Assembly (NCBI RefSeq): GCF_019916085.1
Contig: NZ_CP049834.1
Coordinates: forward strand, 1,998,501-2,062,500
Direction: 5' to 3'
Source: Aquirufa lenticrescens
GTDB lineage: Bacteria; Bacteroidota; Bacteroidia; Cytophagales; Spirosomataceae
DNA length: 64,000 bases
The notes under the pieces were generated by a model. The model saw only the letters and a list, made by a program, of their open reading frames with translations. It did no database searches and was not told the DNA's origin. The position numbers were made by a program, and so were the translations under genes. Of this stretch, positions 1 through 64,000 are shown one piece after another (the first letter of the stretch is position 1; every line of letters begins with the position of its first letter).

Positions 1-105
1 TGCCGCGCGATCTACATCGGAAATACGACGGTAAATAGGGAATGCGGCTTTTGCAGCGGCAACGGCTGAGTCGATTTCTGCAATCGAAGCGTCTTTATAA
101 TTCAT
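1..105 (-). CDS. Aldehyde dehydrogenase, N-terminal fragment (probable 2,5-dioxovalerate dehydrogenase)
   Basis: Only the first 35 codons lie in the window; the gene continues past position 1. The start ATG (103-105) overlaps the TAA of the upstream FAH-family gene as TAATG, so the two are probably translationally coupled. The visible peptide begins MNYKDASIAEIDSAV and continues with an AFPIYRR segment, which resembles the N-terminus of NADP-dependent alpha-ketoglutaric semialdehyde (2,5-dioxovalerate) dehydrogenases. That enzyme oxidises the product of a 2-keto-3-deoxy sugar-acid dehydratase to 2-oxoglutarate, which would fit the neighbour. No catalytic residues are visible, so the assignment rests on a short N-terminus plus context. 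Confidence 0.6.
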   Translation of the reverse strand, partial: MNYKDASIAEIDSAVAAAKAAFPIYRRISDVDRAA

Positions 106-926
106 TAGGCAACAGTTTGAATGAGGGTTCCAATAGGTTCAATCGTAATGTGGATGCTATCTCCAGATTGTAGCGTGAAGGGTGGATCTGGGACAATGCA
201 AGTGCCTGTCATCAAATAGACGCCTGATGGAAAGGACATTTCGCGGGTTAAATAATCCACTAATTCGGCGTGTGAACGCTTCATTTGGGAGATTTCAGTA
301 TCGCCCTGGAACACGCTTTCGCCATTTCGGACGATTTCCATCGAGATGATGGTGGTGGGTTCCAACGGTTTTTCGGTCACTAATAAGCATGGGCCTAGAC
401 CGGCGGCTGCGTCATAGACTTTGGCCTGAGGCAAATACAAAGGATTTTCGCCCTCGATATCTCTTGAACTCATATCGTTACCGATACTGTAGCCCGCTAA
501 TTCGCCATGTTTATTGACAAAAAGTGTCAATTCTGGTTCAGGCACATTCCAAAAAGAATCATTCCGAATACGCACCTTTCCGCCGGGTCCTACGGACCGT
601 AAGCGATTGCCTTTGTAGAATATCTCAGGACGCTCTGCGTCATAAACTTTGTCGTAAAAGGTGTCTCCCCCGGATTCTTTAGACTCTTCCATCCGCGCCA
701 CTTTACTGCGTAAATAGGTCACTCCGGCCGCCCAAATTTCTTGCGAATCGATGGGGCAGAGTGGAGTTTCGATTTTGGCCTCCTGAAAAGCGAGAGAAGT
801 ACAATGCTGAAATAGCTGGGACTGATTTATAAAGTCATCCCAATTTCCAGGAACCGTGCAAACTAGCCCTTGCTGATCCTGCACCTGAATTCCAGCCGAG
901 GTTAAATAAATTTTATAGGTTGTCAT
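105..926 (-). CDS. Fumarylacetoacetate hydrolase-family dehydratase (2-keto-3-deoxy-pentonate dehydratase-like)
   Basis: A 273-residue cytoplasmic protein of the FAH fold. The C-terminal two thirds carry the family's metal site: E130 and E132 in VPEPELTL, then D151 in GNDMSSRD. The following EGENPLYLPQAKVYD block is typical of the subgroup that dehydrates 2-dehydro-3-deoxy-D-arabinonate or related pentonates to 2,5-dioxopentanoate. The next gene downstream looks like the matching semialdehyde dehydrogenase, so the pair would complete a Weimberg-type oxidative pentose route ending at 2-oxoglutarate (inference). It overlaps yigZ by four bases (ATGA) upstream and the dehydrogenase by one base downstream. 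Substrate stereochemistry cannot be read from sequence. Confidence 0.8.
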   Translation of the reverse strand: MTTYKIYLTSAGIQVQDQQGLVCTVPGNWDDFINQSQLFQHCTSLAFQEAKIETPLCPIDSQEIWAAGVTYLRSKVARMEESKESGGDTFYDKVYDAERPEIFYKGNRLRSVGPGGKVRIRNDSFWNVPEPELTLFVNKHGELAGYSIGNDMSSRDIEGENPLYLPQAKVYDAAAGLGPCLLVTEKPLEPTTIISMEIVRNGESVFQGDTEISQMKRSHAELVDYLTREMSFPSGVYLMTGTCIVPDPPFTLQSGDSIHITIEPIGTLIQTVA

Positions 927-1507
927 AGGTTGTCTAGTGAGGTATCAATCTCTGCTGCGTAGCGAGATGCATACGTCAATTCATAAGTACAAAGGTTATC
1001 AATTACCTGATTTACTATCGTAATCGGGTGTTTTTTGCAAATTTTCATCACTTCATTCATCTGAGCATAGCTAAACTGTATGCTGCGGATTTTCATGGGT
1101 TCTTTCTCATAAATTTCCGCTTGTTCTAGCGCATCCACCGCCCCTTCTTTATAAGCTTGAATGAGTCCGGGAACGCCTAAAAGGGTGCCGCCAAAATAAC
1201 GAACAACTGCCACCAACACATAATGCAAATTTTGAGAGAGAATCGTATTCAAAATGGGTTTTCCTGCACTTCCGGAAGGTTCTCCATCATCGTTTGATCG
1301 CGCTTCTTCTGGAGAAAATCCGAGTCGATAGGCATAACAAATATGGCGTGCTTTGGGATGTGCTTCTTTCAAGGAAGCTAGATGGCTTTTGATTTCTTCC
1401 AAATCTTTCACGGGATATGCCCAACTGATGAATTTACTTCCTTTATCTTTGTAAAGTCCTTCAGCTGGTTTTGCGATCGTGAGATAGGAGTCGGGTATCA
1501 ATGACAT
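923..1507 (-). CDS. YigZ/IMPACT family protein
   Basis: A 194-residue protein of the UPF0029/IMPACT family. The N-terminal domain shows the conserved blocks KGSKFISWAYPV (about 22-33), HPKARHICYAY (about 50-60), NDDGEPSGSAGKPIL and VRYFGGTLLGVPGL. The C-terminal part fits the smaller DUF1949-like domain. Eukaryotic IMPACT proteins act on Gcn1/Gcn2 signalling; the bacterial role is not settled. It is first in the minus-strand run and overlaps the FAH gene by ATGA. Its start lies only 22 bp from the divergent NFACT gene, so the two promoters must sit inside the opposite genes or overlap. Confidence 0.9.
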   Translation of the reverse strand: MSLIPDSYLTIAKPAEGLYKDKGSKFISWAYPVKDLEEIKSHLASLKEAHPKARHICYAYRLGFSPEEARSNDDGEPSGSAGKPILNTILSQNLHYVLVAVVRYFGGTLLGVPGLIQAYKEGAVDALEQAEIYEKEPMKIRSIQFSYAQMNEVMKICKKHPITIVNQVIDNLCTYELTYASRYAAEIDTSLDNL

Positions 1508-1529
1508 AAGGATAAATTTAGGCTAAGCG

Positions 1530-3080
1530 ATGCACAATAACTATTATTTTCTGCGGATTTTATCAGGTCAATTACGTCAGATATTGATGTATGCACGCTT
1601 GAAACAGTGTTTTTCGCAGGAGAAGGATGAATTAGTTTTAGGTTTTGAACGCCAAAACGGCGACGATTTCTACTTCAAATGCTCCCTCGGTCCTCAATTC
1701 TCTAGTCTTCAATTCCCAGATTCTTTCCACCGTGCCGGTCGAAATTCCATCGACCTGTTCTCTGATTTACTGTTAGCCGAAGTGCAGGAAGTGGAGATGT
1801 ACGAAAATGAACGCGCCTTCGGGATTCATTTTCTGGGCAATTATGTGCTCGTATTTAAGCTTTTTGGGAATCGGGCAAACTTGATTTTGTACCGCGATGG
1901 AGAATACGATTCACAGTTTCAAAAACGACTAAAGAAAGACGATGAGCTTTCTCTAGATTCCATCTCACGTTCCATCGATCAAAGTTTCGAAGCCTTACAG
2001 GCAGCTGATGGAGAATATTTTCCGCTCTTTCCCACGCTAGGTAAAGAAGGGCAAGCCTGGCTTGCAGCACAAGGATATGAAAACCTACACCTAAATGACC
2101 GCTGGTCTCTGTTGCAAGAGATGCTTCAAATCCTAGATGAAGGCACTTTTTACGTGGTAACAACACCTAAAGGCATTGGTTTTACTTTATTTCCTCCAAC
2201 TTCAGAACCGCTTTTCCAATCGACGGATCCCATTGCCGCTTTGAATCAATTCTATGTGCTGCATTATTCGGTAGGGGAGTTCACTCGGGAGAAGAGACAA
2301 ATACAGGAGGGTTTAGAACGAAATTTAGCGAAATCTCAACTTTACCTACAAGAGCTGGAGAAGCAAAAGGTGATTCGAGAGACCAATGTGCCATTCGAAG
2401 AAATAGGTAATATTTTGATGGCTTTTTTACACCTAGTTCCAGAGGGCGAAAGCAAGGTTGTTTTAGAGGATTTTTACCGAAATCAGCCCATCACGATTAA
2501 GTTAAATTCAACGCTTAGTCCTGCGGCTAATGCAGAGAATTATTACCGAAAGGGTAAAAATTTCTCCAAAGAACTAGCCCATTGGGAAGAAAATATTGCG
2601 CGTAAGCAGCAGGAAATCGCTGAAATTTCAGATAAATTAATTGCCTTAGCATTGGTCGAAACACGAAAAGGCTTGAAACCCTTTTTAGCCTTAGCCACAG
2701 ATAAAAAATCCGCCGAAGAATTGCCCTTTAAGCAGTTTGAGATTGAGGGCTGGGTGATTTGGGTAGGAAAAAATGCCAAGAACAATGATCTCTTAACGCT
2801 GAAATATGCGAAGAAACAAGATATTTGGTTGCACGCTAGAGACGTTTCTGGGTCTCACGTTATCGTCCGTAATCCTCAAAATAAAACGGTTCCTGCCTTC
2901 GTCATCGAAAAGGCAGCAAGTTTAGCGGCTTATTTCTCCAAAAGACAGACCGAATCCCTTTGTCCCGTGATTGTTACCTCTAAAAAGTATGTGCGTAAAA
3001 CGAAGGATTTGCTGCCCGGTATGGTCATCGTAGACCGCGAAGAAGAGGTTGTTTTAGTAAAGCCGGAGCTTTGGAATTAG
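1530..3080 (+). CDS. NFACT-domain RNA-binding protein (RqcH/fibronectin-binding-like)
   Basis: A 516-residue protein with the bacterial RqcH/NEMF layout: an NFACT-N-like region (about 1-240), a helical coiled-coil middle (about 250-380, with AHWEENIARKQQEIAEISDK), and a C-terminal NFACT-R (DUF814) domain (about 395-510) with the conserved KYAKKQDIWLHARDVSGSHV block. Characterised members bind 60S/50S-tRNA complexes on stalled ribosomes and add C-terminal alanine tails. Whether this one tags is inferred from family only. The start MHNNYYFLR matches family N-termini. It stands alone on the plus strand between divergent yigZ and the symporter. Confidence 0.88.
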   Translation: MHNNYYFLRILSGQLRQILMYARLKQCFSQEKDELVLGFERQNGDDFYFKCSLGPQFSSLQFPDSFHRAGRNSIDLFSDLLLAEVQEVEMYENERAFGIHFLGNYVLVFKLFGNRANLILYRDGEYDSQFQKRLKKDDELSLDSISRSIDQSFEALQAADGEYFPLFPTLGKEGQAWLAAQGYENLHLNDRWSLLQEMLQILDEGTFYVVTTPKGIGFTLFPPTSEPLFQSTDPIAALNQFYVLHYSVGEFTREKRQIQEGLERNLAKSQLYLQELEKQKVIRETNVPFEEIGNILMAFLHLVPEGESKVVLEDFYRNQPITIKLNSTLSPAANAENYYRKGKNFSKELAHWEENIARKQQEIAEISDKLIALALVETRKGLKPFLALATDKKSAEELPFKQFEIEGWVIWVGKNAKNNDLLTLKYAKKQDIWLHARDVSGSHVIVRNPQNKTVPAFVIEKAASLAAYFSKRQTESLCPVIVTSKKYVRKTKDLLPGMVIVDREEEVVLVKPELWN

Positions 3081-3141
3081 TACAATTCCGATAAAAAGGT
3101 TAATTTAGTCAATTCAAGACCTTAATTAACTTTAAAACTCT

Positions 3142-4812
3142 ATGCAATCAAACGGTTTACAAACACTTGACTACCTCGTATTTCTCTTTTATTTCGTGGT
3201 AGTAGCTGGTTACGGCTATTGGATTTACAACAAGAAAAAATCCGAATTATCTGACTCGAATGACTTCTTTTTAGCAGAAGGTTCGTTAACCTGGTGGGCG
3301 ATCGGCGCGTCATTAATCGCGTCCAATATCTCAGCAGAGCAATTTATCGGGATGTCCGGCAATGGTTTCAGACTAGGTCTAGCCATCGCTACCTACGAAT
3401 GGATGGCTGCAGCAACGCTCTTAATTGTGGCGATTTTCTTTATGCCGATCTATTTGAAGAATAAAATCTTCACCATGCCTCAATTTTTATCGCAACGTTA
3501 CTCTCCTACGGTGAGTTTAATCATGGCCGTTTTCTGGTTAATGTTATATGTAGCGGTGAATTTGACATCCATTTTGTATTTAGGCGCCCTAGCGGTAACG
3601 ACTATTTCAGGCATTGATTTCACCGTTTGTATGATCGGAATGTCTGTGTTTGCTGTGATAATCACGTTAGGTGGTATGAAAGTAATCGGGTTTACGGACG
3701 TTATTCAAGTATTCTTCTTGATTTTAGGGGGATTAGCTACAACGTATTTGGCCCTACAAATGGTGTCAGATCACTTCGGTGGAGAAGGTGTGATGAGCGG
3801 TTTAAATCATTTGATGACTAAAGCGCCAGAACATTTCCACATGATTTTAAACAAGGATAATGCCAATTACCCGTCTCTACCAGGTCTAACCGTGTTAATC
3901 GGGGGTATGTGGATTATCAACTTGAACTACTGGGGGTGTAACCAATATATCACGCAACGTGCTTTAGGTGCTGATCTTCCAACAGCGCGTAACGGTATCT
4001 TGTTTGCGGCATTCTTGAAAATGTTAATGCCCATCATAGTGGTTTTACCTGGTATTGCAGCGTATCTATTACACAAGGATGGTATGTTCCAACAAGAAAT
4101 GATGAAAGATGGTGTTATCAATCAAGATAGTGCTTATCCGGTCTTATTGAACTTATTACCAGCTGGATTGAAAGGTCTTTCTTTCGCGGCTTTAACGGCT
4201 GCCGTAGTAGCCTCGATGGCAGGTAAAGCAAACTCAATTTCAACGATCTTCACCTTAGATATATACAAAAAATACATCAATACGAATGCGACAGAGAAAC
4301 AATTAGTTTCCATTGGTCGTATTGCCGTAGTGGCTGCTATGGTGTTAGCAATTGCGATTGCTCCATTTATGGGTATCGACAAAAAAGGTGGTTTTGAATT
4401 CATTCAAGAGTACACTGGATATGTTTCTCCAGGTATTTTTGCCTTGTTTATCTTAGGTTTCTTCTGGAAAAGAACGACTTCAAATGCCGCTTTATTTGCA
4501 TTAATAGGTGGTGTAACGTTCTCGATTTTGTCTAAATACATTCCTACTTGGACGGGCGTTAACGATTGTATGTTCTATACGGCATTCTTAGATGGCGATG
4601 TATATATGATTCCATTTATGGACCGTATGGGATGGGTATTCATCTTCTGTGTGGTTTCAATGGTGATTATTTCATTAGCAGATCCAGAAAGCAAGAACAA
4701 CCCTAAAGGATTAGAGATTGATGCCAAAATGTTCAAACTCGAGCCTTCTTTCATTTTAGGAACGGTTGTGGTTGTGATGGGGATTATAGCGCTGTATACG
4801 TATTTTTGGTAA
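3142..4812 (+). CDS. Sodium/solute symporter (SSS family, SGLT-like)
   Basis: A 556-residue inner-membrane protein with about 14 hydrophobic segments. The N-terminus (LDYLVFLFYFVVVAGYGYW) is followed by the family-typical region ADxxxFFLAEGSLTWWAIGASLIASNISAEQFIGMSGNGF, where the unwound TM1 sodium/substrate site lies in SSS carriers. The sequence is closest in feel to sodium/sugar or sodium/inositol cotransporters of Bacteroidota. The substrate cannot be assigned and no sugar-catabolic gene is adjacent. It lies 61 bp after the NFACT gene. Its stop codon falls at the edge of a long inverted repeat (4811-4880), and a strong hairpin terminator follows at 4921-4953. Confidence 0.88.
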   Translation: MQSNGLQTLDYLVFLFYFVVVAGYGYWIYNKKKSELSDSNDFFLAEGSLTWWAIGASLIASNISAEQFIGMSGNGFRLGLAIATYEWMAAATLLIVAIFFMPIYLKNKIFTMPQFLSQRYSPTVSLIMAVFWLMLYVAVNLTSILYLGALAVTTISGIDFTVCMIGMSVFAVIITLGGMKVIGFTDVIQVFFLILGGLATTYLALQMVSDHFGGEGVMSGLNHLMTKAPEHFHMILNKDNANYPSLPGLTVLIGGMWIINLNYWGCNQYITQRALGADLPTARNGILFAAFLKMLMPIIVVLPGIAAYLLHKDGMFQQEMMKDGVINQDSAYPVLLNLLPAGLKGLSFAALTAAVVASMAGKANSISTIFTLDIYKKYINTNATEKQLVSIGRIAVVAAMVLAIAIAPFMGIDKKGGFEFIQEYTGYVSPGIFALFILGFFWKRTTSNAALFALIGGVTFSILSKYIPTWTGVNDCMFYTAFLDGDVYMIPFMDRMGWVFIFCVVSMVIISLADPESKNNPKGLEIDAKMFKLEPSFILGTVVVVMGIIALYTYFW

Positions 4813-4880
4813 TTTTCGATGGTAAGCGTTTTAAAATTTTGTTGCACAAATAATTTTGTAAACGCTTACCCTAGAAAATT
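4811..4880. repeat. Long inverted repeat after the symporter stop
   Basis: The left arm begins inside the TAA stop and runs about 30 bp: AATTTTC, three unpaired bases, GGTAAGCGTTT, then an AT-rich part. The right arm (about 4850-4880) is its imperfect reverse complement, with three unpaired bases at the same place. The loop region GTTGCAC resembles, on the opposite strand, the TTGTGC half of the cores at 12938 and 23743. It may work as a transcription stop or mRNA 3' stabiliser; the arms are unusually long for that. Confidence 0.75.
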
Positions 4881-4899
4881 CTGTTGATACATTGACTAA

Positions 4900-4912
4900 G
4901 CTGCGTAGCAGC
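4900..4912. repeat. GNA-triloop mini-hairpin (GCTGC-GTA-GCAGC)
   Basis: A perfect 5-bp stem closes a GTA loop. It belongs to the family of C-GNA-G mini-hairpins seen in several intergenic regions of this window. The flanks TGACTAA...GACTA recur around the similar hairpin near 23913. Confidence 0.7.
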
Positions 4913-4920
4913 GACTACAT

Positions 4921-4953
4921 AAAAAAAGGGATCGAATTTCGATCCCTTTTTTT
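4921..4953. terminator. Bidirectional intrinsic terminator between symporter and acs
   Basis: Seven A residues, an 8-bp perfect stem (GGGATCGA / TCGATCCC) with an ATT loop, then seven T residues. The symmetry gives a stem followed by a T run on both strands, as suits two convergent genes. Confidence 0.88.
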
Positions 4954-5004
4954 ATAGTCGTCAGTTGTCAGTGGACAGTAGCCAGGCAAAACACTGCTGA
5001 ATTC

Positions 5005-5019
5005 ATCGCCGCAGGCGAT
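5005..5019. repeat. GNA-triloop mini-hairpin (ATCGCC-GCA-GGCGAT)
   Basis: A perfect 6-bp stem with a GCA loop. The bases after it (CCACCTTTATGCTTTGTGCTCT) resemble those after the GAA hairpin at 23832-23844, so the two loci share more than the hairpin. Confidence 0.7.
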
Positions 5020-5090
5020 TCCACCTTTATGCTTTGTGCTCTATTCTTTATGCTTTAAATCTATACTCTCTACTCTATAATCTATAATCT

Positions 5091-5107
5091 TTTGCGCTCC
5101 GCGCAAA
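5091..5107. repeat. Mini-hairpin abutting the acs stop codon (TTTGCGC-TCC-GCGCAAA)
   Basis: A perfect 7-bp stem with a TCC loop, which reads GGA (a GNA loop) on the minus strand, the strand of acs. It ends directly at the acs TAA (5108-5110). The AT-rich bases beyond the stem partly pair too (TATAAT on the left, ATTATA on the right). Confidence 0.72.
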
Positions 5108-6997
5108 TTATAAGGCTCCGCTGATAATCGAATCCACCACTCCCGGATCTAACAACGTAGACGTATCTCCTAAGTTAGAAGTGTCACCTTCCGCCACTTT
5201 GCGTAGAATACGGCGCATGATTTTGCCTGAACGTGTTTTAGGCAGACCCGTTACAAATTGAATCTTATCTGGTTTAGCGATAGGCCCGATGACGCGTGCC
5301 ACTGTTGCTAAGATATCTTTGCGGGTTAAATCATCATTGATGGTCGGGTGTTCGCAGATGACATAGGCATAAATGCCTTGGCCTTTAATATCATGCGGAT
5401 AGCCTACGACAGCGGATTCAATCACACCCGTGTGCATATTGATAGCATTCTCCACTTCGGCTGTTCCGATACGATGTCCAGAGATATTCATCACATCGTC
5501 TACGCGTCCCGTAATGCGGTAGTAACCATCTTCGTCACGCATACATCCATCTCCGGTGAAGTATAAACCTGGATAGGTGGAGAAGTAGGTCGATTTGCAA
5601 CGCTCGTGATCACCGTACGTCGTACGAATAATCGACGGCCACGGGTATTTAATACATAAATTGCCATTAACGCCATTTCCGGTGATCTCTTTTCCATTTT
5701 CATCCACTAACATGGGTTGAACTCCAGGTAGTGGTAATGTGGCAAAAGCTGGTTTTAATGGAGTAATACCAGCGATTGGCGAGATCATGAGTCCACCTGT
5801 TTCCGTTTGCCACCAAGTATCCACGATAGGGCAGTTGCCATGACCTACTTTGTCATTATACCAGTGCCATGCCTCTTCATTCAACGGCTCGCCTACGGAT
5901 CCTAAAACTCGTAAAGAGCTTAGGTCTTTACCTTCGATATGTTCATCTCCAAAACCCATTAACGAACGAATCGCTGTAGGGGCTGTGTAGAAAATGTTAA
6001 CGGAATGTCTTTTGATGATATCCCAGAAGCGTCCTGCATCTGGGTAAGTAGGAATTCCTTCGAAAAGAACGGATTTTGCTCCATTTAAAAGAGGTCCATA
6101 TACTAAGTAAGAGTGGCCCGTAATCCAGCCAATGTCAGCCGTACAGAAGAATACTTCTCCAGGATTGTATTGGAATACATTTGCGAAAGTATAGGCGGTG
6201 TAGACCATATAGCCGCCGCAGGTATGTACGACGCCTTTAGGCTTTCCGGTAGAACCTGATGTATATAAAATAAACAAAGGATCTTCTGCATTCATCGCTT
6301 CAGCCGGGCAATCTGCTGCCGCCTCGTTTTCTTCTTGTTCCCACCAAAGGTCACGACCACCTATCATGGAAACAGGTGTTTTTGTTCGTGTTTTTACGAT
6401 TACCTTTTCTACGGATGGACAAGTTACTAAGGCATCGTCCACCGTTTCTTTCATCGGAATGGTCTTGTTACCCCGAACAGCTCCGTCCGTAGTGACCACC
6501 ACTTTACATTCCGAATCATTGATGCGATCTGCAATGGATTGGGCTGAAAATCCGCCAAAAACCACCGAGTGGATAGCTCCGATTCGGGCACAAGCTAAAA
6601 CGGCGATAGCTAGTTCTGGAATCATGGGCATGTAAATACAAACACGATCTCCTTTTACGACGCCTTGGTTTTTCAACACATTACTGAACTTACACACTCT
6701 CGCGTGTAATTCACGGTAAGTTAAGGTGATGGCTTCATCTCCAGGTTCGTTAGGTTCATAGATGATGGCTGCTTGATCTGGAATCGTTTTTAAGTGGCGA
6801 TCTAGTGCATTGGCTGTGATGTTCATTTGGCCATCTTCAAACCATTTGACCGAATAATCATCAAAATTCCAGTCTAACACTTTCGTGAATGGTTTAATCC
6901 AATCAAATTGATTTGCGATGCCTGCCCAGAACTTCTCTGGTTCTCGCACGCTTAATTCATACGTTTTTTGGTAATCTTCTAGGCTCGTAATTCTCAT
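5108..6997 (-). CDS. acs: Acetyl-CoA synthetase (AMP-forming acetate-CoA ligase)
   Basis: A 629-residue ANL-superfamily enzyme that activates acetate to acetyl-CoA through acetyl-AMP in the cytoplasm. Visible motifs are the phosphate-binding loop YTSGSTGKPKG, the DTWWQTETGG substrate-pocket block, YFTGDGCMRDEDGYYRITGRVDD, and the C-terminal PKTRSGKIMRR with the catalytic, acetylation-prone lysine. Length is close to the usual 630-650. Two bases separate it from the upstream small membrane protein gene, which is coupled to an MFS carrier, so the three probably form one operon for uptake and activation of acetate or another carboxylate (inference). A GGA-loop hairpin abuts its stop. Confidence 0.97.
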   Translation of the reverse strand: MRITSLEDYQKTYELSVREPEKFWAGIANQFDWIKPFTKVLDWNFDDYSVKWFEDGQMNITANALDRHLKTIPDQAAIIYEPNEPGDEAITLTYRELHARVCKFSNVLKNQGVVKGDRVCIYMPMIPELAIAVLACARIGAIHSVVFGGFSAQSIADRINDSECKVVVTTDGAVRGNKTIPMKETVDDALVTCPSVEKVIVKTRTKTPVSMIGGRDLWWEQEENEAAADCPAEAMNAEDPLFILYTSGSTGKPKGVVHTCGGYMVYTAYTFANVFQYNPGEVFFCTADIGWITGHSYLVYGPLLNGAKSVLFEGIPTYPDAGRFWDIIKRHSVNIFYTAPTAIRSLMGFGDEHIEGKDLSSLRVLGSVGEPLNEEAWHWYNDKVGHGNCPIVDTWWQTETGGLMISPIAGITPLKPAFATLPLPGVQPMLVDENGKEITGNGVNGNLCIKYPWPSIIRTTYGDHERCKSTYFSTYPGLYFTGDGCMRDEDGYYRITGRVDDVMNISGHRIGTAEVENAINMHTGVIESAVVGYPHDIKGQGIYAYVICEHPTINDDLTRKDILATVARVIGPIAKPDKIQFVTGLPKTRSGKIMRRILRKVAEGDTSNLGDTSTLLDPGVVDSIISGAL

Positions 6998-6999
6998 AA

Positions 7000-7218
7000 T
7001 TAAATGTTATCAAATTCTCCCTGAAAGGAATAAAAGCCAAAAAGGCTCATTCCAATTGAAATAAGGGGTGCTAATACAAAGGTGTAAATAATGGCAGGGA
7101 CGAGATCGTTCCCACCTTTGGCCCATAAAGGAACCGCTTGAAAATAAATCAAATAAATGCCTGCACCGATTCCTAGACCGATCCAAACTATCCCTAAAAT
7201 GCGTTTGATAAGGTTCAT
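7000..7218 (-). CDS. Small two-helix membrane protein (DUF6814-like)
   Basis: A 72-residue protein with two hydrophobic segments (about 6-27 and 40-63) separated by a short polar loop (KGGNDL). I believe it matches the small DUF6814-type proteins of Bacteroidota, but I cannot confirm the family without a search. The start ATG overlaps the stop of the MFS gene as TAATG, and its stop lies two bases before acs. This tight coupling between a carrier and Acs suggests an accessory role in carboxylate uptake, similar in idea to small subunits that accompany acetate permeases (inference). Confidence 0.7.
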   Translation of the reverse strand: MNLIKRILGIVWIGLGIGAGIYLIYFQAVPLWAKGGNDLVPAIIYTFVLAPLISIGMSLFGFYSFQGEFDNI

Positions 7219-8690
7219 TAGGCTGCTTTTTTAGCTGATTTGATATATATAATTCCAATGACTACGCATACGCTAATTAAAGTGATAGGGTAGTTTAATC
7301 CTTCCAAATAGGGTTTTTGAACGACTCCTGCGGTTTGTGCATTCGAAACTAAGAAGGTCGCGATCGCTGGCATTAATCCACCAAAAACGCCATTCCCAAT
7401 GTGATAGGGCAAGGACATTGAGGTATATCGAATTTTAGTGGGAAACATTTCTACTAAAAAGGCGGCGATAGGACCATAGGCCATCGTCACAAAAGAGATT
7501 AAGAAAAACACATAAGCGACTAAAGTCCACTGGTCTTTCTCGTTTATTTTAATGCTAATCTTAGATTCCGTTTTATCTAGAGAAACTTCCGTAATGACAT
7601 TTTTATAGGAACTGCCATCTGTAAATTCCTTAGTCACGGTAGTTGTTTTACCTTGTAGTATCATCTTTTCTGAACCCGGAACTACCGTTTTATTCGTCAC
7701 ATCCACTGTTTTGTACATTTGGTCAAAAATGGGACGATAGGAGAAAACGGCTATAATCATACCCGCCATCATAATTCCTTTGCGTCCTATTTTATCCGAT
7801 AACGCGCCAAAAATCACAAATAAAGGGGTTCCCAATAATAGTCCTATGACTAAAATCATGTTTGTCTGAATATCATCTAGATTACAGATTTTTAAGAGGA
7901 AAGTTTGGGCATAAAACTGACCTGTGTACCAAACCAAACCTTGTCCCATTGTCGCACCGAAAAGCGCTAAGAGTACATATTTCAAGTTTAGTTTATTGCC
8001 AAAAGATTCTTTCAAGGGGTTTTTGCTGATATTTCCCTCTGCTTTGGCCTTCTCAAACATGGGTGACTCCTCCATGTTTTTGCGGATTAACAGAGAAACG
8101 AGCACCATCAAAATAGAAACCAGAAAGGGAATTCTCCAGCCATATTCATCGAATGCTTCTTTGCTCATGGATGACCTAGTGGCCATAATAACGGCTAGTG
8201 AAATAACTAGACCTAGTGTGGCAGTTGTTTGAATCCAAGAGGTGAAAAATCCACGCCTTTCTGCGGGCGCGTGTTCCGCCACATAGGTTGCGGCTCCACC
8301 ATATTCACCGCCTAAAGCAAGACCTTGTAAGAGACGTAATGTTAAGACTAAAATAGGAGCCCAAGCTCCAATAGTGGCATAAGAGGGGATTAAACCAATC
8401 GCAAAAGTGGCGCCTCCCATCAGCATCAGGGTGACCATAAAGGTGTATTTACGGCCAATTAAATCACCCAATCGACCGAATACTAAAGCCCCAAAAGGTC
8501 GTACCACAAAACCGGCTGCAAATGTCGCTAAGGTGTTTAAAAAGGCTGCAGTTGGATTATCAGTTGGAAAGAATTTGGTCGATAAAACCGTAGCTAGGCT
8601 GCCAAAAATATAGAAATCATACCACTCAATTAAGGTACCGACAGACGACGCACTAATAATATAGGCGAGGCTTTGTTTTTTGGTTGTCAT
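7218..8690 (-). CDS. MFS transporter, metabolite:H+ symporter type, with periplasmic insert
   Basis: A 490-residue inner-membrane carrier with 12 predicted helices. The MFS motif A appears twice (GRLGDLIGRK about 72-81; GALSDKIGRK about 295-304). LRLLQGLALGGEYGGAATYVAEHAP (about 118-142) is typical of the ProP/KgtP/ShiA group that moves organic acids with protons. Between helices 9 and 10, residues about 322-389 form an unusual polar, Thr/Lys-rich segment that should face the periplasm. The gene starts the operon with the small membrane protein and acs, which points to acetate or a related carboxylate as cargo (inference). Confidence 0.85.
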   Translation of the reverse strand: MTTKKQSLAYIISASSVGTLIEWYDFYIFGSLATVLSTKFFPTDNPTAAFLNTLATFAAGFVVRPFGALVFGRLGDLIGRKYTFMVTLMLMGGATFAIGLIPSYATIGAWAPILVLTLRLLQGLALGGEYGGAATYVAEHAPAERRGFFTSWIQTTATLGLVISLAVIMATRSSMSKEAFDEYGWRIPFLVSILMVLVSLLIRKNMEESPMFEKAKAEGNISKNPLKESFGNKLNLKYVLLALFGATMGQGLVWYTGQFYAQTFLLKICNLDDIQTNMILVIGLLLGTPLFVIFGALSDKIGRKGIMMAGMIIAVFSYRPIFDQMYKTVDVTNKTVVPGSEKMILQGKTTTVTKEFTDGSSYKNVITEVSLDKTESKISIKINEKDQWTLVAYVFFLISFVTMAYGPIAAFLVEMFPTKIRYTSMSLPYHIGNGVFGGLMPAIATFLVSNAQTAGVVQKPYLEGLNYPITLISVCVVIGIIYIKSAKKAA

Positions 8691-8710
8691 TATTATTAAA
8701 TAGGTTGTAG

Positions 8711-8718
8711 CAAATCTA
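8711..8718 (-). promoter_or_regulatory. Candidate promoter -7 box for the MFS-acs operon
   Basis: On the minus strand this reads TAGATTTG, a full match to the Bacteroidota -7 consensus TAnnTTTG. A weak -33-like TTTAG lies 20 bases upstream. It sits about 20 bp ahead of the MFS start. Confidence 0.5.
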
Positions 8719-8739
8719 TCATTTTCTGCCTAATTCTGC

Positions 8740-8747
8740 TAAATTTG
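8740..8747 (+). promoter_or_regulatory. Candidate promoter -7 box for the 8765 gene
   Basis: TAAATTTG matches TAnnTTTG and lies 17 bp before the ATG at 8765. No clear -33 TTTG was seen at the usual spacing. Confidence 0.4.
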
Positions 8748-8764
8748 AGCCAAAATTCTTGCTT

Positions 8765-9244
8765 ATGTATACCGAAACACAACGCTTCACTCAGTGGTGG
8801 TTATGGCTGATATTAATAGGCTCTTGGATAACTATGATGTACTCCATTGCCACTGTATCACCTGCTACAACCATCTCATTTTTGATATCATTTGTTGTAG
8901 GGATGTTATTGCCTGTTTTGTTTTGGCAAATGAAATTAACGACTCGCATTACTGCTGATGGCATCTATGTGCGCTTTTTTCCATTCCATTTGAATGAGAA
9001 ATTCTTCGCTTGGGATACAATCACATCTTCTTCCGTTCGCACTTACAGCCCTTTGATGGAATATGGTGGCTGGGGAATCAAATACAGCTTTAAGGGAAAT
9101 GGTTTAGTCTATAATACGGCGGGAAACGTGGGTTTGCAGCTCTATTTTAAAGAGGGAGATCCTATCTTAATTGGCACCCAAAAAGGGGAGGAGATTAAGC
9201 AGGTTTTAGCGGCATTAGGTCATTTAAACGAATCTGTGAAATAA
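8765..9244 (+). CDS. Small membrane protein (DUF6141-like)
   Basis: A 159-residue protein with two hydrophobic segments near the N-terminus (about 10-30 and 35-55) and a soluble C-terminal part. The start at the ATG (MYTETQRFTQWWLW) is preferred over an in-frame TTG six bases upstream. The N-terminal EQRF-like stretch followed by a WWLW helix, and the later YGGWGIKYS block, recall DUF6141-type proteins of Bacteroidota; this is a recollection, not a search result. The function is unknown. It lies alone between the divergent MFS operon and the helicase. Confidence 0.6.
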   Translation: MYTETQRFTQWWLWLILIGSWITMMYSIATVSPATTISFLISFVVGMLLPVLFWQMKLTTRITADGIYVRFFPFHLNEKFFAWDTITSSSVRTYSPLMEYGGWGIKYSFKGNGLVYNTAGNVGLQLYFKEGDPILIGTQKGEEIKQVLAALGHLNESVK

Positions 9245-9250
9245 AAGGCG

Positions 9251-9258
9251 TACCTTTG
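9251..9258 (+). promoter_or_regulatory. Promoter -7 box upstream of the DEAD-box helicase
   Basis: TACCTTTG followed by CG is a full TAnnTTTG match of the form commonly seen in this phylum. It would give a leader of about 55-60 nt before the ATG at 9321. Long leaders are common on cold-inducible helicase mRNAs, but no leader fold was worked out here. Confidence 0.6.
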
Positions 9259-9320
9259 CGCCACATTATGAGGATGTTTGTTAGTATTTCATTGCTCATA
9301 ACACATCTTTATACAGTTAT

Positions 9321-10622
9321 ATGTCATTTGAATCATTACACCTCATTGAGCCTATTTTAAAGGCGCTCAAAGAAGAGGGTTATACAAATCCTACACCAAT
9401 TCAAGCCCAATCAATCCCTATAGTCCTTCGTGGCACGGATTTATTAGGTTGCGCCCAAACGGGTACGGGTAAAACGGCAGCATTTACGTTGCCCATCATT
9501 CAACTTTTAGAGGAGAACAAATCGTTCTCAAAAAATAAGAAAATCCGCGCCTTAATCGTGACTCCTACGCGGGAGTTAGCGATTCAAATTGGTGAAAGTT
9601 TCAGAGCCTATGCGCGTCATACGGACTTGAAATATGCGGTTATTTTTGGGGGTGTAGGCCAAAGTCCCCAAGTCTCAGCCATCCGCAGCGGCGCTGATGT
9701 GGTGATTGCGACGCCTGGACGTCTTTTGGACCTAATGAACCAACGCCTTTTATCCATCGCAGATGTAGAATATTTCGTCTTAGATGAGGCGGATCGCATG
9801 CTTGATATGGGTTTCATTCACGATGTGAAGAAATTATTAGCGGCTTTGCCACACAAACGCCAGTCGCTTTTTTTCTCGGCTACGATGCCACCGGAAATTG
9901 TGAAACTAGCGGGAAGTATTTTGAAAAACCCGGCTTCTGTTTCCGTAACACCGGTTTCCTCTACCGTTGAGATTATCAATCAATCGGTTTATTTCGTAGA
10001 CAAAGGCAATAAAAACGATTTATTGCTCGACATCTTACAAGATACCTCGATCAAAACAGCCCTTGTCTTCACCCGAACTAAACACGGAGCAGATAAAGTG
10101 GTTAAAATGCTATTGAAAGCTAGTATTAAGGCAGAAGCGATTCACGGGAATAAGTCCCAAAACGCCCGACAAACGGCGCTTAAAAACTTCAAAGCCCAAA
10201 CTACGCGTGTGCTTGTCGCTACCGACATCGCCGCTCGTGGTATTGATATCGATGAATTAGAATACGTAGTTAACTTCGAATTATCGAACATCGCTGAAAC
10301 CTACGTTCACCGTATCGGTCGTACCGGTCGTGCAGGAGCAAAAGGTGCCGCGATTTCATTCTGCGATATCGAGGAAAAAGCATATTTGAAAGACATTGAG
10401 AAATTAATTGGGAAGAAGATTCCAGTAGTGGAAGCGCACAAATACCCGATGAAAGTCTTGCATGTAGAAAAAGCAGCTAAAAAACCGCAAGGTCAATCGC
10501 GTAATGGCGGTGGTTCTCGTACGGGTGCTCCAGCAGCTGCAGCAAAAGATGCCAAGCCAGCTCGTTCTTTCGATAAGGCAAGTTCTGGCCGTAAATGGTA
10601 CGGAAAGAAAAATACCTATTGA
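9321..10622 (+). CDS. DEAD-box RNA helicase, RhlE type
   Basis: A 433-residue helicase with all core motifs: Q motif (NPTPIQ, about 23-28), Walker A AQTGTGKT (45-52), PTRELAIQI, TPGRLLDL, DEAD in VLDEADRMLDMGF, SAT in FFSATMPPE, then ATDIAARGIDIDEL and HRIGRTGRAG in the second RecA domain. The C-terminus (about 385-433) is a low-complexity Lys/Arg/Gly/Ala tail typical of RNA-binding extensions. It acts in the cytoplasm on ribosome assembly or mRNA turnover. miaA follows after three bases, so the two are probably cotranscribed. Confidence 0.93.
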   Translation: MSFESLHLIEPILKALKEEGYTNPTPIQAQSIPIVLRGTDLLGCAQTGTGKTAAFTLPIIQLLEENKSFSKNKKIRALIVTPTRELAIQIGESFRAYARHTDLKYAVIFGGVGQSPQVSAIRSGADVVIATPGRLLDLMNQRLLSIADVEYFVLDEADRMLDMGFIHDVKKLLAALPHKRQSLFFSATMPPEIVKLAGSILKNPASVSVTPVSSTVEIINQSVYFVDKGNKNDLLLDILQDTSIKTALVFTRTKHGADKVVKMLLKASIKAEAIHGNKSQNARQTALKNFKAQTTRVLVATDIAARGIDIDELEYVVNFELSNIAETYVHRIGRTGRAGAKGAAISFCDIEEKAYLKDIEKLIGKKIPVVEAHKYPMKVLHVEKAAKKPQGQSRNGGGSRTGAPAAAAKDAKPARSFDKASSGRKWYGKKNTY

Positions 10623-10625
10623 TAA

Positions 10626-11531
10626 GTGAAAAAATCAGCTAAAATACTGCTCGTCATCGTAGGTCCCACAGCAGTGGGTAAGACCGCACTTTGTGTGGAA
10701 TTAGCGAAGCACCTACAGACGGACATTATTTCGGCGGATTCCCGTCAATTTTACCGCGAACTTTCCATAGGGACGGCAAAGCCATCGGCTGAAGAGCAGG
10801 GTGGGGTAACCCACCATTTTGTGGATTCTCATTCGGTTGAGGACTATTTCTCCCCAGGCGATTTCGAGCGGGAGTCGATGAAGTTATTGACGAAACTCTT
10901 CAAAAAGCACGATGTTGTAGTCGCTACTGGCGGCTCCGGATTGTATTTGAAAGCCTTGATGGAGGGTTTGGATGTGATGCCGGAAGCGGATTTAGCCTTG
11001 CGCGAAACGCTGAATGCACGCTTGGAAAAAGAAGGACTTTGGGCTTTATTCTCTGAATTGAAGCAATTAGATCCCGTTTATGCCGCTCAGGTAGATGCCA
11101 AAAATCCACAGCGCGTCGTTCGGGCCCTTGAGGTCTGCCTTTCCACTGGGAAACCCTATTCTGAATTTCGATTAGCTCAAAAACCAGCCAGACCTTTCCA
11201 AGTCATTAAGATTTGTCTAGAACGTTCGCGTGAAGAGTTATATACGCGAATCGATCAACGGATGGATCAGATGCTCACGGCTGGTTTAGTGGCCGAAGCA
11301 CGTGCATTCGAGGATAAGCAACATTTATATGCCTTGAAAACCTTAGGTTACAAAGAAGTCTATGCGTTTTTGCGGGGTGAATACGATGAGGAGGAAATGG
11401 TTCGCTTGTTAAAGCGCAATAACCGTCATTATGCGAAGAAACAAATGACTTGGTTCAGAAATCAGGATGAATTTATCTATTTGCATCCGTCGACTGCCTT
11501 TGTCGAAATATTGAAACAATTAGAGGCTTAA
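10626..11531 (+). CDS. miaA: tRNA dimethylallyltransferase
   Basis: A 301-residue enzyme that adds dimethylallyl to N6 of A37 in tRNAs reading UNN codons. The P-loop is VGPTAVGKTALC (about 12-23), followed by the conserved DIISADSRQFYRELSIGTAKP block and the later YALKTLGYKE and RNNRHYAKKQMTWFRN segments. The start is GTG at 10626, three bases after the helicase TGA; no ATG fits the conserved N-terminus MKKSAKILLVIVGP. Its 3' end overlaps the convergent rhodanese gene by 12 bp. Confidence 0.95.
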   Translation: MKKSAKILLVIVGPTAVGKTALCVELAKHLQTDIISADSRQFYRELSIGTAKPSAEEQGGVTHHFVDSHSVEDYFSPGDFERESMKLLTKLFKKHDVVVATGGSGLYLKALMEGLDVMPEADLALRETLNARLEKEGLWALFSELKQLDPVYAAQVDAKNPQRVVRALEVCLSTGKPYSEFRLAQKPARPFQVIKICLERSREELYTRIDQRMDQMLTAGLVAEARAFEDKQHLYALKTLGYKEVYAFLRGEYDEEEMVRLLKRNNRHYAKKQMTWFRNQDEFIYLHPSTAFVEILKQLEA

Positions 11532-11792
11532 ATAGGCTTCGAGACCACCTTCGAGGTGATCGATGTTTGTGAAGCCTTTGGCCTTTAACAAACGCATGGC
11601 AATCAAACTCTGCGTCCCATTATAACAGATAATTACCCAATTTTTATCTTTAGAAATTTCATCGATGCGCTCCAAAAGGGTATCCAATGAAACGTGAAAA
11701 CCTCCTAAATTAAAGTCATCCCATTCTCTGGGCGTCCGTATATCTAAGAGGTTTAATTGGTTTAATTCAGCCTTGAAATCTGAAGCAGTCAT
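11520..11792 (-). CDS. Rhodanese-like domain protein
   Basis: A 90-residue single rhodanese domain with LDIRTPREWDDFNLGGFHVS near the N-terminus and the active-site loop ICYNGTQSLIAMRLL, whose cysteine is kept although the loop differs from the classical CRSGxR. The length suits a stand-alone sulfur carrier or a small regulatory rhodanese. It lies one base after the second rhodanese gene on the same strand. The convergent overlap with miaA means the last four codons are shared antisense. Confidence 0.85.
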   Translation of the reverse strand: MTASDFKAELNQLNLLDIRTPREWDDFNLGGFHVSLDTLLERIDEISKDKNWVIICYNGTQSLIAMRLLKAKGFTNIDHLEGGLEAYLSL

Positions 11793-11793
11793 G

Positions 11794-12093
11794 TTAATAT
11801 CCAGCCGCTTGCCACGCCATCATTCCGCCTAACACGTTGCGTACATTCGAGTAGCCTTCTGCCGTTAAATAAGCTGCAGCACGTCCAGAACGAGCACCTG
11901 AACGACAATGGATAAGAATTTCTTCATTTTTAAGGTGAGCGATTTCGTCTAAACGATCAGGCAATTCACCCAAAGGGATCAAAGTCGCCCCTATGTTGAA
12001 TTCATCAAATTCATATTCTTCGCGCACATCGAACAAGTTCAGTTTTTCACCCTTGTCCATTCGCTCTTTTAATTCTTCAATTGTAATATCCAT
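11794..12093 (-). CDS. Rhodanese-like domain protein (canonical CRSGAR loop)
   Basis: A rhodanese domain of about 99 residues with LFDVREEYEFDEFNIGA and the catalytic loop IHCRSGARSGRAAAYL, where the cysteine would carry persulfide. I place the start at MDITIEELKERM (ATG at 12091-12093), one base after the stop of the PASTA gene. A longer frame starting at 12114 would add seven residues and overlap that gene by 20 bp. The tandem arrangement of two small rhodaneses suggests duplication with divergence, since the downstream copy has a less canonical loop. Confidence 0.88.
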   Translation of the reverse strand: MDITIEELKERMDKGEKLNLFDVREEYEFDEFNIGATLIPLGELPDRLDEIAHLKNEEILIHCRSGARSGRAAAYLTAEGYSNVRNVLGGMMAWQAAGY

Positions 12094-12094
12094 C

Positions 12095-12868
12095 TTATTC
12101 GTTATTTCCGTCACCTACCACCCAAACATCAATCGTGTCACCTGGATGAATACTCGTTCCATCGCAAGTGGCACAGGTTTGTTTGAATACAGTTCCTGCT
12201 GTTAAATCACTATTTGCCTCGTAAGTCACGTGGCCTAATTTTAAATTCATTCCTGCCAAAATAATCGACACCTCATCTAAAGGCTTTCCAATCAAATCGG
12301 GTAATTCAATTTCCGCATCTGCAGTACCATTTCCGATATACAAATCCACCTCTGTACCCTTCGGAATACTGCTTCCAGCCGTTATTTTACGTCCCAAAGC
12401 TTGCATGTCAATGACCTCCTTCAAACGTGGATCATTCACTTGATGTACAATCCCTTTTTTCAATCCAGCAATAATCAATTGTTGCTCTGCACTTCGTACT
12501 GACAAGCCAATTAAATTAGGCATTCTGATGGTAGGAGGTGTTTCTGAATTGATTGTAATGTAGATTTTACGACCTGATTTAACTAAGGCATTTGGCAATG
12601 GATATTGCGATAAGATCGTCAAAGGTGGCTTATCTGCCACAAACGTACAGTCCGAAATTTCGTATTCTAGGTTATTCGCATCGACAGATTCCTCCATCTT
12701 ATCCATCGACATTCCTTTTAAATTAGGAACTTTAATGGTCTCCCCATGATGCGTGCTCCAGGGTAAATACACAAAAAAGAAACCAAAAAACAACACTAAG
12801 AATAACGTCACTAAGATCGCGACGTGCAGGTAGAAGTCCTTTTTTGATTTAGTTGAAATGATTGCCAT
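12095..12868 (-). CDS. PASTA-domain membrane protein
   Basis: A 257-residue protein with a short cytoplasmic N-terminus, one membrane helix (about 14-36: HVAILVTLFLVLFFGFFFVY) and three periplasmic PASTA repeats, recognisable from VPNLKGMSMDKMEESV, MPNLIGLSVRSAEQQL and LPDLIGKPLDEVSIIL. PASTA repeats bind muropeptides or act as spacers in serine/threonine kinases and PBPs; here no kinase or PBP domain is attached, which is common in Bacteroidota. The C-terminus has a CATC pair. It leads the run that includes the two rhodaneses. Confidence 0.9.
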   Translation of the reverse strand: MAIISTKSKKDFYLHVAILVTLFLVLFFGFFFVYLPWSTHHGETIKVPNLKGMSMDKMEESVDANNLEYEISDCTFVADKPPLTILSQYPLPNALVKSGRKIYITINSETPPTIRMPNLIGLSVRSAEQQLIIAGLKKGIVHQVNDPRLKEVIDMQALGRKITAGSSIPKGTEVDLYIGNGTADAEIELPDLIGKPLDEVSIILAGMNLKLGHVTYEANSDLTAGTVFKQTCATCDGTSIHPGDTIDVWVVGDGNNE

Positions 12869-12900
12869 AGAGGGAGAAATCTAATATGGTGCAAGATAAT

Positions 12901-12987
12901 AAAATCATCATAGAATTGGATTCAAAATGCAGAAATTGTGCTGCGCAATAATTTCTTGCATTTTAATCCAATTCCATTCTTCATTTT
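12901..12987. repeat. Long inverted repeat with core GTGCTGCGCAAT
   Basis: The arms of about 25 bp (12913-12937 and 12950-12975) are nearly perfect reverse complements. Weaker pairing continues outward to about 12901 and 12987. Between the arms lies GTGCTGCGCAAT (12938-12949), identical to the core at 23743-23754, while the arms of the two loci are unrelated. The repeat lies upstream of the PASTA gene and beyond the terminator that follows the Gfo/Idh gene. Confidence 0.82.
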
Positions 12988-13018
12988 CTTTCTTCTCTCT
13001 AATCTAAATTTTGCGTAA

Positions 13019-13046
13019 CAAAAAAGGGGCTTCCGCCCCCATTTTG
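13019..13046 (-). terminator. Intrinsic terminator after the Gfo/Idh-DUF1080 operon
   Basis: On the minus strand a GGGGC stem with a GGAA loop is followed by a T run. It lies about 40-60 bp past the stop of the oxidoreductase gene. Confidence 0.85.
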
Positions 13047-13048
13047 TT

Positions 13049-13086
13049 TACTGACCACTGACTACTGACCACTGGCTACTGTCTAG
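13049..13086. repeat. CTGAC-type degenerate tandem repeat
   Basis: Repeated units of the form ACTGACCACTGACT with the last unit GGCTACTGTC, which runs up to the stop region of the oxidoreductase gene. A related tract in opposite orientation lies at about 4957-4985 next to another terminator. Confidence 0.6.
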
Positions 13087-14408
13087 TACTTAAACACCTT
13101 ATCACCCGCCATTACCTCTTGCGTTTTTTCGTCAAAAGTAACGCGTTGTCCCGTGCGGTAAGCTGCATTAGACATGATGGTTGCGATCGAGTGTTGGTAA
13201 CCTGCTTCGATAGGAGCATTAGGCGTTTTGCGAGAACGAACACATTCCATCCAGTTTTTCACGTGGTTGAAAGTTAAGATATCTCCGCCTGTATCTGCAT
13301 CCGTCGCTACTTTTGCTCCTTCGATTTTCATCGTTGGTAATAAGTTGGCTTGAAGGCCCATTGCTTTTGCTTCGCGCTCACGAAGACCTCCGTTAGGCGA
13401 GATGGTATTCGTGTCTAGGTTTAATTCGCCACCGTTAGAGTAGTAAATTTCTTTCGTTCCACCGGCTGCATTAGAGAAGCGAGAGGTGAATTGTACCTGG
13501 AATCCTTTGTTTCCTTTGCCATAGTCAAATACCACAGTCATGGTGTCCGCATTTACACGGCCATCATTCCATTGGTAAATTCCTCCATTTGCTACTACTG
13601 AGTTAGGGTGAGATAAACCAGAGAACCAGTGTACGGTGTCGATTTGGTGAGACATCCATTGTCCTGGAATTCCTGATGAATACGGCCAGAATAGGCGGTA
13701 TTCTAAGTATTTACGAGGATCAAATTTATCTGCTGGGCGATTCATTAAGAAGCGTTTCCAGTCGATATCAGATTCTTTTAAGATGCTTGTTAATTCTGGG
13801 CGTCTCCAGCGACCTGGTTGATTAACGTTCCACATCAATTCTACCATTTTAATATCGCCAAACTTACCTGACTTGATGAATTCATCCGCTGCCCAGTAGT
13901 TTTCTCCTGAACGACGTTGAGAACCGATTTGAACGATTTTGCCAGAGTCTTTAACCGCTTTTAAAACCGCGCGGTTGTCTTCCATCGTTTCGGCTAATGG
14001 CTTTTCTGTGTAGGTATCGCAACCTGCTTTTACGGCTTCAATCGTATGCAATGCGTGCTGAAAGTCAGCTGTGGAGATGAATACGGCATCGATCCCTTTC
14101 GCAGAATACAATTCCTCATTGTTTCTGTAAGTTTGGATAGATCCGCCTAATTCTTTTTCTAAAAAGGCTTTTCCTTCATCTCTGCGGCGATTCCAAAGAT
14201 CTGAAAGAGCGACCATTTCGAAGTTCATTCCTTTGGCCAAAGCCTTAAAAGGAGGAACGTGTGAGGCACGGTGACGATCAGAGAAACCTACGCAAGCCAC
14301 GCGAACGCGGTCGTTTGCGCCAAGAATCTTGCTGTACGATTTTGGGCTAAAAGCTAAAGTACCTAGAGAAGCTAGGGCACCTTTGTGTAAAAATTCTCTT
14401 CTTTCCAT
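13083..14408 (-). CDS. Gfo/Idh/MocA family oxidoreductase, Tat-exported
   Basis: A 441-residue protein. The N-terminus MERREFLHKGALASLGTLAF is a twin-arginine signal, so it is probably exported. A Rossmann domain follows (VRVACVGFSD), with DAVFISTADFQHALHTIEAVKAG and the conserved EKPLAETMEDN segment; the C-terminal half is the alpha/beta oxidoreductase domain. Members oxidise or isomerise sugars with tightly bound NAD(P). It lies eight bases downstream of a double-DUF1080 gene. DUF1080 proteins act on 3-keto-disaccharides, so the pair may process keto-glycosides in the periplasm (inference). Confidence 0.9.
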   Translation of the reverse strand: MERREFLHKGALASLGTLAFSPKSYSKILGANDRVRVACVGFSDRHRASHVPPFKALAKGMNFEMVALSDLWNRRRDEGKAFLEKELGGSIQTYRNNEELYSAKGIDAVFISTADFQHALHTIEAVKAGCDTYTEKPLAETMEDNRAVLKAVKDSGKIVQIGSQRRSGENYWAADEFIKSGKFGDIKMVELMWNVNQPGRWRRPELTSILKESDIDWKRFLMNRPADKFDPRKYLEYRLFWPYSSGIPGQWMSHQIDTVHWFSGLSHPNSVVANGGIYQWNDGRVNADTMTVVFDYGKGNKGFQVQFTSRFSNAAGGTKEIYYSNGGELNLDTNTISPNGGLREREAKAMGLQANLLPTMKIEGAKVATDADTGGDILTFNHVKNWMECVRSRKTPNAPIEAGYQHSIATIMSNAAYRTGQRVTFDEKTQEVMAGDKVFKY

Positions 14409-14416
14409 AGGTTGGT

Positions 14417-15784
14417 TTATTTAATTTCTCTGATTTTGATGTTTTTATAGAAAACGGAATCCCCGTGCTCTTGGAAAAGGATTGGACCTGAATCTTGCGC
14501 ACCAAAACCATCCCACACTTTATGCTTGCTATGTGCAACTAACACTTTGAAGATATTGCTCTTGCGTTCGTATTCCACTACTTTGAAACCATTAAGCCAA
14601 TGTTGAACGATGTTGTTTGGGTACACAATGATGCGACCTTGGTTCCATTCTCCTATTTTCTTTTGGAAACGGCCATCGATTTTATTCGATGGAATGATGT
14701 CATATAAACTCGCTAAAGTACGGTTTCCAACTGTTCCTAACTTCGCATCTGGGTGTTTTGCATCGTCTAACACTTGGTATTCTAAGCCTATCGCTGACAT
14801 GCCTGAATTATAAGATTCATTCACGAAATACTTCACACCTGAATTAGCACCTTCTGTTAGTTTAAAATCAAATGTTAATTCGAAAGCGGAGAACTTATCA
14901 TTCGTTAAGATATCACCGCCATTTCCTGATTCTTTGCCACCAGAGCTATTCACGTGAAGCGTACCGTCTTCTACTGTCCAAACCGATGGAGGAGCCGTTG
15001 TCTTAAATGCTGAACGGAAGCCTGTTAAGTCTTTTCCGTTGAATAATAGACGGAAACCTTGTGAGTGCTCTAAAGGCGATACATTGTTTAAGGTATAATT
15101 CTCAACAACTACTCTATTGTCCAAAGGACGCGGTTGCATCTCTTTTCCCGTTTGGATACGGATATTTTTCCACATCACTTGCATGCCCGGTTTCATCTCT
15201 CCATAAATAGCGTGTACTTGGAAGGCGATAAATCCTTTCGCCGTCATATCATCTACTAAATAAGTCACAGGATAATCGTTAATCCACGTGCGGATCGTGC
15301 TTCCGATGGCCTCGATGCGGTAATGGTTCCAAACATCCCCTAATTTAAAGGCCTTCTTCGCCTCTGGTTTTAGTTCATTTTGAGCTAACCAACCACGGCG
15401 TGATTCGTCATAAATACCACCTGACCAGCCTCTAGTAGAGGGGTCGATTTCTGCTTGGTAACCGTGAACGCGGCCATTTTGGTATTCTGGAATAGATAAA
15501 CTTCTGAATTGAACGCCAGAATTCATTTTGTTATCTACTTTGACATCGAATTCTAGGATAAAATCTCCATATTCTTGTTCGGTAGCCATAAAGGAATTAG
15601 GTGTGTTCGCTACAGTGGTTCCCACCATCACGCCATCCTTTACTTCATATTTAGCTTGTCCATTGAGTTGCTTGAAACCTTTGAAGGTTTTTCCGTCGAA
15701 TAGGTTGGTCCATTTTTGAGCTTGCGCTTGAAACGATCCTATCGCTAAAAACAAGCTTAAAAAGGGTATAATCAATTTTTTCAT
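14417..15784 (-). CDS. Tandem DUF1080 (3-keto-disaccharide hydrolase-like) protein, secreted
   Basis: A 455-residue exported protein. The start at ATG 15784 gives a clean signal peptide (MKKLIIPFLSLFLAIGSFQAQA); an upstream in-frame ATG would spoil it. Two DUF1080 lectin-like domains follow, about 25-215 (LFDGKTFKGFKQLNG...) and about 245-450 (LFNGKDLTGFRSAF...). Family members include 3-keto-glycoside hydrolases and sugar-binding proteins. It is cotranscribed with the downstream Gfo/Idh oxidoreductase. Two domains in one chain suggest one binding and one catalytic unit, but I cannot say which. Confidence 0.9.
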   Translation of the reverse strand: MKKLIIPFLSLFLAIGSFQAQAQKWTNLFDGKTFKGFKQLNGQAKYEVKDGVMVGTTVANTPNSFMATEQEYGDFILEFDVKVDNKMNSGVQFRSLSIPEYQNGRVHGYQAEIDPSTRGWSGGIYDESRRGWLAQNELKPEAKKAFKLGDVWNHYRIEAIGSTIRTWINDYPVTYLVDDMTAKGFIAFQVHAIYGEMKPGMQVMWKNIRIQTGKEMQPRPLDNRVVVENYTLNNVSPLEHSQGFRLLFNGKDLTGFRSAFKTTAPPSVWTVEDGTLHVNSSGGKESGNGGDILTNDKFSAFELTFDFKLTEGANSGVKYFVNESYNSGMSAIGLEYQVLDDAKHPDAKLGTVGNRTLASLYDIIPSNKIDGRFQKKIGEWNQGRIIVYPNNIVQHWLNGFKVVEYERKSNIFKVLVAHSKHKVWDGFGAQDSGPILFQEHGDSVFYKNIKIREIK

Positions 15785-15920
15785 AGTAGATTTTAAGTTT
15801 TTATCAGAAGGCTTAATTCTTCGAAATTTACTCAATTATCTTAAAATAATTTAGTTTCCCTAGGTGGTAAAATCAGGGCAGGAAAATAGTCCGAAACGGA
15901 AGCCGTATTTATTAAGTATT

Positions 15921-15946
15921 CTATTATTTTTGTAGATTAATAATAG
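15921..15946 (+). promoter_or_regulatory. Inverted repeat and -7 box directly upstream of the sulfhydrylase gene
   Basis: CTATTATT (15921-15928) and AATAATAG (15939-15946) form a perfect 8-bp inverted repeat with a 10-bp gap, ending one base before the ATG. A full TAnnTTTG match (TATTTTTG, 15925-15932) lies inside it. This could be an operator over the promoter or a hairpin over the ribosome site. The transcript leader would be under about 12 nt. Confidence 0.45.
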
Positions 15947-17119
15947 ATGACTATGCAAAAACAGACTAAAGCCATTCGTATTCAAGCCGAAAGATCTCAA
16001 AACCGAGAGCATTCGGTGCCATTATACTTGACTTCTAGCTTCACATTTGAGGATGCGGAACAGGGGAGAGCAATATTCGCGGACGAAATGGCGGGTAATA
16101 TCTATTCACGTTATATGAATCCCAATGTGGATGAGTTCGTAGAAAAGATGAATATGCTGGAGAATGCAGAAGATGGAATTGCCTTTTCTACGGGAATGGC
16201 AGCGATTTTTGCATCGATGGCTGGTCTTTTAAAAGCGGGCGATCACGTGGTTGCGTCCAATGCTTTGTTTGGTTCTTGCATTCAGATTTTGACAAAGATT
16301 ACCGCGAAATGGGGTATCGAATGCACCTTTGTTCCGGGTGCAGATATTAATGCTTGGAAAGCGGCCATTAAGCCTAATACGAAATTTTTATTTTGTGAAT
16401 CCCCTTCTAATCCAGGTTTAGAGCTGATTGATTTGAAAGAATTAGCAGCTTTGAAAGAAGGAAAAGAATTGATTTTAGCCGTCGACAACTGTTTTGCGAC
16501 GCCTATCTTACAAACTCCATTGGATCTAGGAGCTGATTTAGTGATTCACTCAGCGACGAAATATATTGACGGCCAAGGTCGTGTGTTAGGTGGCGTTATC
16601 TGTGGAAAGAAAGTATATATCGACGAGATTCGCTTCTTTGCGCGCCATACGGGTCCTTCCATGTCTCCATTCAATGCTTGGGTGTTGTCTAAGAGTTTGG
16701 AATTATTGGATTTAAGATTGCAGAAGCATTCTGAAAATGCGATGGCCTTAGCGGAAGCCTTGGAAGGACATAAAGCCTTGAATAATGTCAAATACCCTTA
16801 TTTAAAATCACATCCGCAATATGAATTAGCGAAACGCCAGATGAAGTACGGCGGAGGAATTCTTACAATTGATGTAAAAGGTGGATTTGAAAAGGTGGTG
16901 ACCTTAAGTAAGCTATTAAAAATCGCTTCCATCTCACCTAATTTAGGAGATACACGGACGATTATCACGCACCCAGCTTCTACAACGCATTCTAAATTAC
17001 CAGCGGAAGAGAAAGCGGCTTTAGGCATTACGGATGGTTTAGTTCGCGTGGCCGTAGGATTAGAGTCTATTGAGGACTTAAAAGCAGATTTCTTACAAGC
17101 CCTTAATCAAATAAGCTAA
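15947..17119 (+). CDS. metZ: PLP-dependent trans-sulfuration enzyme (O-succinyl/acetylhomoserine sulfhydrylase type)
   Basis: A 390-residue Cys/Met metabolism PLP enzyme. Visible blocks are YSRYMNPNVDEFVEKMNMLE, FSTGMAAIFASMAGLLKAGDHVV, the cofactor aspartate in LAVDNCFATPILQTPLDLGADLV, and the Schiff-base lysine in HSATKYIDGQGRVLGG. The DGQGRVLGG sequence after the lysine is the signature that separates O-succinylhomoserine sulfhydrylases (MetZ) from cystathionine synthases and lyases. It would make homocysteine directly for methionine, consistent with metH in this window. It is coupled to nuoH by a TAATG overlap, an unexpected partner. Confidence 0.88.
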   Translation: MTMQKQTKAIRIQAERSQNREHSVPLYLTSSFTFEDAEQGRAIFADEMAGNIYSRYMNPNVDEFVEKMNMLENAEDGIAFSTGMAAIFASMAGLLKAGDHVVASNALFGSCIQILTKITAKWGIECTFVPGADINAWKAAIKPNTKFLFCESPSNPGLELIDLKELAALKEGKELILAVDNCFATPILQTPLDLGADLVIHSATKYIDGQGRVLGGVICGKKVYIDEIRFFARHTGPSMSPFNAWVLSKSLELLDLRLQKHSENAMALAEALEGHKALNNVKYPYLKSHPQYELAKRQMKYGGGILTIDVKGGFEKVVTLSKLLKIASISPNLGDTRTIITHPASTTHSKLPAEEKAALGITDGLVRVAVGLESIEDLKADFLQALNQIS

Positions 17120-18207
17120 TGTGGATCGCTCTGATCGTTTGTTTGCTTTTGTTGACCGTAAATGTCGTGATAGGCGTTTATGTGGAGCGGAAGTTATCTG
17201 CTTTTATGCAGGATCGATTAGGGCCCATGGAAGTGGGAAAATGGGGTTTGCTCCAAGTTTTTGCGGATCTATTGAAGTTATTCCAAAAGGAGGATATCGT
17301 CCCTGAAAATGCCCAAAAACGTTTGTTTCTCTTTGCACCATGGATTATTTTCTTGTCCGTTTTTGGCGCTTTTGCGGTCATTCCGTTGAGTTCTGGTACT
17401 TTCTTGCAAGGCAGTCAAACCGAGATGGGATTGATGCTCTTGATGGGTATTGTTTCTTTAGATAGTTTAGGGATTTTATTAGCGGGTTGGACTTCAAATA
17501 ATAAGTATTCTTTATTAGGTGCGATTCGTTCTGCGGCGCAATTGGTTTCGTATGAGATTCCGTTGGGATTAACCATTTTGTGTGTGGTTTTGATTTCTGG
17601 CTCCTTGAATTTACAGGACATTTCTTTGCAACAAGGAATATTTGCAGCAGAACCTCAATACCTGTTTGGTTTAAAAGGATTGGGTATTGATGTGACACAA
17701 GCTGGCGGTTTCTTAAGCTGGAATGTGGTGCGGATGCCTTTGTTTTTCTTCTTATTCATCATTTATTTCATTGCCTCATTAGCAGAAGCGAATCGGGCGC
17801 CATTTGATATTCCAGAAGCTGAATCAGAATTAGTAGGCGGTTTTCATACCGAATATGCCGGAATGCGCTGGGCTTTGTTATTCTTGTCAGAGTATGGAAT
17901 GATGCTTTTGGTGAGCGTATTGGGAGTTATTTTATTCTGGGGATCTTGGTATTCTCCCTTCCCTAATTTCGGAACTGTTCGTTTAGCGGATTGGACGAAT
18001 GGTAAGCCAGGAACGATTTATGCTACCCTGATTGGTTTTGTTTGGTTAATGTTGAAAGCCTATATTTTGATTGCTCTTCAAATGTGGATTCGTTGGACCT
18101 TACCTCGTCTAAGGGTTGATCAATTAATGTATTTGTGTTGGAAAGTCCTGACCCCCTTTGCCCTGATTTTCGTCGCAATATCTGCGCTTTGGTCGCTACT
18201 CATGTAA
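17119..18207 (+). CDS. nuoH: NADH-quinone oxidoreductase subunit H
   Basis: A 362-residue membrane subunit of complex I with about eight helices. Family hallmarks are YVERKLSAFMQDRLGPMEVG near the N-terminus, SLAEANRAPFDIPEAESELVGGFHTEYAGMRWALLFL in the middle (the quinone-entry loop) and MWIRWTLPRLRVDQLM near the C-terminus. It is intact and carries the conserved acidic residues. No other nuo gene lies nearby: upstream is metZ, with a TAATG overlap, and downstream is a TonB receptor. Either the nuo cluster is split in this genome or this is an extra copy. Confidence 0.95.
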   Translation: MWIALIVCLLLLTVNVVIGVYVERKLSAFMQDRLGPMEVGKWGLLQVFADLLKLFQKEDIVPENAQKRLFLFAPWIIFLSVFGAFAVIPLSSGTFLQGSQTEMGLMLLMGIVSLDSLGILLAGWTSNNKYSLLGAIRSAAQLVSYEIPLGLTILCVVLISGSLNLQDISLQQGIFAAEPQYLFGLKGLGIDVTQAGGFLSWNVVRMPLFFFLFIIYFIASLAEANRAPFDIPEAESELVGGFHTEYAGMRWALLFLSEYGMMLLVSVLGVILFWGSWYSPFPNFGTVRLADWTNGKPGTIYATLIGFVWLMLKAYILIALQMWIRWTLPRLRVDQLMYLCWKVLTPFALIFVAISALWSLLM

Positions 18208-18263
18208 GGAATCTCCTTTATTTTTTGTTTATTTACAGAATTGCGTCTGTTAACCTATATTCT

Positions 18264-20669
18264 ATGATCAAACTCTTATCCAGAGTCCTTTGCCTTGGAC
18301 TTCTATTTGTCCTTTCGCATCAAAGCATTGCACAAACTACCTCGCTTCCGGCCATTTTCGGTAAAGTAATCGATGCCTCTACAGGCGAGCCATTAAAAGG
18401 AGCCGATATTTCAGTCGATTTTAAAAAGTCAGGCGTAACTACGGATACCTCAGGAAACTTCAAAGTGCACGTTCCCTATGGGGAATGGGTGATCAAAGTG
18501 AGTTATGTAGGTTATAATCCCTACCGAACTAAAATTTACGTGAAAGCGAATACAGAGTTAAACGTTGAGTTAAATAACGTGACAAAGCAATTAGAGGAGG
18601 TTATTGTCTCGAGTGCTGCGACGAAGCGAGATATTCAGACACCTTCTTTGGGAGTAACCGTATTAAGTTTAAAAGGAATTAAGAAGTTACCTACCATGAT
18701 GGGTGAGGTGGATGTGATACGCAGTTTACAATCATTACCTGGGGTTTCTTCCGTAGGTGAGGGCGCGAATGGCTTGAATATTCGGGGTTCGAATGTGGAC
18801 CAAAACCTAATTTACATCGATGATACTCCTATATTTAACCCTACCCACATGTTTGGTTTGTTCTCGGTCTTTGCGTCAGACGCGATTCGGGATTTAGAAT
18901 TGTATAAAGGCGGGGTTCCGTCTCGTTTTGGAGGTCGTACCGCTTCGGTTTTGGACATTAAAATGATCGAACCGAATACAGATAAGTTCAAAATGCAAGG
19001 CGGTATCGGCTTAGTTTCAAACCGGGTAATGGCTGAAATTCCCATCATTAAGGAAAAATTATCTGTTTTAGTGGCAGGACGTCTTTCTGTTAACGACTTT
19101 ATGTTTAAATGGTTTGCCCCTGATTATTTAAAAAACCTACGTGCGAATTTCTCTGATGTAGCGACGAAGATCTATTATCGTCCTAATACAAAGAATACGA
19201 TTTCATTATCTACCTATTTAAGCCACGATTACTACCGAGTAGACTCCTTGTTCAGTATTGAAAACGTAGTGGCGAAGCAAACTTCCTTTAATTATGGTCA
19301 CAAGAATGTAGCTTTACATTGGAATCACTACTTCTCACCTAAGTTAAATATGATGGTGAGTGGATCCCTAACGGATTACTCAACCAAGACTTTTGCACCA
19401 GATACGGTGAATACGATTGACTTAAACTCATCGATCTTATATCGCAATATGACGGCTAGTTTCGATTACCAGCCGCGCGAAAATCACAAAATGAATTTTG
19501 GTATTACGGGAACTCGCTATGATATCGACCCAGGTAATTTGAATGAGGGAGTTGTTTCCAGGGTTGCGACCGTTAAATTACCTTTAGAGCAGTCTTATGA
19601 ATTAGGTGTATTTGCGGATGATGAATGGACAATTAGTCCGAAATTTACGGTGCAAGCTGGTCTACGCTATTCTCAATATTACCGAATGGGAGCAGGGACA
19701 ATTAATGAATATGTTCCTGGACAAGTTCCCTCGTTGAATTCAATTGTAAAGAAAACAAATTATGCTGATGGAGAGGTAATGGCCTCGTATGGTGGTTTGG
19801 AGCCTCGTTTGACGATGAAATACTCGTTAGCGGAGAATACCACGATGAAATTTGGCTATAATCGCCAGCAGCAATTTTTCCAATTATTATCGAATAACAC
19901 TACGCCTTTGCCTACTTCACGTTGGAAGACAGCAGATACATTTATAAAGCCACAACAGAGTAATTTTCTGTCTTTAGGTTTATTTAAAACTTTCAATGAA
20001 AATGTCTACGAGGCTTCTATTGAGACCTATTATCGAGACGTGAGAAATACATTGGATTTCGTTTCTGGAGCTAATCTTCAGTTGAATCCCAATATTGAGA
20101 CCCAATTGATTACGGGTAAAAGCAAGGCCTATGGGATGGAATTAATGATGCAGAAGAAAAAAGGGGAAGTATCTGGTTGGGTATCTTATACGTATGCTAG
20201 AGCCTTTAATCAAATGATCGGAGATTATCCTGAAGTGCAGGCAATCAATGGGGGAGAGTGGTTTGCGACAAATTACGACAAGCCACACACATTCAATATG
20301 ATGTTGAATATTCAACCCACAACGCACCATAGTTTCTCCTTTACGTTAGCATACAATACGGGACGTCCTTTTTCGTCTCCATCTGGATCGTATGAAATTG
20401 GTGGAAAGAAATTTCCCGTGTTTGCAGAACGCAATAATGACCGCGTAAGAGATTACCATCGCTTAGATTTCTCTTGGACGATCAATAATCCATCCATGAA
20501 AAAGCAACGCTGGGAAGGTAGCTGGGTATTTACGATCTATAATTTATATGGTCGTCAAAACCCTTACTCCGTCTTCTTCAAATCAACTAAGAATGGGTTG
20601 AGAGCTTATGAATTAAGCGTTTTCGCCTCTCCATTTATCTCGTTAACCTACAATTTCAAATTCTTGTAA
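18264..20669 (+). CDS. TonB-dependent receptor with carboxypeptidase-like N-domain
   Basis: An 801-residue outer-membrane receptor. I choose the ATG at 18264 because it gives a signal peptide (MIKLLSRVLCLGLLFVLSHQ...IAQ). Residues about 30-110 form a CarboxypepD_reg-like domain (IFGKVIDASTGEPLKGADI). The plug follows (SLQSLPGVSSVGEGANGLNI, RGSNVDQNLIYIDD), then a beta-barrel rich in aromatic strands ending in a C-terminal phenylalanine-containing strand (LTYNFKFL). The DUF4249 lipoprotein gene follows after one base, the usual pairing for this receptor class. The substrate is unknown. Confidence 0.92.
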   Translation: MIKLLSRVLCLGLLFVLSHQSIAQTTSLPAIFGKVIDASTGEPLKGADISVDFKKSGVTTDTSGNFKVHVPYGEWVIKVSYVGYNPYRTKIYVKANTELNVELNNVTKQLEEVIVSSAATKRDIQTPSLGVTVLSLKGIKKLPTMMGEVDVIRSLQSLPGVSSVGEGANGLNIRGSNVDQNLIYIDDTPIFNPTHMFGLFSVFASDAIRDLELYKGGVPSRFGGRTASVLDIKMIEPNTDKFKMQGGIGLVSNRVMAEIPIIKEKLSVLVAGRLSVNDFMFKWFAPDYLKNLRANFSDVATKIYYRPNTKNTISLSTYLSHDYYRVDSLFSIENVVAKQTSFNYGHKNVALHWNHYFSPKLNMMVSGSLTDYSTKTFAPDTVNTIDLNSSILYRNMTASFDYQPRENHKMNFGITGTRYDIDPGNLNEGVVSRVATVKLPLEQSYELGVFADDEWTISPKFTVQAGLRYSQYYRMGAGTINEYVPGQVPSLNSIVKKTNYADGEVMASYGGLEPRLTMKYSLAENTTMKFGYNRQQQFFQLLSNNTTPLPTSRWKTADTFIKPQQSNFLSLGLFKTFNENVYEASIETYYRDVRNTLDFVSGANLQLNPNIETQLITGKSKAYGMELMMQKKKGEVSGWVSYTYARAFNQMIGDYPEVQAINGGEWFATNYDKPHTFNMMLNIQPTTHHSFSFTLAYNTGRPFSSPSGSYEIGGKKFPVFAERNNDRVRDYHRLDFSWTINNPSMKKQRWEGSWVFTIYNLYGRQNPYSVFFKSTKNGLRAYELSVFASPFISLTYNFKFL

Positions 20670-20670
20670 T

Positions 20671-21819
20671 ATGTCTTTATCTCCTAAAAATATACTTTTT
20701 TACCTGTTTCTGCTTGGCGTAGTGACATGGGCCTGCGTGAATCCTATTAAGGATTTTGTCCAAATCGATGCAACTTCATTTACTACCATTGAAGCGGATA
20801 TATCGGACGATCCTGAATTGAGTAAGGTGCGTTTAACGAGTTCTTCGAATCGCTTAACCTCCCAATTAGCGTATCCTATTTCGAAAGCAGTGGTAACTGT
20901 CACAGATCAAAGTGGAACTAAAACGAGCTTCACAGAAGGCATACCAGTAGGTACTTATTATCCACCGAAAGGTTTTGTAGGAAAAGTAGGGTCTACTTAT
21001 ACGTTGAATGTAAAGATGTTAACAGGCCAAACGTATGAAAGTACGGCCGAAACGATGAAGGCAGTACCTGAAATAGAAAATGCCATCACTCGTTTCGAAA
21101 CGTTTGAGCAATATGATAAAGTAGACGTGCGTCGTGCTGGATTTACCGTTTATTTGGATTTTAAGGATATGCCTTCAGAGGGAGATTTTTACCTTTGGAA
21201 CTGGAAGCATTACGAGAAAATTGGTTTCTGTGCAACTTGTACGGATGGTGGGAAATATGATTTCAAAAAGTTGGATTGTGTCCAACCTAAATTCCCAACG
21301 GATGCCATTTTGAATTATATGTGTGATGGAAATTGCTGGGATATTACCACTAATAATGATTTGAATGTATTCTCTGATGTATTAACAAATGGACAGCGTG
21401 TGGTAGGACGTCAAGTGGCTCGTATTCCTTTCGATAATTGGACGCCTTATTATTTCCGTTTAGAGCAACGTTCAATCACTAAAAATGCATTTGCATTTTA
21501 TCAATCCTTGATCTCGCAAGTACAGTCTTCAGGATCCCTATTTGATGTGCCGGCAGAGACTCGTTTCAGCTTAAATATTAAGTCTGTCACTAAGCCTACT
21601 GAACGTGTTTTAGGAATATTTAATGTCTTTTCTGTACGTAAGAAGATCTTTATTATTGACCGCAGAAAGGATATTCCTGTAGGAGAATTACCTATCATAT
21701 CCATCATTCCAGGTGATACCTATGCTTGTCCTCCTGGATCTGTAGGTTGCCAAGATAAGGCGCCTTGCATAGAATCTACCACTAGAACAAAAATTACTCC
21801 CGAAGGTTGGGTATTCTAG
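20671..21819 (+). CDS. DUF4249 lipoprotein
   Basis: A 382-residue protein with a lipoprotein signal: a hydrophobic stretch then VTWAC, so Cys22 should be lipidated. The body matches DUF4249 proteins, which sit beside TonB receptors in Bacteroidota and are thought to be surface partners of the barrel. A cysteine-rich middle (GFCATC, LDCVQP, MCDGNCWDI) and a C-terminal CPPGSVGCQDKAPC suggest disulfides in the periplasm or on the surface. It lies one base after the receptor gene. Confidence 0.88.
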   Translation: MSLSPKNILFYLFLLGVVTWACVNPIKDFVQIDATSFTTIEADISDDPELSKVRLTSSSNRLTSQLAYPISKAVVTVTDQSGTKTSFTEGIPVGTYYPPKGFVGKVGSTYTLNVKMLTGQTYESTAETMKAVPEIENAITRFETFEQYDKVDVRRAGFTVYLDFKDMPSEGDFYLWNWKHYEKIGFCATCTDGGKYDFKKLDCVQPKFPTDAILNYMCDGNCWDITTNNDLNVFSDVLTNGQRVVGRQVARIPFDNWTPYYFRLEQRSITKNAFAFYQSLISQVQSSGSLFDVPAETRFSLNIKSVTKPTERVLGIFNVFSVRKKIFIIDRRKDIPVGELPIISIIPGDTYACPPGSVGCQDKAPCIESTTRTKITPEGWVF

Positions 21820-21827
21820 TTTTTTAG

Positions 21828-21841
21828 GCACAAATTTGTGC
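21828..21841. repeat. 14-bp perfect palindrome between DUF4249 and hemH genes
   Basis: GCACAAATTTGTGC, followed by TTTAATT. It could be a weak terminator for the receptor pair or an operator for hemH. CAAATTTG inside it is a 7/8 match to the phylum's -7 box, with TTG 21 bases upstream. Confidence 0.4.
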
Positions 21842-21854
21842 TTTAATTAGAACT

Positions 21855-22865
21855 ATGATCGGTGTTTTATTAGTGAATCTGGGAACTCCAGATGATCCAG
21901 GTACCCCTAGTGTACGTAAGTACTTACGGGAGTTTTTGATGGATGGTCGTGTCATTGACATACCGTATCCATTCCGCTACTTATTAGTGAATGGTATCAT
22001 TGCTCCCTTTAGAGCACCTCAGTCTGCTAAAATCTATAAGGAGTTATGGGAAGAACGTGGTTCTCCCTTGAAGTTTTATGGAGAAGACGTTTGTGCGTCT
22101 TTAGCGGAAACCCTAGGTGAGGGCTATATGGTTCGCTTAGCCATGCGTTATCAAAGCCCAGATTTGAAGTCGGTCATGTCAGAAATGCAGGCAGCTAGTC
22201 TGAAGAAATTAATTGTTATTCCTTTCTTCCCACAATACGCTTCAGCTACCACAGGTTCCGTCTATGAGCGTGTAATGGAAATTATGTCAGATTGGCAAAT
22301 TATGCCATCTCTTTCGATGGTAAGCTATTTTTACCAGCATCCGATTTTTGCCAAATATTTTGCAGACAAAGCCGCAAACTACCAAAAGGATGTCGACTTT
22401 GATTACTATTTATTCTCCTACCACGGTGTTCCAGAACGCCATATCCGTAAAGGAGATATCACGAAGAATACCTGTGTTTTTGGCACTTGCTGCGAAACCA
22501 TCACAGAGAAGAACCATACTTGTTACCGGGCACAATGCCATGAGACAACTCGTTTAATTGCGAAGGAGATGGGGTTAAAACCAGGAACTTTTGGCACTGC
22601 CTTCCAAAGCCGTTTAGGCCGAGACCCCTGGTTACAACCTTACACAGATGAAACGATTAAAACGCTTGTAAAAGAAGGTAAGAAGAAGATATTAGCCTTC
22701 TCTCCAGCTTTCGTAGCGGATTGTCTAGAAACCACGATTGAAGTGGGTGAGGAGTACAAAGAATTATTCGAAGAAGCGGGTGGCGAGCACTGGCAACTAG
22801 TAGAGAGTTTGAATAATTCGCCGGAATATGTGGCACTTTTAGAGGACCTTGTAAAGAACTCATAA
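21855..22865 (+). CDS. hemH: Ferrochelatase
   Basis: A 336-residue enzyme that inserts ferrous iron into porphyrin at the last heme step. It begins IGVLLVNLGTPDDP and has the catalytic histidine in LFSYHGVPERH (H190) and the substrate block GTAFQSRLGRDPWLQP. Between these lies an unusual cluster of five cysteines (C207, C212, C213, C223, C228). Cysteines in this region ligate a [2Fe-2S] cluster in some bacterial ferrochelatases, so one may be present here (inference). It lies 35 bp after the DUF4249 gene and one base before the EamA-type gene. Confidence 0.95.
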   Translation: MIGVLLVNLGTPDDPGTPSVRKYLREFLMDGRVIDIPYPFRYLLVNGIIAPFRAPQSAKIYKELWEERGSPLKFYGEDVCASLAETLGEGYMVRLAMRYQSPDLKSVMSEMQAASLKKLIVIPFFPQYASATTGSVYERVMEIMSDWQIMPSLSMVSYFYQHPIFAKYFADKAANYQKDVDFDYYLFSYHGVPERHIRKGDITKNTCVFGTCCETITEKNHTCYRAQCHETTRLIAKEMGLKPGTFGTAFQSRLGRDPWLQPYTDETIKTLVKEGKKKILAFSPAFVADCLETTIEVGEEYKELFEEAGGEHWQLVESLNNSPEYVALLEDLVKNS

Positions 22866-22866
22866 G

Positions 22867-23730
22867 ATGGTAGCCCTACTTTTAACTATTGTTTTTTCAG
22901 TTTTATTATTGGTGAATTTTCGCGTGCATGCGAAGTATAATATCGATACGAGAATCGCCATTTTGTTGAACTATCCTGTTTGTTTTCTAACCGGCTATTT
23001 TCATCAAATGGATGCGATTCCTTTCCACTGGCCCTCTACAGGGTATTCATTGGGTATTTTAGGCATTGGAGTTGGTTTCGTGATTACATTCTTATTATCT
23101 GGTTATTCAACCGTGAAAAATGGAATGGCGCCCACTTCTTTAGCGAACAATATCTCCTTAGTGATTCCGGTAATGGTGAATCTCTTTATTTGGAAGACGG
23201 GTGGAGAATTGACTTTATCTGTAGTTGCGGGCCTTCTGTTGTCGTTTGCAGCCATTTATTTCTGCAGTCCATCTGGTGTAGGTTCTGTCCAAAAGCCAGT
23301 TATTGGGGCTTTGGTTGCCGTCTTTGTGGCCTATGGGATCACGAATACAGCTTTTAATTATTTGAATGCAGCGATCGTACAGCAAGTGGGAGGTAGTATT
23401 TCCTTTACCTTGATGTTATTACTTGGCTCGATGGCTACTTCTGCGATTGTCTTGGTCTATTGGTCAATCACTGGTGGGGTTACTTGGTCTCTAAGATCTG
23501 TTTTAGCAGCTATTCCTTTAGGTCTTCCGAATTTCTTCTCCTTCTATTTCTTACTAAAAGCCTTAGATGCGTACCAACAAAATGGTGCGGTGGTATTGAC
23601 TATCTATAATCTAGGGGTTATTTTATTAAGTGCAGTGACCGCGTTAGTTTTCTTCAAAGAAAAGTTGACGAACAAGCAGTGGGTGGGTATTGGGTTGGGG
23701 TGCGCTGGTATTGCGTTGATTATATTGTAA
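22867..23730 (+). CDS. EamA/DMT-superfamily membrane transporter
   Basis: A 287-residue protein with about ten hydrophobic helices in two halves. The C-terminal half shows the drug/metabolite transporter pattern (LKALDAYQQNGAVVLTIYNLGVILLSAVTALVFFKEKLTNKQWVGIGLGCAGIALIIL). The substrate is unknown. It starts one base after hemH, so it may be cotranscribed with it. The final codons (ALIIL-stop) are contained in the left arm of the long inverted repeat at 23712-23787. Confidence 0.82.
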   Translation: MVALLLTIVFSVLLLVNFRVHAKYNIDTRIAILLNYPVCFLTGYFHQMDAIPFHWPSTGYSLGILGIGVGFVITFLLSGYSTVKNGMAPTSLANNISLVIPVMVNLFIWKTGGELTLSVVAGLLLSFAAIYFCSPSGVGSVQKPVIGALVAVFVAYGITNTAFNYLNAAIVQQVGGSISFTLMLLLGSMATSAIVLVYWSITGGVTWSLRSVLAAIPLGLPNFFSFYFLLKALDAYQQNGAVVLTIYNLGVILLSAVTALVFFKEKLTNKQWVGIGLGCAGIALIIL

Positions 23731-23787
23731 TACACGAGAATTGTGCTGCGCAATAATTCTCTTTTGTATTACAATATAATCAACTCT
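23712..23787. repeat. Long inverted repeat with core GTGCTGCGCAAT, overlapping the EamA gene end
   Basis: The left arm (23715-23742) contains the last five codons and the TAA of the transporter gene. The right arm (23755-23784) is its reverse complement with only a two-base offset. The core (23743-23754) is identical to that at 12938-12949. The arms thus duplicate coding sequence in inverted orientation. Confidence 0.85.
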
Positions 23788-23956
23788 AATTTCTTCCAGA
23801 AGCTTTTAGTTTATGAAATAGTTCACACATCGTTGCGAAGCAACATCCATCTTTGTTTTTTGTGCTCTGTGCTTTTCCTTCGGACTAAGCCGTAGGCGAC
23901 TCACTGACTAAATTGCGAAGCTATGACTAGGCAAACGTTTTAAAATTGCTCCGCAA
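23731..23956. other. Intergenic region between convergent EamA and yicC genes
   Basis: This 226-bp stretch holds the right arm of the long inverted repeat, a GAA-loop hairpin (23832-23844), a TGTGCTCTGTGC-type run (about 23850-23875), a GTA-loop hairpin (23889-23897), a GAA-loop near-hairpin (about 23913-23923) and the left arm of the yicC-end inverted repeat. No reading frame or RNA gene was recognised. Confidence 0.75.
23832..23844. repeat. GNA-triloop mini-hairpin (GTTGC-GAA-GCAAC)
   Basis: A perfect 5-bp stem around the heptamer GCGAAGC. Flanking bases resemble those of the hairpin at 5005-5019. Confidence 0.7.
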
Positions 23957-23971
23957 TTATAAAACGTTTGC
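23931..23971. repeat. Inverted repeat over the yicC stop, core GCTCCGC
   Basis: Left arm 23931-23947 and right arm 23955-23971 pair almost perfectly. The central ATTGC-TCC-GCAAT hairpin has a GGA loop on the minus strand. The right arm contains the last codons (ANVL) and stop of yicC, so the left arm is an inverted copy of that gene end. Confidence 0.82.
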
Positions 23972-24847
23972 GGTCTGCTCCTTAATCTTCTCCAGCTCGT
24001 CTTTCATATTCACGACTAATCGCTGAATGGTGGAATCGTTTGCCTTTGAGCCGATGGTATTGATCTCACGGCCAATTTCTTGGGCCATAAAGTTGAGTTT
24101 TTTTCCGTTGCCTTCTTCTAGAATTTCAATGAAGTAATCTAGGTGAGTCGCTAGGCGTACTTTTTCTTCGGAGATATCAAATTTCTCGATGTAATAAACG
24201 ACCTCTTGTTCGAAGCGATTTTTATCAAAATCTTCTTTCAAGCCAAGTTCCAAAAGGGCATTTCGCATCCGCTCACGGATACCTGGCATTCTGATTTTAT
24301 CTTGTTCTAGCACTTGCGCTAGTCCTGATTTGATTGAAGCGATGTATTCACGGAATTTGTCTTCCACGACTTTCCCCTCCCGGGCACGGAACTCCTTGCA
24401 TTCTTTTACTGCTTCTTGGACGGCTTCAAAAACTACTTTCCAAAGTGCTTCGATTTCCTCTTCGTTGTCTTGCGAATGATCCGGAGAGTTCAAACTGGGC
24501 ATCGACATAGCCTGTAAATACAAGGCATTTTCGTCAATGTTCGAGATGCCTAATTCAGAGGCGAAGCGCTTTAATTCTGTGAAATAGGTGGCTATTTGAC
24601 CTTGAGGAAGGATGCTTTGTTCAACGTTCTCGTTGTTTTTTTGAATGTGCAGATTCAGCTCCATTTTACCGCGTTCTAATTGCTGCGTAAGGTAATTGCG
24701 GATGTCGATTTCTTTGGCTGAAAGCGATTTAGGAACACGGCAAAAGATATCCGTAAACTTCGAGTTTAGACTTTTAACTTCGACACGGATTTGCAGGTCT
24801 TGGAGTTCTTTTTGGGATTTTCCAAAGCCCGTCATGGAGTAGATCAT
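23957..24847 (-). CDS. YicC family endoribonuclease-like protein
   Basis: A 296-residue protein with the family start [11 protein letters not shown], the [15 protein letters not shown] block, and the C-terminal DUF1732 part ([37 protein letters not shown]). E. coli YicC has been linked to RNA decay as an endoribonuclease; other functions are unproven. The length is typical. It overlaps the YfhO gene upstream by four bases (ATGA). Its last codons lie within an inverted repeat. Confidence 0.92.
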
Positions 24848-27282
24848 ATGGTTTCTTTTTTGGCCTTAGCCGCTTGATAAAAAGCAAATGCAATAAACAA
24901 TAGCATCGCAATGGAAGCCCCTAAGTCAATTTTATTTCCCGTAATCACTGAAAAGGGAGCAAACTTAAATTCAATCGTATGTTTCCCAGCAGGAATCGCT
25001 AAGCCACGCAATACATAATCCGCCTGTACGTGATTGGTTTCTTTTCCATCGATATAGGCTTTCCAGTCTTTGTTTCCACGGTAATAGATTTCCGAGAACA
25101 CCGCAAAGGCCGCTTGTTTTGAATCAGATGTATAGGTCAAATGATTAGGCTTATATTCTGTTAATTGAATACTGCCATCTGTTTTGAACTCCTTTGTAGG
25201 AACGAATGCTGCATCTTTTTGTTCTACCAACGCAATCGATCGAGGATCGATTTTGCTGATTCCATTCAATGCTTCATCCGCTGTAGGAACTACGTTTACC
25301 GACGAAACAAACCAGGCATTCCCTAAAGCACCCGGATTTGTTTGAGGTGCTAATTGGCCAGTCGAGTCTGGGCTCAAAATATATTTCGTATTCAGCATAT
25401 TCAGGATATTCATTTGTCCTGGATTCCCTGTGAACTGTTTTTCAATCAATTCTTGGTAACGACGCAATTTAGCGGCGTGGTATCCACCTAAAGATTGGTG
25501 GTAATAAGACGTGGTCGCATCACTCATAAAGTTTGTTGCCACATTCACCACGCGGTAATGGGTGGTGTCTTGTAAGATTTTTTGATCGGCAGGTGTAGGT
25601 AAGATTTGCTCGTCCAGTGTAGCTTTGGAGACGAAGAAATCTTTGCCAAAATAACGTTTAGCCACTGGGGTTAAATCAAAAATACCCAATAGCACTAAGG
25701 CGATTAACCAGATGGATTTTTTGACTTTGCCGGTACTGGCAAGTCCTAAAATACCTACCCCGATTAATACGATAAAGAAACTGCGGAAGGCGTCAGATTG
25801 AAATAATTCGATGCGGTCAAGCTGGATAGAGCGCCAGATTTGGTTATTCAACGCCGTATCTTGAATCAAAGCTCCACCAAAATTAGGTCCTTTAAAGTCA
25901 AAGAATAAATCGGGTGCCATCCCGAAAAACAAGGCAAGTCCACCACTTAATCCGGCGGCATACAACAACGGTTTTTTGATTTCAGACCAGCTGGATTTTT
26001 GCTGAATGAATCGAATCAATCCTAGAATTCCCAAGGTTACGAAACCTAATTGCACGAAAGAAAGTACCATCGTTATGGCTCTGAATTTGTTGAACAACGG
26101 GAAGTATTGGAATAAAATTCCGTTGAAGAAGAAATATTTACCCCAAGAGAAGGTGATGAATAAAGCTGTGAATCCGATGATCCACCATTTTTCGGCTGAT
26201 TTGATGTAGAAGGCACCAAACAAAAATAAAAATATCACTAAGGCTCCCGCATAAGCAGGTCCAGCCGTATAGCTTTGATCTCCCCAATAAGCCGGTCCTT
26301 TTTCGACAAAGCCTAAAGCTTGTTCGTCTGGAATACCCGCGTTAGACATCGTTTGGTAGGTATTAGATGACGTTCCACCTAAATCTCCGGCAGAAGCTCC
26401 ACCCATGAAATTGGGGATCAACAACGTACCTGTTTCGGCAATACCGTAGGACCAATCGAAAGCATAGGTTTGATCTAAACCATCTCCACGCGATTTGTTG
26501 GCACTAAGTTCGGAGGCGCCACGCGTCGTTTCTTTGGCATATTCGTAGTTATTCCAAAGGCGCATCGAGTGCGTTCCTAAAGCTAAAACTAAACCTAAGC
26601 CTAGTAATAATCCACGTTTCAGCCACTCTATCACTGTTTTGTGAATGATAGCTTGTGATAAAGTGTAGATTTTGTAGAATCCAATGATAAAGAATAAGTA
26701 ATACGTAATTTGAACGTGGTTAGCATATAATTCCAAAGCCATTCCTAGGGTGAATAGGGCAGCGCCTAGCCATTTTCGATTACCCCAGCCTAATTTCACA
26801 CCTGCTAAAACGATAGGAGCATAGGCTAAAGCAATTACTTTAGAGGTATGACCTGCTGGAATAATCACCATATTGTAGGTCGCAAAGGCGTAGAAAACGG
26901 CCCCGGCGAATCCTAAAATGGGAGAGGCTCCCATTGCCCAAAGCAAAATATACATTCCTAACATTTGTAGGAAAAGCAAATTTACAGGGCTGGGAAGGAG
27001 ATTGGTAATGAAAGAACCGATTTTGGCAGAAATCGAATAAGGATACGATCCTGAAATCTGGTAGGTAGGCATCCCGCCAAACATCGAGTTCGACCACCAC
27101 GCATCCTCACCGGATTTCTCCTTGTATTGTAAGCTCTCCTGTGCCGCCGCCTGGGCTTGCTGGATATCATGTTGAATCAATACTTTACCTTGTAGAACGG
27201 GTCCACAATAGATGAAAGCGATCAATAGGAAACCCAATAGGACAATCCCGTGGGGGGCAAAGGAGCGCAAATTAATTTTCAT
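24844..27282 (-). CDS. YfhO family membrane protein
   Basis: An 812-residue membrane protein with about 12-14 helices. Hydrophobic segments run from [19 protein letters not shown] (about 10) to about residue 540, a large extracytoplasmic domain spans about 545-775, and a final helix near 780-800 is followed by a KAKKE tail. YfhO proteins are GT-C-like enzymes implicated in glycosylation of cell-wall polymers in Gram-positives; the role in Bacteroidota is unknown. The [15 protein letters not shown] segment near residue 60 is conserved in the family. It lies three bases after the FKBP gene and overlaps yicC. Confidence 0.87.
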
Positions 27283-27285
27283 AGT

Positions 27286-27714
27286 TTATGAAATCGATAC
27301 TAATTCAAGTTCAAATGTTAAATCACGACCAGCTAATGGGTGATTCGCATCCAACGTAACGTGTGAATCTGTTAAATCAGTGACCACCACTTCTACCACG
27401 TGACCCCCATCTTGGTGCATAGATAAAGAAGCACCTAATTCTAATTCGATGTGAGGAGGAATTTGAGCGCGTTCTAAGGTCACTGTATTTTCTGGAGAAT
27501 GCTCGCCATAAGCCTCAGCTGCCGGAATAACAACGGTTTTTTTCTCACCAATGGTCATACCAGTCACGCCATCATCAAAACCTTTGATGACCATACCTGA
27601 ACCTAATTGAAACTCAAGAGGTGTTCTTCCTACAGAAGAGTCAAAAATAGAACCGTCGGTGTGTTTACCTGTGTAGTGTACGGCAACCTTGTCGCCGGTT
27701 TTTGCAATAGACAT
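27286..27714 (-). CDS. FKBP-type peptidyl-prolyl isomerase, SlyD-like
   Basis: A 142-residue protein beginning GDKVAVHYTGKHTDGSIFDSSVGRTPLEFQLGSG, then an FKBP core interrupted by the insert-in-flap domain (about 70-125) as in SlyD. The C-terminal histidine-rich metal-binding tail of E. coli SlyD is absent, so a nickel role is unlikely. It would act as a cytoplasmic folding helper. It is the first gene of a run with YfhO and yicC, with a promoter candidate upstream. Confidence 0.9.
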   Translation of the reverse strand: MSIAKTGDKVAVHYTGKHTDGSIFDSSVGRTPLEFQLGSGMVIKGFDDGVTGMTIGEKKTVVIPAAEAYGEHSPENTVTLERAQIPPHIELELGASLSMHQDGGHVVEVVVTDLTDSHVTLDANHPLAGRDLTFELELVSIS

Positions 27715-27744
27715 AATGAATCGTTAAAATTTAAAAATAAGCTA

Positions 27745-27775
27745 CAAATAACACGATTTTTCGGACGCTTTCAAA
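27745..27775 (-). promoter_or_regulatory. Promoter of the FKBP-YfhO-yicC operon
   Basis: On the minus strand a TTTG (-33) is followed after 19 bases by GTTATTTG, a 7/8 match to TAnnTTTG. Spacing fits the Bacteroidota pattern, and the ATG lies about 30 bp further on. Confidence 0.55.
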
Positions 27776-27823
27776 GCAAATGTCTCCACCATTTACCATC
27801 TTTTCTCTCTACTCTTTTCTCTC

Positions 27824-28312
27824 TTATCTACAAAGCGAAGCTTGGTACTTCAGGGATAGGGTATCGCCTAATTCAATCGCCGTCTTAAAATCCAAGCAGG
27901 CATCTTCGATCAAACCTAAATGCATCAGATTAATACCCCGATTATAATAGGTTTCGGCATAATAAGGATAGCGAATGATTGATTTTGAAAAATCCCGAAT
28001 GGCCCCTTTGTCATTGCCTAGTTTGGATTTGAAATAGCCCCGGTAGAAATAGTAATCTGCATTGGTGGAATCGAGACGTATGGCTTTGGTTAAGTCAGAA
28101 ATGGCACCCGAGTATTCTTCCATCGATCCTCGTGAAAAGGCTCTGGCGAAGTAGATTTCAGGGTTTTTAGGGTCTTTTGTCAAAGCCACCGAAAAATTAT
28201 ATGTCGCTTCTTTGTATTTTTCTTGTTGTATTTGCGTGAGACCAGCTGCATATTGTAACATGCAGCTACTGAAGAAAAAGAGGGCAAAAAGAGAGGCAAA
28301 TAAACGGATCAT
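27824..28312 (-). CDS. TPR-repeat lipoprotein
   Basis: A 162-residue protein with a lipoprotein signal (IRLFASLFALFFFSSC, Cys17) and three to four tetratricopeptide repeats (for example KEATYNFSVALTKDPKNPEIYFARAFSRG and GDNDKGAIRDFSKSIIRYPYYAETYYNRG-type units). It should face the periplasm as a protein-interaction scaffold. It overlaps mutS2 by ATGA although the two have no obvious shared role. A GCGAAGC mini-hairpin (27833-27843) lies in its last codons. Confidence 0.85.
   Translation of the reverse strand: MIRLFASLFALFFFSSCMLQYAAGLTQIQQEKYKEATYNFSVALTKDPKNPEIYFARAFSRGSMEEYSGAISDLTKAIRLDSTNADYYFYRGYFKSKLGNDKGAIRDFSKSIIRYPYYAETYYNRGINLMHLGLIEDACLDFKTAIELGDTLSLKYQASLCR
27833..27843. repeat. 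GNA-triloop mini-hairpin in the TPR gene 3' end (AAGC-GAA-GCTT)
   Basis: A perfect 4-bp stem with a GAA loop, inside the codons for the C-terminal QASLCR of the TPR lipoprotein. A pyrimidine-rich TCTCTCTACTCTTTTCTCTC tract lies just beyond the stop. Confidence 0.6.
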
Positions 28313-30756
28313 TTAAAAGTAACGATGGTGATTCCCGCACCGCCACGGTCTGCGTGTTCGTCAGTAATGTTTTTAATTTCTCTGTATCGCTTTAATTGTT
28401 CGCGAATTAAAGTTCGTAAAATTCCATCGCCTTTTCCGTGCAAAATTTGAACTTCAGGAACGCCTAACAGGAGGCAATCGTTGATGTATTGGTCTAAAAT
28501 AACGTAAACTTCCTCGCCACGCTTTCCTCTAATATCCAGTTTGAGCTGAAATTGAGCCATGCGATCATTGATGTCGATGCCGCGAAGAGGGGCTGTACTT
28601 TTCTTGGGTTGTTTAGGAGCGACGATTTTTTGGAGGCGATTCAATTTGATGGTACTGCGAATGGCTCCTAAAGAAATGACCGCGTCTTTCCCCTTAAGTT
28701 CCATGATTTGTCCCAAAGTAGGTTCGTCGCCACTCCCTTTAATCACCACCCAATCACCCACCGCGATAGGGGAGTTAGCATAAACGATTCCGGGAGTTTC
28801 AGACACGACTTTTGCAGGCGCAGGAGCCACCGTTTTTAATTCCTTTTGGACAAAATTTGCTAGATCCGCGCGCAATTCCTTCGTCTTTTCTTTATCTGCC
28901 TCTTTCTCGCGAATTTGTCTAATCGTCTGCTCAATGCGTTGATTTGCCTCTTGGATGATTTTTTTCGCCTCAGCTTTCGCCGCATTCAACATCGCCTTTT
29001 GCTCTTCTTGCACGTGATTTTTCAGGCGCTCATAGTTTTCCTTGATGGATTGTGCCTGCTCATTAGCTAAGGCTAAACTAGCGTTTTTACTCTCCCAGAT
29101 TTGCTTCTCCGTCTCCGTTTCCAGTAATAACTTGTCAAAATCCACCTGCTTCTTGCCCAATTTCTTGCGCGCATTTTCGATAATGGCCTTAGGCAATCCA
29201 ATCTTCTGAGCGATTTCAAAGGCAAACGAACTACCCGGTTTTCCCATATCCAAGATGAATTGAGGTTCCAAATGCTCGGTGTCGTAGCGCATCGCGGCGT
29301 TGAAAAGTCCTTTTTGGCGATCTGCTAGGCTTTTTAAGTTGCCAAAGTGGGTGTTAATCGCTCCATAGCACCCTTTGTCTGCCAGTTTCTCTAAGATGGA
29401 TTCTGCAATCGCTCCCCCTAAAGAGGGCTCCGTTCCCGTACCAAACTCATCGACTAAAATCAATGTTTTCTCGTTTACGTGCTGCAAGAAATGCCGCATA
29501 TTACTTAAGTGGGATGAATAGGTACTTAATTCGTTTTCTAAATTTTGTTCATCCCCCATATCCAAAAATAGTTGAGAGAAAAAGCCCATCGTACTGCCTT
29601 CGGCTAATGGCACTAAACAGCCGGATTGGAATAAGAATTGCAATAAACCTACGGTACTTAAAGTCACGGATTTACCTCCCGCATTGGGTCCAGAAACAAC
29701 CATAATGCGGCGATCGTCCTCTAATCGAATCGTTAGTGGTTTAATTTTTTTACCTATTTTTTCGAGTGATTTTTCTAATAAAGGATGACGTGCATCGGTC
29801 CAGTTAACGATCGGTTTATCTTGAATAAACGTAGGTTTAATCGCTTTGTGGGAGCTTCCCCAGAGGGCTTTGGCCCTAATAAAATCAATCAATCCTAGCC
29901 ACGAAAAGGCGTGGGCTAAAAAAGGTGTCAAAGGACGAATTCGATCTGATAGTTTCGATAAAATCTGGATGATCTCGCGACGTTCGGCTGATTCCAAAGA
30001 CTTGATCTCATTGTTCATCGCCAGCGCGTCAGCGGGCTCTAAAAAGACCGTTTTCCCCGTATCTGATTCATCCTGAACGAAACCTTTGATCTTCCGTTTG
30101 TGCTCAGCCGCTAAAGGAATCACCATTCGGCCATTGCGCAGTGTCAAGGAGAAATCCTTGCTCACCCAGCCCTCTTTATAGGCCTGGCTTAAATAGGAAT
30201 CGAGCTTTTTACGAAGGCCTTGCTCTTCGGCAATTCGCTTGCGACGTAAATCTCCTAAAGCAGGGGAGGCTGTCTCCTTGATTTGGCCGTTTACATCAAA
30301 TACGCGGTCCAAATCCTGAATAATCGGAATGATTTGTCTGAAATCCCCATCGCTTTCTGCACCTTTGGCTAGGAAATGCTGGGTGATTTTATGTATTTTA
30401 GGGTATTCAGTTGAGTCAATTGCTGCGAAAAAGCGAATGGTTTCATACAAAACCGTCAACGCACGTTGCCAGTCTCTCCATTCATCTGCTGACAAATAAT
30501 GGCCTTCCAGCTGCAGCGGACTTAGATAAGATCGTAAATCGTAATAATCCGTCTGCGGAAATTCGCCACCGTGCTCACCCAAAATACGGCTCATCTCATC
30601 GACTTGTTCTACCCATTGTTTGACCAAGGGGAAACGGTCCGAAAAACGCATTTTATCTGCATATTCCAGCCCCATCTGACTTAAACAAAGCTGCTTAATT
30701 TCCTCTTTTACCTGGTTGAAACCCAGTTTTTCGGCAAGATTTACGGGGTAATTCAT
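28309..30756 (-). CDS. mutS2: MutS2-family protein (recombination/ribosome-rescue ATPase)
   Basis: An 815-residue protein with the MutS clamp and lever region, the ATPase Walker A VVSGPNAGGKSVTLST, Walker B TLILVDEFGTGTEPSLGG, a long coiled coil (about 515-650), a KOW-like segment and a C-terminal Smr nuclease domain (about 735-815) with LDIRGKRGEEVYVILDQY and HGKGDGILR. It lacks the mismatch-recognition domain. Family members suppress recombination or split collided ribosomes. It overlaps its neighbours by four bases on both sides. Confidence 0.95.
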   Translation of the reverse strand: MNYPVNLAEKLGFNQVKEEIKQLCLSQMGLEYADKMRFSDRFPLVKQWVEQVDEMSRILGEHGGEFPQTDYYDLRSYLSPLQLEGHYLSADEWRDWQRALTVLYETIRFFAAIDSTEYPKIHKITQHFLAKGAESDGDFRQIIPIIQDLDRVFDVNGQIKETASPALGDLRRKRIAEEQGLRKKLDSYLSQAYKEGWVSKDFSLTLRNGRMVIPLAAEHKRKIKGFVQDESDTGKTVFLEPADALAMNNEIKSLESAERREIIQILSKLSDRIRPLTPFLAHAFSWLGLIDFIRAKALWGSSHKAIKPTFIQDKPIVNWTDARHPLLEKSLEKIGKKIKPLTIRLEDDRRIMVVSGPNAGGKSVTLSTVGLLQFLFQSGCLVPLAEGSTMGFFSQLFLDMGDEQNLENELSTYSSHLSNMRHFLQHVNEKTLILVDEFGTGTEPSLGGAIAESILEKLADKGCYGAINTHFGNLKSLADRQKGLFNAAMRYDTEHLEPQFILDMGKPGSSFAFEIAQKIGLPKAIIENARKKLGKKQVDFDKLLLETETEKQIWESKNASLALANEQAQSIKENYERLKNHVQEEQKAMLNAAKAEAKKIIQEANQRIEQTIRQIREKEADKEKTKELRADLANFVQKELKTVAPAPAKVVSETPGIVYANSPIAVGDWVVIKGSGDEPTLGQIMELKGKDAVISLGAIRSTIKLNRLQKIVAPKQPKKSTAPLRGIDINDRMAQFQLKLDIRGKRGEEVYVILDQYINDCLLLGVPEVQILHGKGDGILRTLIREQLKRYREIKNITDEHADRGGAGITIVTFK

Positions 30757-31673
30757 AGAGAAAAATGCAACTTTATTTTTTCGAGTAAGACCTCGTTGAT
30801 TTTATAATAACTTTCAGTCGTCCAACCCGCTACGTGGGGGCTGAAAATGGTCGCAGGGTAGGCGGCAATTTCTGTAAAAAGCTCTTTTTCTACTGGAGAC
30901 CAGGTAGATAACTTTTCATTTGGTAGCACATCCAAAGCTAATCCCTTGATTTGGCCGGAACGTAATCCGTGCAATAAAGGCTCGAGTGGTGCAATGGGGC
31001 CTCGGGAACTATTAATCACTATAATGGACTTCTTGAACGAATCTAAAAACTCAGTGGAAATTAACCCACGCGTCTCAGAAGTCAAAGGGATATGTAAACT
31101 CAAGATGTCAGCCCGTTCAAAAATTTGATCCATTGTGGCTGGGTAATCTGTCGATGGGGCGTATTTGTCATAGGCTAAAATGTTCATTCCAAAGCTAGAA
31201 AGCCGCGAAGCGACTGCTTTGCCCATATTTCCATATCCGATAATACCGATCGTCTTTCCCTTCAGTTCAAATCCGCGGTTTCCTTCTCTTTCCCACAATC
31301 CGTGACGCACCTCGGTATCCGACGTATGAAGTTTGTGTGTAAGGGATAATAATTGTCCAATGACGTGTTCCGCAACGGCGTCAGAATTTCCTTCATTGGC
31401 GGAAAAAACGGTGATTCCTCTAGCTATGCAGGCTTCGACATCCAGTAAATCAAGTCCAGCGCCCGCTCGAGCGATAAAAATTAATGGGGTATCAGTCAGT
31501 ATTTCTGCCGTGATTTTGAACTTGCTCCGAACAACTAATCCTTCATAAGAAGGTAAAATCGTCACAAACTCATCAAGTGATAAATCGGTACGCGTCTCCA
31601 CCTCGAATCCCAAATTCGTTAGCCCTTCTGCCATCGAAGGATGAACCTCGTCGACAATCAAAACTTTACGCAT
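30753..31673 (-). CDS. D-2-hydroxyacid dehydrogenase (phosphoglycerate dehydrogenase-like)
   Basis: A 306-residue NAD-dependent enzyme. The substrate half has VVRSKFKITAEIL and RAGAGLDLLDVEA. The Rossmann motif is TIGIIGYGNMGKAVA. Catalytic Arg lies in INSSRGPIAPLE, Glu in the LPNEK region, and His in FSPHVAGWTTES. There is no ACT domain, and the length is that of short SerA-type enzymes of Bacteroidota. It overlaps pdxA by eight bases, so it might instead be the erythronate-4-phosphate dehydrogenase step of PLP synthesis, but it lacks the PdxB C-terminal domain. Both readings remain open. Confidence 0.85.
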   Translation of the reverse strand: MRKVLIVDEVHPSMAEGLTNLGFEVETRTDLSLDEFVTILPSYEGLVVRSKFKITAEILTDTPLIFIARAGAGLDLLDVEACIARGITVFSANEGNSDAVAEHVIGQLLSLTHKLHTSDTEVRHGLWEREGNRGFELKGKTIGIIGYGNMGKAVASRLSSFGMNILAYDKYAPSTDYPATMDQIFERADILSLHIPLTSETRGLISTEFLDSFKKSIIVINSSRGPIAPLEPLLHGLRSGQIKGLALDVLPNEKLSTWSPVEKELFTEIAAYPATIFSPHVAGWTTESYYKINEVLLEKIKLHFSL

Positions 31674-32664
31674 TCATTCGGTTTTTTACGAGATCTAACG
31701 CTAAAAATAAGGCCTGAAGGAATGAGCCTGGGTCGGCTACGTTTTGGCCAGCAATATCATAAGCCGTACCATGATCTGGCGAGGTACGAATAACAGGCAA
31801 ACCTGCGGTGAAATTCACACCAGAGTCAAAAGCGATGTATTTGAAAGGAATCAATCCTTGATCGTGGTACATGCCCAGAACGCCGTCAAACTCTTTGAAT
31901 TGCGCTTTTCCGAAGAAACCATCCGCTGGATAAGGTCCAAAAACCAGGTTTCCTTTCGATCTAAATTCATCCACTACCGGTTGAATAATCTCTAATTCTT
32001 CTTGGCCTAATAGCCCAGCTTCACCCGCGTGTGGATTTAAACCTAATACGGCTAAACGAGGTTTGTCAATGGAGAAATCCTCCTTTAAACTCTTTAAGAA
32101 TAAAGTGATTTTTGTACGCAATAAATCGGCACCTAATGCCTTGGAAACCTCTAATAGAGGAATGTGGCCCGTTGCTACTCCCATTCTAAAACCATCAGAA
32201 ACCATCATCATAAGAGACGATTTAGCTTCGAAACGATCGGTTAAATATTCGGTATGTCCAGGGAATTTAAAGTCCTCAGATTGGATGTTATGTTTATTAA
32301 TTGGAGCCGTAACGAGTGCGGAGATTAGTCCGCGATCTAGGTCATTTGCGGCTCTTTCTAAACAATCAAAGGCGGCTTTTCCTGCTTCTTTGGTCTCTTT
32401 TCCGGGTTCTACAAGGGTTGATGTGTCGTCCCAACAGTTGATGACAAAGCTTTCACCAGATTTAGCCTCAGAAGCTTCTTGGATCACAGCGATGGACCAC
32501 TCTTTTAATTCGAATTTTTGGCGGTAAAAATCCAATACCTTGGCAGAACCATAAATCACAGGCGTACACCACTTTAGCAAGCGAGGGCTGGCTAAGGATT
32601 TCAAGATTACTTCGGGTCCGATTCCGTTGTAATCTCCTAACGTAATGCCAATGATAGGTTTCAT
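31666..32664 (-). CDS. pdxA: 4-hydroxythreonine-4-phosphate dehydrogenase
   Basis: A 332-residue metal-dependent enzyme of the DXP-dependent vitamin B6 route. Visible are ITLGDYNGIGPEVILKSL at the N-terminus, the metal histidines in PGHTEYL and GLNPHAGEAG, MYHDQGLIPFKYIAF, and the C-terminal TSPDHGTAYDIAG. I start at the ATG (32664), since the in-frame TTG three codons upstream is less likely. The product supplies PLP, the cofactor of MetZ in this window. It heads the four-gene overlapping run that ends with the TPR lipoprotein. Confidence 0.95.
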   Translation of the reverse strand: MKPIIGITLGDYNGIGPEVILKSLASPRLLKWCTPVIYGSAKVLDFYRQKFELKEWSIAVIQEASEAKSGESFVINCWDDTSTLVEPGKETKEAGKAAFDCLERAANDLDRGLISALVTAPINKHNIQSEDFKFPGHTEYLTDRFEAKSSLMMMVSDGFRMGVATGHIPLLEVSKALGADLLRTKITLFLKSLKEDFSIDKPRLAVLGLNPHAGEAGLLGQEELEIIQPVVDEFRSKGNLVFGPYPADGFFGKAQFKEFDGVLGMYHDQGLIPFKYIAFDSGVNFTAGLPVIRTSPDHGTAYDIAGQNVADPGSFLQALFLALDLVKNRMNA

Positions 32665-32850
32665 AAAAAGCAATTTTTTGTTCGACCTGCAAGTTAAGAA
32701 AAATCGTTCGAAGGCGGTAGAATTATTTTTCTTGGTAACGAACCCAATAAATATGGTATTTTTTTAAGTTTTCCCAAATAAAATGCGGTATTCGATGCGA
32801 TTTTCACAATATATTTAGCATTTTTGTTAGAATCTCCTACTTTATTGATT

Positions 32851-35800
32851 ATGCCAAAATCATACGTTAAGAAAATCTCCAGTTTATTGATCGCTAACCG
32901 CGGCGAGATTGCTATTCGCATTATGCGTGCTGCTTCCGAATTAGGTATTCGGACCGTGGCCGTATACACGTTCGAAGATCGCTATTCTTTACACCGCTAT
33001 AAAGCGGATGAAGCCTACCAAATCGGGAAAGATGATGAACCTTTAAAGCCTTACTTGGACATCGAGGGCTTGATTTCTTTGTGTAAATCAAAGAAAATTG
33101 ACGCTATTCATCCGGGATATGGTTTTTTGTCGGAAAACGTAGTGTTGGCGACACGTTGTAGAGAAGAAGGAATCGTTTTCGTGGGTCCTTCACCGGAAGC
33201 AATGAACGCGTTGGGTGATAAAGTAGCTGCTAAAGTGGCTGCATTGAAGGCCAATGTTCCTATGATTGAGGATTCGAAAGGGGATTTAGCTGATTATTCT
33301 TTGGCTCTATCCGAAGCGAAACGCATTAAATTCCCTGTGATGGTAAAAGCGGCTGCCGGTGGTGGTGGACGAGGAATGCGCGTAGTGAGAACGGAAGAAG
33401 AGCTAGAAAAAGCGTATCAAGAGGCGAAGAATGAGGCGAAAAATGCGTTTGGAGATGATACTTTGTTCATCGAGAAATTCATCGATGATCCGAAGCACAT
33501 CGAGGTACAATTATTAGGAGATCAGCACGGAAATTTGGTGCATTTGTACGAACGGGATTGTTCGGTACAAAGACGTTTCCAAAAAGTGGTCGAAATTGCC
33601 CCCTCTTTTGGTCTAAAAGAAGAAACAAAACAGAAATTATACGCTTACGCGCTTTCCATCGGTAAAGCAGTAAACTATTATAACGCAGGAACGGTGGAGT
33701 TTTTGGTCGATAAAGACGAAAATATCTATTTCATCGAGGTAAATCCGCGTATTCAAGTAGAACATACGATTACGGAAGAGGTGACAGGCATCGATATTGT
33801 CCGCACACAGATCCTAATCGCCCAAAATTACAAGTTATCCGATCCAGGTATTTTCATCCAAAACCAAGCGGACATTCCGCTAAAAGGTTTTGCAATTCAA
33901 TGCCGTATCACGACAGAAGATCCAGCAAATGGATTTAAACCGGATTTTGGAACGATCATCGCCTACAGAAATGCAGCTGGTTTCGGGATTCGTCTAGACG
34001 AAGGATCTTCGTATCCAGGGGTAAAAATTTCCCCTTATTTTGATTCGATGTTAGTGAAGGTGTCTGCCAAAGGACGTACGCTTCGCGGTGCGTCCGAACG
34101 ATTAAACCGCGCGCTGACCGAATTCCGAATCCGTGGCGTAAAAACGAACATCCCTTTCTTGCGTAACGTCATCACGCATCCGGTCTTCCAAGAAGGCCAC
34201 TGCACGGTGCCATTCATTGCGAACCACCCGGAATTATTCAATTTTAAACCCACTCGCGACCGCTCTACAAAGGCGATTCGCTACCTGGGAGAAGTAATCG
34301 TTAACGGAAATCCGGATGTGAAAGTGAATCCAACGGCTCCTTTCCGCACTCCAATTATCCCGTATGTGGATCCGATGGCGGAATACCCGAAAGGAAACAA
34401 ACAATTATTGACTGAAATGGGTCCGGAGAAATTTGCGAAGCACATCCGTGATGCGAAGCAAATCTATTTCACGGACACCACGTTCCGTGATGGACACCAA
34501 TCGCTTTTAGCCACCCGCGTTCGTACGCAAGATATGTTAGCCGTAGCTGACGGATTTGCGAAATCCTTCCCTCAATTGTTCTCGATGGAGGTTTGGGGTG
34601 GCGCGACCTTTGATGTGGCGATGCGTTTCTTGCAAGAATCTCCTTGGAAACGTCTGCAAGAATTCCGCGAGGCGATGCCGAATATGCTATTGCAAATGCT
34701 TTTTCGCGGCTCAAACGCCGTGGGATATTCCGCTTACCCAGATAATTTGATTGAAAAATTCGTGGAGAAATCCTCCGAAGCCGGAGTCGATGTCTTCCGA
34801 ATTTTCGATTCCTTGAACTGGATTGACGCGATGAAAGTGTCGATCAAAGCGGTTCGGGAACGCACGCCGGGCATCGCAGAAGCAGCCATTTGCTATACGG
34901 GCGACGTCTTCACAAATGTAAAATACAATCTGCAATATTACGTGGATATGGCGCGTCAGCTAGAAGATGCCGGCGCACATATGTTGTGTATAAAAGATAT
35001 GGCGGGACTTTTACGTCCTTTCCAAGCGGAGAAATTAGTAACTGAATTAAAGAAAGCGGTTGATTTACCTGTTCATTTGCACACGCACGATACGGCTTCT
35101 GTTCAATCAGCGACGTATTTAAAGGCTATTGAAGCAGGTGTGGATATCGTGGATGGCGCGTTAGGGGCGATGTCCGGTTTGACGTCTCAGCCTAATTTGA
35201 ACTCTTTAGTAGCCATGATGCAGGGTCACCCGAAAGCATCCGATTTGAATTTAGACTTACTAAACGAATATTCTAATTATTGGGAAGCGGTGCGTACGAT
35301 GTATACGCCGTTCGAATCCGAATTGAAAGCGGGAACGGCTGAAGTATACAATAATGAGATTCCAGGTGGACAATACACGAATTTACGTGGTCAGGCGATT
35401 GCGCTGGGTGTAGGCGACAAGTTCGAGCAATTGAAGCGCAATTACACGGAGGCGAATACGCTTTTTGGCGATATTGTGAAAGTTACACCATCTTCGAAAG
35501 TGGTAGGGGATATGGCGATCTTTATGACCGCGAATTCGTTAACGGCGGAGGATGTGTATGCCAAAGGCGCTACTTTATCTTTCCCTGAATCCGTTAAAGA
35601 TTTCTTCAAAGGTGGCCTAGGCCAGCCTTACCAAGGATTCCCGAAACAGTTACAGGAAATTATCTTAAAAGGTGAACACGCCATCGAAGGTCGTCCAAAC
35701 GACCATTTGGCACCGATTGATTTCGATGCTGACTTCAAGTCCTTTACGAAGAAATTCCCAGAGGCGGAGGATGGATTCTTCGATTACTTATCGTACAAAA

Positions 35801-36711
35801 TGTACCCGAAAGTCTACGAAGATTATTACAAGAATTCGGCCTTATTCGGTGAATTATCAGCCCTTCCTACACCAGCCTTTTTCTATGGCTTAAAACAGGA
35901 TGAGGAGATTATGATCACGATCGAGCCAGGTAAAACCATCATCGTGAAGTTCTTGTATATGTCAGAACCAGACGAGTCAGGGTTACGTAACGTGACTTTT
36001 GAATTGAATGGCCAGGCACGCCGCATTAAGATTTTGGACAAAAACGTCAAAGTTGAACGCGCGCAACATGCGAAAGCAAAAGTAAAAGGCGACATCGGTG
36101 CTCCATTACAAGGACGTTTATCACGTATCTTAGTGAAGCCAGGCGACGAGGTGAAATTAAACGCCCCACTGTATGTGATAGAGGCGATGAAGATGGAATC
36201 GATTGTTTCGGCACCATTTGAGGGAATTGTGGGGAACGTATTATTAACAGAAGGAACGGTAGTGGAGCAAGAGGATTTGGTATTAACTCTAGAAGAAGCC
36301 AAACTACCAGAACCAGATGTGGAAGAATACTTATTCGTATACGGGACGTTACGACGCGACTGTGGAAACGATTTACACCGCCTTATTGCGCGTAATTCGG
36401 ATTACATAGGCATGGCGACTTACCAAGGGCAAATGTATCAAGTCGCTGATTACCCTGGTATTATTCCGTCAGAAGACGCAAAAGATCAAGTAATAGGCGA
36501 ATTGTATTTATTGTCCAACACAATCAAATTATTGAACGTGTTAGACGAGTATGAGGAATACAATGCCGACAAGCCTGCAGATAGTCTATTCGTACGTGAG
36601 CAAGTGAAAGTAAGTTTAAAAGGCAAGGAAATCGAAACCTACGCGTATTTATATAACAAGAAAATCGACCCGAAAACGCGTATCGCGTCAGGGGATTATG
36701 TGAAAGGTTAA
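32851..36711 (+). CDS. pyc: Pyruvate carboxylase fused to a gamma-glutamylcyclotransferase-like domain
   Basis: A 1286-residue protein. Domains in order: biotin carboxylase (about 1-455; LLIANRGEIAIRIM, ATP-grasp AAAGGGGRGMRVV), carboxyltransferase (about 525-800; FTDTTFRDGHQSLLATRVRT, HLHTHDT), PC-specific tetramerisation region, and a biotinyl domain with EAMKMES (Lys1114). This full enzyme ends near residue 1150. The frame continues without a stop into about 129 residues beginning EEYLFVYGTLRRDCG, the YGTL signature of GGCT/AIG2 folds, with a candidate catalytic acidic residue in LDEYEEY. The ATG at 32851 is used; a TTG nine codons upstream is less likely. The core makes oxaloacetate; the role of the extra domain is unknown. 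Confidence 0.93.
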   Translation: MPKSYVKKISSLLIANRGEIAIRIMRAASELGIRTVAVYTFEDRYSLHRYKADEAYQIGKDDEPLKPYLDIEGLISLCKSKKIDAIHPGYGFLSENVVLATRCREEGIVFVGPSPEAMNALGDKVAAKVAALKANVPMIEDSKGDLADYSLALSEAKRIKFPVMVKAAAGGGGRGMRVVRTEEELEKAYQEAKNEAKNAFGDDTLFIEKFIDDPKHIEVQLLGDQHGNLVHLYERDCSVQRRFQKVVEIAPSFGLKEETKQKLYAYALSIGKAVNYYNAGTVEFLVDKDENIYFIEVNPRIQVEHTITEEVTGIDIVRTQILIAQNYKLSDPGIFIQNQADIPLKGFAIQCRITTEDPANGFKPDFGTIIAYRNAAGFGIRLDEGSSYPGVKISPYFDSMLVKVSAKGRTLRGASERLNRALTEFRIRGVKTNIPFLRNVITHPVFQEGHCTVPFIANHPELFNFKPTRDRSTKAIRYLGEVIVNGNPDVKVNPTAPFRTPIIPYVDPMAEYPKGNKQLLTEMGPEKFAKHIRDAKQIYFTDTTFRDGHQSLLATRVRTQDMLAVADGFAKSFPQLFSMEVWGGATFDVAMRFLQESPWKRLQEFREAMPNMLLQMLFRGSNAVGYSAYPDNLIEKFVEKSSEAGVDVFRIFDSLNWIDAMKVSIKAVRERTPGIAEAAICYTGDVFTNVKYNLQYYVDMARQLEDAGAHMLCIKDMAGLLRPFQAEKLVTELKKAVDLPVHLHTHDTASVQSATYLKAIEAGVDIVDGALGAMSGLTSQPNLNSLVAMMQGHPKASDLNLDLLNEYSNYWEAVRTMYTPFESELKAGTAEVYNNEIPGGQYTNLRGQAIALGVGDKFEQLKRNYTEANTLFGDIVKVTPSSKVVGDMAIFMTANSLTAEDVYAKGATLSFPESVKDFFKGGLGQPYQGFPKQLQEIILKGEHAIEGRPNDHLAPIDFDADFKSFTKKFPEAEDGFFDYLSYKMYPKVYEDYYKNSALFGELSALPTPAFFYGLKQDEEIMITIEPGKTIIVKFLYMSEPDESGLRNVTFELNGQARRIKILDKNVKVERAQHAKAKVKGDIGAPLQGRLSRILVKPGDEVKLNAPLYVIEAMKMESIVSAPFEGIVGNVLLTEGTVVEQEDLVLTLEEAKLPEPDVEEYLFVYGTLRRDCGNDLHRLIARNSDYIGMATYQGQMYQVADYPGIIPSEDAKDQVIGELYLLSNTIKLLNVLDEYEEYNADKPADSLFVREQVKVSLKGKEIETYAYLYNKKIDPKTRIASGDYVKG

Positions 36712-37445
36712 TGAAAAAAATTGCCCTTTTTTGTTTGTTGTCACTCGCTTTACAGGCGCAGAGTCCTTTGTTGAAAGCGCACGCACACAATGATTACGAA
36801 CACGAAAGGCCGTTTTTTGACGCTTTTCAGCTTGGTTTTGGCTCCATTGAGGCGGATGTGTATGCGGTGAATGGTCAATTATTAGTCGGTCACGAACGAA
36901 ATCAACTTAGCCTGAATCGCAATCTGAAGGATTTGTATATCGATCCTATCATCCGTGTTTTGAAGGCGAATAAAGAGGGTAATTTTCATCAATTATTGAT
37001 TGATTCGAAGACCTCCGCAGATTCCACTTTGCCCTTGATTATTGCCGCCTTGAAGCCTCACGCTGAAATCATCCAGCAAAAAGGATTCCGAATTGTGATC
37101 TCCGGAAACCGTCCTAAACCCTCGCAATACATCGAATCACCCGCTTGGATCACCTTTGATGGACACTCTGATGAGCGTTTTCCCACGAATAAAGTGGTGT
37201 TAGAGAGTGAATCGATGTTGAAGTTTGGCTTTTGGGGTGGGCAGGGACCTATTCCTGCAGCTTTGAAGGAAAAGCTTAAAAATTATGTCGATCAAGTCCA
37301 TGCAAACGGTCGAAAAGTCCGTCTTTGGGCTACGCCAGATTCTCTTTTAGGATATCAAGCTCTTTTAGATATCGGTGTGGATTATATCGGTACCGATAAG
37401 CTGAGTCTGTTGGCGGATTATTTGAAATTTAGCGAGAGTAAATAA
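36711..37445 (+). CDS. Secreted glycerophosphodiester/PI-phosphodiesterase-like protein
   Basis: A 244-residue protein with a signal peptide (KKIALFCLLSLALQAQS) and a TIM-barrel of the PLC/GDPD superfamily. The block AHAHNDYEHERPFFDAFQLGFGSIEADVY has the catalytic first His and the Glu/Asp metal ligands, and VGHERNQL follows with the second His. The C-terminal RLWATPD block is also typical. It would cleave phosphodiesters in the periplasm or outside; the substrate is not known. Its ATG overlaps the pyc stop (TAATG). Confidence 0.82.
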   Translation: MKKIALFCLLSLALQAQSPLLKAHAHNDYEHERPFFDAFQLGFGSIEADVYAVNGQLLVGHERNQLSLNRNLKDLYIDPIIRVLKANKEGNFHQLLIDSKTSADSTLPLIIAALKPHAEIIQQKGFRIVISGNRPKPSQYIESPAWITFDGHSDERFPTNKVVLESESMLKFGFWGGQGPIPAALKEKLKNYVDQVHANGRKVRLWATPDSLLGYQALLDIGVDYIGTDKLSLLADYLKFSESK

Positions 37446-37453
37446 ACTGTAGG

Positions 37454-37477
37454 TGAGGCTTTTATAATAAAACCTCA
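37454..37477 (+). promoter_or_regulatory. Hairpin just upstream of the 37482 start
   Basis: TGAGG-C-TTTTA pairs with TAAAA-CCTCA around a TAA loop: a 10-bp stem with one bulge, ending four bases before the ATG. It may limit ribosome access or end the upstream transcript. There is no T run to favour a terminator. Confidence 0.4.
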
Positions 37478-37481
37478 TCCT

Positions 37482-38360
37482 ATGACAACTAGACGCGAAT
37501 TCTTGGCCATTACCTTGGCTACCACACTTCCTATATCATCTCTTTTTGCTGCGAATAAATCCTATTCTTTAGGTTATTCTTCCATTACATGGAGCGGTCA
37601 AGATGAGCTAGCCATTAAAGAAATTTCAAGTCTAGGTTTTAAAGGCATTCAATTAAGAGCCAATACTTTTGCTAAATACGGTGAAAATCCGGCAGCATTG
37701 AAGGCCTTGATTGATCAGGCTGGTTTGCAATTATGTATGTTTTCGAGTGGTAATGTGGAGATTGATCCTGCTAAAGTAGACGCCTCCATCGCACAACATG
37801 TTAAGCATGCTAACTTTGTAAAGACTCTGGGTGGTACTTCCATTCAATTGACGAATTCTCTACGTAAGAAAGGGGTGAAGCCGGAGGAGAAAGACTTAAT
37901 TCGTTTAGCCGAAGTCATGAATGAGATCGGTGCTAAAACGAAGGAAATCGGAATTCAAGCTACTTACCACAATCATATGGACCAGTTTGGAGAGACTCCC
38001 GAAGAAGTTGAATTGCTTGTAAATCATATGGATCCTAGTAAAATTAGATTGCTTTTAGATGTAGCCCATTATTTCCAGGGTGGCGGTAATCCAGCGGAAG
38101 CGGTATTAAAATACCGTAAAGTATTGCATTCTCTTCATGTAAAAGATGTACGCCAAACCGAGCCTCGCTACCGTTTCGTTGAATTAGGGCAAGGGAAAGT
38201 GAATTTAGAAGAAGTGTTTGCTAATTTGGACAAAATCAAGTTCAAAGGCTTCGCCATCGTTGAATTAGATGCTGTTCCAGATGCAGGTAAAACACCATTA
38301 TCTTGTGCTGAAACCAGTAAGGAATTTTTAAAAGGTAAAATTCACTATCCTTTTTCTTAA
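37482..38360 (+). CDS. Sugar phosphate isomerase/epimerase family protein, exported
   Basis: A 292-residue AP-endonuclease-2-like TIM barrel. The N-terminus MTTRREFLAITLATTLPISSLFA is a Tat-like signal. Metal-site blocks are YHNHMDQFG, LLLDVAHYFQGG, SLHVKDV and AIVELD. Exported members often occur in keto-sugar or inositol pathways, in line with the Gfo/Idh and DUF1080 genes elsewhere in the window, but no direct link is shown. It lies 36 bp after the phosphodiesterase gene, with a hairpin between them. Confidence 0.85.
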   Translation: MTTRREFLAITLATTLPISSLFAANKSYSLGYSSITWSGQDELAIKEISSLGFKGIQLRANTFAKYGENPAALKALIDQAGLQLCMFSSGNVEIDPAKVDASIAQHVKHANFVKTLGGTSIQLTNSLRKKGVKPEEKDLIRLAEVMNEIGAKTKEIGIQATYHNHMDQFGETPEEVELLVNHMDPSKIRLLLDVAHYFQGGGNPAEAVLKYRKVLHSLHVKDVRQTEPRYRFVELGQGKVNLEEVFANLDKIKFKGFAIVELDAVPDAGKTPLSCAETSKEFLKGKIHYPFS

Positions 38361-38383
38361 ATTGCAGCCTAATCTAAAATCAA

Positions 38384-39598
38384 ATGGCGAGTAAAAAGGA
38401 TCCTGCAATTGGGTTTATCTTCATCACATTATTAATTGACGTACTCGGAATCGGCTTAATCATCCCCGTTTTACCTACCCTAATCAAGGGTTTTGTAGGC
38501 GGTGATATTTCGGTAGCCTCCCAATATGCCGGCTGGCTAATGGCTTCTTATGCCATTATGCAATTTCTGTTTTCACCCGTTTTAGGGGGATTATCGGATC
38601 AAATAGGCCGCCGCCCAGTGATTTTAGCCTCTTTATTCGGCTTCACCATTGATTATTTAGTCTTAGCTTTTGCCCCTAATATCGTGTGGTTATTTATCGG
38701 GCGTATTATGTCTGGAATAACGGGTGCTAGTTTTACGACAGCGCAGGCCTACATCGCGGATGTTTCTAAACCAGAAGATCGGGCAAAGAACTTTGGGGTT
38801 GTAGGAGCCGCTTTTGGGGTTGGATTTATTATTGGACCTGCGATAGGGGGAATGCTAGCTTCTTATGGAGATCGTATTCCGTTTTTCGCAGCAGCTGGTC
38901 TAACCTTAATTAATGGAATTTATGGTTATTTTATTTTGCCTGAATCGCTAGCAAAATCGAATCGCCGCCCCTTTGATATCAGTCGCGCAAATCCGTTAGG
39001 TTCCTTAAAAAACCTAACAAAATATCCAGTTATTGCCGGTTTAGTGGGTGGTTTTTTCTGTTTACAATTAGCTGGTCAAGTGCATCCTAGCACTTGGTCT
39101 TATTTTACGATGAAGGTATTTGGCTGGACGCCTGATCAAGTAGGTTATTCCTTAGCCTTTGTGGGACTTATCGTAGCGATTGTACAAGGAGGTTTGGCTC
39201 GGGTGATTATGCCAAAATTGGGTGAAATTCGTGCCATTTCTTACGGTTTGCTTCTATATGGAATTGGTTTCTTTATGTTCGCTTATGCGACGAAGTCTTG
39301 GATGATGTATGCCTTTATGATTCCTTTCGGCCTAGGAGGAATTGCAGGACCAGCCCTTCAAAGTTTGATAACGCAACAAGTAGGGCCAAATGAGCAAGGT
39401 GAATTACAAGGAGGTTTGACTAGTTTGCAATCAATTACGACCATTTTTGGCCCACTTTTGGCCTCCAATTTATTTGCCTATTTTGCCTCTGAAAGAGCCC
39501 CTATTTTATTCCCTGGAGCCGCCTTTTTTATGGCCGCTATATTAGTGCTGGTTGGCTGGTTTATCGTTATGCGTTCCATTCCAAAGAAAGCTCAATAA
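38384..39598 (+). CDS. MFS transporter, TetA/TCR-like group
   Basis: A 404-residue, 12-helix carrier. Motif A is [16 protein letters not shown] (about 66-81), followed by [33 protein letters not shown] (about 106-138), the signature of the proton antiporter group that includes TetA. Group membership alone does not show drug resistance; nearby genes are metabolic, so a metabolite exporter is equally possible. It lies 23 bp after the isomerase gene. No mobile-element sequence flanks it. Confidence 0.85.
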
Positions 39599-39632
39599 TT
39601 TTACTATCTTTCGGAAAATAAACCCCTATATC

Positions 39633-40364
39633 ATGAAAACAATGATCAAATCAATCTGCCTAGTGGCAACAATGTTAATTGCTTCAGTTGCTTATGCACA
39701 GACTACTGAGGAAATTTTAGCCAAGCACGAAGCTGCTATGGGTGGCGCTGATAAATGGGCTACGGTTAAGACCGCTGTCATAAAAAATAAATTCAGTGTT
39801 CAAGGGATGGACATCGATAGCAAAACTTCCTTAATTATTGGCAAGTCTTTTCGTCAAGAGGTAGAGGTAATGGGTAATAAAATCATTACGGTCATTGATG
39901 GTGATAAAGGTTGGATGAATCGTCCTGCGATGATGGGAGGAACGGGTGAGCCAGAAGATATGCCGGCTGAACAAGTGAAAATGGCCAGTTCTCAAAAGAC
40001 CTTAGGTTCTATCTTAACCAATGCGAAAAAAGATGGATACAAGATTGAGTTAGTTTCTAAAGAGAAATTAGAAGGTGCTGATGTGTATCTTTTAACTGTA
40101 ACAAAGCCTTCGGGAGAAGATAGTAAAGTCTACGTTTCCACCACTACTAATTTTGTAGTAAAAACGCAGTCGAAAGTGCAAGCAAATGGTCAAGAAATAG
40201 ATTCAGAAGTGAGCTTTTCGAACTATAAAATGGTGAACGGTTTGGCATTTCCGCATACCGTAGAAACAGCTAATCCAATGGGTGGAATGATGACAGTAGA
40301 AACAGTATCAGTGGAAATTAATCCAACGATCGATTCTGCCATCTTCGCAAAACCGAGTAAATAA
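39633..40364 (+). CDS. LolA-like outer-membrane lipoprotein-sorting fold protein
   Basis: A 243-residue secreted protein. The ATG at 39633 gives a signal peptide (KSICLVATMLIASVAYAQ after MKTMI). The mature part resembles periplasmic LolA/LppX-fold proteins: TTEEILAKHEAAMGGADKW, then beta-rich sheets and a C-terminal GLAFPHTVETANPMGG. It is probably a lipid- or lipoprotein-binding carrier in the periplasm. A longer frame reaching into the MFS gene would not keep the signal peptide. A bidirectional terminator follows at 40386-40419. Confidence 0.75.
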   Translation: MKTMIKSICLVATMLIASVAYAQTTEEILAKHEAAMGGADKWATVKTAVIKNKFSVQGMDIDSKTSLIIGKSFRQEVEVMGNKIITVIDGDKGWMNRPAMMGGTGEPEDMPAEQVKMASSQKTLGSILTNAKKDGYKIELVSKEKLEGADVYLLTVTKPSGEDSKVYVSTTTNFVVKTQSKVQANGQEIDSEVSFSNYKMVNGLAFPHTVETANPMGGMMTVETVSVEINPTIDSAIFAKPSK

Positions 40365-40385
40365 TCAAGCGATTTTCGCTGCATT

Positions 40386-40419
40386 AAAAAAGGGCTTCAG
40401 AAATGAAGCCCTTTTTTTT
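40386..40419. terminator. Bidirectional intrinsic terminator
   Basis: Six A residues, a perfect GGGCTTCA / TGAAGCCC stem with a short GAAA loop, then eight T residues. It serves the convergent LolA-like and isomerase genes, and its T run touches the isomerase stop codon at 40418. Confidence 0.9.
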
Positions 40420-41338
40420 AGGGTAAAAATTGTTGAATATGATTTCGGGCACTTCGAATCGCTTTGTCAATATCCTCTTCTGAACCTTCATAGGCCTTAT
40501 CCTCTACTTCAATCACGATCGGACCTTGATAACGAACATCGTTCAAGGCAGAAATAAACTTACCCCAATGTATATCTCCTAAGCCTGGAATTTTAGGGGA
40601 ATGGTATTCGAGAGGATTGGCTAATATTCCAACCCGGTTTAACTTCTCGGGATACACTTTGACATCCTTTAAATGCACGTGGTGAATCCGATCCGCATAG
40701 TGGTAAATAGGGTAGGTGTAGTCCATCATTTGGAAAACCATATGGGATGGATCATAATTGAGTCCAAAATTCGCCGACGGAATAATTGTAAATAATTCAT
40801 CCCAAATCTTAGGGGTAGTCATCAAATTCTTTCCACCTGGCCACTCATCATCTGTGAAAAACATCGGACAGTTCTCGATACCAATTTTGATCTGTAGTGA
40901 ATCGGCTAAGGCAATTATTTCCGGCCAAACCTCCGCAAAGCGACCAATGTTGTATGTTACATTCTTTGTGTAATCACGTCCTACAAAGGTATTCACACGC
41001 GAAATGCCTAAAACGGCTGCTGCATTAATGACTTTTTTGATGTGCTCTCGGTAAAAAGCAGCTTGTTTTTCATCTGGATCCAATGGATTTGGATAATAGC
41101 CTAGAGCGGATATTTTAACTGAATGCTGCGCTAATTTCGCTTTCAAGACTAATAAATCCTCCGTGGATAGTTGGTCTACCGAAATATGGGAAACACCTGC
41201 ATACCTACGCGCATCGGCAGAGGAAGAAGGCCAACACATCACTTCTACGCAAGCAAATTGTTGCTGCTGGGCATAGTCTAATACCTCAAACAGACTTTTG
41301 TTTGGAAGAATCGCTGAAACAAATCCGAGATCTAGCAT
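40418..41338 (-). CDS. Sugar phosphate isomerase/epimerase family protein, cytoplasmic
   Basis: A 306-residue xylose-isomerase-like TIM barrel without a signal peptide. Metal-ligand blocks are IGIENCPM (Glu), LNYDPSHM (Asp/His), HHVHLKDV and IVIEVED (Glu). SALGYYPNPLDPD and FVGRDYTKNV are typical of a subgroup found near Gfo/Idh oxidoreductases. The exact sugar is unknown. It is separated by one base from the TM220 gene upstream. Confidence 0.85.
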   Translation of the reverse strand: MLDLGFVSAILPNKSLFEVLDYAQQQQFACVEVMCWPSSSADARRYAGVSHISVDQLSTEDLLVLKAKLAQHSVKISALGYYPNPLDPDEKQAAFYREHIKKVINAAAVLGISRVNTFVGRDYTKNVTYNIGRFAEVWPEIIALADSLQIKIGIENCPMFFTDDEWPGGKNLMTTPKIWDELFTIIPSANFGLNYDPSHMVFQMMDYTYPIYHYADRIHHVHLKDVKVYPEKLNRVGILANPLEYHSPKIPGLGDIHWGKFISALNDVRYQGPIVIEVEDKAYEGSEEDIDKAIRSARNHIQQFLP

Positions 41339-41339
41339 C

Positions 41340-41696
41340 TTATTTCTTTTTTTCTAAACCATAGAACAAGGCAAATGACCCAGTAGCAATCCAAAGACCT
41401 ACCGCCTCTCGCGCTAATTCTTGATTATGTGTTTTCATGCTCAAGCCATCTGTTAAAAATCCTTCCCAAGCCGTCATTTCGACCCATAATTGCAATCCAG
41501 CAAAGAGGGATAAGCAAAATAGCACGATTAAGAGTTCAGGATTTGTTTTGCCACGCATTGCCTGAATGGATGTGTAAACCGCAGTCGCATAAACGGGAAC
41601 CCATAAGATGGGATCAGGATCATTCAATTGCCAATACGTAAACAGTAAAAAAACGACTCCGAAAATACCTCCAAGGATGAATTGTACGTTTCTCAT
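41340..41696 (-). CDS. Transmembrane family 220 protein
   Basis: A 118-residue protein with four hydrophobic helices. The signature YWQLNDPDPILWVPVY (about 21-36) matches the TM220 family found in bacteria and animals, of unknown function. The start MRNVQFILGG (ATG at 41694-41696) lies one base after the stop of the upstream TPR gene and is preferred over a frame reaching into that gene. It probably shares a transcript with both neighbours. Confidence 0.82.
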   Translation of the reverse strand: MRNVQFILGGIFGVVFLLFTYWQLNDPDPILWVPVYATAVYTSIQAMRGKTNPELLIVLFCLSLFAGLQLWVEMTAWEGFLTDGLSMKTHNQELAREAVGLWIATGSFALFYGLEKKK

Positions 41697-41697
41697 G

Positions 41698-42402
41698 TTA
41701 GTTACATAGGTTTTTAACGGCTTCAGCAGCACCTGGATAATTCAATTTTTGAGCTTGCTGAAACGCTAAGCAGGCTTTATCATTTTGTTTTGATTTGATA
41801 TAGCCAAGGCCCAGGGCATAATAGGCTTTTCCAAAATTCGGATTTATCTCTGCCGCTTTTGCAAAATTTTCAATGGCTCCGGCAAAATCTTCCTCTTGGA
41901 ACAGAATATTTCCTCGATTATAATAAGCATTGATGTCTTTAGGAGCCAATTGAATAGCCTGTGTGAAATCAATTTTAGCTTTCGCTGGTTGCGCTAAGGC
42001 TGCCTGGATAATCCCTCTTTGGAGATATCCTGCGCTTGAATCTGGTTGGGAAGCGATAGCTTTATCCGTAGGAGCCAAGGCTTTATCCCAAACGCCTTGT
42101 TCCATCAAAACGGCCCCTAAATTCAACTGAGCAGTATATAGTGATGGTTTTAATTCAATAGCCTTGCGATAGGCTGCTTCAGCTTCCGGGTAATTTTTTT
42201 CTTGAAATAGAATGACCCCTTGTAAGTTATAAGCCTCAGCTAAACCAGGGTTTTTCTCAATTGCTTTCTGGAGGGCTTCTTTGGCAGAAACCGTTTCTCC
42301 TTTCTTGAGACGTGCTTTCGCTTCATCTAACCAAGCCTCACCTGAAGTGGAACAAGCCCAAGCAAAGCAAAGACTTACAAATAGAATCAATTTTTTCATC
42401 AT
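41698..42402 (-). CDS. TPR-repeat lipoprotein
   Basis: A 234-residue protein with a lipoprotein signal (KKLILFVSLCFAWAC, lipidated Cys near residue 17) and about five tetratricopeptide repeats (for example AEAYNLQGVILFQEKNYPEAEAAYRKAIELKP). It would be a periplasmic membrane-anchored scaffold. It starts the minus-strand run with TM220 and the isomerase. The SRP RNA is transcribed divergently from the same intergenic region. Confidence 0.87.
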   Translation of the reverse strand: MMKKLILFVSLCFAWACSTSGEAWLDEAKARLKKGETVSAKEALQKAIEKNPGLAEAYNLQGVILFQEKNYPEAEAAYRKAIELKPSLYTAQLNLGAVLMEQGVWDKALAPTDKAIASQPDSSAGYLQRGIIQAALAQPAKAKIDFTQAIQLAPKDINAYYNRGNILFQEEDFAGAIENFAKAAEINPNFGKAYYALGLGYIKSKQNDKACLAFQQAQKLNYPGAAEAVKNLCN

Positions 42403-42440
42403 TTAAAGTTAAGGGGCTATTCCAAAAAAACGATATTTAT

Positions 42441-42470
42441 TTTGAAAAAAGCTGCTTTTTTGCCATCTTT
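42441..42470 (+). promoter_or_regulatory. Promoter of the SRP RNA gene
   Basis: TTTG (42441-42444) and, 18 bases later, CATCTTTG (42463-42470), a 7/8 match to TAnnTTTG. Transcription would begin at about 42474, where the RNA's terminal stem begins. Confidence 0.6.
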
Positions 42471-42473
42471 GTC

Positions 42474-42560
42474 ATGGCAAATTACCAGCTCCCGCTGAAT
42501 CCCCCAGGTCTTGATCGAAGCAAGGGTAGGTCGGTCGTAGCGGTGAATTTGCCATTTTTT
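42474..42560 (+). ncRNA. ffs: Small signal recognition particle RNA (4.5S type)
   Basis: A self-complementary stretch of about 82 nt: ATGGCAAATT (42474-42483) pairs perfectly with AATTTGCCAT (42546-42555), and CCGCT with AGCGG inside it. The apical part reads CCCCCAGGTC, then TTGATC, then GAAGCAAGGGTAGG, which matches the SRP core CAGGTC-loop-GAAGCA and the AGCAAGGGTA side seen in Bacteroidota. The apical six bases TTGATC replace the usual C-GGAA-G tetraloop, which is odd. A promoter precedes it and seven T residues follow. It would bind Ffh for membrane protein targeting. Confidence 0.75.
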
Positions 42561-42579
42561 TGTTATAAAAATCTGACCT

Positions 42580-43236
42580 ATGAAATTTTTTATCGATACA
42601 GCGAACTTAGCGCAAATTAAAGAAGCACAAGATTTAGGTGTTTTGGACGGTGTTACTACTAACCCTTCCTTAATGGCTAAAGAAGGAATTACCGGAAAAG
42701 ACAACGTTTTACGTCATTACAAAGCGATTTGTGATATTGTAGACGGAGATGTTTCTGCCGAAGTAATCGCCACAGATTACGAAGGAATGATTCGTGAAGG
42801 CGAAGAATTAGCGGAGCTGGACGATAAAATTGTAGTAAAGATTCCGATGATCAAGGACGGTATCAAAGCCTTGAAATATTTTTCTGAAAGAGGGATTAAA
42901 ACCAATTGTACACTTGTTTTCTCTGCAGGGCAAGCTTTATTAGCTGCTAAAGCAGGTGCAACCTACGTTTCCCCTTTCATTGGACGTTTAGATGATATCT
43001 CTTTCGACGGTATTGAATTGATCGAACAAATTCGTTTGATTTATGATAACTACGAATTTGACACACAAATCTTAGCGGCCTCTGTTCGTCACCCAATGCA
43101 CATCATTAAATGTGCTGAAGCTGCGGCTGATGTGATGACAGGTCCTTTATCTGCTATGCTTGCTTTATTAAAGCACCCATTAACGGATAATGGTTTAGCG
43201 CAATTCTTAGCGGATCACGCAAAAGCAAATTCTTAA
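42580..43236 (+). CDS. Transaldolase / fructose-6-phosphate aldolase family
   Basis: A 218-residue short transaldolase. The start [36 protein letters not shown] is the family hallmark. The Schiff-base lysine is in VVKIPM (about 84-89), followed by [32 protein letters not shown]. The short form is annotated either as transaldolase or as fructose-6-phosphate aldolase; the sequence alone does not decide. It acts in the non-oxidative pentose phosphate route. It lies 19 bp after the T run of the SRP RNA. Confidence 0.93.
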
Positions 43237-43254
43237 TTAACCTAGGCGATTTTT

Positions 43255-43926
43255 ATGTCTGTTTTATCTTTTGAACAAGTAAGTATTTCACAAGAAGGTG
43301 TTAACACACTAGAAGACATTAATTTAACGATTAATGAGGGAGATTTTTATTATTTGATTGGTAAAACGGGTAGCGGGAAGAGTACTTTTTTCCGTAGTAT
43401 CATCGCGGAAATTGGTCTTCAATCTGGAACAGCCTCGGTGGCTGGATATTCGTTGAATACCATCAAGCGTTCTGAGGTGCCTTTCTTGAGACGTAAGTTA
43501 GGCTTCGTTTTCCAGGATTTTCAATTGTTAACGGATCGCAATGTCGAGAAGAATTTGTCCTTCGTTTTAGAGGCGACAGGTCACACGAATAAAGACGAAA
43601 TTCGATTTAAAATCGAGGAGGTTTTAGCCCGCGTGGGAATGAGTTCTGCGATTTCAAAGCGTATTCACCGTCTTTCAGGTGGAGAGCAACAACGCATTTG
43701 TATCGCGCGTGCTATTCTGAATAATCCCGTTTTGTTGCTTGCTGATGAGCCTACTGGCCATTTAGATCCAGAGGTTTCTTTAGAAATTATGCAGTTATTT
43801 AAGGAATTGAATCAAAGTGGAATGGCCATCATAATGGCGAGTCACGACTACAATACCATGGCTAAAGTTCCAGGCCTAATCCTGAAATGCGAAGGAGGGA
43901 AAATCTTCCCTGTCGCTAGTCTATAA
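43255..43926 (+). CDS. ftsE: ABC ATPase FtsE (cell division)
   Basis: A 223-residue ABC ATPase with Walker A IGKTGSGKSTFF, Q-loop FVFQDFQLL, signature LSGGEQQRICIARAI and Walker B VLLLADEPTGHLD. The high similarity to FtsE/LolD types and TDRNVEKNLSF after the Q-loop support FtsE. It would energise FtsX to activate septal peptidoglycan hydrolysis. No ftsX gene lies beside it, unlike in enterobacteria; unlinked ftsE is usual in this phylum. It is 18 bp after transaldolase and convergent with PorX. Confidence 0.85.
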   Translation: MSVLSFEQVSISQEGVNTLEDINLTINEGDFYYLIGKTGSGKSTFFRSIIAEIGLQSGTASVAGYSLNTIKRSEVPFLRRKLGFVFQDFQLLTDRNVEKNLSFVLEATGHTNKDEIRFKIEEVLARVGMSSAISKRIHRLSGGEQQRICIARAILNNPVLLLADEPTGHLDPEVSLEIMQLFKELNQSGMAIIMASHDYNTMAKVPGLILKCEGGKIFPVASL

Positions 43927-43928
43927 TT

Positions 43929-45494
43929 CTATTTTCCCGTATAGTAAATCACTGGAATAATACATTCCTCTAAAGAAATGCCTCCGTGTTGGAAGGTGTT
44001 TCTATAGTGGTTTACGTATTGGTTATAGTTATTAGGGTAAGCAAATAGATTGTCTTCTTTAGCGAAAACATAGGTAGTCGAGACGTTCGGTTTTGGCAAG
44101 AAAATGTTTTCTGGTTTCCGGCAAACCATCATTTTACTCGCGTTATCCCAATTCAAGTTTTTTCCTTGCTTGTAGCGTAAATTAGTGTTTGTGTTGCGAT
44201 CTCCCACGATTTTAATCGGGTTCTGCACACGAATCATCCCATGATCGGTGGTGATTATGACACGACCCTTCTTTTCTGCGATCTTCTTTAGTAAGTCAAA
44301 TAGGGGAGAATGTTGGAACCAGCTAGCCGTTAAACTGCGGTAAGCTGACTCATCTGGAGCTAATTCCTTGATCATCGCCATGTCTGTTCGCGCATGGGAT
44401 AGCATGTCGACAAAGTTGTAGACAATAACGTTTAAGTCATTCGTGGCTAATTTGTTGAAATTATCGACTAATTGTTTCCCTTGGTATTGGTGAATTATTT
44501 TGTGGTAGGAGCTTTTAGCGTTGATTTTCAAGCGCTTCAATTGCTCCTGCAAGTAAAATTCTTCGTGTTTATTGAAACCCTCTTCGTCTTCTGAATCGCC
44601 TAAATCATACACCCATTTATCTGGGTAATTCTTCGCGATTTCAGACGGCATCATTCCTGCAAAAATGGAATTTCGGGCGTAAGCGGTTGTCGTAGGTAGG
44701 ATGGAATAATACTTGCTTTCGGACTCTAATTGAAAGTATTCTTGAATGTATTTGTCCAACGTTTTCCACTGGTCAAACCGCAAATTATCGATCAAGATAA
44801 AATAGAGCGGACTCTTGTCATTAATCTTGGGAAAAACGTGCTTGCGAAGCATTAAGTGCGATAATACGGGTGTTTCAGCATCCGGCTTTTGCAACCAATC
44901 TTCGTAGTTTTTCTCGATGAATTTACTGAAATGGGCATTTGCCTCATTTTTTTGGTTGTTCAAAACCTCGGCCATTGATTTGTTTTCGGTGGTGTCGATT
45001 TCGAGTTCCCAGTAGACAAGCTTTTCGTAGATGTCTGACCACTCTTTGGCATTCAAATGATCTTGGTATTGCATCGATAGAGCCAAAAACTCCTGCTGGT
45101 AAGTGATATTCGTTTTCCCTTCTTCGAGTCTTTTCTTATCGAAAATACGTTTGACAGATAGCAGTAATTGATTGGGATTCAATGGCTTGATAAGGTAATC
45201 CGCAATCTTAGAACCGATGGCATCTTCCATTAATTCTTCCTCCTCCGATTTAGTAATCATAATGACCGGAAGGTTAGGTCTGATCTTTTTGATATGCAAC
45301 AAAACTTCTAAACCAGACATTCCGGGCATATTTTCATCCAAGAATAAAATGTCGAACTTCTGCGTTTCTACTAATTCCAAAGCGTCAGCCCCTGAATTAA
45401 CCGTATAAACTTCATATCCTTTGCTCTCTAAAAACAAGATATAGGGTTTCAATAAATCAATTTCATCGTCTGCCCAAAGTATTTTATACGTCAT
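43929..45494 (-). CDS. porX: PorX, type IX secretion response regulator with PglZ phosphatase domain
   Basis: A 521-residue protein. An N-terminal receiver domain (1-120) has ILWADDEID, the phospho-acceptor D53 in LFLDENMPG, and the conserved lysine in LIKPLNPNQL. A helical linker precedes a PglZ/alkaline-phosphatase-superfamily domain (about 220-521) with FILIDNLRFDQW, PTTTAYARNSIFAGMMP and TTDHGMIRVQNPIKIVGDR metal ligands. In Porphyromonas and Flavobacterium PorX controls type IX secretion and cleaves oligonucleotides. No other secretion gene is linked here. Confidence 0.93.
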   Translation of the reverse strand: MTYKILWADDEIDLLKPYILFLESKGYEVYTVNSGADALELVETQKFDILFLDENMPGMSGLEVLLHIKKIRPNLPVIMITKSEEEELMEDAIGSKIADYLIKPLNPNQLLLSVKRIFDKKRLEEGKTNITYQQEFLALSMQYQDHLNAKEWSDIYEKLVYWELEIDTTENKSMAEVLNNQKNEANAHFSKFIEKNYEDWLQKPDAETPVLSHLMLRKHVFPKINDKSPLYFILIDNLRFDQWKTLDKYIQEYFQLESESKYYSILPTTTAYARNSIFAGMMPSEIAKNYPDKWVYDLGDSEDEEGFNKHEEFYLQEQLKRLKINAKSSYHKIIHQYQGKQLVDNFNKLATNDLNVIVYNFVDMLSHARTDMAMIKELAPDESAYRSLTASWFQHSPLFDLLKKIAEKKGRVIITTDHGMIRVQNPIKIVGDRNTNTNLRYKQGKNLNWDNASKMMVCRKPENIFLPKPNVSTTYVFAKEDNLFAYPNNYNQYVNHYRNTFQHGGISLEECIIPVIYYTGK

Positions 45495-45558
45495 CGCTCA
45501 TTTATTTACCTTTCAAGTCTAAAATTAGCTAATTTTACATCTACATCCACGTTAATAC

Positions 45559-45840
45559 ATGTTAATAGATCCTCCTGTTTATTTAACGGAATCTGCAGTT
45601 GAAAATCTGCGTTTAATATCCTTTCCTGAGCCATTTCTTCGGGTTGGAATGCGCGGTGGAACTTGTGGTGGTACGTTTGTACTCGGTTTTGATGCTAAAA
45701 CGGAGAATGATGAGGAGTATCTGATTGAAAATATACCCGTAATTATAGATCGAAGAGAATTATTATTTGTCCTAGGTACAGAGATCTCTTATGAAGTCCA
45801 AGGCAATGGTTTTTACCTTCATAAACCCGCTAAATCATGA
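45559..45840 (+). CDS. HesB/IscA-like protein lacking the C-terminal Cys pair
   Basis: A 93-residue protein with the A-type carrier pattern: LTESAVENLRL, then LRVGMRGGTCGGTFVLGFD (Cys36) and YEVQGNGFYLHKP near the end. Normal A-type Fe-S carriers close with a CGC motif; here the chain stops at HKPAKS with only one cysteine. It thus may not hold a cluster alone, or may do so as a dimer with other ligands. It overlaps the Ppx/GppA gene by four bases (ATGA). Confidence 0.8.
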   Translation: MLIDPPVYLTESAVENLRLISFPEPFLRVGMRGGTCGGTFVLGFDAKTENDEEYLIENIPVIIDRRELLFVLGTEISYEVQGNGFYLHKPAKS

Positions 45841-46727
45841 AATTTGCAGCTATAGATATCGGTTCTAATGCCGCTCGCCTTCAAATATCGAGTGTGTTAG
45901 AAAACGATGGTGTTATCAGTTTTAAGCGGATTGAATATGTGCGTTTTGCCCTTCGATTAGGTCATGATGTGTTTAGTGATGGAGCTATATCTCCAGAATC
46001 AGAGGTTCGGATTTTCAAACTCTTGCATGCCTATAAATTATTGATGGACCTGCATGAAGTGAAGGATTATGCCATTTGTGCGACATCGGCGATGCGCGAA
46101 GCTTCTAATTCCGCCGAGATTATTACACGTATTCACAAGATTTTGGATATGAAAATCCAAATAATTGATGGAAGCCGTGAGGCAGAATTGATTAATGATG
46201 TGGTGGTTCAATCCTTACACCCTAAGAAAAATTACTTGCACATTGATGTGGGTGGAGGTAGTACTGAATTGAATATCTACCGTCACCGCGAAAAATTGGC
46301 CTCTAAGTCTTTTAAAATTGGTTCGGTGCGTCTACTGGAGGGAACGGAAAAAGAGGGAGATTGGGAGAAGATGAGGAATTGGATTTCGCAGCAAAAAGAA
46401 TTGATTTCAGGAGATATTGAGGCAATTGGGACAGGAGGGAATATTGCCAAATTGTTCAATTTGTCGAAGCCTGCCGCAGAAGAAAAGTCGATGACATTTG
46501 ATGCCTTATTTGAGATGGCAGCCTATGTGGGTTCGTTCTCATTTGATGATCGGGTGAATAAATTACGTTTAAATACGGACCGGGCCGATGTAATTGTTCC
46601 TGCGGCTTCGATCTATTTGACGGCGATGGAATTGGGAGGTTGTCAGACGATTTTAGTGCCTGATTTAGGATTAAAAGACGGTATACTCCAAATGTTATAC
46701 GATCGCTATTTAAACCGAAAGAAGTAA
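45837..46727 (+). CDS. Ppx/GppA phosphatase family protein
   Basis: A 296-residue protein of the actin-like ATPase fold: AAIDIGSNAARLQISSV (phosphate 1 loop), CATSAMREASNSAEI, and HIDVGGGSTELNIY (phosphate 2 loop), then EAIGTGGNIAKLFNL. It covers only the catalytic core and lacks the C-terminal HD domain of long exopolyphosphatases, as often in this phylum. It would hydrolyse polyphosphate or pppGpp. It is coupled to the HesB-like gene, and its stop abuts the stop of the convergent DUF3078 gene. Confidence 0.9.
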   Translation: MKFAAIDIGSNAARLQISSVLENDGVISFKRIEYVRFALRLGHDVFSDGAISPESEVRIFKLLHAYKLLMDLHEVKDYAICATSAMREASNSAEIITRIHKILDMKIQIIDGSREAELINDVVVQSLHPKKNYLHIDVGGGSTELNIYRHREKLASKSFKIGSVRLLEGTEKEGDWEKMRNWISQQKELISGDIEAIGTGGNIAKLFNLSKPAAEEKSMTFDALFEMAAYVGSFSFDDRVNKLRLNTDRADVIVPAASIYLTAMELGGCQTILVPDLGLKDGILQMLYDRYLNRKK

Positions 46728-47618
46728 TTATTTCTCGATGCGGTATACGAGACCCATCGACAAGATTTGGGAGAATTGCCAATTGGGATCTTGGTCATAG
46801 TCGCGGAATAATACTACTTGTAAGTTAGTACTGACGTATTTGTTGACCTTCATGGTTACATTTGCGTCAAATCGGTGTACAATGCTATTCGAAAGAGTGA
46901 GTCTGAAATAATCGATTAGGGCTGAATAACGTGCCTTTACATTGATATTTTCCCAGACATCCTTGTCTATATTGACTAAGTATTGAAACACAAACTGATT
47001 TCTGATATTATCTCCTGGTTTTTCTAGACCGTATAATCCGGCTCTAGAGATGGCTTGATCGAAGACAAAGGTTTGGCGTAAACTACCAATACCAATTCGC
47101 GTATAAAAGGATTTGTCTGGATGGTATTCTAAACCCATTGAAGAGGTCAAATAGGCCGGAGCAAAAAGACTCGAAATCAAGGAGTCGACAGGAACTCCAG
47201 CTTTATTTTTCTTGCCGTAATCATATCCGTTAAAGAATTGCGTCTGGAAGTTAGTCGATCCATAAAAGTCCCATTTAGGACTGATACGGTAACCCGCTTT
47301 AAATTCATACGCGATCCGGTCGATATTTTTACGGAGACTTTGGGTTCTGTTTTGGAGAAATCCCACTTGTAATGTAAGGTCCGAATTAAGGCGCCACGAT
47401 TCATTCGATACATTCGCTGTATGATTCAAATACCAGCCAATTGCTAAGGTATTTGTCCCTCCACCTTTCCAGTTATCGCTGAAACTAGATTGATTTAAGT
47501 TGATGCCTGAAGTCATGACTTGCTTCCATTTATTGGCCGTCGAATCAGCCTTGGATTCCGCTAATACGGGCTCCCAAGTAGTTAAAAACAGCAAAAAGAA
47601 AAGCAAATTATACTTCAT
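46728..47618 (-). CDS. DUF3078 outer-membrane-like protein
   Basis: A 296-residue protein with a signal peptide (KYNLLFFLLFLTTWEPVLA). TSGINLNQSSFSDNWKGGGTNTLAIGWYLNHTANV (about 35-70) is the DUF3078 signature. Alternating aromatic strands and a C-terminal LVYRIEK suggest a beta-barrel of the outer membrane. The start is ATG at 47618; an in-frame TTG five codons upstream overlaps the promoter motif and is rejected. The function is unknown. Confidence 0.85.
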   Translation of the reverse strand: MKYNLLFFLLFLTTWEPVLAESKADSTANKWKQVMTSGINLNQSSFSDNWKGGGTNTLAIGWYLNHTANVSNESWRLNSDLTLQVGFLQNRTQSLRKNIDRIAYEFKAGYRISPKWDFYGSTNFQTQFFNGYDYGKKNKAGVPVDSLISSLFAPAYLTSSMGLEYHPDKSFYTRIGIGSLRQTFVFDQAISRAGLYGLEKPGDNIRNQFVFQYLVNIDKDVWENINVKARYSALIDYFRLTLSNSIVHRFDANVTMKVNKYVSTNLQVVLFRDYDQDPNWQFSQILSMGLVYRIEK

Positions 47619-47622
47619 TTGA

Positions 47623-47630
47623 CAAAGGTA
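47623..47630 (-). promoter_or_regulatory. -7 promoter box immediately before the DUF3078 start
   Basis: On the minus strand this reads TACCTTTG, a full consensus match, only four bases before the ATG. If used, transcription would start at or within a few bases of the start codon. Confidence 0.5.
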
Positions 47631-47651
47631 CAAAAAACCTGAATGAATGGC

Positions 47652-48530
47652 CTATTTTCCTATGGATAAACGGATCTGACCTGAAAAGACCTCTTGTGGA
47701 GCTAATTCAATGAGCCCATCACCGGTATTAAAAGCGTCTGTATTCGCGGTCATCGGTTCAATCGCCACCGAGTTGTAGCCTTCCGGTTGAAAGACAACTA
47801 GGAAAGGGAATTGAACGGAGGATTGTTCTAAAAAGAGTGAACGATTGTGTTTAAGATCTATAAATTCGGTGATGTGTTTCTCTTTAGGCTCCAGTCGAAA
47901 GACGTGGTCCACTTTTTCCTCACTAAAAATAAACTTGGTCTGACCTTGTAAATTTTCCTCTTTTAAGGGAATCATCTGCGAGTCCAATAAAAAGCGGCTA
48001 ATGGGATGGAATTTAATAGATAAATCAGCTACCGCCGTTTCAGGGAAGCTGAAATAGGGGTGCCAACCGCAGGCGAAAGGCATCGCAGTGGGACCGGTAT
48101 TTTGCGCTTCGAAAGTAATTTCTAATGCCCCTACATCCGTTAATGTGTAGTTGTATCGGAATGTAAATGGAAATGGATAATTAGGTTCTTCACCTGTGTA
48201 AGCGTGTTCCAAAGTAACAGATGAATCAGATTCTTGTACTAGGGTAAATGGCGCTCTAGCGAGTAATCCGTGGATGGCGTTTCCTAAAGCGGGTTCGTTG
48301 ATAGGTAATTGGTAATTTTTGCCTTTGAAGGAATAGTTTCCGTTGCGAACTCGATTCACCCAGGGGGTTAATAAGGCGCTAGGGTGGTAAGGGTTGCTCG
48401 CTATGGGATGGATGGAGCTTCCAGGAAGGTCGATTAGAGATATTCCTGATAGGCGTAATTCAATTAAACTCGCTCCCGTCTGGGTATCTAAAATAAGGTA
48501 ATTGCCTGTTTTTGCGTTTTTTAATTCCAT
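47652..48530 (-). CDS. Aldose 1-epimerase family protein
   Basis: A 292-residue galactose-mutarotase-like protein: NPYHPSALLTPWVNRVRNGNYSFKGK with the substrate arginine, AIHGLL with the catalytic-region His, CGWHPYFSFP with the second His, and a late Glu in VAIEPMTANTDAFNTGDG. It interconverts alpha and beta sugars in the cytoplasm. It overlaps the TIGR02757 gene by ten bases, so it is part of the minus-strand run 48521-50981. Confidence 0.9.
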   Translation of the reverse strand: MELKNAKTGNYLILDTQTGASLIELRLSGISLIDLPGSSIHPIASNPYHPSALLTPWVNRVRNGNYSFKGKNYQLPINEPALGNAIHGLLARAPFTLVQESDSSVTLEHAYTGEEPNYPFPFTFRYNYTLTDVGALEITFEAQNTGPTAMPFACGWHPYFSFPETAVADLSIKFHPISRFLLDSQMIPLKEENLQGQTKFIFSEEKVDHVFRLEPKEKHITEFIDLKHNRSLFLEQSSVQFPFLVVFQPEGYNSVAIEPMTANTDAFNTGDGLIELAPQEVFSGQIRLSIGK

Positions 48531-49303
48531 TGCGTTTTTTCTTCGATGCCCATTCCATAGAGGGCAAAATCATATTTGACAGGATCGCTTGGATCCAGTT
48601 CTCGTAGCGTTTCTGTAAGGGCCAAAGCAGTTTTCCAATTTGCCTTCTCCTCCTTCATTAAGCCTAGTTGTGCGGCAGTTCGCATCGCGTGCACATCAAG
48701 TGGGCAAACTAATTGGGTAGGTTTAATCGTGTCCCAAAGTCCAAAATCAACTCCTGCCTCATCTTTTCTCACCATCCACCTTAAAAACATTGAAATGCGT
48801 TTACAAGCCGAATTTTTCTTTGGAGACGCAATGTGCTTCTTGGTACGTTCTGGAGCCCATTCGGATTGAAAGAAGTAATCGTAAAAGCCATTCAGGCCCT
48901 TTTCCACACTTACGTCTTCCGCTTTCAAACCTAGGTTGAACGCAGTTTCAAGGGAATTATTGTTTTGATAATGCCTTTGGAAGAAATCAAGAAAATACAG
49001 CGTGTCCGGATATTGAAATGTGCGGTGTTTGAAATGCTCAAAGCGCTTTAAATCACTCGCTTGATGTCCTAAAACGAATTCATAAGGCGTACCATCCATC
49101 AAATCGATGAGCGTTTGGGCATTTTGAAGAATGGTTTTTCGCTGGCCCCAGGCTAAAATCGCCACCCAAAATCCCATAATTTCTTTGTCTTGTAAGCGAC
49201 TAAAGCGATGTGGAATTTGAATTGGATCGTGTTCTATGAAGCGCGGATGATTGAAAAAAGCGAATTTCTCGTCTAAGATGGCCGCTATTTTTTCTGAAAT
49301 CAT
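48521..49303 (-). CDS. TIGR02757 family protein
   Basis: A 260-residue protein of the family recognised by FIEHDPIQIPHRFSRLQDKEIMGFWVAILAWGQRKTILQNA and KRISMFLRWMVRKDEAGVDFGLWD, then PLDVHAMRTAAQLGL. The layout resembles HhH-GPD-like DNA glycosylase folds (helix-rich with a late conserved aspartate in PLDVH), but activity is unproven. It overlaps both neighbours (ten bases downstream, four upstream). Confidence 0.9.
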   Translation of the reverse strand: MISEKIAAILDEKFAFFNHPRFIEHDPIQIPHRFSRLQDKEIMGFWVAILAWGQRKTILQNAQTLIDLMDGTPYEFVLGHQASDLKRFEHFKHRTFQYPDTLYFLDFFQRHYQNNNSLETAFNLGLKAEDVSVEKGLNGFYDYFFQSEWAPERTKKHIASPKKNSACKRISMFLRWMVRKDEAGVDFGLWDTIKPTQLVCPLDVHAMRTAAQLGLMKEEKANWKTALALTETLRELDPSDPVKYDFALYGMGIEEKTQWN

Positions 49304-49461
49304 TTTCGGCTAAATAGAGCGACTAAACGGGAGGGAAGGGAGAATATCCAAACCAATACCGTTACTGCTACCGAAAAAGCCGCAATAAAGGGATAGGAAA
49401 GAATAAAGAAAATCTCAAAAATGACGTGACCTGCGGTGATAGGCCTCTTTCTCTTGTTCAT
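49300..49461 (-). CDS. Small single-helix membrane protein
   Basis: A 53-residue protein (start ATG 49459-49461, one base after the LysM gene stop). Basic N-terminus MNKRKRPITAGH, one long hydrophobic segment (about 13-45) and a basic end (SRLVALFSRK). It overlaps the TIGR02757 start by ATGA. I do not recognise the family. A longer frame would begin inside the LysM gene and is less likely. Its place next to a LysM protein suggests an envelope role (weak inference). Confidence 0.6.
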   Translation of the reverse strand: MNKRKRPITAGHVIFEIFFILSYPFIAAFSVAVTVLVWIFSLPSRLVALFSRK

Positions 49462-49462
49462 A

Positions 49463-50335
49463 TTACTGTAATAAATAAGAGATTTCAGCTCTGACGCGCT
49501 TATCAACTGCATTTAATTTCTCAAATGCTTTCGGAGAAAGTTTGATGATTACTTTGTTATCACCATTAGGTAAACGTCCGATTACCTTCACCCAAATACT
49601 TTGGTTATTGGTTAGATTCTTAACTAAAACCAACGTTCCGATAGGGGCCGTGCGGTGCAAGGCTAAGAATTTTCCAGAATTGTCAGGTACGTCAATTAGT
49701 TCCGCGATACCTGTTTCAATCTTCTTTTTGATGTCTTCAGGGCCTTTTTCTTTCACGGGAGCGACAACGTTTTCAGTAGGGGCTGGCGCTGCGGGTGCTG
49801 CCGTTTTAGCAGGTAATAAATTGCTTTTATCTACTGCAATGGAGGAAGTCGAGCCAGTGGGATCTGAAACAATCAATCGTTGTCCCTCTTGCAAGCGATC
49901 TGATGTTAAATTGTTCCATTTGCGCAATTCCGCCATCGTCACTTTGTGCATGTTCGCTACCGATAGCAAACCTTGCTTCGGAGCTACGATGTGGATTTCT
50001 GCTTCTTTGAGTGATTCTGGTGCTTTTTCTGCTACTTTTTCCTCCATCACTTTAGGGGCAGGATTACTTTCCTCTAAATAATGCAAAGGGATATAAACGA
50101 TTTCACCTGTTTTTACCGGGATTTGAACATCGGCATTAGCCGATTTGAATTCGCTTAATGATAAATTATAGCGCTTTAGAATCGAAAAAAGGGATTGTTT
50201 AGGCCCTACTTTGAACAATAAAAAGGTCTTGTTGTTTTCCTTTTTTAATCCCAAAGAATCAAGGGAGCTCGCCTCAGAAGAAAGCTGCAAAGCGAATAAA
50301 AAGGCAATTAGTAAGGTTAGTTTATAATTTTTCAT
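49463..50335 (-). CDS. LysM and double-psi beta-barrel peptidoglycan-binding protein
   Basis: A 290-residue secreted protein. After a signal peptide (LTLLIAFLFALQLSSEASS), two LysM-like repeats lie at about 40-83 (KVGPKQSLFSILKRYNLSLSE) and about 113-157 (VAPKQGLLSVANMHKVTMAELRKW). An Ala/Pro-rich linker follows, then an RlpA-like domain (about 205-290) with HRTAPIGTLVLVKNLTNNQSIWVKVIGRLP. It should bind peptidoglycan in the periplasm. It overlaps the DUF4905-like gene by 14 bases. Confidence 0.87.
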   Translation of the reverse strand: MKNYKLTLLIAFLFALQLSSEASSLDSLGLKKENNKTFLLFKVGPKQSLFSILKRYNLSLSEFKSANADVQIPVKTGEIVYIPLHYLEESNPAPKVMEEKVAEKAPESLKEAEIHIVAPKQGLLSVANMHKVTMAELRKWNNLTSDRLQEGQRLIVSDPTGSTSSIAVDKSNLLPAKTAAPAAPAPTENVVAPVKEKGPEDIKKKIETGIAELIDVPDNSGKFLALHRTAPIGTLVLVKNLTNNQSIWVKVIGRLPNGDNKVIIKLSPKAFEKLNAVDKRVRAEISYLLQ

Positions 50336-50981
50336 AAATCTTCAATTTCAGTTTATCCTTTACAAAAATCAATTGCTCATTGAGTAACGAAAAGGTTTGG
50401 TATCCGATGGTATCTCCTTCAGCGATTAGTTCTAATAGGATCGTATCAAAGGTTAAATTACATACACGAAGGTAGTTTTTCCAGCCATTATCGTAAAGAT
50501 AATAAGAAAATAGTAGCTTATCCTCACCTTCAAAATAATCTATGCCTTTCGCGATTGTTTCATTGAATTGCTGCAGGAAGAAGCTTTGGAAGTCTTTGAA
50601 ATATTCCTGGCTTTCTTCGTAATGCTGAGGTGCTTGGAAAGAAAAGGCATTTTCTGGGTTAATAGGGCGTGGTTTTTCTTCTTTCAGCAGTTGTAAAGGT
50701 GCTAAAGAATACGTTTGTATAGATTCTACACCCGGGTTTTTCGATTGCTTTAATTTGATGAAGATCGCCTCGTTTTCTGAACCTTGCACAAAGTTCAATT
50801 GGGCATAATCGGATGGAGCCTTTCCTAAAAGGGAAACCTCTTTTGTTAATAAATCTATAGAGTGCCAAAATGCCTCTTGCAATCCCCTCGTTTCCACCCA
50901 CAATTGCGGCTTTTCTGGTTTTCCCCAGTAGCGGATGCTCCAGATCGGTTCAGCAAAGGAATGTTCGAAAAATGCAGGCAA
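50322..50981 (-). CDS. DUF4905-like protein
   Basis: A 219-residue protein without a clear signal. FAEPIWSIRYWGKPEKPQLWVETRG near the N-terminus, HYEESQEYFKDFQSFF in the middle and a hydrophobic beta-rich end are consistent with the DUF4905 family of Cytophagales, as I recall it; a search would confirm. The function is unknown. It is the first gene of the minus-strand run ending at 47652, and its start region overlaps the upstream region of kdsB on the other strand. Confidence 0.6.
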   Translation of the reverse strand: MPAFFEHSFAEPIWSIRYWGKPEKPQLWVETRGLQEAFWHSIDLLTKEVSLLGKAPSDYAQLNFVQGSENEAIFIKLKQSKNPGVESIQTYSLAPLQLLKEEKPRPINPENAFSFQAPQHYEESQEYFKDFQSFFLQQFNETIAKGIDYFEGEDKLLFSYYLYDNGWKNYLRVCNLTFDTILLELIAEGDTIGYQTFSLLNEQLIFVKDKLKLKIYEKL

Positions 50982-51045
50982 TGGGTCGATTGTTTGGAAA
51001 TTATGTGCAAATTTGGCAAAAATCTACCGAAAATACGTAAATATT

Positions 51046-51798
51046 ATGATGCACGGCAAAAAGGTGATCGCGATTATTCCGGCTCGATTCGCATCCACTC
51101 GTTTTCCTGGAAAACCCCTTGTTAATCTGGGTGGCAAACCGATGATTCAACGGACTTACGAACGAGTAAAAGCGGTAGAAGGCTTTGATCGAATTGTCAT
51201 TGCGACGGATGATCAACGTATTTTTGATGCGAGTGTAGCTTTTGGTGCAGAAGTGATGATGACAGCTGAAACGCATTTAACGGGCACAGATCGTTGTGCC
51301 GAAGTGCTGAGTCGTTTAGGTGAAACGGTCGATTATGTGGTGAATATTCAAGGAGACGAGCCTTTTATCGAGCCAGAGCAATTAAAGGAAGTGGCTGCAG
51401 GATTTTCGTCAGGCGCACCCATTTTGACCCTCATTAAAAAAATAACAGACACTGAAACACTGTTTAATACCAATACTCCTAAAGTGATTCGCGACGAAGA
51501 AGGCCACGCACTATATTTTTCGCGCCAAACCATTCCCTATTTAAGAGGGGTGGAGCCATCGGATTGGTTAAACAAACATACTTATTTCAAACACATTGGT
51601 TTGTACGCTTATCGGGCCGATATTTTGCCTGGTTTAAGTGCCTTAAAACCTACATCTTTAGAGCAGGCTGAATCCCTAGAGCAGTTGCGCTGGATCCAAA
51701 ATGGTATTCGAATTAAGGCCATCGAAACGCAATTTGAAACGATAGGAATTGATTCCCCGGAAGATCTCGAAAAAATTCAAAAAATGGGCCTCATTTAG
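51046..51798 (+). CDS. kdsB: 3-deoxy-manno-octulosonate cytidylyltransferase
   Basis: A 250-residue enzyme that activates Kdo with CTP for lipopolysaccharide. It begins VIAIIPARFASTRFPGKPLVNLGGKPMIQRTYERV, with the nucleotide-binding RFASTRFPGKP loop. VVNIQGDEPFIEP and IGLYAYRADIL, then TSLEQAESLEQLRWIQNG follow. The start is ATG 51046 (or 51049); an upstream in-frame ATG at 50935 adds 37 residues with no family similarity and lies over the divergent gene. Confidence 0.95.
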   Translation: MMHGKKVIAIIPARFASTRFPGKPLVNLGGKPMIQRTYERVKAVEGFDRIVIATDDQRIFDASVAFGAEVMMTAETHLTGTDRCAEVLSRLGETVDYVVNIQGDEPFIEPEQLKEVAAGFSSGAPILTLIKKITDTETLFNTNTPKVIRDEEGHALYFSRQTIPYLRGVEPSDWLNKHTYFKHIGLYAYRADILPGLSALKPTSLEQAESLEQLRWIQNGIRIKAIETQFETIGIDSPEDLEKIQKMGLI

Positions 51799-51810
51799 GC
51801 TGAAAAGCGG

Positions 51811-51818
51811 TATATTTG
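51811..51818 (+). promoter_or_regulatory. Candidate -7 box for the metH-metF operon
   Basis: TATATTTG is a full TAnnTTTG match 45 bp before the metH ATG. No good -33 TTTG was found at 19-21 bases. No cobalamin or SAM riboswitch could fit in this short leader. Confidence 0.45.
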
Positions 51819-51862
51819 CTAGATTTTTGGCATAAACATCTGTCAAAGATCCGATTATACTT

Positions 51863-54800
51863 ATGCAAAGACCACACATCAAAGACGTATTGCGCGAAAA
51901 GATTTTAATTCTAGACGGCGCAATGGGTTCTTTAATTCAACAATACAATTTAACGGACGCGGATTACCGCGGCGAGCGCTTCAAGAATTTTCCTCACGAA
52001 GTGAAAGGAAACAATGATTTGTTGTCCATCACGCGTCCGGATGTGATTAAAGAAATTCACGCGAAATACTTCACAGCAGGTGCGGATATCGCGGAAACGA
52101 ATACCTTCTCTGGAACTTCCATTGCGATGGCGGATTACCACATGGAGGATTTGGTCTATGAATTAAACTTCGAGTCGGCGAAAATTGCGCGTGAAGTAGC
52201 CGATGAATTTACGGCCAAAGATCCTTCGAAGCCACGTTATGTCGCTGGATCCATTGGACCGACAAACCGTACACTTTCGCTTTCTCCAGATGTAAATGAT
52301 CCGGGTTACAGGGCAGTCACTTTTGATGAATTAGTGGAAGCCTACACGGAACAAATTCGTGGTTTGGCGGATGGAGGGGCTGATTTACTATTAGTAGAAA
52401 CGATTTTCGATACTTTGAATGCAAAGGCAGCCTTGTTTGCCATCGATCAATATTTTAAGCAAAATCCATCCAAGCCTTATTTGCCGGTGATGGTCTCTGG
52501 AACGATTACGGATGCCTCAGGGCGTACCTTATCAGGCCAAACAACGGAAGCCTTCTTGACTTCGGTATCCCACATGCCTTTGCTTTCAGTCGGGTTAAAC
52601 TGCGCTTTAGGTGCGGATTTAATGCGTCCTTATGTGAAGACTTTGAACGATAAATCTCCTTTCTTAGTTTCTGCTCACCCGAATGCGGGCTTGCCGAACG
52701 AAATGGGTGAATACGATCAATCTCCCGCAGAAATGGCGGTTATCATTGATGATTTCTTAGCAAACGGATTCTTGAACATCATTGGAGGGTGTTGCGGAAC
52801 CACTCCAGCGCACATTCAAGCGATTGCGGAAGTAGCTGCGAAACACAAACCGCACGTGATTCCAGAAGAAAATGTCAATCAAAAACTATCGGGTCTTGAG
52901 CCTTTAGAGATTACGGAATTAACGAATTTCGTGAACGTAGGGGAGCGTTGCAATGTGACTGGTTCTAAGAAATTCGCACGATTAATTCGCGAAGAGAAAT
53001 TCGAAGAAGCGATTGCGGTAGCTCGTGAGCAGGTGGATGGTGGTGCGCAGATTTTGGACATCAATATGGATGAGGGGATGATTGATGGCGTGAAAATGAT
53101 GCCTCAATTTCTGAATTTATTGATGGCAGAGCCTGATATTGCACGTTTGCCGATTATGATTGACTCCTCGAAATGGGAGGTGATTGAAGCCGGTTTAAAA
53201 TGTGTGCAAGGTAAATCGGTGGTTAACTCGATCTCCTTGAAAGAAGGGGAGGAGAAATTCATCGAATCTGCGAACAAAGTGAAAATGTACGGGGCCTCAG
53301 TCGTTGTGATGGCCTTTGATGAAACGGGTCAAGCGGACTCATACGAGCGTCGGATTGAGATTTGCCAGCGTGCCTACGATATTTTAGTCGATAAAGTTGG
53401 TTTCCCGGCTCAGGATATCATTTTTGATCCTAATATTTTAACAGTTGCAACCGGAATTGAAGAGCATAATAATTATGCGGTTGATTTCATCAAGGCAACA
53501 AAATGGATTAAAGAAAACTTGCCACACGCGAAAGTGTCGGGTGGGGTTTCGAATATCTCGTTCTCTTTCCGCGGAAACGAATTAGTACGTGAGGCAATGC
53601 ATACCGTGTTCTTGTATCACGCTATTAAGGCGGGTATGGATATGGGAATCGTAAACGCCAGTCAATTAGGTGTTTATGATGATATTGATAAAACGTTACG
53701 TGATTTGTGCGAGGATGTTTTATTGAATCGCAATCCAGAATCAACAGAGAAATTAGTGGCTTATGCCGAAACAGTTAAATCTGCTGGTAAAGAATTAGTG
53801 GTCGATGATGCTTGGAGAAAAGAACCAGTAAACAAGCGTTTAGAACACGCTTTGATTAAAGGTTTAACGGAATTCATCGATGAAGATGTGGAAGAAGCGC
53901 GTCAATTAGTGGAGCGTCCGATTCAGGTAATTGAAGGTCCGCTGATGGATGGTATGAATGTGGTGGGGGACTTGTTCGGTGAAGGAAAAATGTTCTTGCC
54001 ACAGGTTGTGAAGTCAGCGCGTGTGATGAAGAAAGCAGTGGCCTATTTATTGCCTTATATTGAAGCAGAGAAGCAAGGAGGGGAGAGTTCGTCGGCTGGA
54101 AAGATCTTGATGGCGACGGTGAAAGGCGATGTGCACGATATTGGAAAGAATATTGTGGGTGTGGTTTTGGCTTGTAATAATTACGAGGTGATCGACATTG
54201 GTGTGATGGTTCCATGCGATAAGATCCTTGCTGCGGCGAAGGAGCATAATGTAGATATTATTGGTTTATCCGGTTTGATTACGCCGTCACTTGATGAAAT
54301 GGTGTATGTGGCCAAAGAAATGGAACGCCTTGGTTTCAAAGTGCCTTTATTGATTGGTGGAGCTACAACGTCTCGTATTCACACGGCGGTTAAAATAGAT
54401 CCTCACTACTCAGGACCGGTGATTCACGTATTAGATGCGTCCCGTTCCGTGCCAGTGGCAGGTCGTTTATTACAAAGTGAATTGACCTCTCAAGAAATCT
54501 TTAACGAGATTAAAACGGAATATGCTGAGTTGAGAACGGCTCACGCCGCTCGTCAGCAGGAGAAGAATTACTTATCCATCGATCAGGCTCGTGCAAAATC
54601 GAGTGGTATTGATTGGACTGGGTTTAAGTCAAAACAACCGTCTTTCTTAGGCGTGAAGTATTTCGAGGATTATTCCTTAGAAGAAATTGCGAAATACATT
54701 GACTGGACTCCGTTCTTCTCGACTTGGCAATTGTCCGGAAAATACCCGCGTATTTTCGATAACGAGGTAGTAGGAAAAGAAGCGAAGAAATTATTCGATG

Positions 54801-55621
54801 ATGCGCAGGCTTTATTGAAAGAAATTATTGCGAATAAATCGCTTCAGGCGAAGGCGGCCTTAGGATTCTTCCCAGCAAACTCGCTAGGAGATGATATTAT
54901 CTTACACGATTACGTGGAGAAGGCGTTAGAGGTTGCTTGCGAGAAGCACGGTTCGCACAAACAGGTTTCCTACGAGATTCAACACAAAGACGAATCTTCT
55001 GACAAGAGCCAGTGGTTGCACCATTTGCGTCAGCAAGGCCAAAAAGCAAGTACTCTTCCTAATCGTTGTTTAAGCGACTTTATTGCTCCATTAAACTCAG
55101 GGGAGACAGATTATATCGGTGCCTTTGCGGTGACAACGGGTCTGGGAATTGAAGCGCTGTTAGATAAATACGAAAAAGAGCACGATGACTATAATTCGAT
55201 TATGGTCAAGGCTTTAGCGGATCGTTTAGCGGAAGCTTTCGCCGAATTATTGCATGAACGTGTGCGCAAGGAGTACTGGGGATATGCGGCTGAGGAGACT
55301 CTTAGCAACGAAGACTTGATTTCTGAGAAATACGACGGTATTCGTCCGGCACCGGGTTATCCGGCTTGTCCAGATCACACGGAGAAGAAGCGTTTATTTG
55401 AATTATTGGATGCGGAGAAGCAGATCGGGATTCAATTAACGGAAAGTTATGCGATGTATCCGGCTTCTGCAGTATCTGGATTCTATTTCTCTCATCCGGA
55501 GAGTACGTATTTTGGTTTGGGTAAGATTGCCAAAGACCAAGTGACTGATTATGCGAAGCGCAAAGGAATGTCCCTAGACGACGTAGAAAGATGGTTAAGC
55601 CCCGTATTGAATTATGACTAA
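51863..55621 (+). CDS. metH: Cobalamin-dependent methionine synthase
   Basis: A 1252-residue four-module enzyme. Homocysteine module (1-330) with zinc cysteines in GGCCGT (C310, C311) and one in GLNCALG. Pterin module (about 350-620; [18 protein letters not shown]). Cobalamin cap and B12 domain (about 640-890) with [14 protein letters not shown], where H758 is the lower axial ligand. Activation domain (about 900-1250) with [16 protein letters not shown] and [13 protein letters not shown]. It makes methionine from homocysteine and methyl-THF. It overlaps metF, which supplies that methyl group, by eight bases. Confidence 0.97.
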
Positions 55622-56567
55622 GATTACTAAATACTTTGAGGAAGCGGCGGGAAAAACACTTTTCTCGATCGAGATTATTCCACCGATGAAAGGCCAACAT
55701 TTGGGCGAATTAATGTCGCACATTGAGCCTTTGATGGAGTTCAAGCCACCGTTTATCGAGGTGACGTATCACCGCGAGGAATATGTAGAGAAAATGATTG
55801 ATGGAGTATCGAAACGTATTCCTATTCGCAAGCGTCCTGGAACCTTAGGTATCTGTGCGTCTATCATGCAGCGTTTTCAAATCGAAGCAGTTCCTCATGT
55901 AATTTGTGGCGGATTTACCAAAGAAGAAACGGAAGATTTCCTCATCGATTTGCACTATTTAGGTATTGAGAATGCCCTTTTATTACGAGGTGATCAAGAA
56001 AAAGGCGAAGCTCATTTCATTCCTAAACCAGGCGGTCACGCCTATGCGAATGAATTAGTGGAGCAAGTGGCGGCCATGAATCAGGGTATTTTATTGCACG
56101 AAGAAACAGAATCTCTTCCTACGAATTTCTGTATTGGCGTTGCTGGTTATCCGGAGAAACACATTGATGCCGTTTCCTTTGATCAGGATTTACGTTATTT
56201 GAAGCAAAAGGTGGATGCTGGGGCAGATTACATCGTGACGCAGATGTTTTTTGATAATGCAAAGTATTTTGATTTCGTCAAGAAATGCCGCGAAATGGGC
56301 ATCAACGTACCCATCATTCCAGGTTTGAAGCCTTTAGCAACAGAACGTCAATTAGACATATTGCCGGAGATTTTCCATTTAGAGATTCCTACTGAATTTG
56401 TTTCTGAAGCACGAAAATGTGCCAATAATGTAGCTATTAAGCAATTAGGCATTGAATGGGCGGTGCAACAAGGGAAAGAGTTGATCCAAGCTGGTGTGCC
56501 TGCTTTGCATTTCTATACGATGAGTAAATCCGATAGCGTGCGTGCTATTGCAGAAAAATTATTCTAA
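55614..56567 (+). CDS. metF: Methylenetetrahydrofolate reductase
   Basis: A 317-residue flavin TIM-barrel enzyme reducing 5,10-methylene-THF to 5-methyl-THF. Visible are [22 protein letters not shown], the [12 protein letters not shown] block, [26 protein letters not shown] and [11 protein letters not shown]. It overlaps metH by eight bases and the CoA-binding gene by one (TAATG). These overlaps make a clear methionine operon. Confidence 0.96.
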
Positions 56568-56923
56568 TGAAAGTCTTAGTTTATGGTGCGAGTACAAACC
56601 CAAGTCGATATGCCTATATCGCTACGGAATTGCTTTTGCAGCATGGACACGAGGTCTCTTTAGTAGGAATTAAAAAGGGGGAGGTTTTGGGCTTAACCAT
56701 TCAGCAGAATCAACCTTTGCTGGAAGAAATCGATACGGTTACACTTTATGTGGGTCCTGCGAATCAAGACGGATTAATTGATTATTTAGAATCAATTAAC
56801 CCTAGAAGGGTAATTTTTAATCCAGGCACAGAAAATCCTGAGCTAGAAAGGGCATTAGAAAAAGTGGGAATTCAAACAGAAGAGGCCTGCACGCTAGTTT
56901 TATTGCATACAGGCCAGTTTTAA
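56567..56923 (+). CDS. CoA-binding domain protein (YccU-like)
   Basis: A 118-residue Rossmann-like CoA-binding protein: VLVYGASTNPSRYAYIATELLLQHGHEVSLVGIKKGEVLG, then VTLYVGPANQDGLIDYL and VIFNPGTENPELERALEKVGIQTEEACTLVLL. Stand-alone members are common, with no assigned reaction. It is coupled to metF by TAATG and ends four bases before the convergent purS stop. Confidence 0.9.
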   Translation: MKVLVYGASTNPSRYAYIATELLLQHGHEVSLVGIKKGEVLGLTIQQNQPLLEEIDTVTLYVGPANQDGLIDYLESINPRRVIFNPGTENPELERALEKVGIQTEEACTLVLLHTGQF

Positions 56924-56927
56924 GATC

Positions 56928-57179
56928 TTATTGAGCTGTTAACGTAAACTCAAATTCTTCCATAATCAAGTTCGCTAGCAATTTCTTGCAAGCGTTAGTT
57001 ACCACCTCATTTGCTTCAGCTTCAGAAGCTGCATCCACCGTTAATGTGATGTGCTTGCCGATACGAACGCCTGCCACTTGGTTAATACCTAAGTTTTGTA
57101 AGCCAATAAGTACCGCTTTTCCCTGAGGATCAAGGATTTCTTTTTGAGGCATTACGTTGATTTCAGCTAAGAATTTCAT
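56928..57179 (-). CDS. purS: Phosphoribosylformylglycinamidine synthase subunit PurS
   Basis: An 83-residue protein matching PurS: FLAEINVMPQKEILDPQGKAVLIGLQNLGI and VRIGKHITLTVDAASEAEANEVVTNACKKLLANLIMEEFEF. PurS bridges PurQ and PurL in the step making FGAM. The expected purQ and purL partners are not adjacent; instead pssA lies upstream, coupled by TAATG. Confidence 0.93.
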   Translation of the reverse strand: MKFLAEINVMPQKEILDPQGKAVLIGLQNLGINQVAGVRIGKHITLTVDAASEAEANEVVTNACKKLLANLIMEEFEFTLTAQ

Positions 57180-57892
57180 TATTTGTTTGGATTTAAAAGG
57201 AAAATAAGGCCGGAAAGAAGGATGTATGCGATCACTAAAACCGGAATTGCTGCAAATTTAAGCATAACAAGGGCAGCAATGCAAAAAATAAGGAAAATGA
57301 ATTTTACTTGATTGCTTTTCCAATCCCAGGTCTTGAATTTAAAAGCGAGTAAAGGCAATTCACAGACCAAAAGATAACTCATCACCACCGCATAAATTAA
57401 CAGGCCTTTGAAGTGTAGAATATAGGCGCTGTATTCCGGCTGAAAATGAATAATTAGTGGTAAGGAAGCAATTAATAAACCATTTGCCGGGGTAGGAACA
57501 CCGATAAACTGATCACTTTGGCGCGTATCAATATTGAATTTAGCCAAACGATAGGCAGACATCAAAACCAAAGCAAACACCAGGAATGGTTTGTAGAATC
57601 CAAATAGACCTACCGTGCATTGCGTTCCGCAGCTTTTCTCTACTAAAGAAAATAGAATAAAGGCAGGTAAAACCCCAAAAGAGACCATGTCCGCCAAAGA
57701 ATCCAACTCTTTACCTAGATCAGAATAAGCTTGTAAGGCGCGCGCTAAAAATCCATCGAAGAAGTCGCAGACAAGGGAAATGAACATACAATAGGAGGCG
57801 CTCACTAAATCGCCTTGCATCACGAACCAAAGTCCAATGCAACCCGCTAATAAATTACCTAGAGTTAATAAGTTAGGGATTTCTTTTTTCAT
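57179..57892 (-). CDS. pssA: CDP-diacylglycerol-serine O-phosphatidyltransferase
   Basis: A 237-residue inner-membrane enzyme with about seven helices. The CDP-alcohol phosphotransferase motif DFFDGFLARALQAYSDLGKELDSLAD (D-x2-D-G-x2-A-R-x8-G-x3-D-x3-D) is intact. It makes phosphatidylserine, precursor of phosphatidylethanolamine. It overlaps the MBL hydrolase gene by ATGA and purS by TAATG. Confidence 0.94.
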   Translation of the reverse strand: MKKEIPNLLTLGNLLAGCIGLWFVMQGDLVSASYCMFISLVCDFFDGFLARALQAYSDLGKELDSLADMVSFGVLPAFILFSLVEKSCGTQCTVGLFGFYKPFLVFALVLMSAYRLAKFNIDTRQSDQFIGVPTPANGLLIASLPLIIHFQPEYSAYILHFKGLLIYAVVMSYLLVCELPLLAFKFKTWDWKSNQVKFIFLIFCIAALVMLKFAAIPVLVIAYILLSGLIFLLNPNK

Positions 57893-58530
57893 GCTTTTAC
57901 GTATGGATTGGATACTTTCTCCTCTCCGATGGTAGTGCTTCCTCCATGTCCAGGATACACAATCGTCGAATCAGGTAAAGTATATAATTGCGTTTGAATA
58001 CTATGTACTAAATGAGCGTGATTACACAAAGGGAAGTCCGTTCTGCCTACACTGCGTCTAAACAACACATCCCCATCAAACAAAAGACCCTCTTTTTCAA
58101 AATACAAAGCCACATGGCCTGGAGCGTGCCCAGGTACAAACAAGATTTTGATTTCCATTTCACCAATGTTTAATACTTGGTTTTCCTCGTACCAAACATC
58201 GACTTCAGAGGGTTGGTAGTGCGGGAAACCATACACTTGTGCCCGATTCGCCGCATCTCTTAAAAGTGGCTCATCTTTTGGGTGTAGGTAAAAAGGAATC
58301 TTGAATTCTTGTCGAAAATATTCTACACCTAGCACGTGATCGATATGTGCATGGGTATTTAAGATGTGGGTTAAGGTGATGTTTTTCTCCTCGATGAAGG
58401 CTTTTAATGTTTGACGCTCTTCGTAGGTATAACAGCCTGGATCTACGATAATGCCTATTCCTTGGGAATCCCAAATGATATAGGTGTTTTCTTGAAACGG
58501 ATTTAACGTGAAGGCTTGGTGAAAGATCAT
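57889..58530 (-). CDS. MBL-fold metallo-hydrolase
   Basis: A 213-residue metallo-beta-lactamase-fold enzyme with NTHAHIDHVLG (HxHxDH), a later His in VPGHAPGHVALYF, and Asp in LFDGDVLFRRSVGRTDFP, followed by VYPGHGGSTTIGEEK. The pattern is that of glyoxalase-II-like thioesterases, but the substrate is not clear. It overlaps pssA by four bases and lies two bases after the RsmI-like gene. Confidence 0.92.
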   Translation of the reverse strand: MIFHQAFTLNPFQENTYIIWDSQGIGIIVDPGCYTYEERQTLKAFIEEKNITLTHILNTHAHIDHVLGVEYFRQEFKIPFYLHPKDEPLLRDAANRAQVYGFPHYQPSEVDVWYEENQVLNIGEMEIKILFVPGHAPGHVALYFEKEGLLFDGDVLFRRSVGRTDFPLCNHAHLVHSIQTQLYTLPDSTIVYPGHGGSTTIGEEKVSNPYVKA

Positions 58531-58532
58531 AT

Positions 58533-59231
58533 TTATTTACCTAAAAGAAAGATACAAGGTTTTTTATGTAAATCAGGCTGTGCTTTGGCCCAATCGCTTG
58601 CCTTTTTTGTTTGAACAAAGCCGGTGGGTGCGGTGATGTCACACGCAATGCAAATGAAGGAATCAGGCGCACATTGTGCGATCAGATCTTGAAGAAGGGA
58701 ATTGTTTCGGTAGGGAGTTTCAATAAAGATTTGAGTCTGACCCCATTTGTCCACATCTCTATCTAATTGCTCTATTTTGCGAATGCGCGCGGCTTTGTCG
58801 ATAGGAAGATAGCCAATGAAGGCAAAGCTTTGGCCAGAAAAACCAGATCCCATTAAACCTAAAAGGATGGAAGAAGGACCTACTAAAGGAATTACTTCAA
58901 TGTTTTGTTGCTGTGCAATCGAAACGGCTAAGGCACCCGGATCCGCCACCCCAGGGCAACCTGCTTCTGAAATAACACCGATGTATTCGACTGAACTATG
59001 TTTTTTGTAGAAATCAGTGACTGTTTTGGGTTGGGTATCTTTGTCTAATACCTCAAAAACCAAACTATCTATCTGAATCCCCAGTTTCAATTCACTAATG
59101 AATCGCCTCGCCGTGCGTACATTTTCGACTAAAAAATGCGTCGTCTGCTGAAGAGCCGCTAAGATTTGAGGGCTTAGGACTTCGGAGGAAGTATTTTCAG
59201 CAATCGGGCAGGGAATGAGAAAAATTTTCAT
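58533..59231 (-). CDS. RsmI-like SAM-dependent (tetrapyrrole-type) methyltransferase
   Basis: A 232-residue protein of the tetrapyrrole methylase superfamily. EYIGVISEAGCPGVADPGALAV and VIPLVGPSSILLGLMGSGFSGQSFAFIGYLP match the RsmI pattern (2'-O-methylation of C1402 in 16S rRNA), with the diverged EAGCPGVADPG form of a short Bacteroidota subgroup, so the target might differ. The start is ATG 59229-59231 (MKIFLIPCPI), overlapping the hydrolase stop as ATGA. Confidence 0.85.
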   Translation of the reverse strand: MKIFLIPCPIAENTSSEVLSPQILAALQQTTHFLVENVRTARRFISELKLGIQIDSLVFEVLDKDTQPKTVTDFYKKHSSVEYIGVISEAGCPGVADPGALAVSIAQQQNIEVIPLVGPSSILLGLMGSGFSGQSFAFIGYLPIDKAARIRKIEQLDRDVDKWGQTQIFIETPYRNNSLLQDLIAQCAPDSFICIACDITAPTGFVQTKKASDWAKAQPDLHKKPCIFLLGK

Positions 59232-59989
59232 AAATATGATTGAAGCGCCTGTAGAAATAGCTCCGGTTGATCCGCTTGCACCCAATGGCCCGCCCCAGGA
59301 ATCTCCACTACTTCAAAATTAGGGAAAATTTCCGCAATGTATCGTTCGTCTTCCGGTTGAATGTAATGGGAATCAGCTCCTTTAATGAATAACGTTTCGG
59401 TATTCGAGGTAGCAGGAACGAATAATTCATGGCCCACCACATCAATGTTTTTGGTGATTACTTTCAGATTAATTCGCCACGCAAATTGCTGCTCCGCGTT
59501 CCGGTAAAGGTTTTTTAGCAGGAATTGACGCACGCCTTCTTTTTCTTCAAAGCGTTTCAAATGCTCATTGGCCGCTTGACGACTTTCTAGTGTTGTTAAA
59601 TCTAGGCTGTTTAATCCTTCCAAAATGTGCGTATGGTGTACCGGATAGAATTTTGGCGCGATATCGACAATCATGATTCGAGAAGCGATACCCGGATGTA
59701 ATAAATCAAACTGCATGACCACCTTGCCTCCCATACTGTGGCCTATTAAAATAGGATTTTCTAATTGATGTTCTTGTATGAAATCCAATAGATCAGCCGC
59801 CATCACCTCGTAATTGAATTCGTCTCCCCAGGGCGATTGTCCGTGGTTTCTTTGGTCTACTAAAAATACGCGGTGATTTTCAGAGATCGCTTTTCCAAAA
59901 CCCAACCAATTATCAGAGGTCCCAAAAATGCCGTGTAGAATAATAACCGGCGTGCCCGATTCTCCAAGTGCGCGATAGAATAATTTCAT
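59228..59989 (-). CDS. Alpha/beta hydrolase (YbfF-like esterase)
   Basis: A 253-residue hydrolase. The oxyanion region is VIILHGIFGTSDNW, the nucleophile elbow GHSMGGKV (Ser at about 97), a late acid in FIKGADSHYI, and the catalytic His in PGAGHWVQADQPELF. The sequence resembles the YbfF/acyl-CoA esterase group. It overlaps selD by one base (TAATG) and the RsmI-like gene by four. Confidence 0.9.
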   Translation of the reverse strand: MKLFYRALGESGTPVIILHGIFGTSDNWLGFGKAISENHRVFLVDQRNHGQSPWGDEFNYEVMAADLLDFIQEHQLENPILIGHSMGGKVVMQFDLLHPGIASRIMIVDIAPKFYPVHHTHILEGLNSLDLTTLESRQAANEHLKRFEEKEGVRQFLLKNLYRNAEQQFAWRINLKVITKNIDVVGHELFVPATSNTETLFIKGADSHYIQPEDERYIAEIFPNFEVVEIPGAGHWVQADQPELFLQALQSYL

Positions 59990-61026
59990 TAGGCTAAGTA
60001 AATGGCTTTTTCTTTGCGTTCCGTTAATTCCCCAATCGGACTTAATTCAAATCCATTCTCCAGTGCGAATGCTTCGAATGCAGCCGTATGTTCCGCTTCT
60101 ACAGCGATTAGTAATCCACCGGAAGTCTGTGGGTCAGCCCCAATATAGCGTTGTCGCTCAGAAATCTCCTCACTGATACGTTCGCCATAGCTCGCCAAGT
60201 TACGTGCTGTTCCACCTGGGAAGCACTTTTGGTCTAAATAATGATCTATATTAGGTAGCAATGGTAAGTTTTCGAACGCAATTTTAGCGCTCAAGCCTGA
60301 TCCATCTGCCATTTCTACTAAATGTCCGAACAAGCCAAAACCAGTCACATCCGTTAGGGATTTCACATAATTCAAAGGTCCTAACTTCTCCCCAAATGAA
60401 TTTAATGTACTCATCTGCTTCACCGCACGCGCTAAATCGCCAGGACTAACAATGCCGCGTTTTTGACCCGTAGATAAAATACCCACGCCCAATGGCTTTG
60501 TTAGGTATAACATACAGCCTTTCGTGGCTGTATCATTCTGTTTTAAGTTTTCTTTCCGCACCTTTCCAGTAACTGCTAGTCCAAAAATAGGCTCAGGAGA
60601 ATCAATCGAGTGGCCTCCTGCTAATGGAATTCCAGCTTCTGCACAAGCCGCGCGTCCACCTTCTAATACTTGCGCTGCAATTTCAGGTGCTAATTTATCG
60701 ATGGGCCATCCTAAGATTGCGATAGCCATCAACGGACTTCCACCCATCGCATAGATATCAGAAATAGCATTTGTCGCCGCAATTTTCCCAAAATCAAACG
60801 GATCGTCGACGATGGGCATAAAGAAATCGGTCGTTGAAATAACTGCTTCGCCATTCTGCCAATCAAAGACAGCCGCATCATCTCGGCTCTCATTTCCGAC
60901 TAATAATAGGGGATGAGAGGCCTTTGGTTTGTCTGATTTAAGGATTTGGTCCAAAATCTGTGGGGATATTTTACATCCACAGCCTGCACCGTGGCTAAAG
61001 GAAGTTAATTTGATTTGTTCTGACAT
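59989..61026 (-). CDS. selD: Selenide, water dikinase
   Basis: A 345-residue enzyme that makes selenophosphate from selenide and ATP. The glycine/cysteine loop AGCGCKI gives C16, C18 and K19, matching the catalytic Cys/Lys of E. coli SelD. Further blocks are DDAAVF and [21 protein letters not shown]. No selenocysteine machinery (selA, selB, tRNA-Sec) or mnmH gene lies in the window, so the product's use here (2-selenouridine or a Se cofactor) is unknown. It heads the five-gene run down to pssA. Confidence 0.95.
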
Positions 61027-61043
61027 CTGAAATAATTAGGCTA

Positions 61044-61051
61044 CAAAATTA
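61044..61051 (-). promoter_or_regulatory. Candidate -7 box for the selD operon
   Basis: On the minus strand TAATTTTG, a full TAnnTTTG match 18 bp upstream of the selD ATG. An AT-rich stretch lies at the -33 distance. Confidence 0.5.
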
Positions 61052-61282
61052 TTCTTTAAATAATTAAAAATTAAGATTCTGTTAAATAAATGCTGATTAT
61101 AGGACTATAAGAGGCTGCGTCTGTTAGGATATTGCAGGTTTTTTAAAGATTAGTCCTAAATATCAGCTAATTACCCCTTTTTATGCTAAAATACTTTTTT
61201 GAGATATTTTGGAGTATTTGATTTTTCTAGTTTATTTTGTGTTATCATTTCTCAAATTATTATATAACTAAATTCCAAATTT
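61052..61282. other. AT-rich intergenic region before the TonB receptor
   Basis: Apart from the selD promoter box there is a possible receptor promoter (TTTG, then 20 bases, then TTATTTTG, about 61207-61240). No repeat or RNA fold was recognised. The spacing to the ATG (61283) leaves an mRNA leader of about 35-40 nt. Confidence 0.4.
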
Positions 61283-64000
61283 ATGCAGAGAAGGTTTATT
61301 ACTAAATCAGTGTTATTAGGAGCGTTTTTTGCGCTTATGATGGCACTACCTGTTGGGCAAGCCTTTGCTCAGGGGTCTACAACATCCGCTTTGTCGGGTA
61401 CTGTTGTGGATGAAAAAGGAGAAGGATTACCAGGTGCTACGGTAATCGCAGTTCACGAACCTACGGGTTCTCGTTACGGTGCATCCACTCGTGGAGATGG
61501 TCGTTACAACATCGTTAACATGCGTGTAGGTGGTCCTTACAAAGTGACTGTATCTTTCGTGGGTTACAAAGAGTCTGTTCAATCAGGAATTTCTTTGACG
61601 TTAGCTTCAGAACTTCGTCAAAACTTCAAATTAGAATTAAACCAAGCTCAATTAGAAGAAGTGAAGGTGGTTGCGTCTCGTTCATCTGTGATTAACTCAG
61701 GTCGTACGGGTGCTGCTACTACGGTTTCTAACAGCTCTATCACTACTTTACCTACGTTAAACCGTTCGTTAGGTGATTTCGCTCGTTTAGATCCACGTGC
61801 AAACGGATTGAACTTCGCTGGTCGTAATGCATTATACAATAACGTAACGGTAGACGGAGCGTTCTTTAACAATGCTTTCGCTTTATCTCCTACGATTGGT
61901 GGTCAAGCTGGTGCTTCTCCAATCTCAGTGGATGCGATCGATCAATTCCAAGTATTAATTGCTCCTTATGACGTTCGTCAAGGTATGGCTACAGGTGCTA
62001 ACATCAACGTAGTAACGAAGTCAGGTACAAATGATTGGACTGGTTCTGCCTACTATTTTGGTACAGACCAAAACCAAGTTGGTAATAAAATCGGTGATGT
62101 CGTGAACCAATATGGTAACTTCCAAAGAGGTCAATTCGGTGGTCGTATCGGTGGTGCTATCGTTAAAAACAAATTGTTTATCTTCGGATCATTCGAGCAA
62201 GAATTACAAACTCAACCAGGATCTAACTTTGTTGCTAGACGTGCGGGTTCTGCAGCTGGTAACCAATCGGTTGCTACAGTTGAGCAATTAGAAGCTATCA
62301 AAAGCTTGTTAAAATCGAAGTTTAACTACGATCCAGGTGCTTACGAGAACTGGGATAAAGAAAATTATTCACAAAAAGCGAACATTCGTTTAGATTGGAA
62401 TATTTCTGACAAGCACAAGTTTAACTTGAAATACAACTACCTACGTTCTTATGCTGATGTTAGCCCATCTTCATCAGGATCTTTGTCAGGTGGTCGTAAC
62501 CCATCGGCTACGGTATTACCTTTCCAAGGTTCATTATACCGTATCAACAACAACTTAGATTCGTATATTGCTGAATTGAACTCAACGTTCTCAAGCAAAT
62601 TAGCGAATAACTTGACTGTTGGTTACACACAAATGCGTGACTTCCGCGAATCACCTGTAAATAACACTCCGTTCCCTACAGTTGATATCGGTAACAATAA
62701 CTTAAACTCATTAACTGCTTTTGGTTTCGAGCCATTCTCAGCTAACAACATCTTGGATTCAGATATCTTCCAATTATCTGATAACTTGACTTACTATGCA
62801 GGCAATCACGTATTTACGTTAGGTGCTGCGTTTGAGATGAATGCATTTAGAAATGGTTTTGCTCCTAACTACTATGGTGGCTACCAATTCAAGTCAGTAG
62901 ATGACTTTATCGCCTCTGTAAACACAGGTGTTTCTAATGCAGTTCAATACCAACAATCTTGGTCTAACTACGCTACATTCCCATTTGCGGAAATGAAGGG
63001 TAACACAACTTCATTGTATGTTCAAGATGAAATCACAGCAGCTAAAGGATTGAAATTAACTTTCGGTCTACGTGCAGATGGAACTTCATTCCCTGTAGAT
63101 AATGATCCTAAGTATAACAATGCTTACGTTCCTAGCTTGACTTTCCGTAATAACACGGTATTAAGAACAAACCAATTGCCAGACTTTACGACTTTATGGT
63201 CTCCACGTTTTGGATTTAACTGGGATGTGAAAGATGACAAGACTACGCAAGTACGTGGTGGTTTAGGTATCTTCTCTGGACGTGTTCCTTACGTTTGGTT
63301 ATCTAACCAATTGTCTAACAATGGTGTGTTGTTTGGATCTGAGCGTTTATCAAATCCTACAAACCGTCCATTCAACGCGAATGTAGATGCTTACCGTCCA
63401 GCGGTAGCTACTTCTATTATCCCTACGTCTTATAACTTAGCGGTAACAGATCCTAACTTCAAGTTCTCTCAAGTATTCCGTGCTAATTTAGCGGTAGATA
63501 AGAGCTTAGGTAATGGTTGGTTAGTATCATTAGAAGGTATCTATACAAAGGATATCAACGCTGTCTATTTGGAAAACGTAAACTTACCAGATTCGAAAGT
63601 GAAAGCAGTAGGTGCTGACAACCGTGTCATTTATTACACTGCTGCTAATGGTATCCCTACGAATACGAAGAACAACCAAATCTATGGTGGTACAAAAGGA
63701 TTAAATGCTCCTACCACTGGAAATACTGGTTTGAATCCGAATATTTCTGATGCGATTTTGATCAAGAATACACAATTAGGTTATTCTTATGCATTAACTG
63801 CAACGGTTTCTAAGGCATTTGATAATGGCCTATTTGCTTCCTTATCTTACACAAACTCTGATTCTCGTTCAGTGAATGACGGTGGTTCTATCGCTCAATC
63901 ACAATGGAGAGATCGCGTTGTGTCTGGAGATCCTAATGAAGACGTAGCTTCTTATTCTTCTTATATGCAATCACACCGTTTCAACGCGTATGGCTCATAT
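61283..64000 (+). CDS. TonB-dependent receptor, Oar-like, C-terminally cut by the window
   Basis: At least 906 residues of a large outer-membrane receptor; no stop is reached. Signal peptide about 1-30 (FITKSVLLGAFFALMMALPV...AFAQ). CarboxypepD_reg domain about 35-120 (LSGTVVDEKGEGLPGATVIA). Plug about 120-250 (NNVTVDGAFFNNAF, GQAGASPISVDAIDQFQVL, NINVVTKSGTNDWTGSAYYF), then a long barrel. The VTKSGTNDWTGSAYYF plug end and the size fit the Oar/OmpA-like TonB receptors used for proteins or large ligands. Codons are strongly biased (GCT, GGT, AAC), suggesting high expression. Confidence 0.9.
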   Translation, partial: MQRRFITKSVLLGAFFALMMALPVGQAFAQGSTTSALSGTVVDEKGEGLPGATVIAVHEPTGSRYGASTRGDGRYNIVNMRVGGPYKVTVSFVGYKESVQSGISLTLASELRQNFKLELNQAQLEEVKVVASRSSVINSGRTGAATTVSNSSITTLPTLNRSLGDFARLDPRANGLNFAGRNALYNNVTVDGAFFNNAFALSPTIGGQAGASPISVDAIDQFQVLIAPYDVRQGMATGANINVVTKSGTNDWTGSAYYFGTDQNQVGNKIGDVVNQYGNFQRGQFGGRIGGAIVKNKLFIFGSFEQELQTQPGSNFVARRAGSAAGNQSVATVEQLEAIKSLLKSKFNYDPGAYENWDKENYSQKANIRLDWNISDKHKFNLKYNYLRSYADVSPSSSGSLSGGRNPSATVLPFQGSLYRINNNLDSYIAELNSTFSSKLANNLTVGYTQMRDFRESPVNNTPFPTVDIGNNNLNSLTAFGFEPFSANNILDSDIFQLSDNLTYYAGNHVFTLGAAFEMNAFRNGFAPNYYGGYQFKSVDDFIASVNTGVSNAVQYQQSWSNYATFPFAEMKGNTTSLYVQDEITAAKGLKLTFGLRADGTSFPVDNDPKYNNAYVPSLTFRNNTVLRTNQLPDFTTLWSPRFGFNWDVKDDKTTQVRGGLGIFSGRVPYVWLSNQLSNNGVLFGSERLSNPTNRPFNANVDAYRPAVATSIIPTSYNLAVTDPNFKFSQVFRANLAVDKSLGNGWLVSLEGIYTKDINAVYLENVNLPDSKVKAVGADNRVIYYTAANGIPTNTKNNQIYGGTKGLNAPTTGNTGLNPNISDAILIKNTQLGYSYALTATVSKAFDNGLFASLSYTNSDSRSVNDGGSIAQSQWRDRVVSGDPNEDVASYSSYMQSHRFNAYGSY

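Follow-up and report, generated by a model that had tools for sequence, protein, structure and literature searches.

Few multidomain enzymes have been studied as thoroughly as pyruvate carboxylase, the architecture of which is generally regarded as invariable. The joining of a biotin-dependent carboxylase to a second enzyme has a precedent in urea amidolyase, in which urea carboxylase is joined to allophanate hydrolase, with the partner using the product of the carboxylase. In enzymes of the GGACT (gamma-glutamylamine cyclotransferase) family, a gamma-glutamyl group cyclises through attack of its alpha-amine on its gamma-carbonyl, so that 5-oxoproline is formed and an amine or amino acid is set free, and gamma-glutamyl-epsilon-lysine is one of the compounds on which these enzymes act. 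To our knowledge, the physiological substrates of the bacterial GGACT/AIG2 proteins are mostly unknown. The catalytic site of the mouse enzyme, as given in the excerpted text of PMC2954230, is formed by Tyr7, Gly8, Thr9, Leu10, Ile50, Glu82, Tyr88, Tyr115, and Tyr143.

In the window, the whole stretch of 64,000 nucleotides of Aquirufa lenticrescens DNA analysed here, a gene for pyruvate carboxylase runs on, in the same frame, into a GGACT domain. Its product shares with the single-chain pyruvate carboxylases (NF009554/TIGR01235) all of their domains over the full length, far above the curated cut-offs, but carries the extra C-terminal GGACT domain, whereas the chains of 20 unfused relatives extend to the biotinyl domain or only slightly past it. 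The tail, in turn, shares with the GGACT/AIG2-like proteins (PF06094; mouse A2LD1, 1vkb; human, 3jub) the profile family, the YGTL motif, and the counterparts of Glu82 and Tyr115, and differs from the mouse enzyme in having Phe as the Tyr88 counterpart, in missing, as aligned, the insert that bears Ile50, and in being joined to another enzyme. The solved structures nearest to the tail by sequence profile are Escherichia coli YtfP (1xhs) and Bacillus subtilis YkqA (2qik), which, in contrast with the tail, are not joined to a carboxylase and have no Glu at the catalytic column as aligned. Like urea amidolyase, the fusion joins a biotin-dependent carboxylase to a second enzyme, but its two parts have no known intermediate in common, and the second enzyme follows the C-terminus of the carrier.

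Given its domains, the product is probably bifunctional, the biotin domain being followed by a tethered gamma-glutamyl(amine) cyclotransferase whose activity, substrate, and coupling are predictions. Searches of open-licence papers found no description of the fusion, and the accessible portion of PMC3199775, on the evolution of biotin-dependent carboxylases, makes no mention of it; its proposal as an undescribed fusion in an earlier, sequence-only reading of this DNA is thus upheld within that literature, while automatic annotation may already show it.

The fusion gene and its parts

The features of the locus, in window coordinates, are as follows.

32851..36711, + strand: pyc-GGACT fusion gene, 1286 amino acids, from ATG at 32851 to TAA at 36709-36711
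32851..36294, + strand: complete pyruvate carboxylase part, residues 1-1148 (NF009554 at 7-1148, TIGR01235 at 12-1148, and Pfam domains)
36094..36291, + strand: biotinyl (BCCP) domain, residues 1082-1147 (PF00364)
36190..36192, + strand: Lys1114 in the motif AMKM, invariant across 22 aligned sequences
36295..36330, + strand: linker of 12 residues (1149-1160) with a conserved LPEP stretch
36331..36702, + strand: GGACT (gamma-glutamylamine cyclotransferase-like) domain, residues 1161-1284 (PF06094)
36340..36351, + strand: YGTL motif, residues 1164-1167, in 21/21 fused and 20/20 stand-alone copies
36553..36555, + strand: Glu1235, counterpart of the catalytic-site Glu82 of GGACT by the 1vkb alignment (role from the excerpted PMC2954230), in 21/21 fused and 20/20 stand-alone copies
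36589..36591, + strand: Phe1247, at the GGACT Tyr88 position, Phe in 21/21 fused copies; the 20 stand-alone copies have Tyr (18) or Phe (2)
36646..36648, + strand: Tyr1266, counterpart of GGACT Tyr115, in 21/21 fused and 20/20 stand-alone copies

An alternative start of the gene is the TTG at 32824. The carboxylase part scored 1681.8 bits with NF009554 (cut-off 965) and 1620.5 bits with TIGR01235 (cut-off 1114.45), and contains the biotin carboxylase, HMGL-like carboxyltransferase, PYC_OADA, and biotinyl domains of Pfam. By these profiles and the AMKM motif, this part is an ordinary, complete pyruvate carboxylase, with predicted catalysis. The sequence-only reading had placed the biotin lysine at residue 1114, the end of the enzyme near residue 1150 with the frame running on, and a LDEYEEY motif near 1230, all of which agree with the present coordinates: AMKM includes Lys1114, which we take to be the biotin-accepting lysine from family knowledge, the carboxylase models stop at residue 1148 and are followed by the 12-residue linker and the GGACT domain, and LDEYEEY occupies residues 1231-1237. 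The same reading had named PF06094 and PF13772 as candidate families for the tail. The Pfam search matched PF06094 far above its cut-off (78.1 bits against 22.8; E = 1.1e-21 with the full-length protein as query and 1.6e-23 with the tail alone), and PF13772 gave no match to the fusion protein at E values up to 0.1.

The fusion is genuine and under selection, and is confirmed. The source genome is a single contig of 2,505,188 bases in which the tail is the sole GGACT match, and the tail was found in 37 of 38 Aquirufa genomes, with an internal stop in none. Open frames of 1288-1341 amino acids were present in 31 of these 37 genomes, and the remaining six frames (204-1092 amino acids) start or stop at contig ends, judged by their coordinates. 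PYC_OADA was recovered in 36 of the 38 genomes (17/17 in one sample and 19/21 in the other); one of the two remaining genomes, which is 89% complete, has neither a tail nor a pyc match, and in the other, which gave no match to PYC_OADA, the tail lies at the end of a contig. The frameshift or assembly error hiding a stop at 36300-36330, which the sequence-only reading had named as one way in which it could be wrong, is rejected on this basis, and a chance match is excluded by the profile score and the conservation of the tail across eight genera.

The production of a separate GGACT protein from an internal start is disfavoured. No ATG was present in any of 40 sequences between 22 codons before and 2 codons after the F of FVYGTL, and GTG or TTG codons, present in 38 of the 40, occur at no position common to all, with the two other sequences having neither codon in the stretch scanned. 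Five MAGs deposited as Spirosoma fluviale carry an Aquirufa-type tail (73-91% identity), and the name on these MAGs looks wrong.

The stop of the fusion gene is overlapped by one base by the ATG of an AHNDYEH-type open reading frame (36711-37445, + strand), which had no Pfam match at 1e-3 and is presumably PI-PLC-like, judging by eye. This frame lies 2-51 bases after pyc in all seven loci examined from Aquirufa and one other fused genus (g30). The remaining 13 fused loci, two of them with short flanks, did not show it. Two genes for xylose-isomerase-like TIM barrels (PF01261), at 37482-38360 (+ strand) and 40418-41338 (- strand), lie a short distance apart, near a gene for an MFS transporter.

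Distribution and descent of the fusion

In a survey of 150 sampled genomes of the family, in which GGACT was found in 144 and pyc in 90, the fused status was read from the coordinates and frame of the two matches. The fusion was present in 35 genomes of eight genera, that is, 17 of Aquirufa, eight and five of two further genera (g36 and g2), and one each of the other five (g6, g10, g11, g28, and g30). Two of these 35 genomes have short frames, with both matches sharing the frame length and the contig. The eight genera yielded 54 pyc matches, 36 of them from Aquirufa and 18 from the seven others, and every one runs into the tail, with no split or loss. In each of the 35 fused genomes, the fused copy is the single GGACT match (E 0.001). 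Among the 55 family genomes with an unfused pyc, by contrast, 53 have a GGACT match outside pyc, and one of the two that have no match is only 63% complete.

Beyond the family, the order survey of 291 genomes (85 with GGACT) recovered GGACT frames of approximately 1290 amino acids in Spirosomataceae only. In the phylum survey of 395 genomes (96 with GGACT), the match in the window was the only one in such a frame; one other genome had a weak match (22.7 bits) in a frame of 6170 amino acids, with its PYC_OADA match on a different contig. The phylum sample also contained 24 PYC_OADA matches above 220 bits, in frames of 1150-1309 amino acids, of which only that of the window exceeds 1204, and this bears out the earlier statement that pyruvate carboxylases usually have no such tail. 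These surveys are partial samples within the phylum, and a second origin of such a fusion may exist outside them. In six genomes of one family (f26), a single in-frame TAA lies inside the GGACT match, which represents either decay or a shorter version ending at the TAA.

The carboxylase tree, built from 41 rows (21 fused carboxylases plus 20 from the 55 genomes with an unfused pyc), placed the fused rows on one side of a branch with support of 100/100. In the tree of the GGACT domain, also of 41 rows (21 tails and 20 stand-alone copies), the tails again fell on one side of a branch (100/98), and they remained together (99/97) in a 70-row tree to which 29 matches from the phylum search were added. 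The fused carboxylases thus form one clade, and the tails likewise.

The origin of the tail itself is less clear-cut. The 20 stand-alone copies have 27-38% identity to the tail, and a profile of the fused tails scored up to 118.7 bits in other classes of the phylum, against 77.7, 64.1, and 62.1 bits for the three same-family stand-alone copies in the phylum sample. The higher scores in other classes may reflect a horizontal gain of the tail. In the 70-row tree, the tails have two sequences from a different class as their nearest rows (90/89, short of the starred level), and in the 41-row domain tree this place is taken by one same-family stand-alone copy (95/84). A joining of operon neighbours through the loss of a stop, in which unfused relatives would still show the original gene order, is unsupported, given that no GGACT frame was found in flanks of approximately 1-2 kb at any of 20 unfused pyc loci, with the same query recovering the stand-alone copy in 20/20 loci retrieved for it, and no carboxylase match was found in flanks of 1.5 kb or less at 23 stand-alone GGACT loci, some of which come from genomes with no pyc at all.

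A GGACT match was also present in 56 of the 60 family genomes that have no pyc, which argues that the GGACT function does not need the carboxylase. This count, together with the 53 of 55 unfused genomes with GGACT outside pyc, opposes the tie to anaplerosis suggested in the sequence-only reading, at least in a necessary or obligate form. The same counts indicate that the job of the domain is independent of the carboxylase, and, with the vertical descent of the fusion in one clade, they favour an account in which the joining simply provided one transcript and one protein, with the GGACT domain working as before, uncoupled from the carboxylase. The retention of the tail by all 54 pyc matches of the eight genera, with neither a split nor a loss, speaks against this account, which we consider distinctly unlikely.

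Conservation and active site of the tail

The tail is under purifying selection, and is less constrained and changes faster than the carboxylase part. In a comparison of 20 sequences (190 pairs, with pairs outside a dS of 0.05-1.5 dropped), the tail had a median dN/dS of 0.052 (range 0.014-0.166 over 50 pairs), and carboxylase residues 535-1154 had one of 0.012 (range 0.002-0.033 over 59 pairs). The residues that are invariant in the 21 fused and 20 stand-alone copies include Y1164, G1165, T1166, L1167, D1232, E1235, R1249, Y1266, and G1281. Others are invariant in the fused copies only, such as R1168, L1175, H1176, N1182, Q1192, E1233, E1236, and D1282, and occur in 0 to 9 of the 20 stand-alone copies.

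Profile alignment with 1vkb provided tail counterparts for Tyr7 to Leu10, Glu82, Tyr88, and Tyr115, so that, of the nine site residues listed in the excerpted PMC2954230, six are identical in the tail, one is changed from Tyr to Phe, and two cannot be aligned: the mouse enzyme has Ile50 in an insert for which the tail, as aligned, has no equivalent, and Tyr143 lies beyond the aligned part. By its profile and core motif, the tail is a member of the GGACT family with one conservative change (Tyr88 to Phe), in keeping with its earlier assignment as a GGCT/AIG2-type domain with a YGTL loop and a catalytic-type Glu. The retention of this Glu is not a given, since YtfP and YkqA have no Glu in that column of the profile alignments. 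The Phe at the Tyr88 position, together with the two unalignable residues, is counted against an assured activity on the GGACT substrate. AlphaFold models based on alignments of close relatives only had mean pLDDT values of 33 and 38, too low for a structural reading.

This pattern of conservation also bears on the possibility that the tail is a ligand sensor, which would bind a gamma-glutamyl compound or a related metabolite and slow or speed the carboxylase from behind the biotin carrier. Such a role would fit the placement of the tail, which is separated from the biotinyl domain by no more than a short linker containing the conserved LPEP, the invariance of the fused tails at positions where the stand-alone copies vary, and the Phe found in all of the fused copies. 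The catalytic Glu, however, would be dispensable for sensing, yet it is kept in 21/21, and the fused copy, as the only GGACT match of the cell, is probably also doing the job of the stand-alone protein. In the carboxylase, moreover, only 10 of 1150 positions are near-fixed (at most one exception per side) for different residues in the fused and unfused proteins, and these are scattered over six of eight stretches, so that there is no sign of a new interface. Taken together, the evidence makes a sensor unlikely.

Candidate roles of the tail

In the bifunctional reading, which we favour, the GGACT domain on its short linker would most likely still be enzymatic, with Glu1235 assisting the attack on the gamma-carbonyl and the YGTL loop holding the substrate. 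A single joining event, in the common ancestor of Aquirufa and the seven further sampled genera, would have placed behind pyc either an ancestral stand-alone gene or a copy gained from elsewhere, and the descendants would produce no GGACT domain other than the one attached to the carboxylase. The retention of the Glu, and the lack of any GGACT match in the cell besides the fused copy, suggest that the tail took the ancestral function along with it. Catalysis by the tail is most likely. Its inferred substrate is an amine or a peptide bearing a gamma-glutamyl group, and the inferred benefit of the fusion is that the domain would always be expressed and located together with the carboxylase, not that it would control the carboxylase.

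A role directed at the carboxylase itself, in which the tail clears gamma-glutamyl groups from the biotin lysine or reports gamma-glutamyl status to anaplerosis, is improbable, although it would couple the chemistry of the glutamate pool to the supply of oxaloacetate in one polypeptide. The first of these forms, the removal of stray gamma-glutamyl groups from the biotin-accepting lysine, draws on the chemical likeness of gamma-glutamyl-epsilon-lysine to lysine-linked acyl groups, on the amide that the carrier bears on the epsilon-amine of its lysine, and on the adjacency of the tail to the carrier domain. Biotin, however, has no alpha-amine for cyclisation and would not itself be a substrate, GGACT is common in genomes with no pyc, and the termini of the biotin carrier domain lie opposite the end that bears the biotin-lysine. 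This form is purely conjectural, and we rate it as highly improbable.

A clade of at least eight genera has retained this added domain, which looks catalytic and is the one GGACT copy found there. The fusion may thus connect gamma-glutamyl metabolism with anaplerosis in a natural system that is open to testing, and may offer an approach to the role of the bacterial GGACT/AIG2 proteins.

The recycling of 5-oxoproline, which is inconsistent among the fused genomes, counts against the bifunctional reading. Markers of 5-oxoprolinase (the PxpA family and Hydantoinase_B, each a single-subunit marker) were searched for in 20 genomes, 10 fused and 10 unfused, and PxpA was found in seven and Hydantoinase_B in nine of the 20. 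The fused genomes comprise two with PxpA, four with Hydantoinase_B, and four with neither, while each of the 10 unfused genomes has exactly one of the two. A link of the fusion with 5-oxoprolinase is therefore unsupported. Gamma-glutamyl transpeptidase was present in 19 of the 20 genomes, and is common regardless of the fusion.
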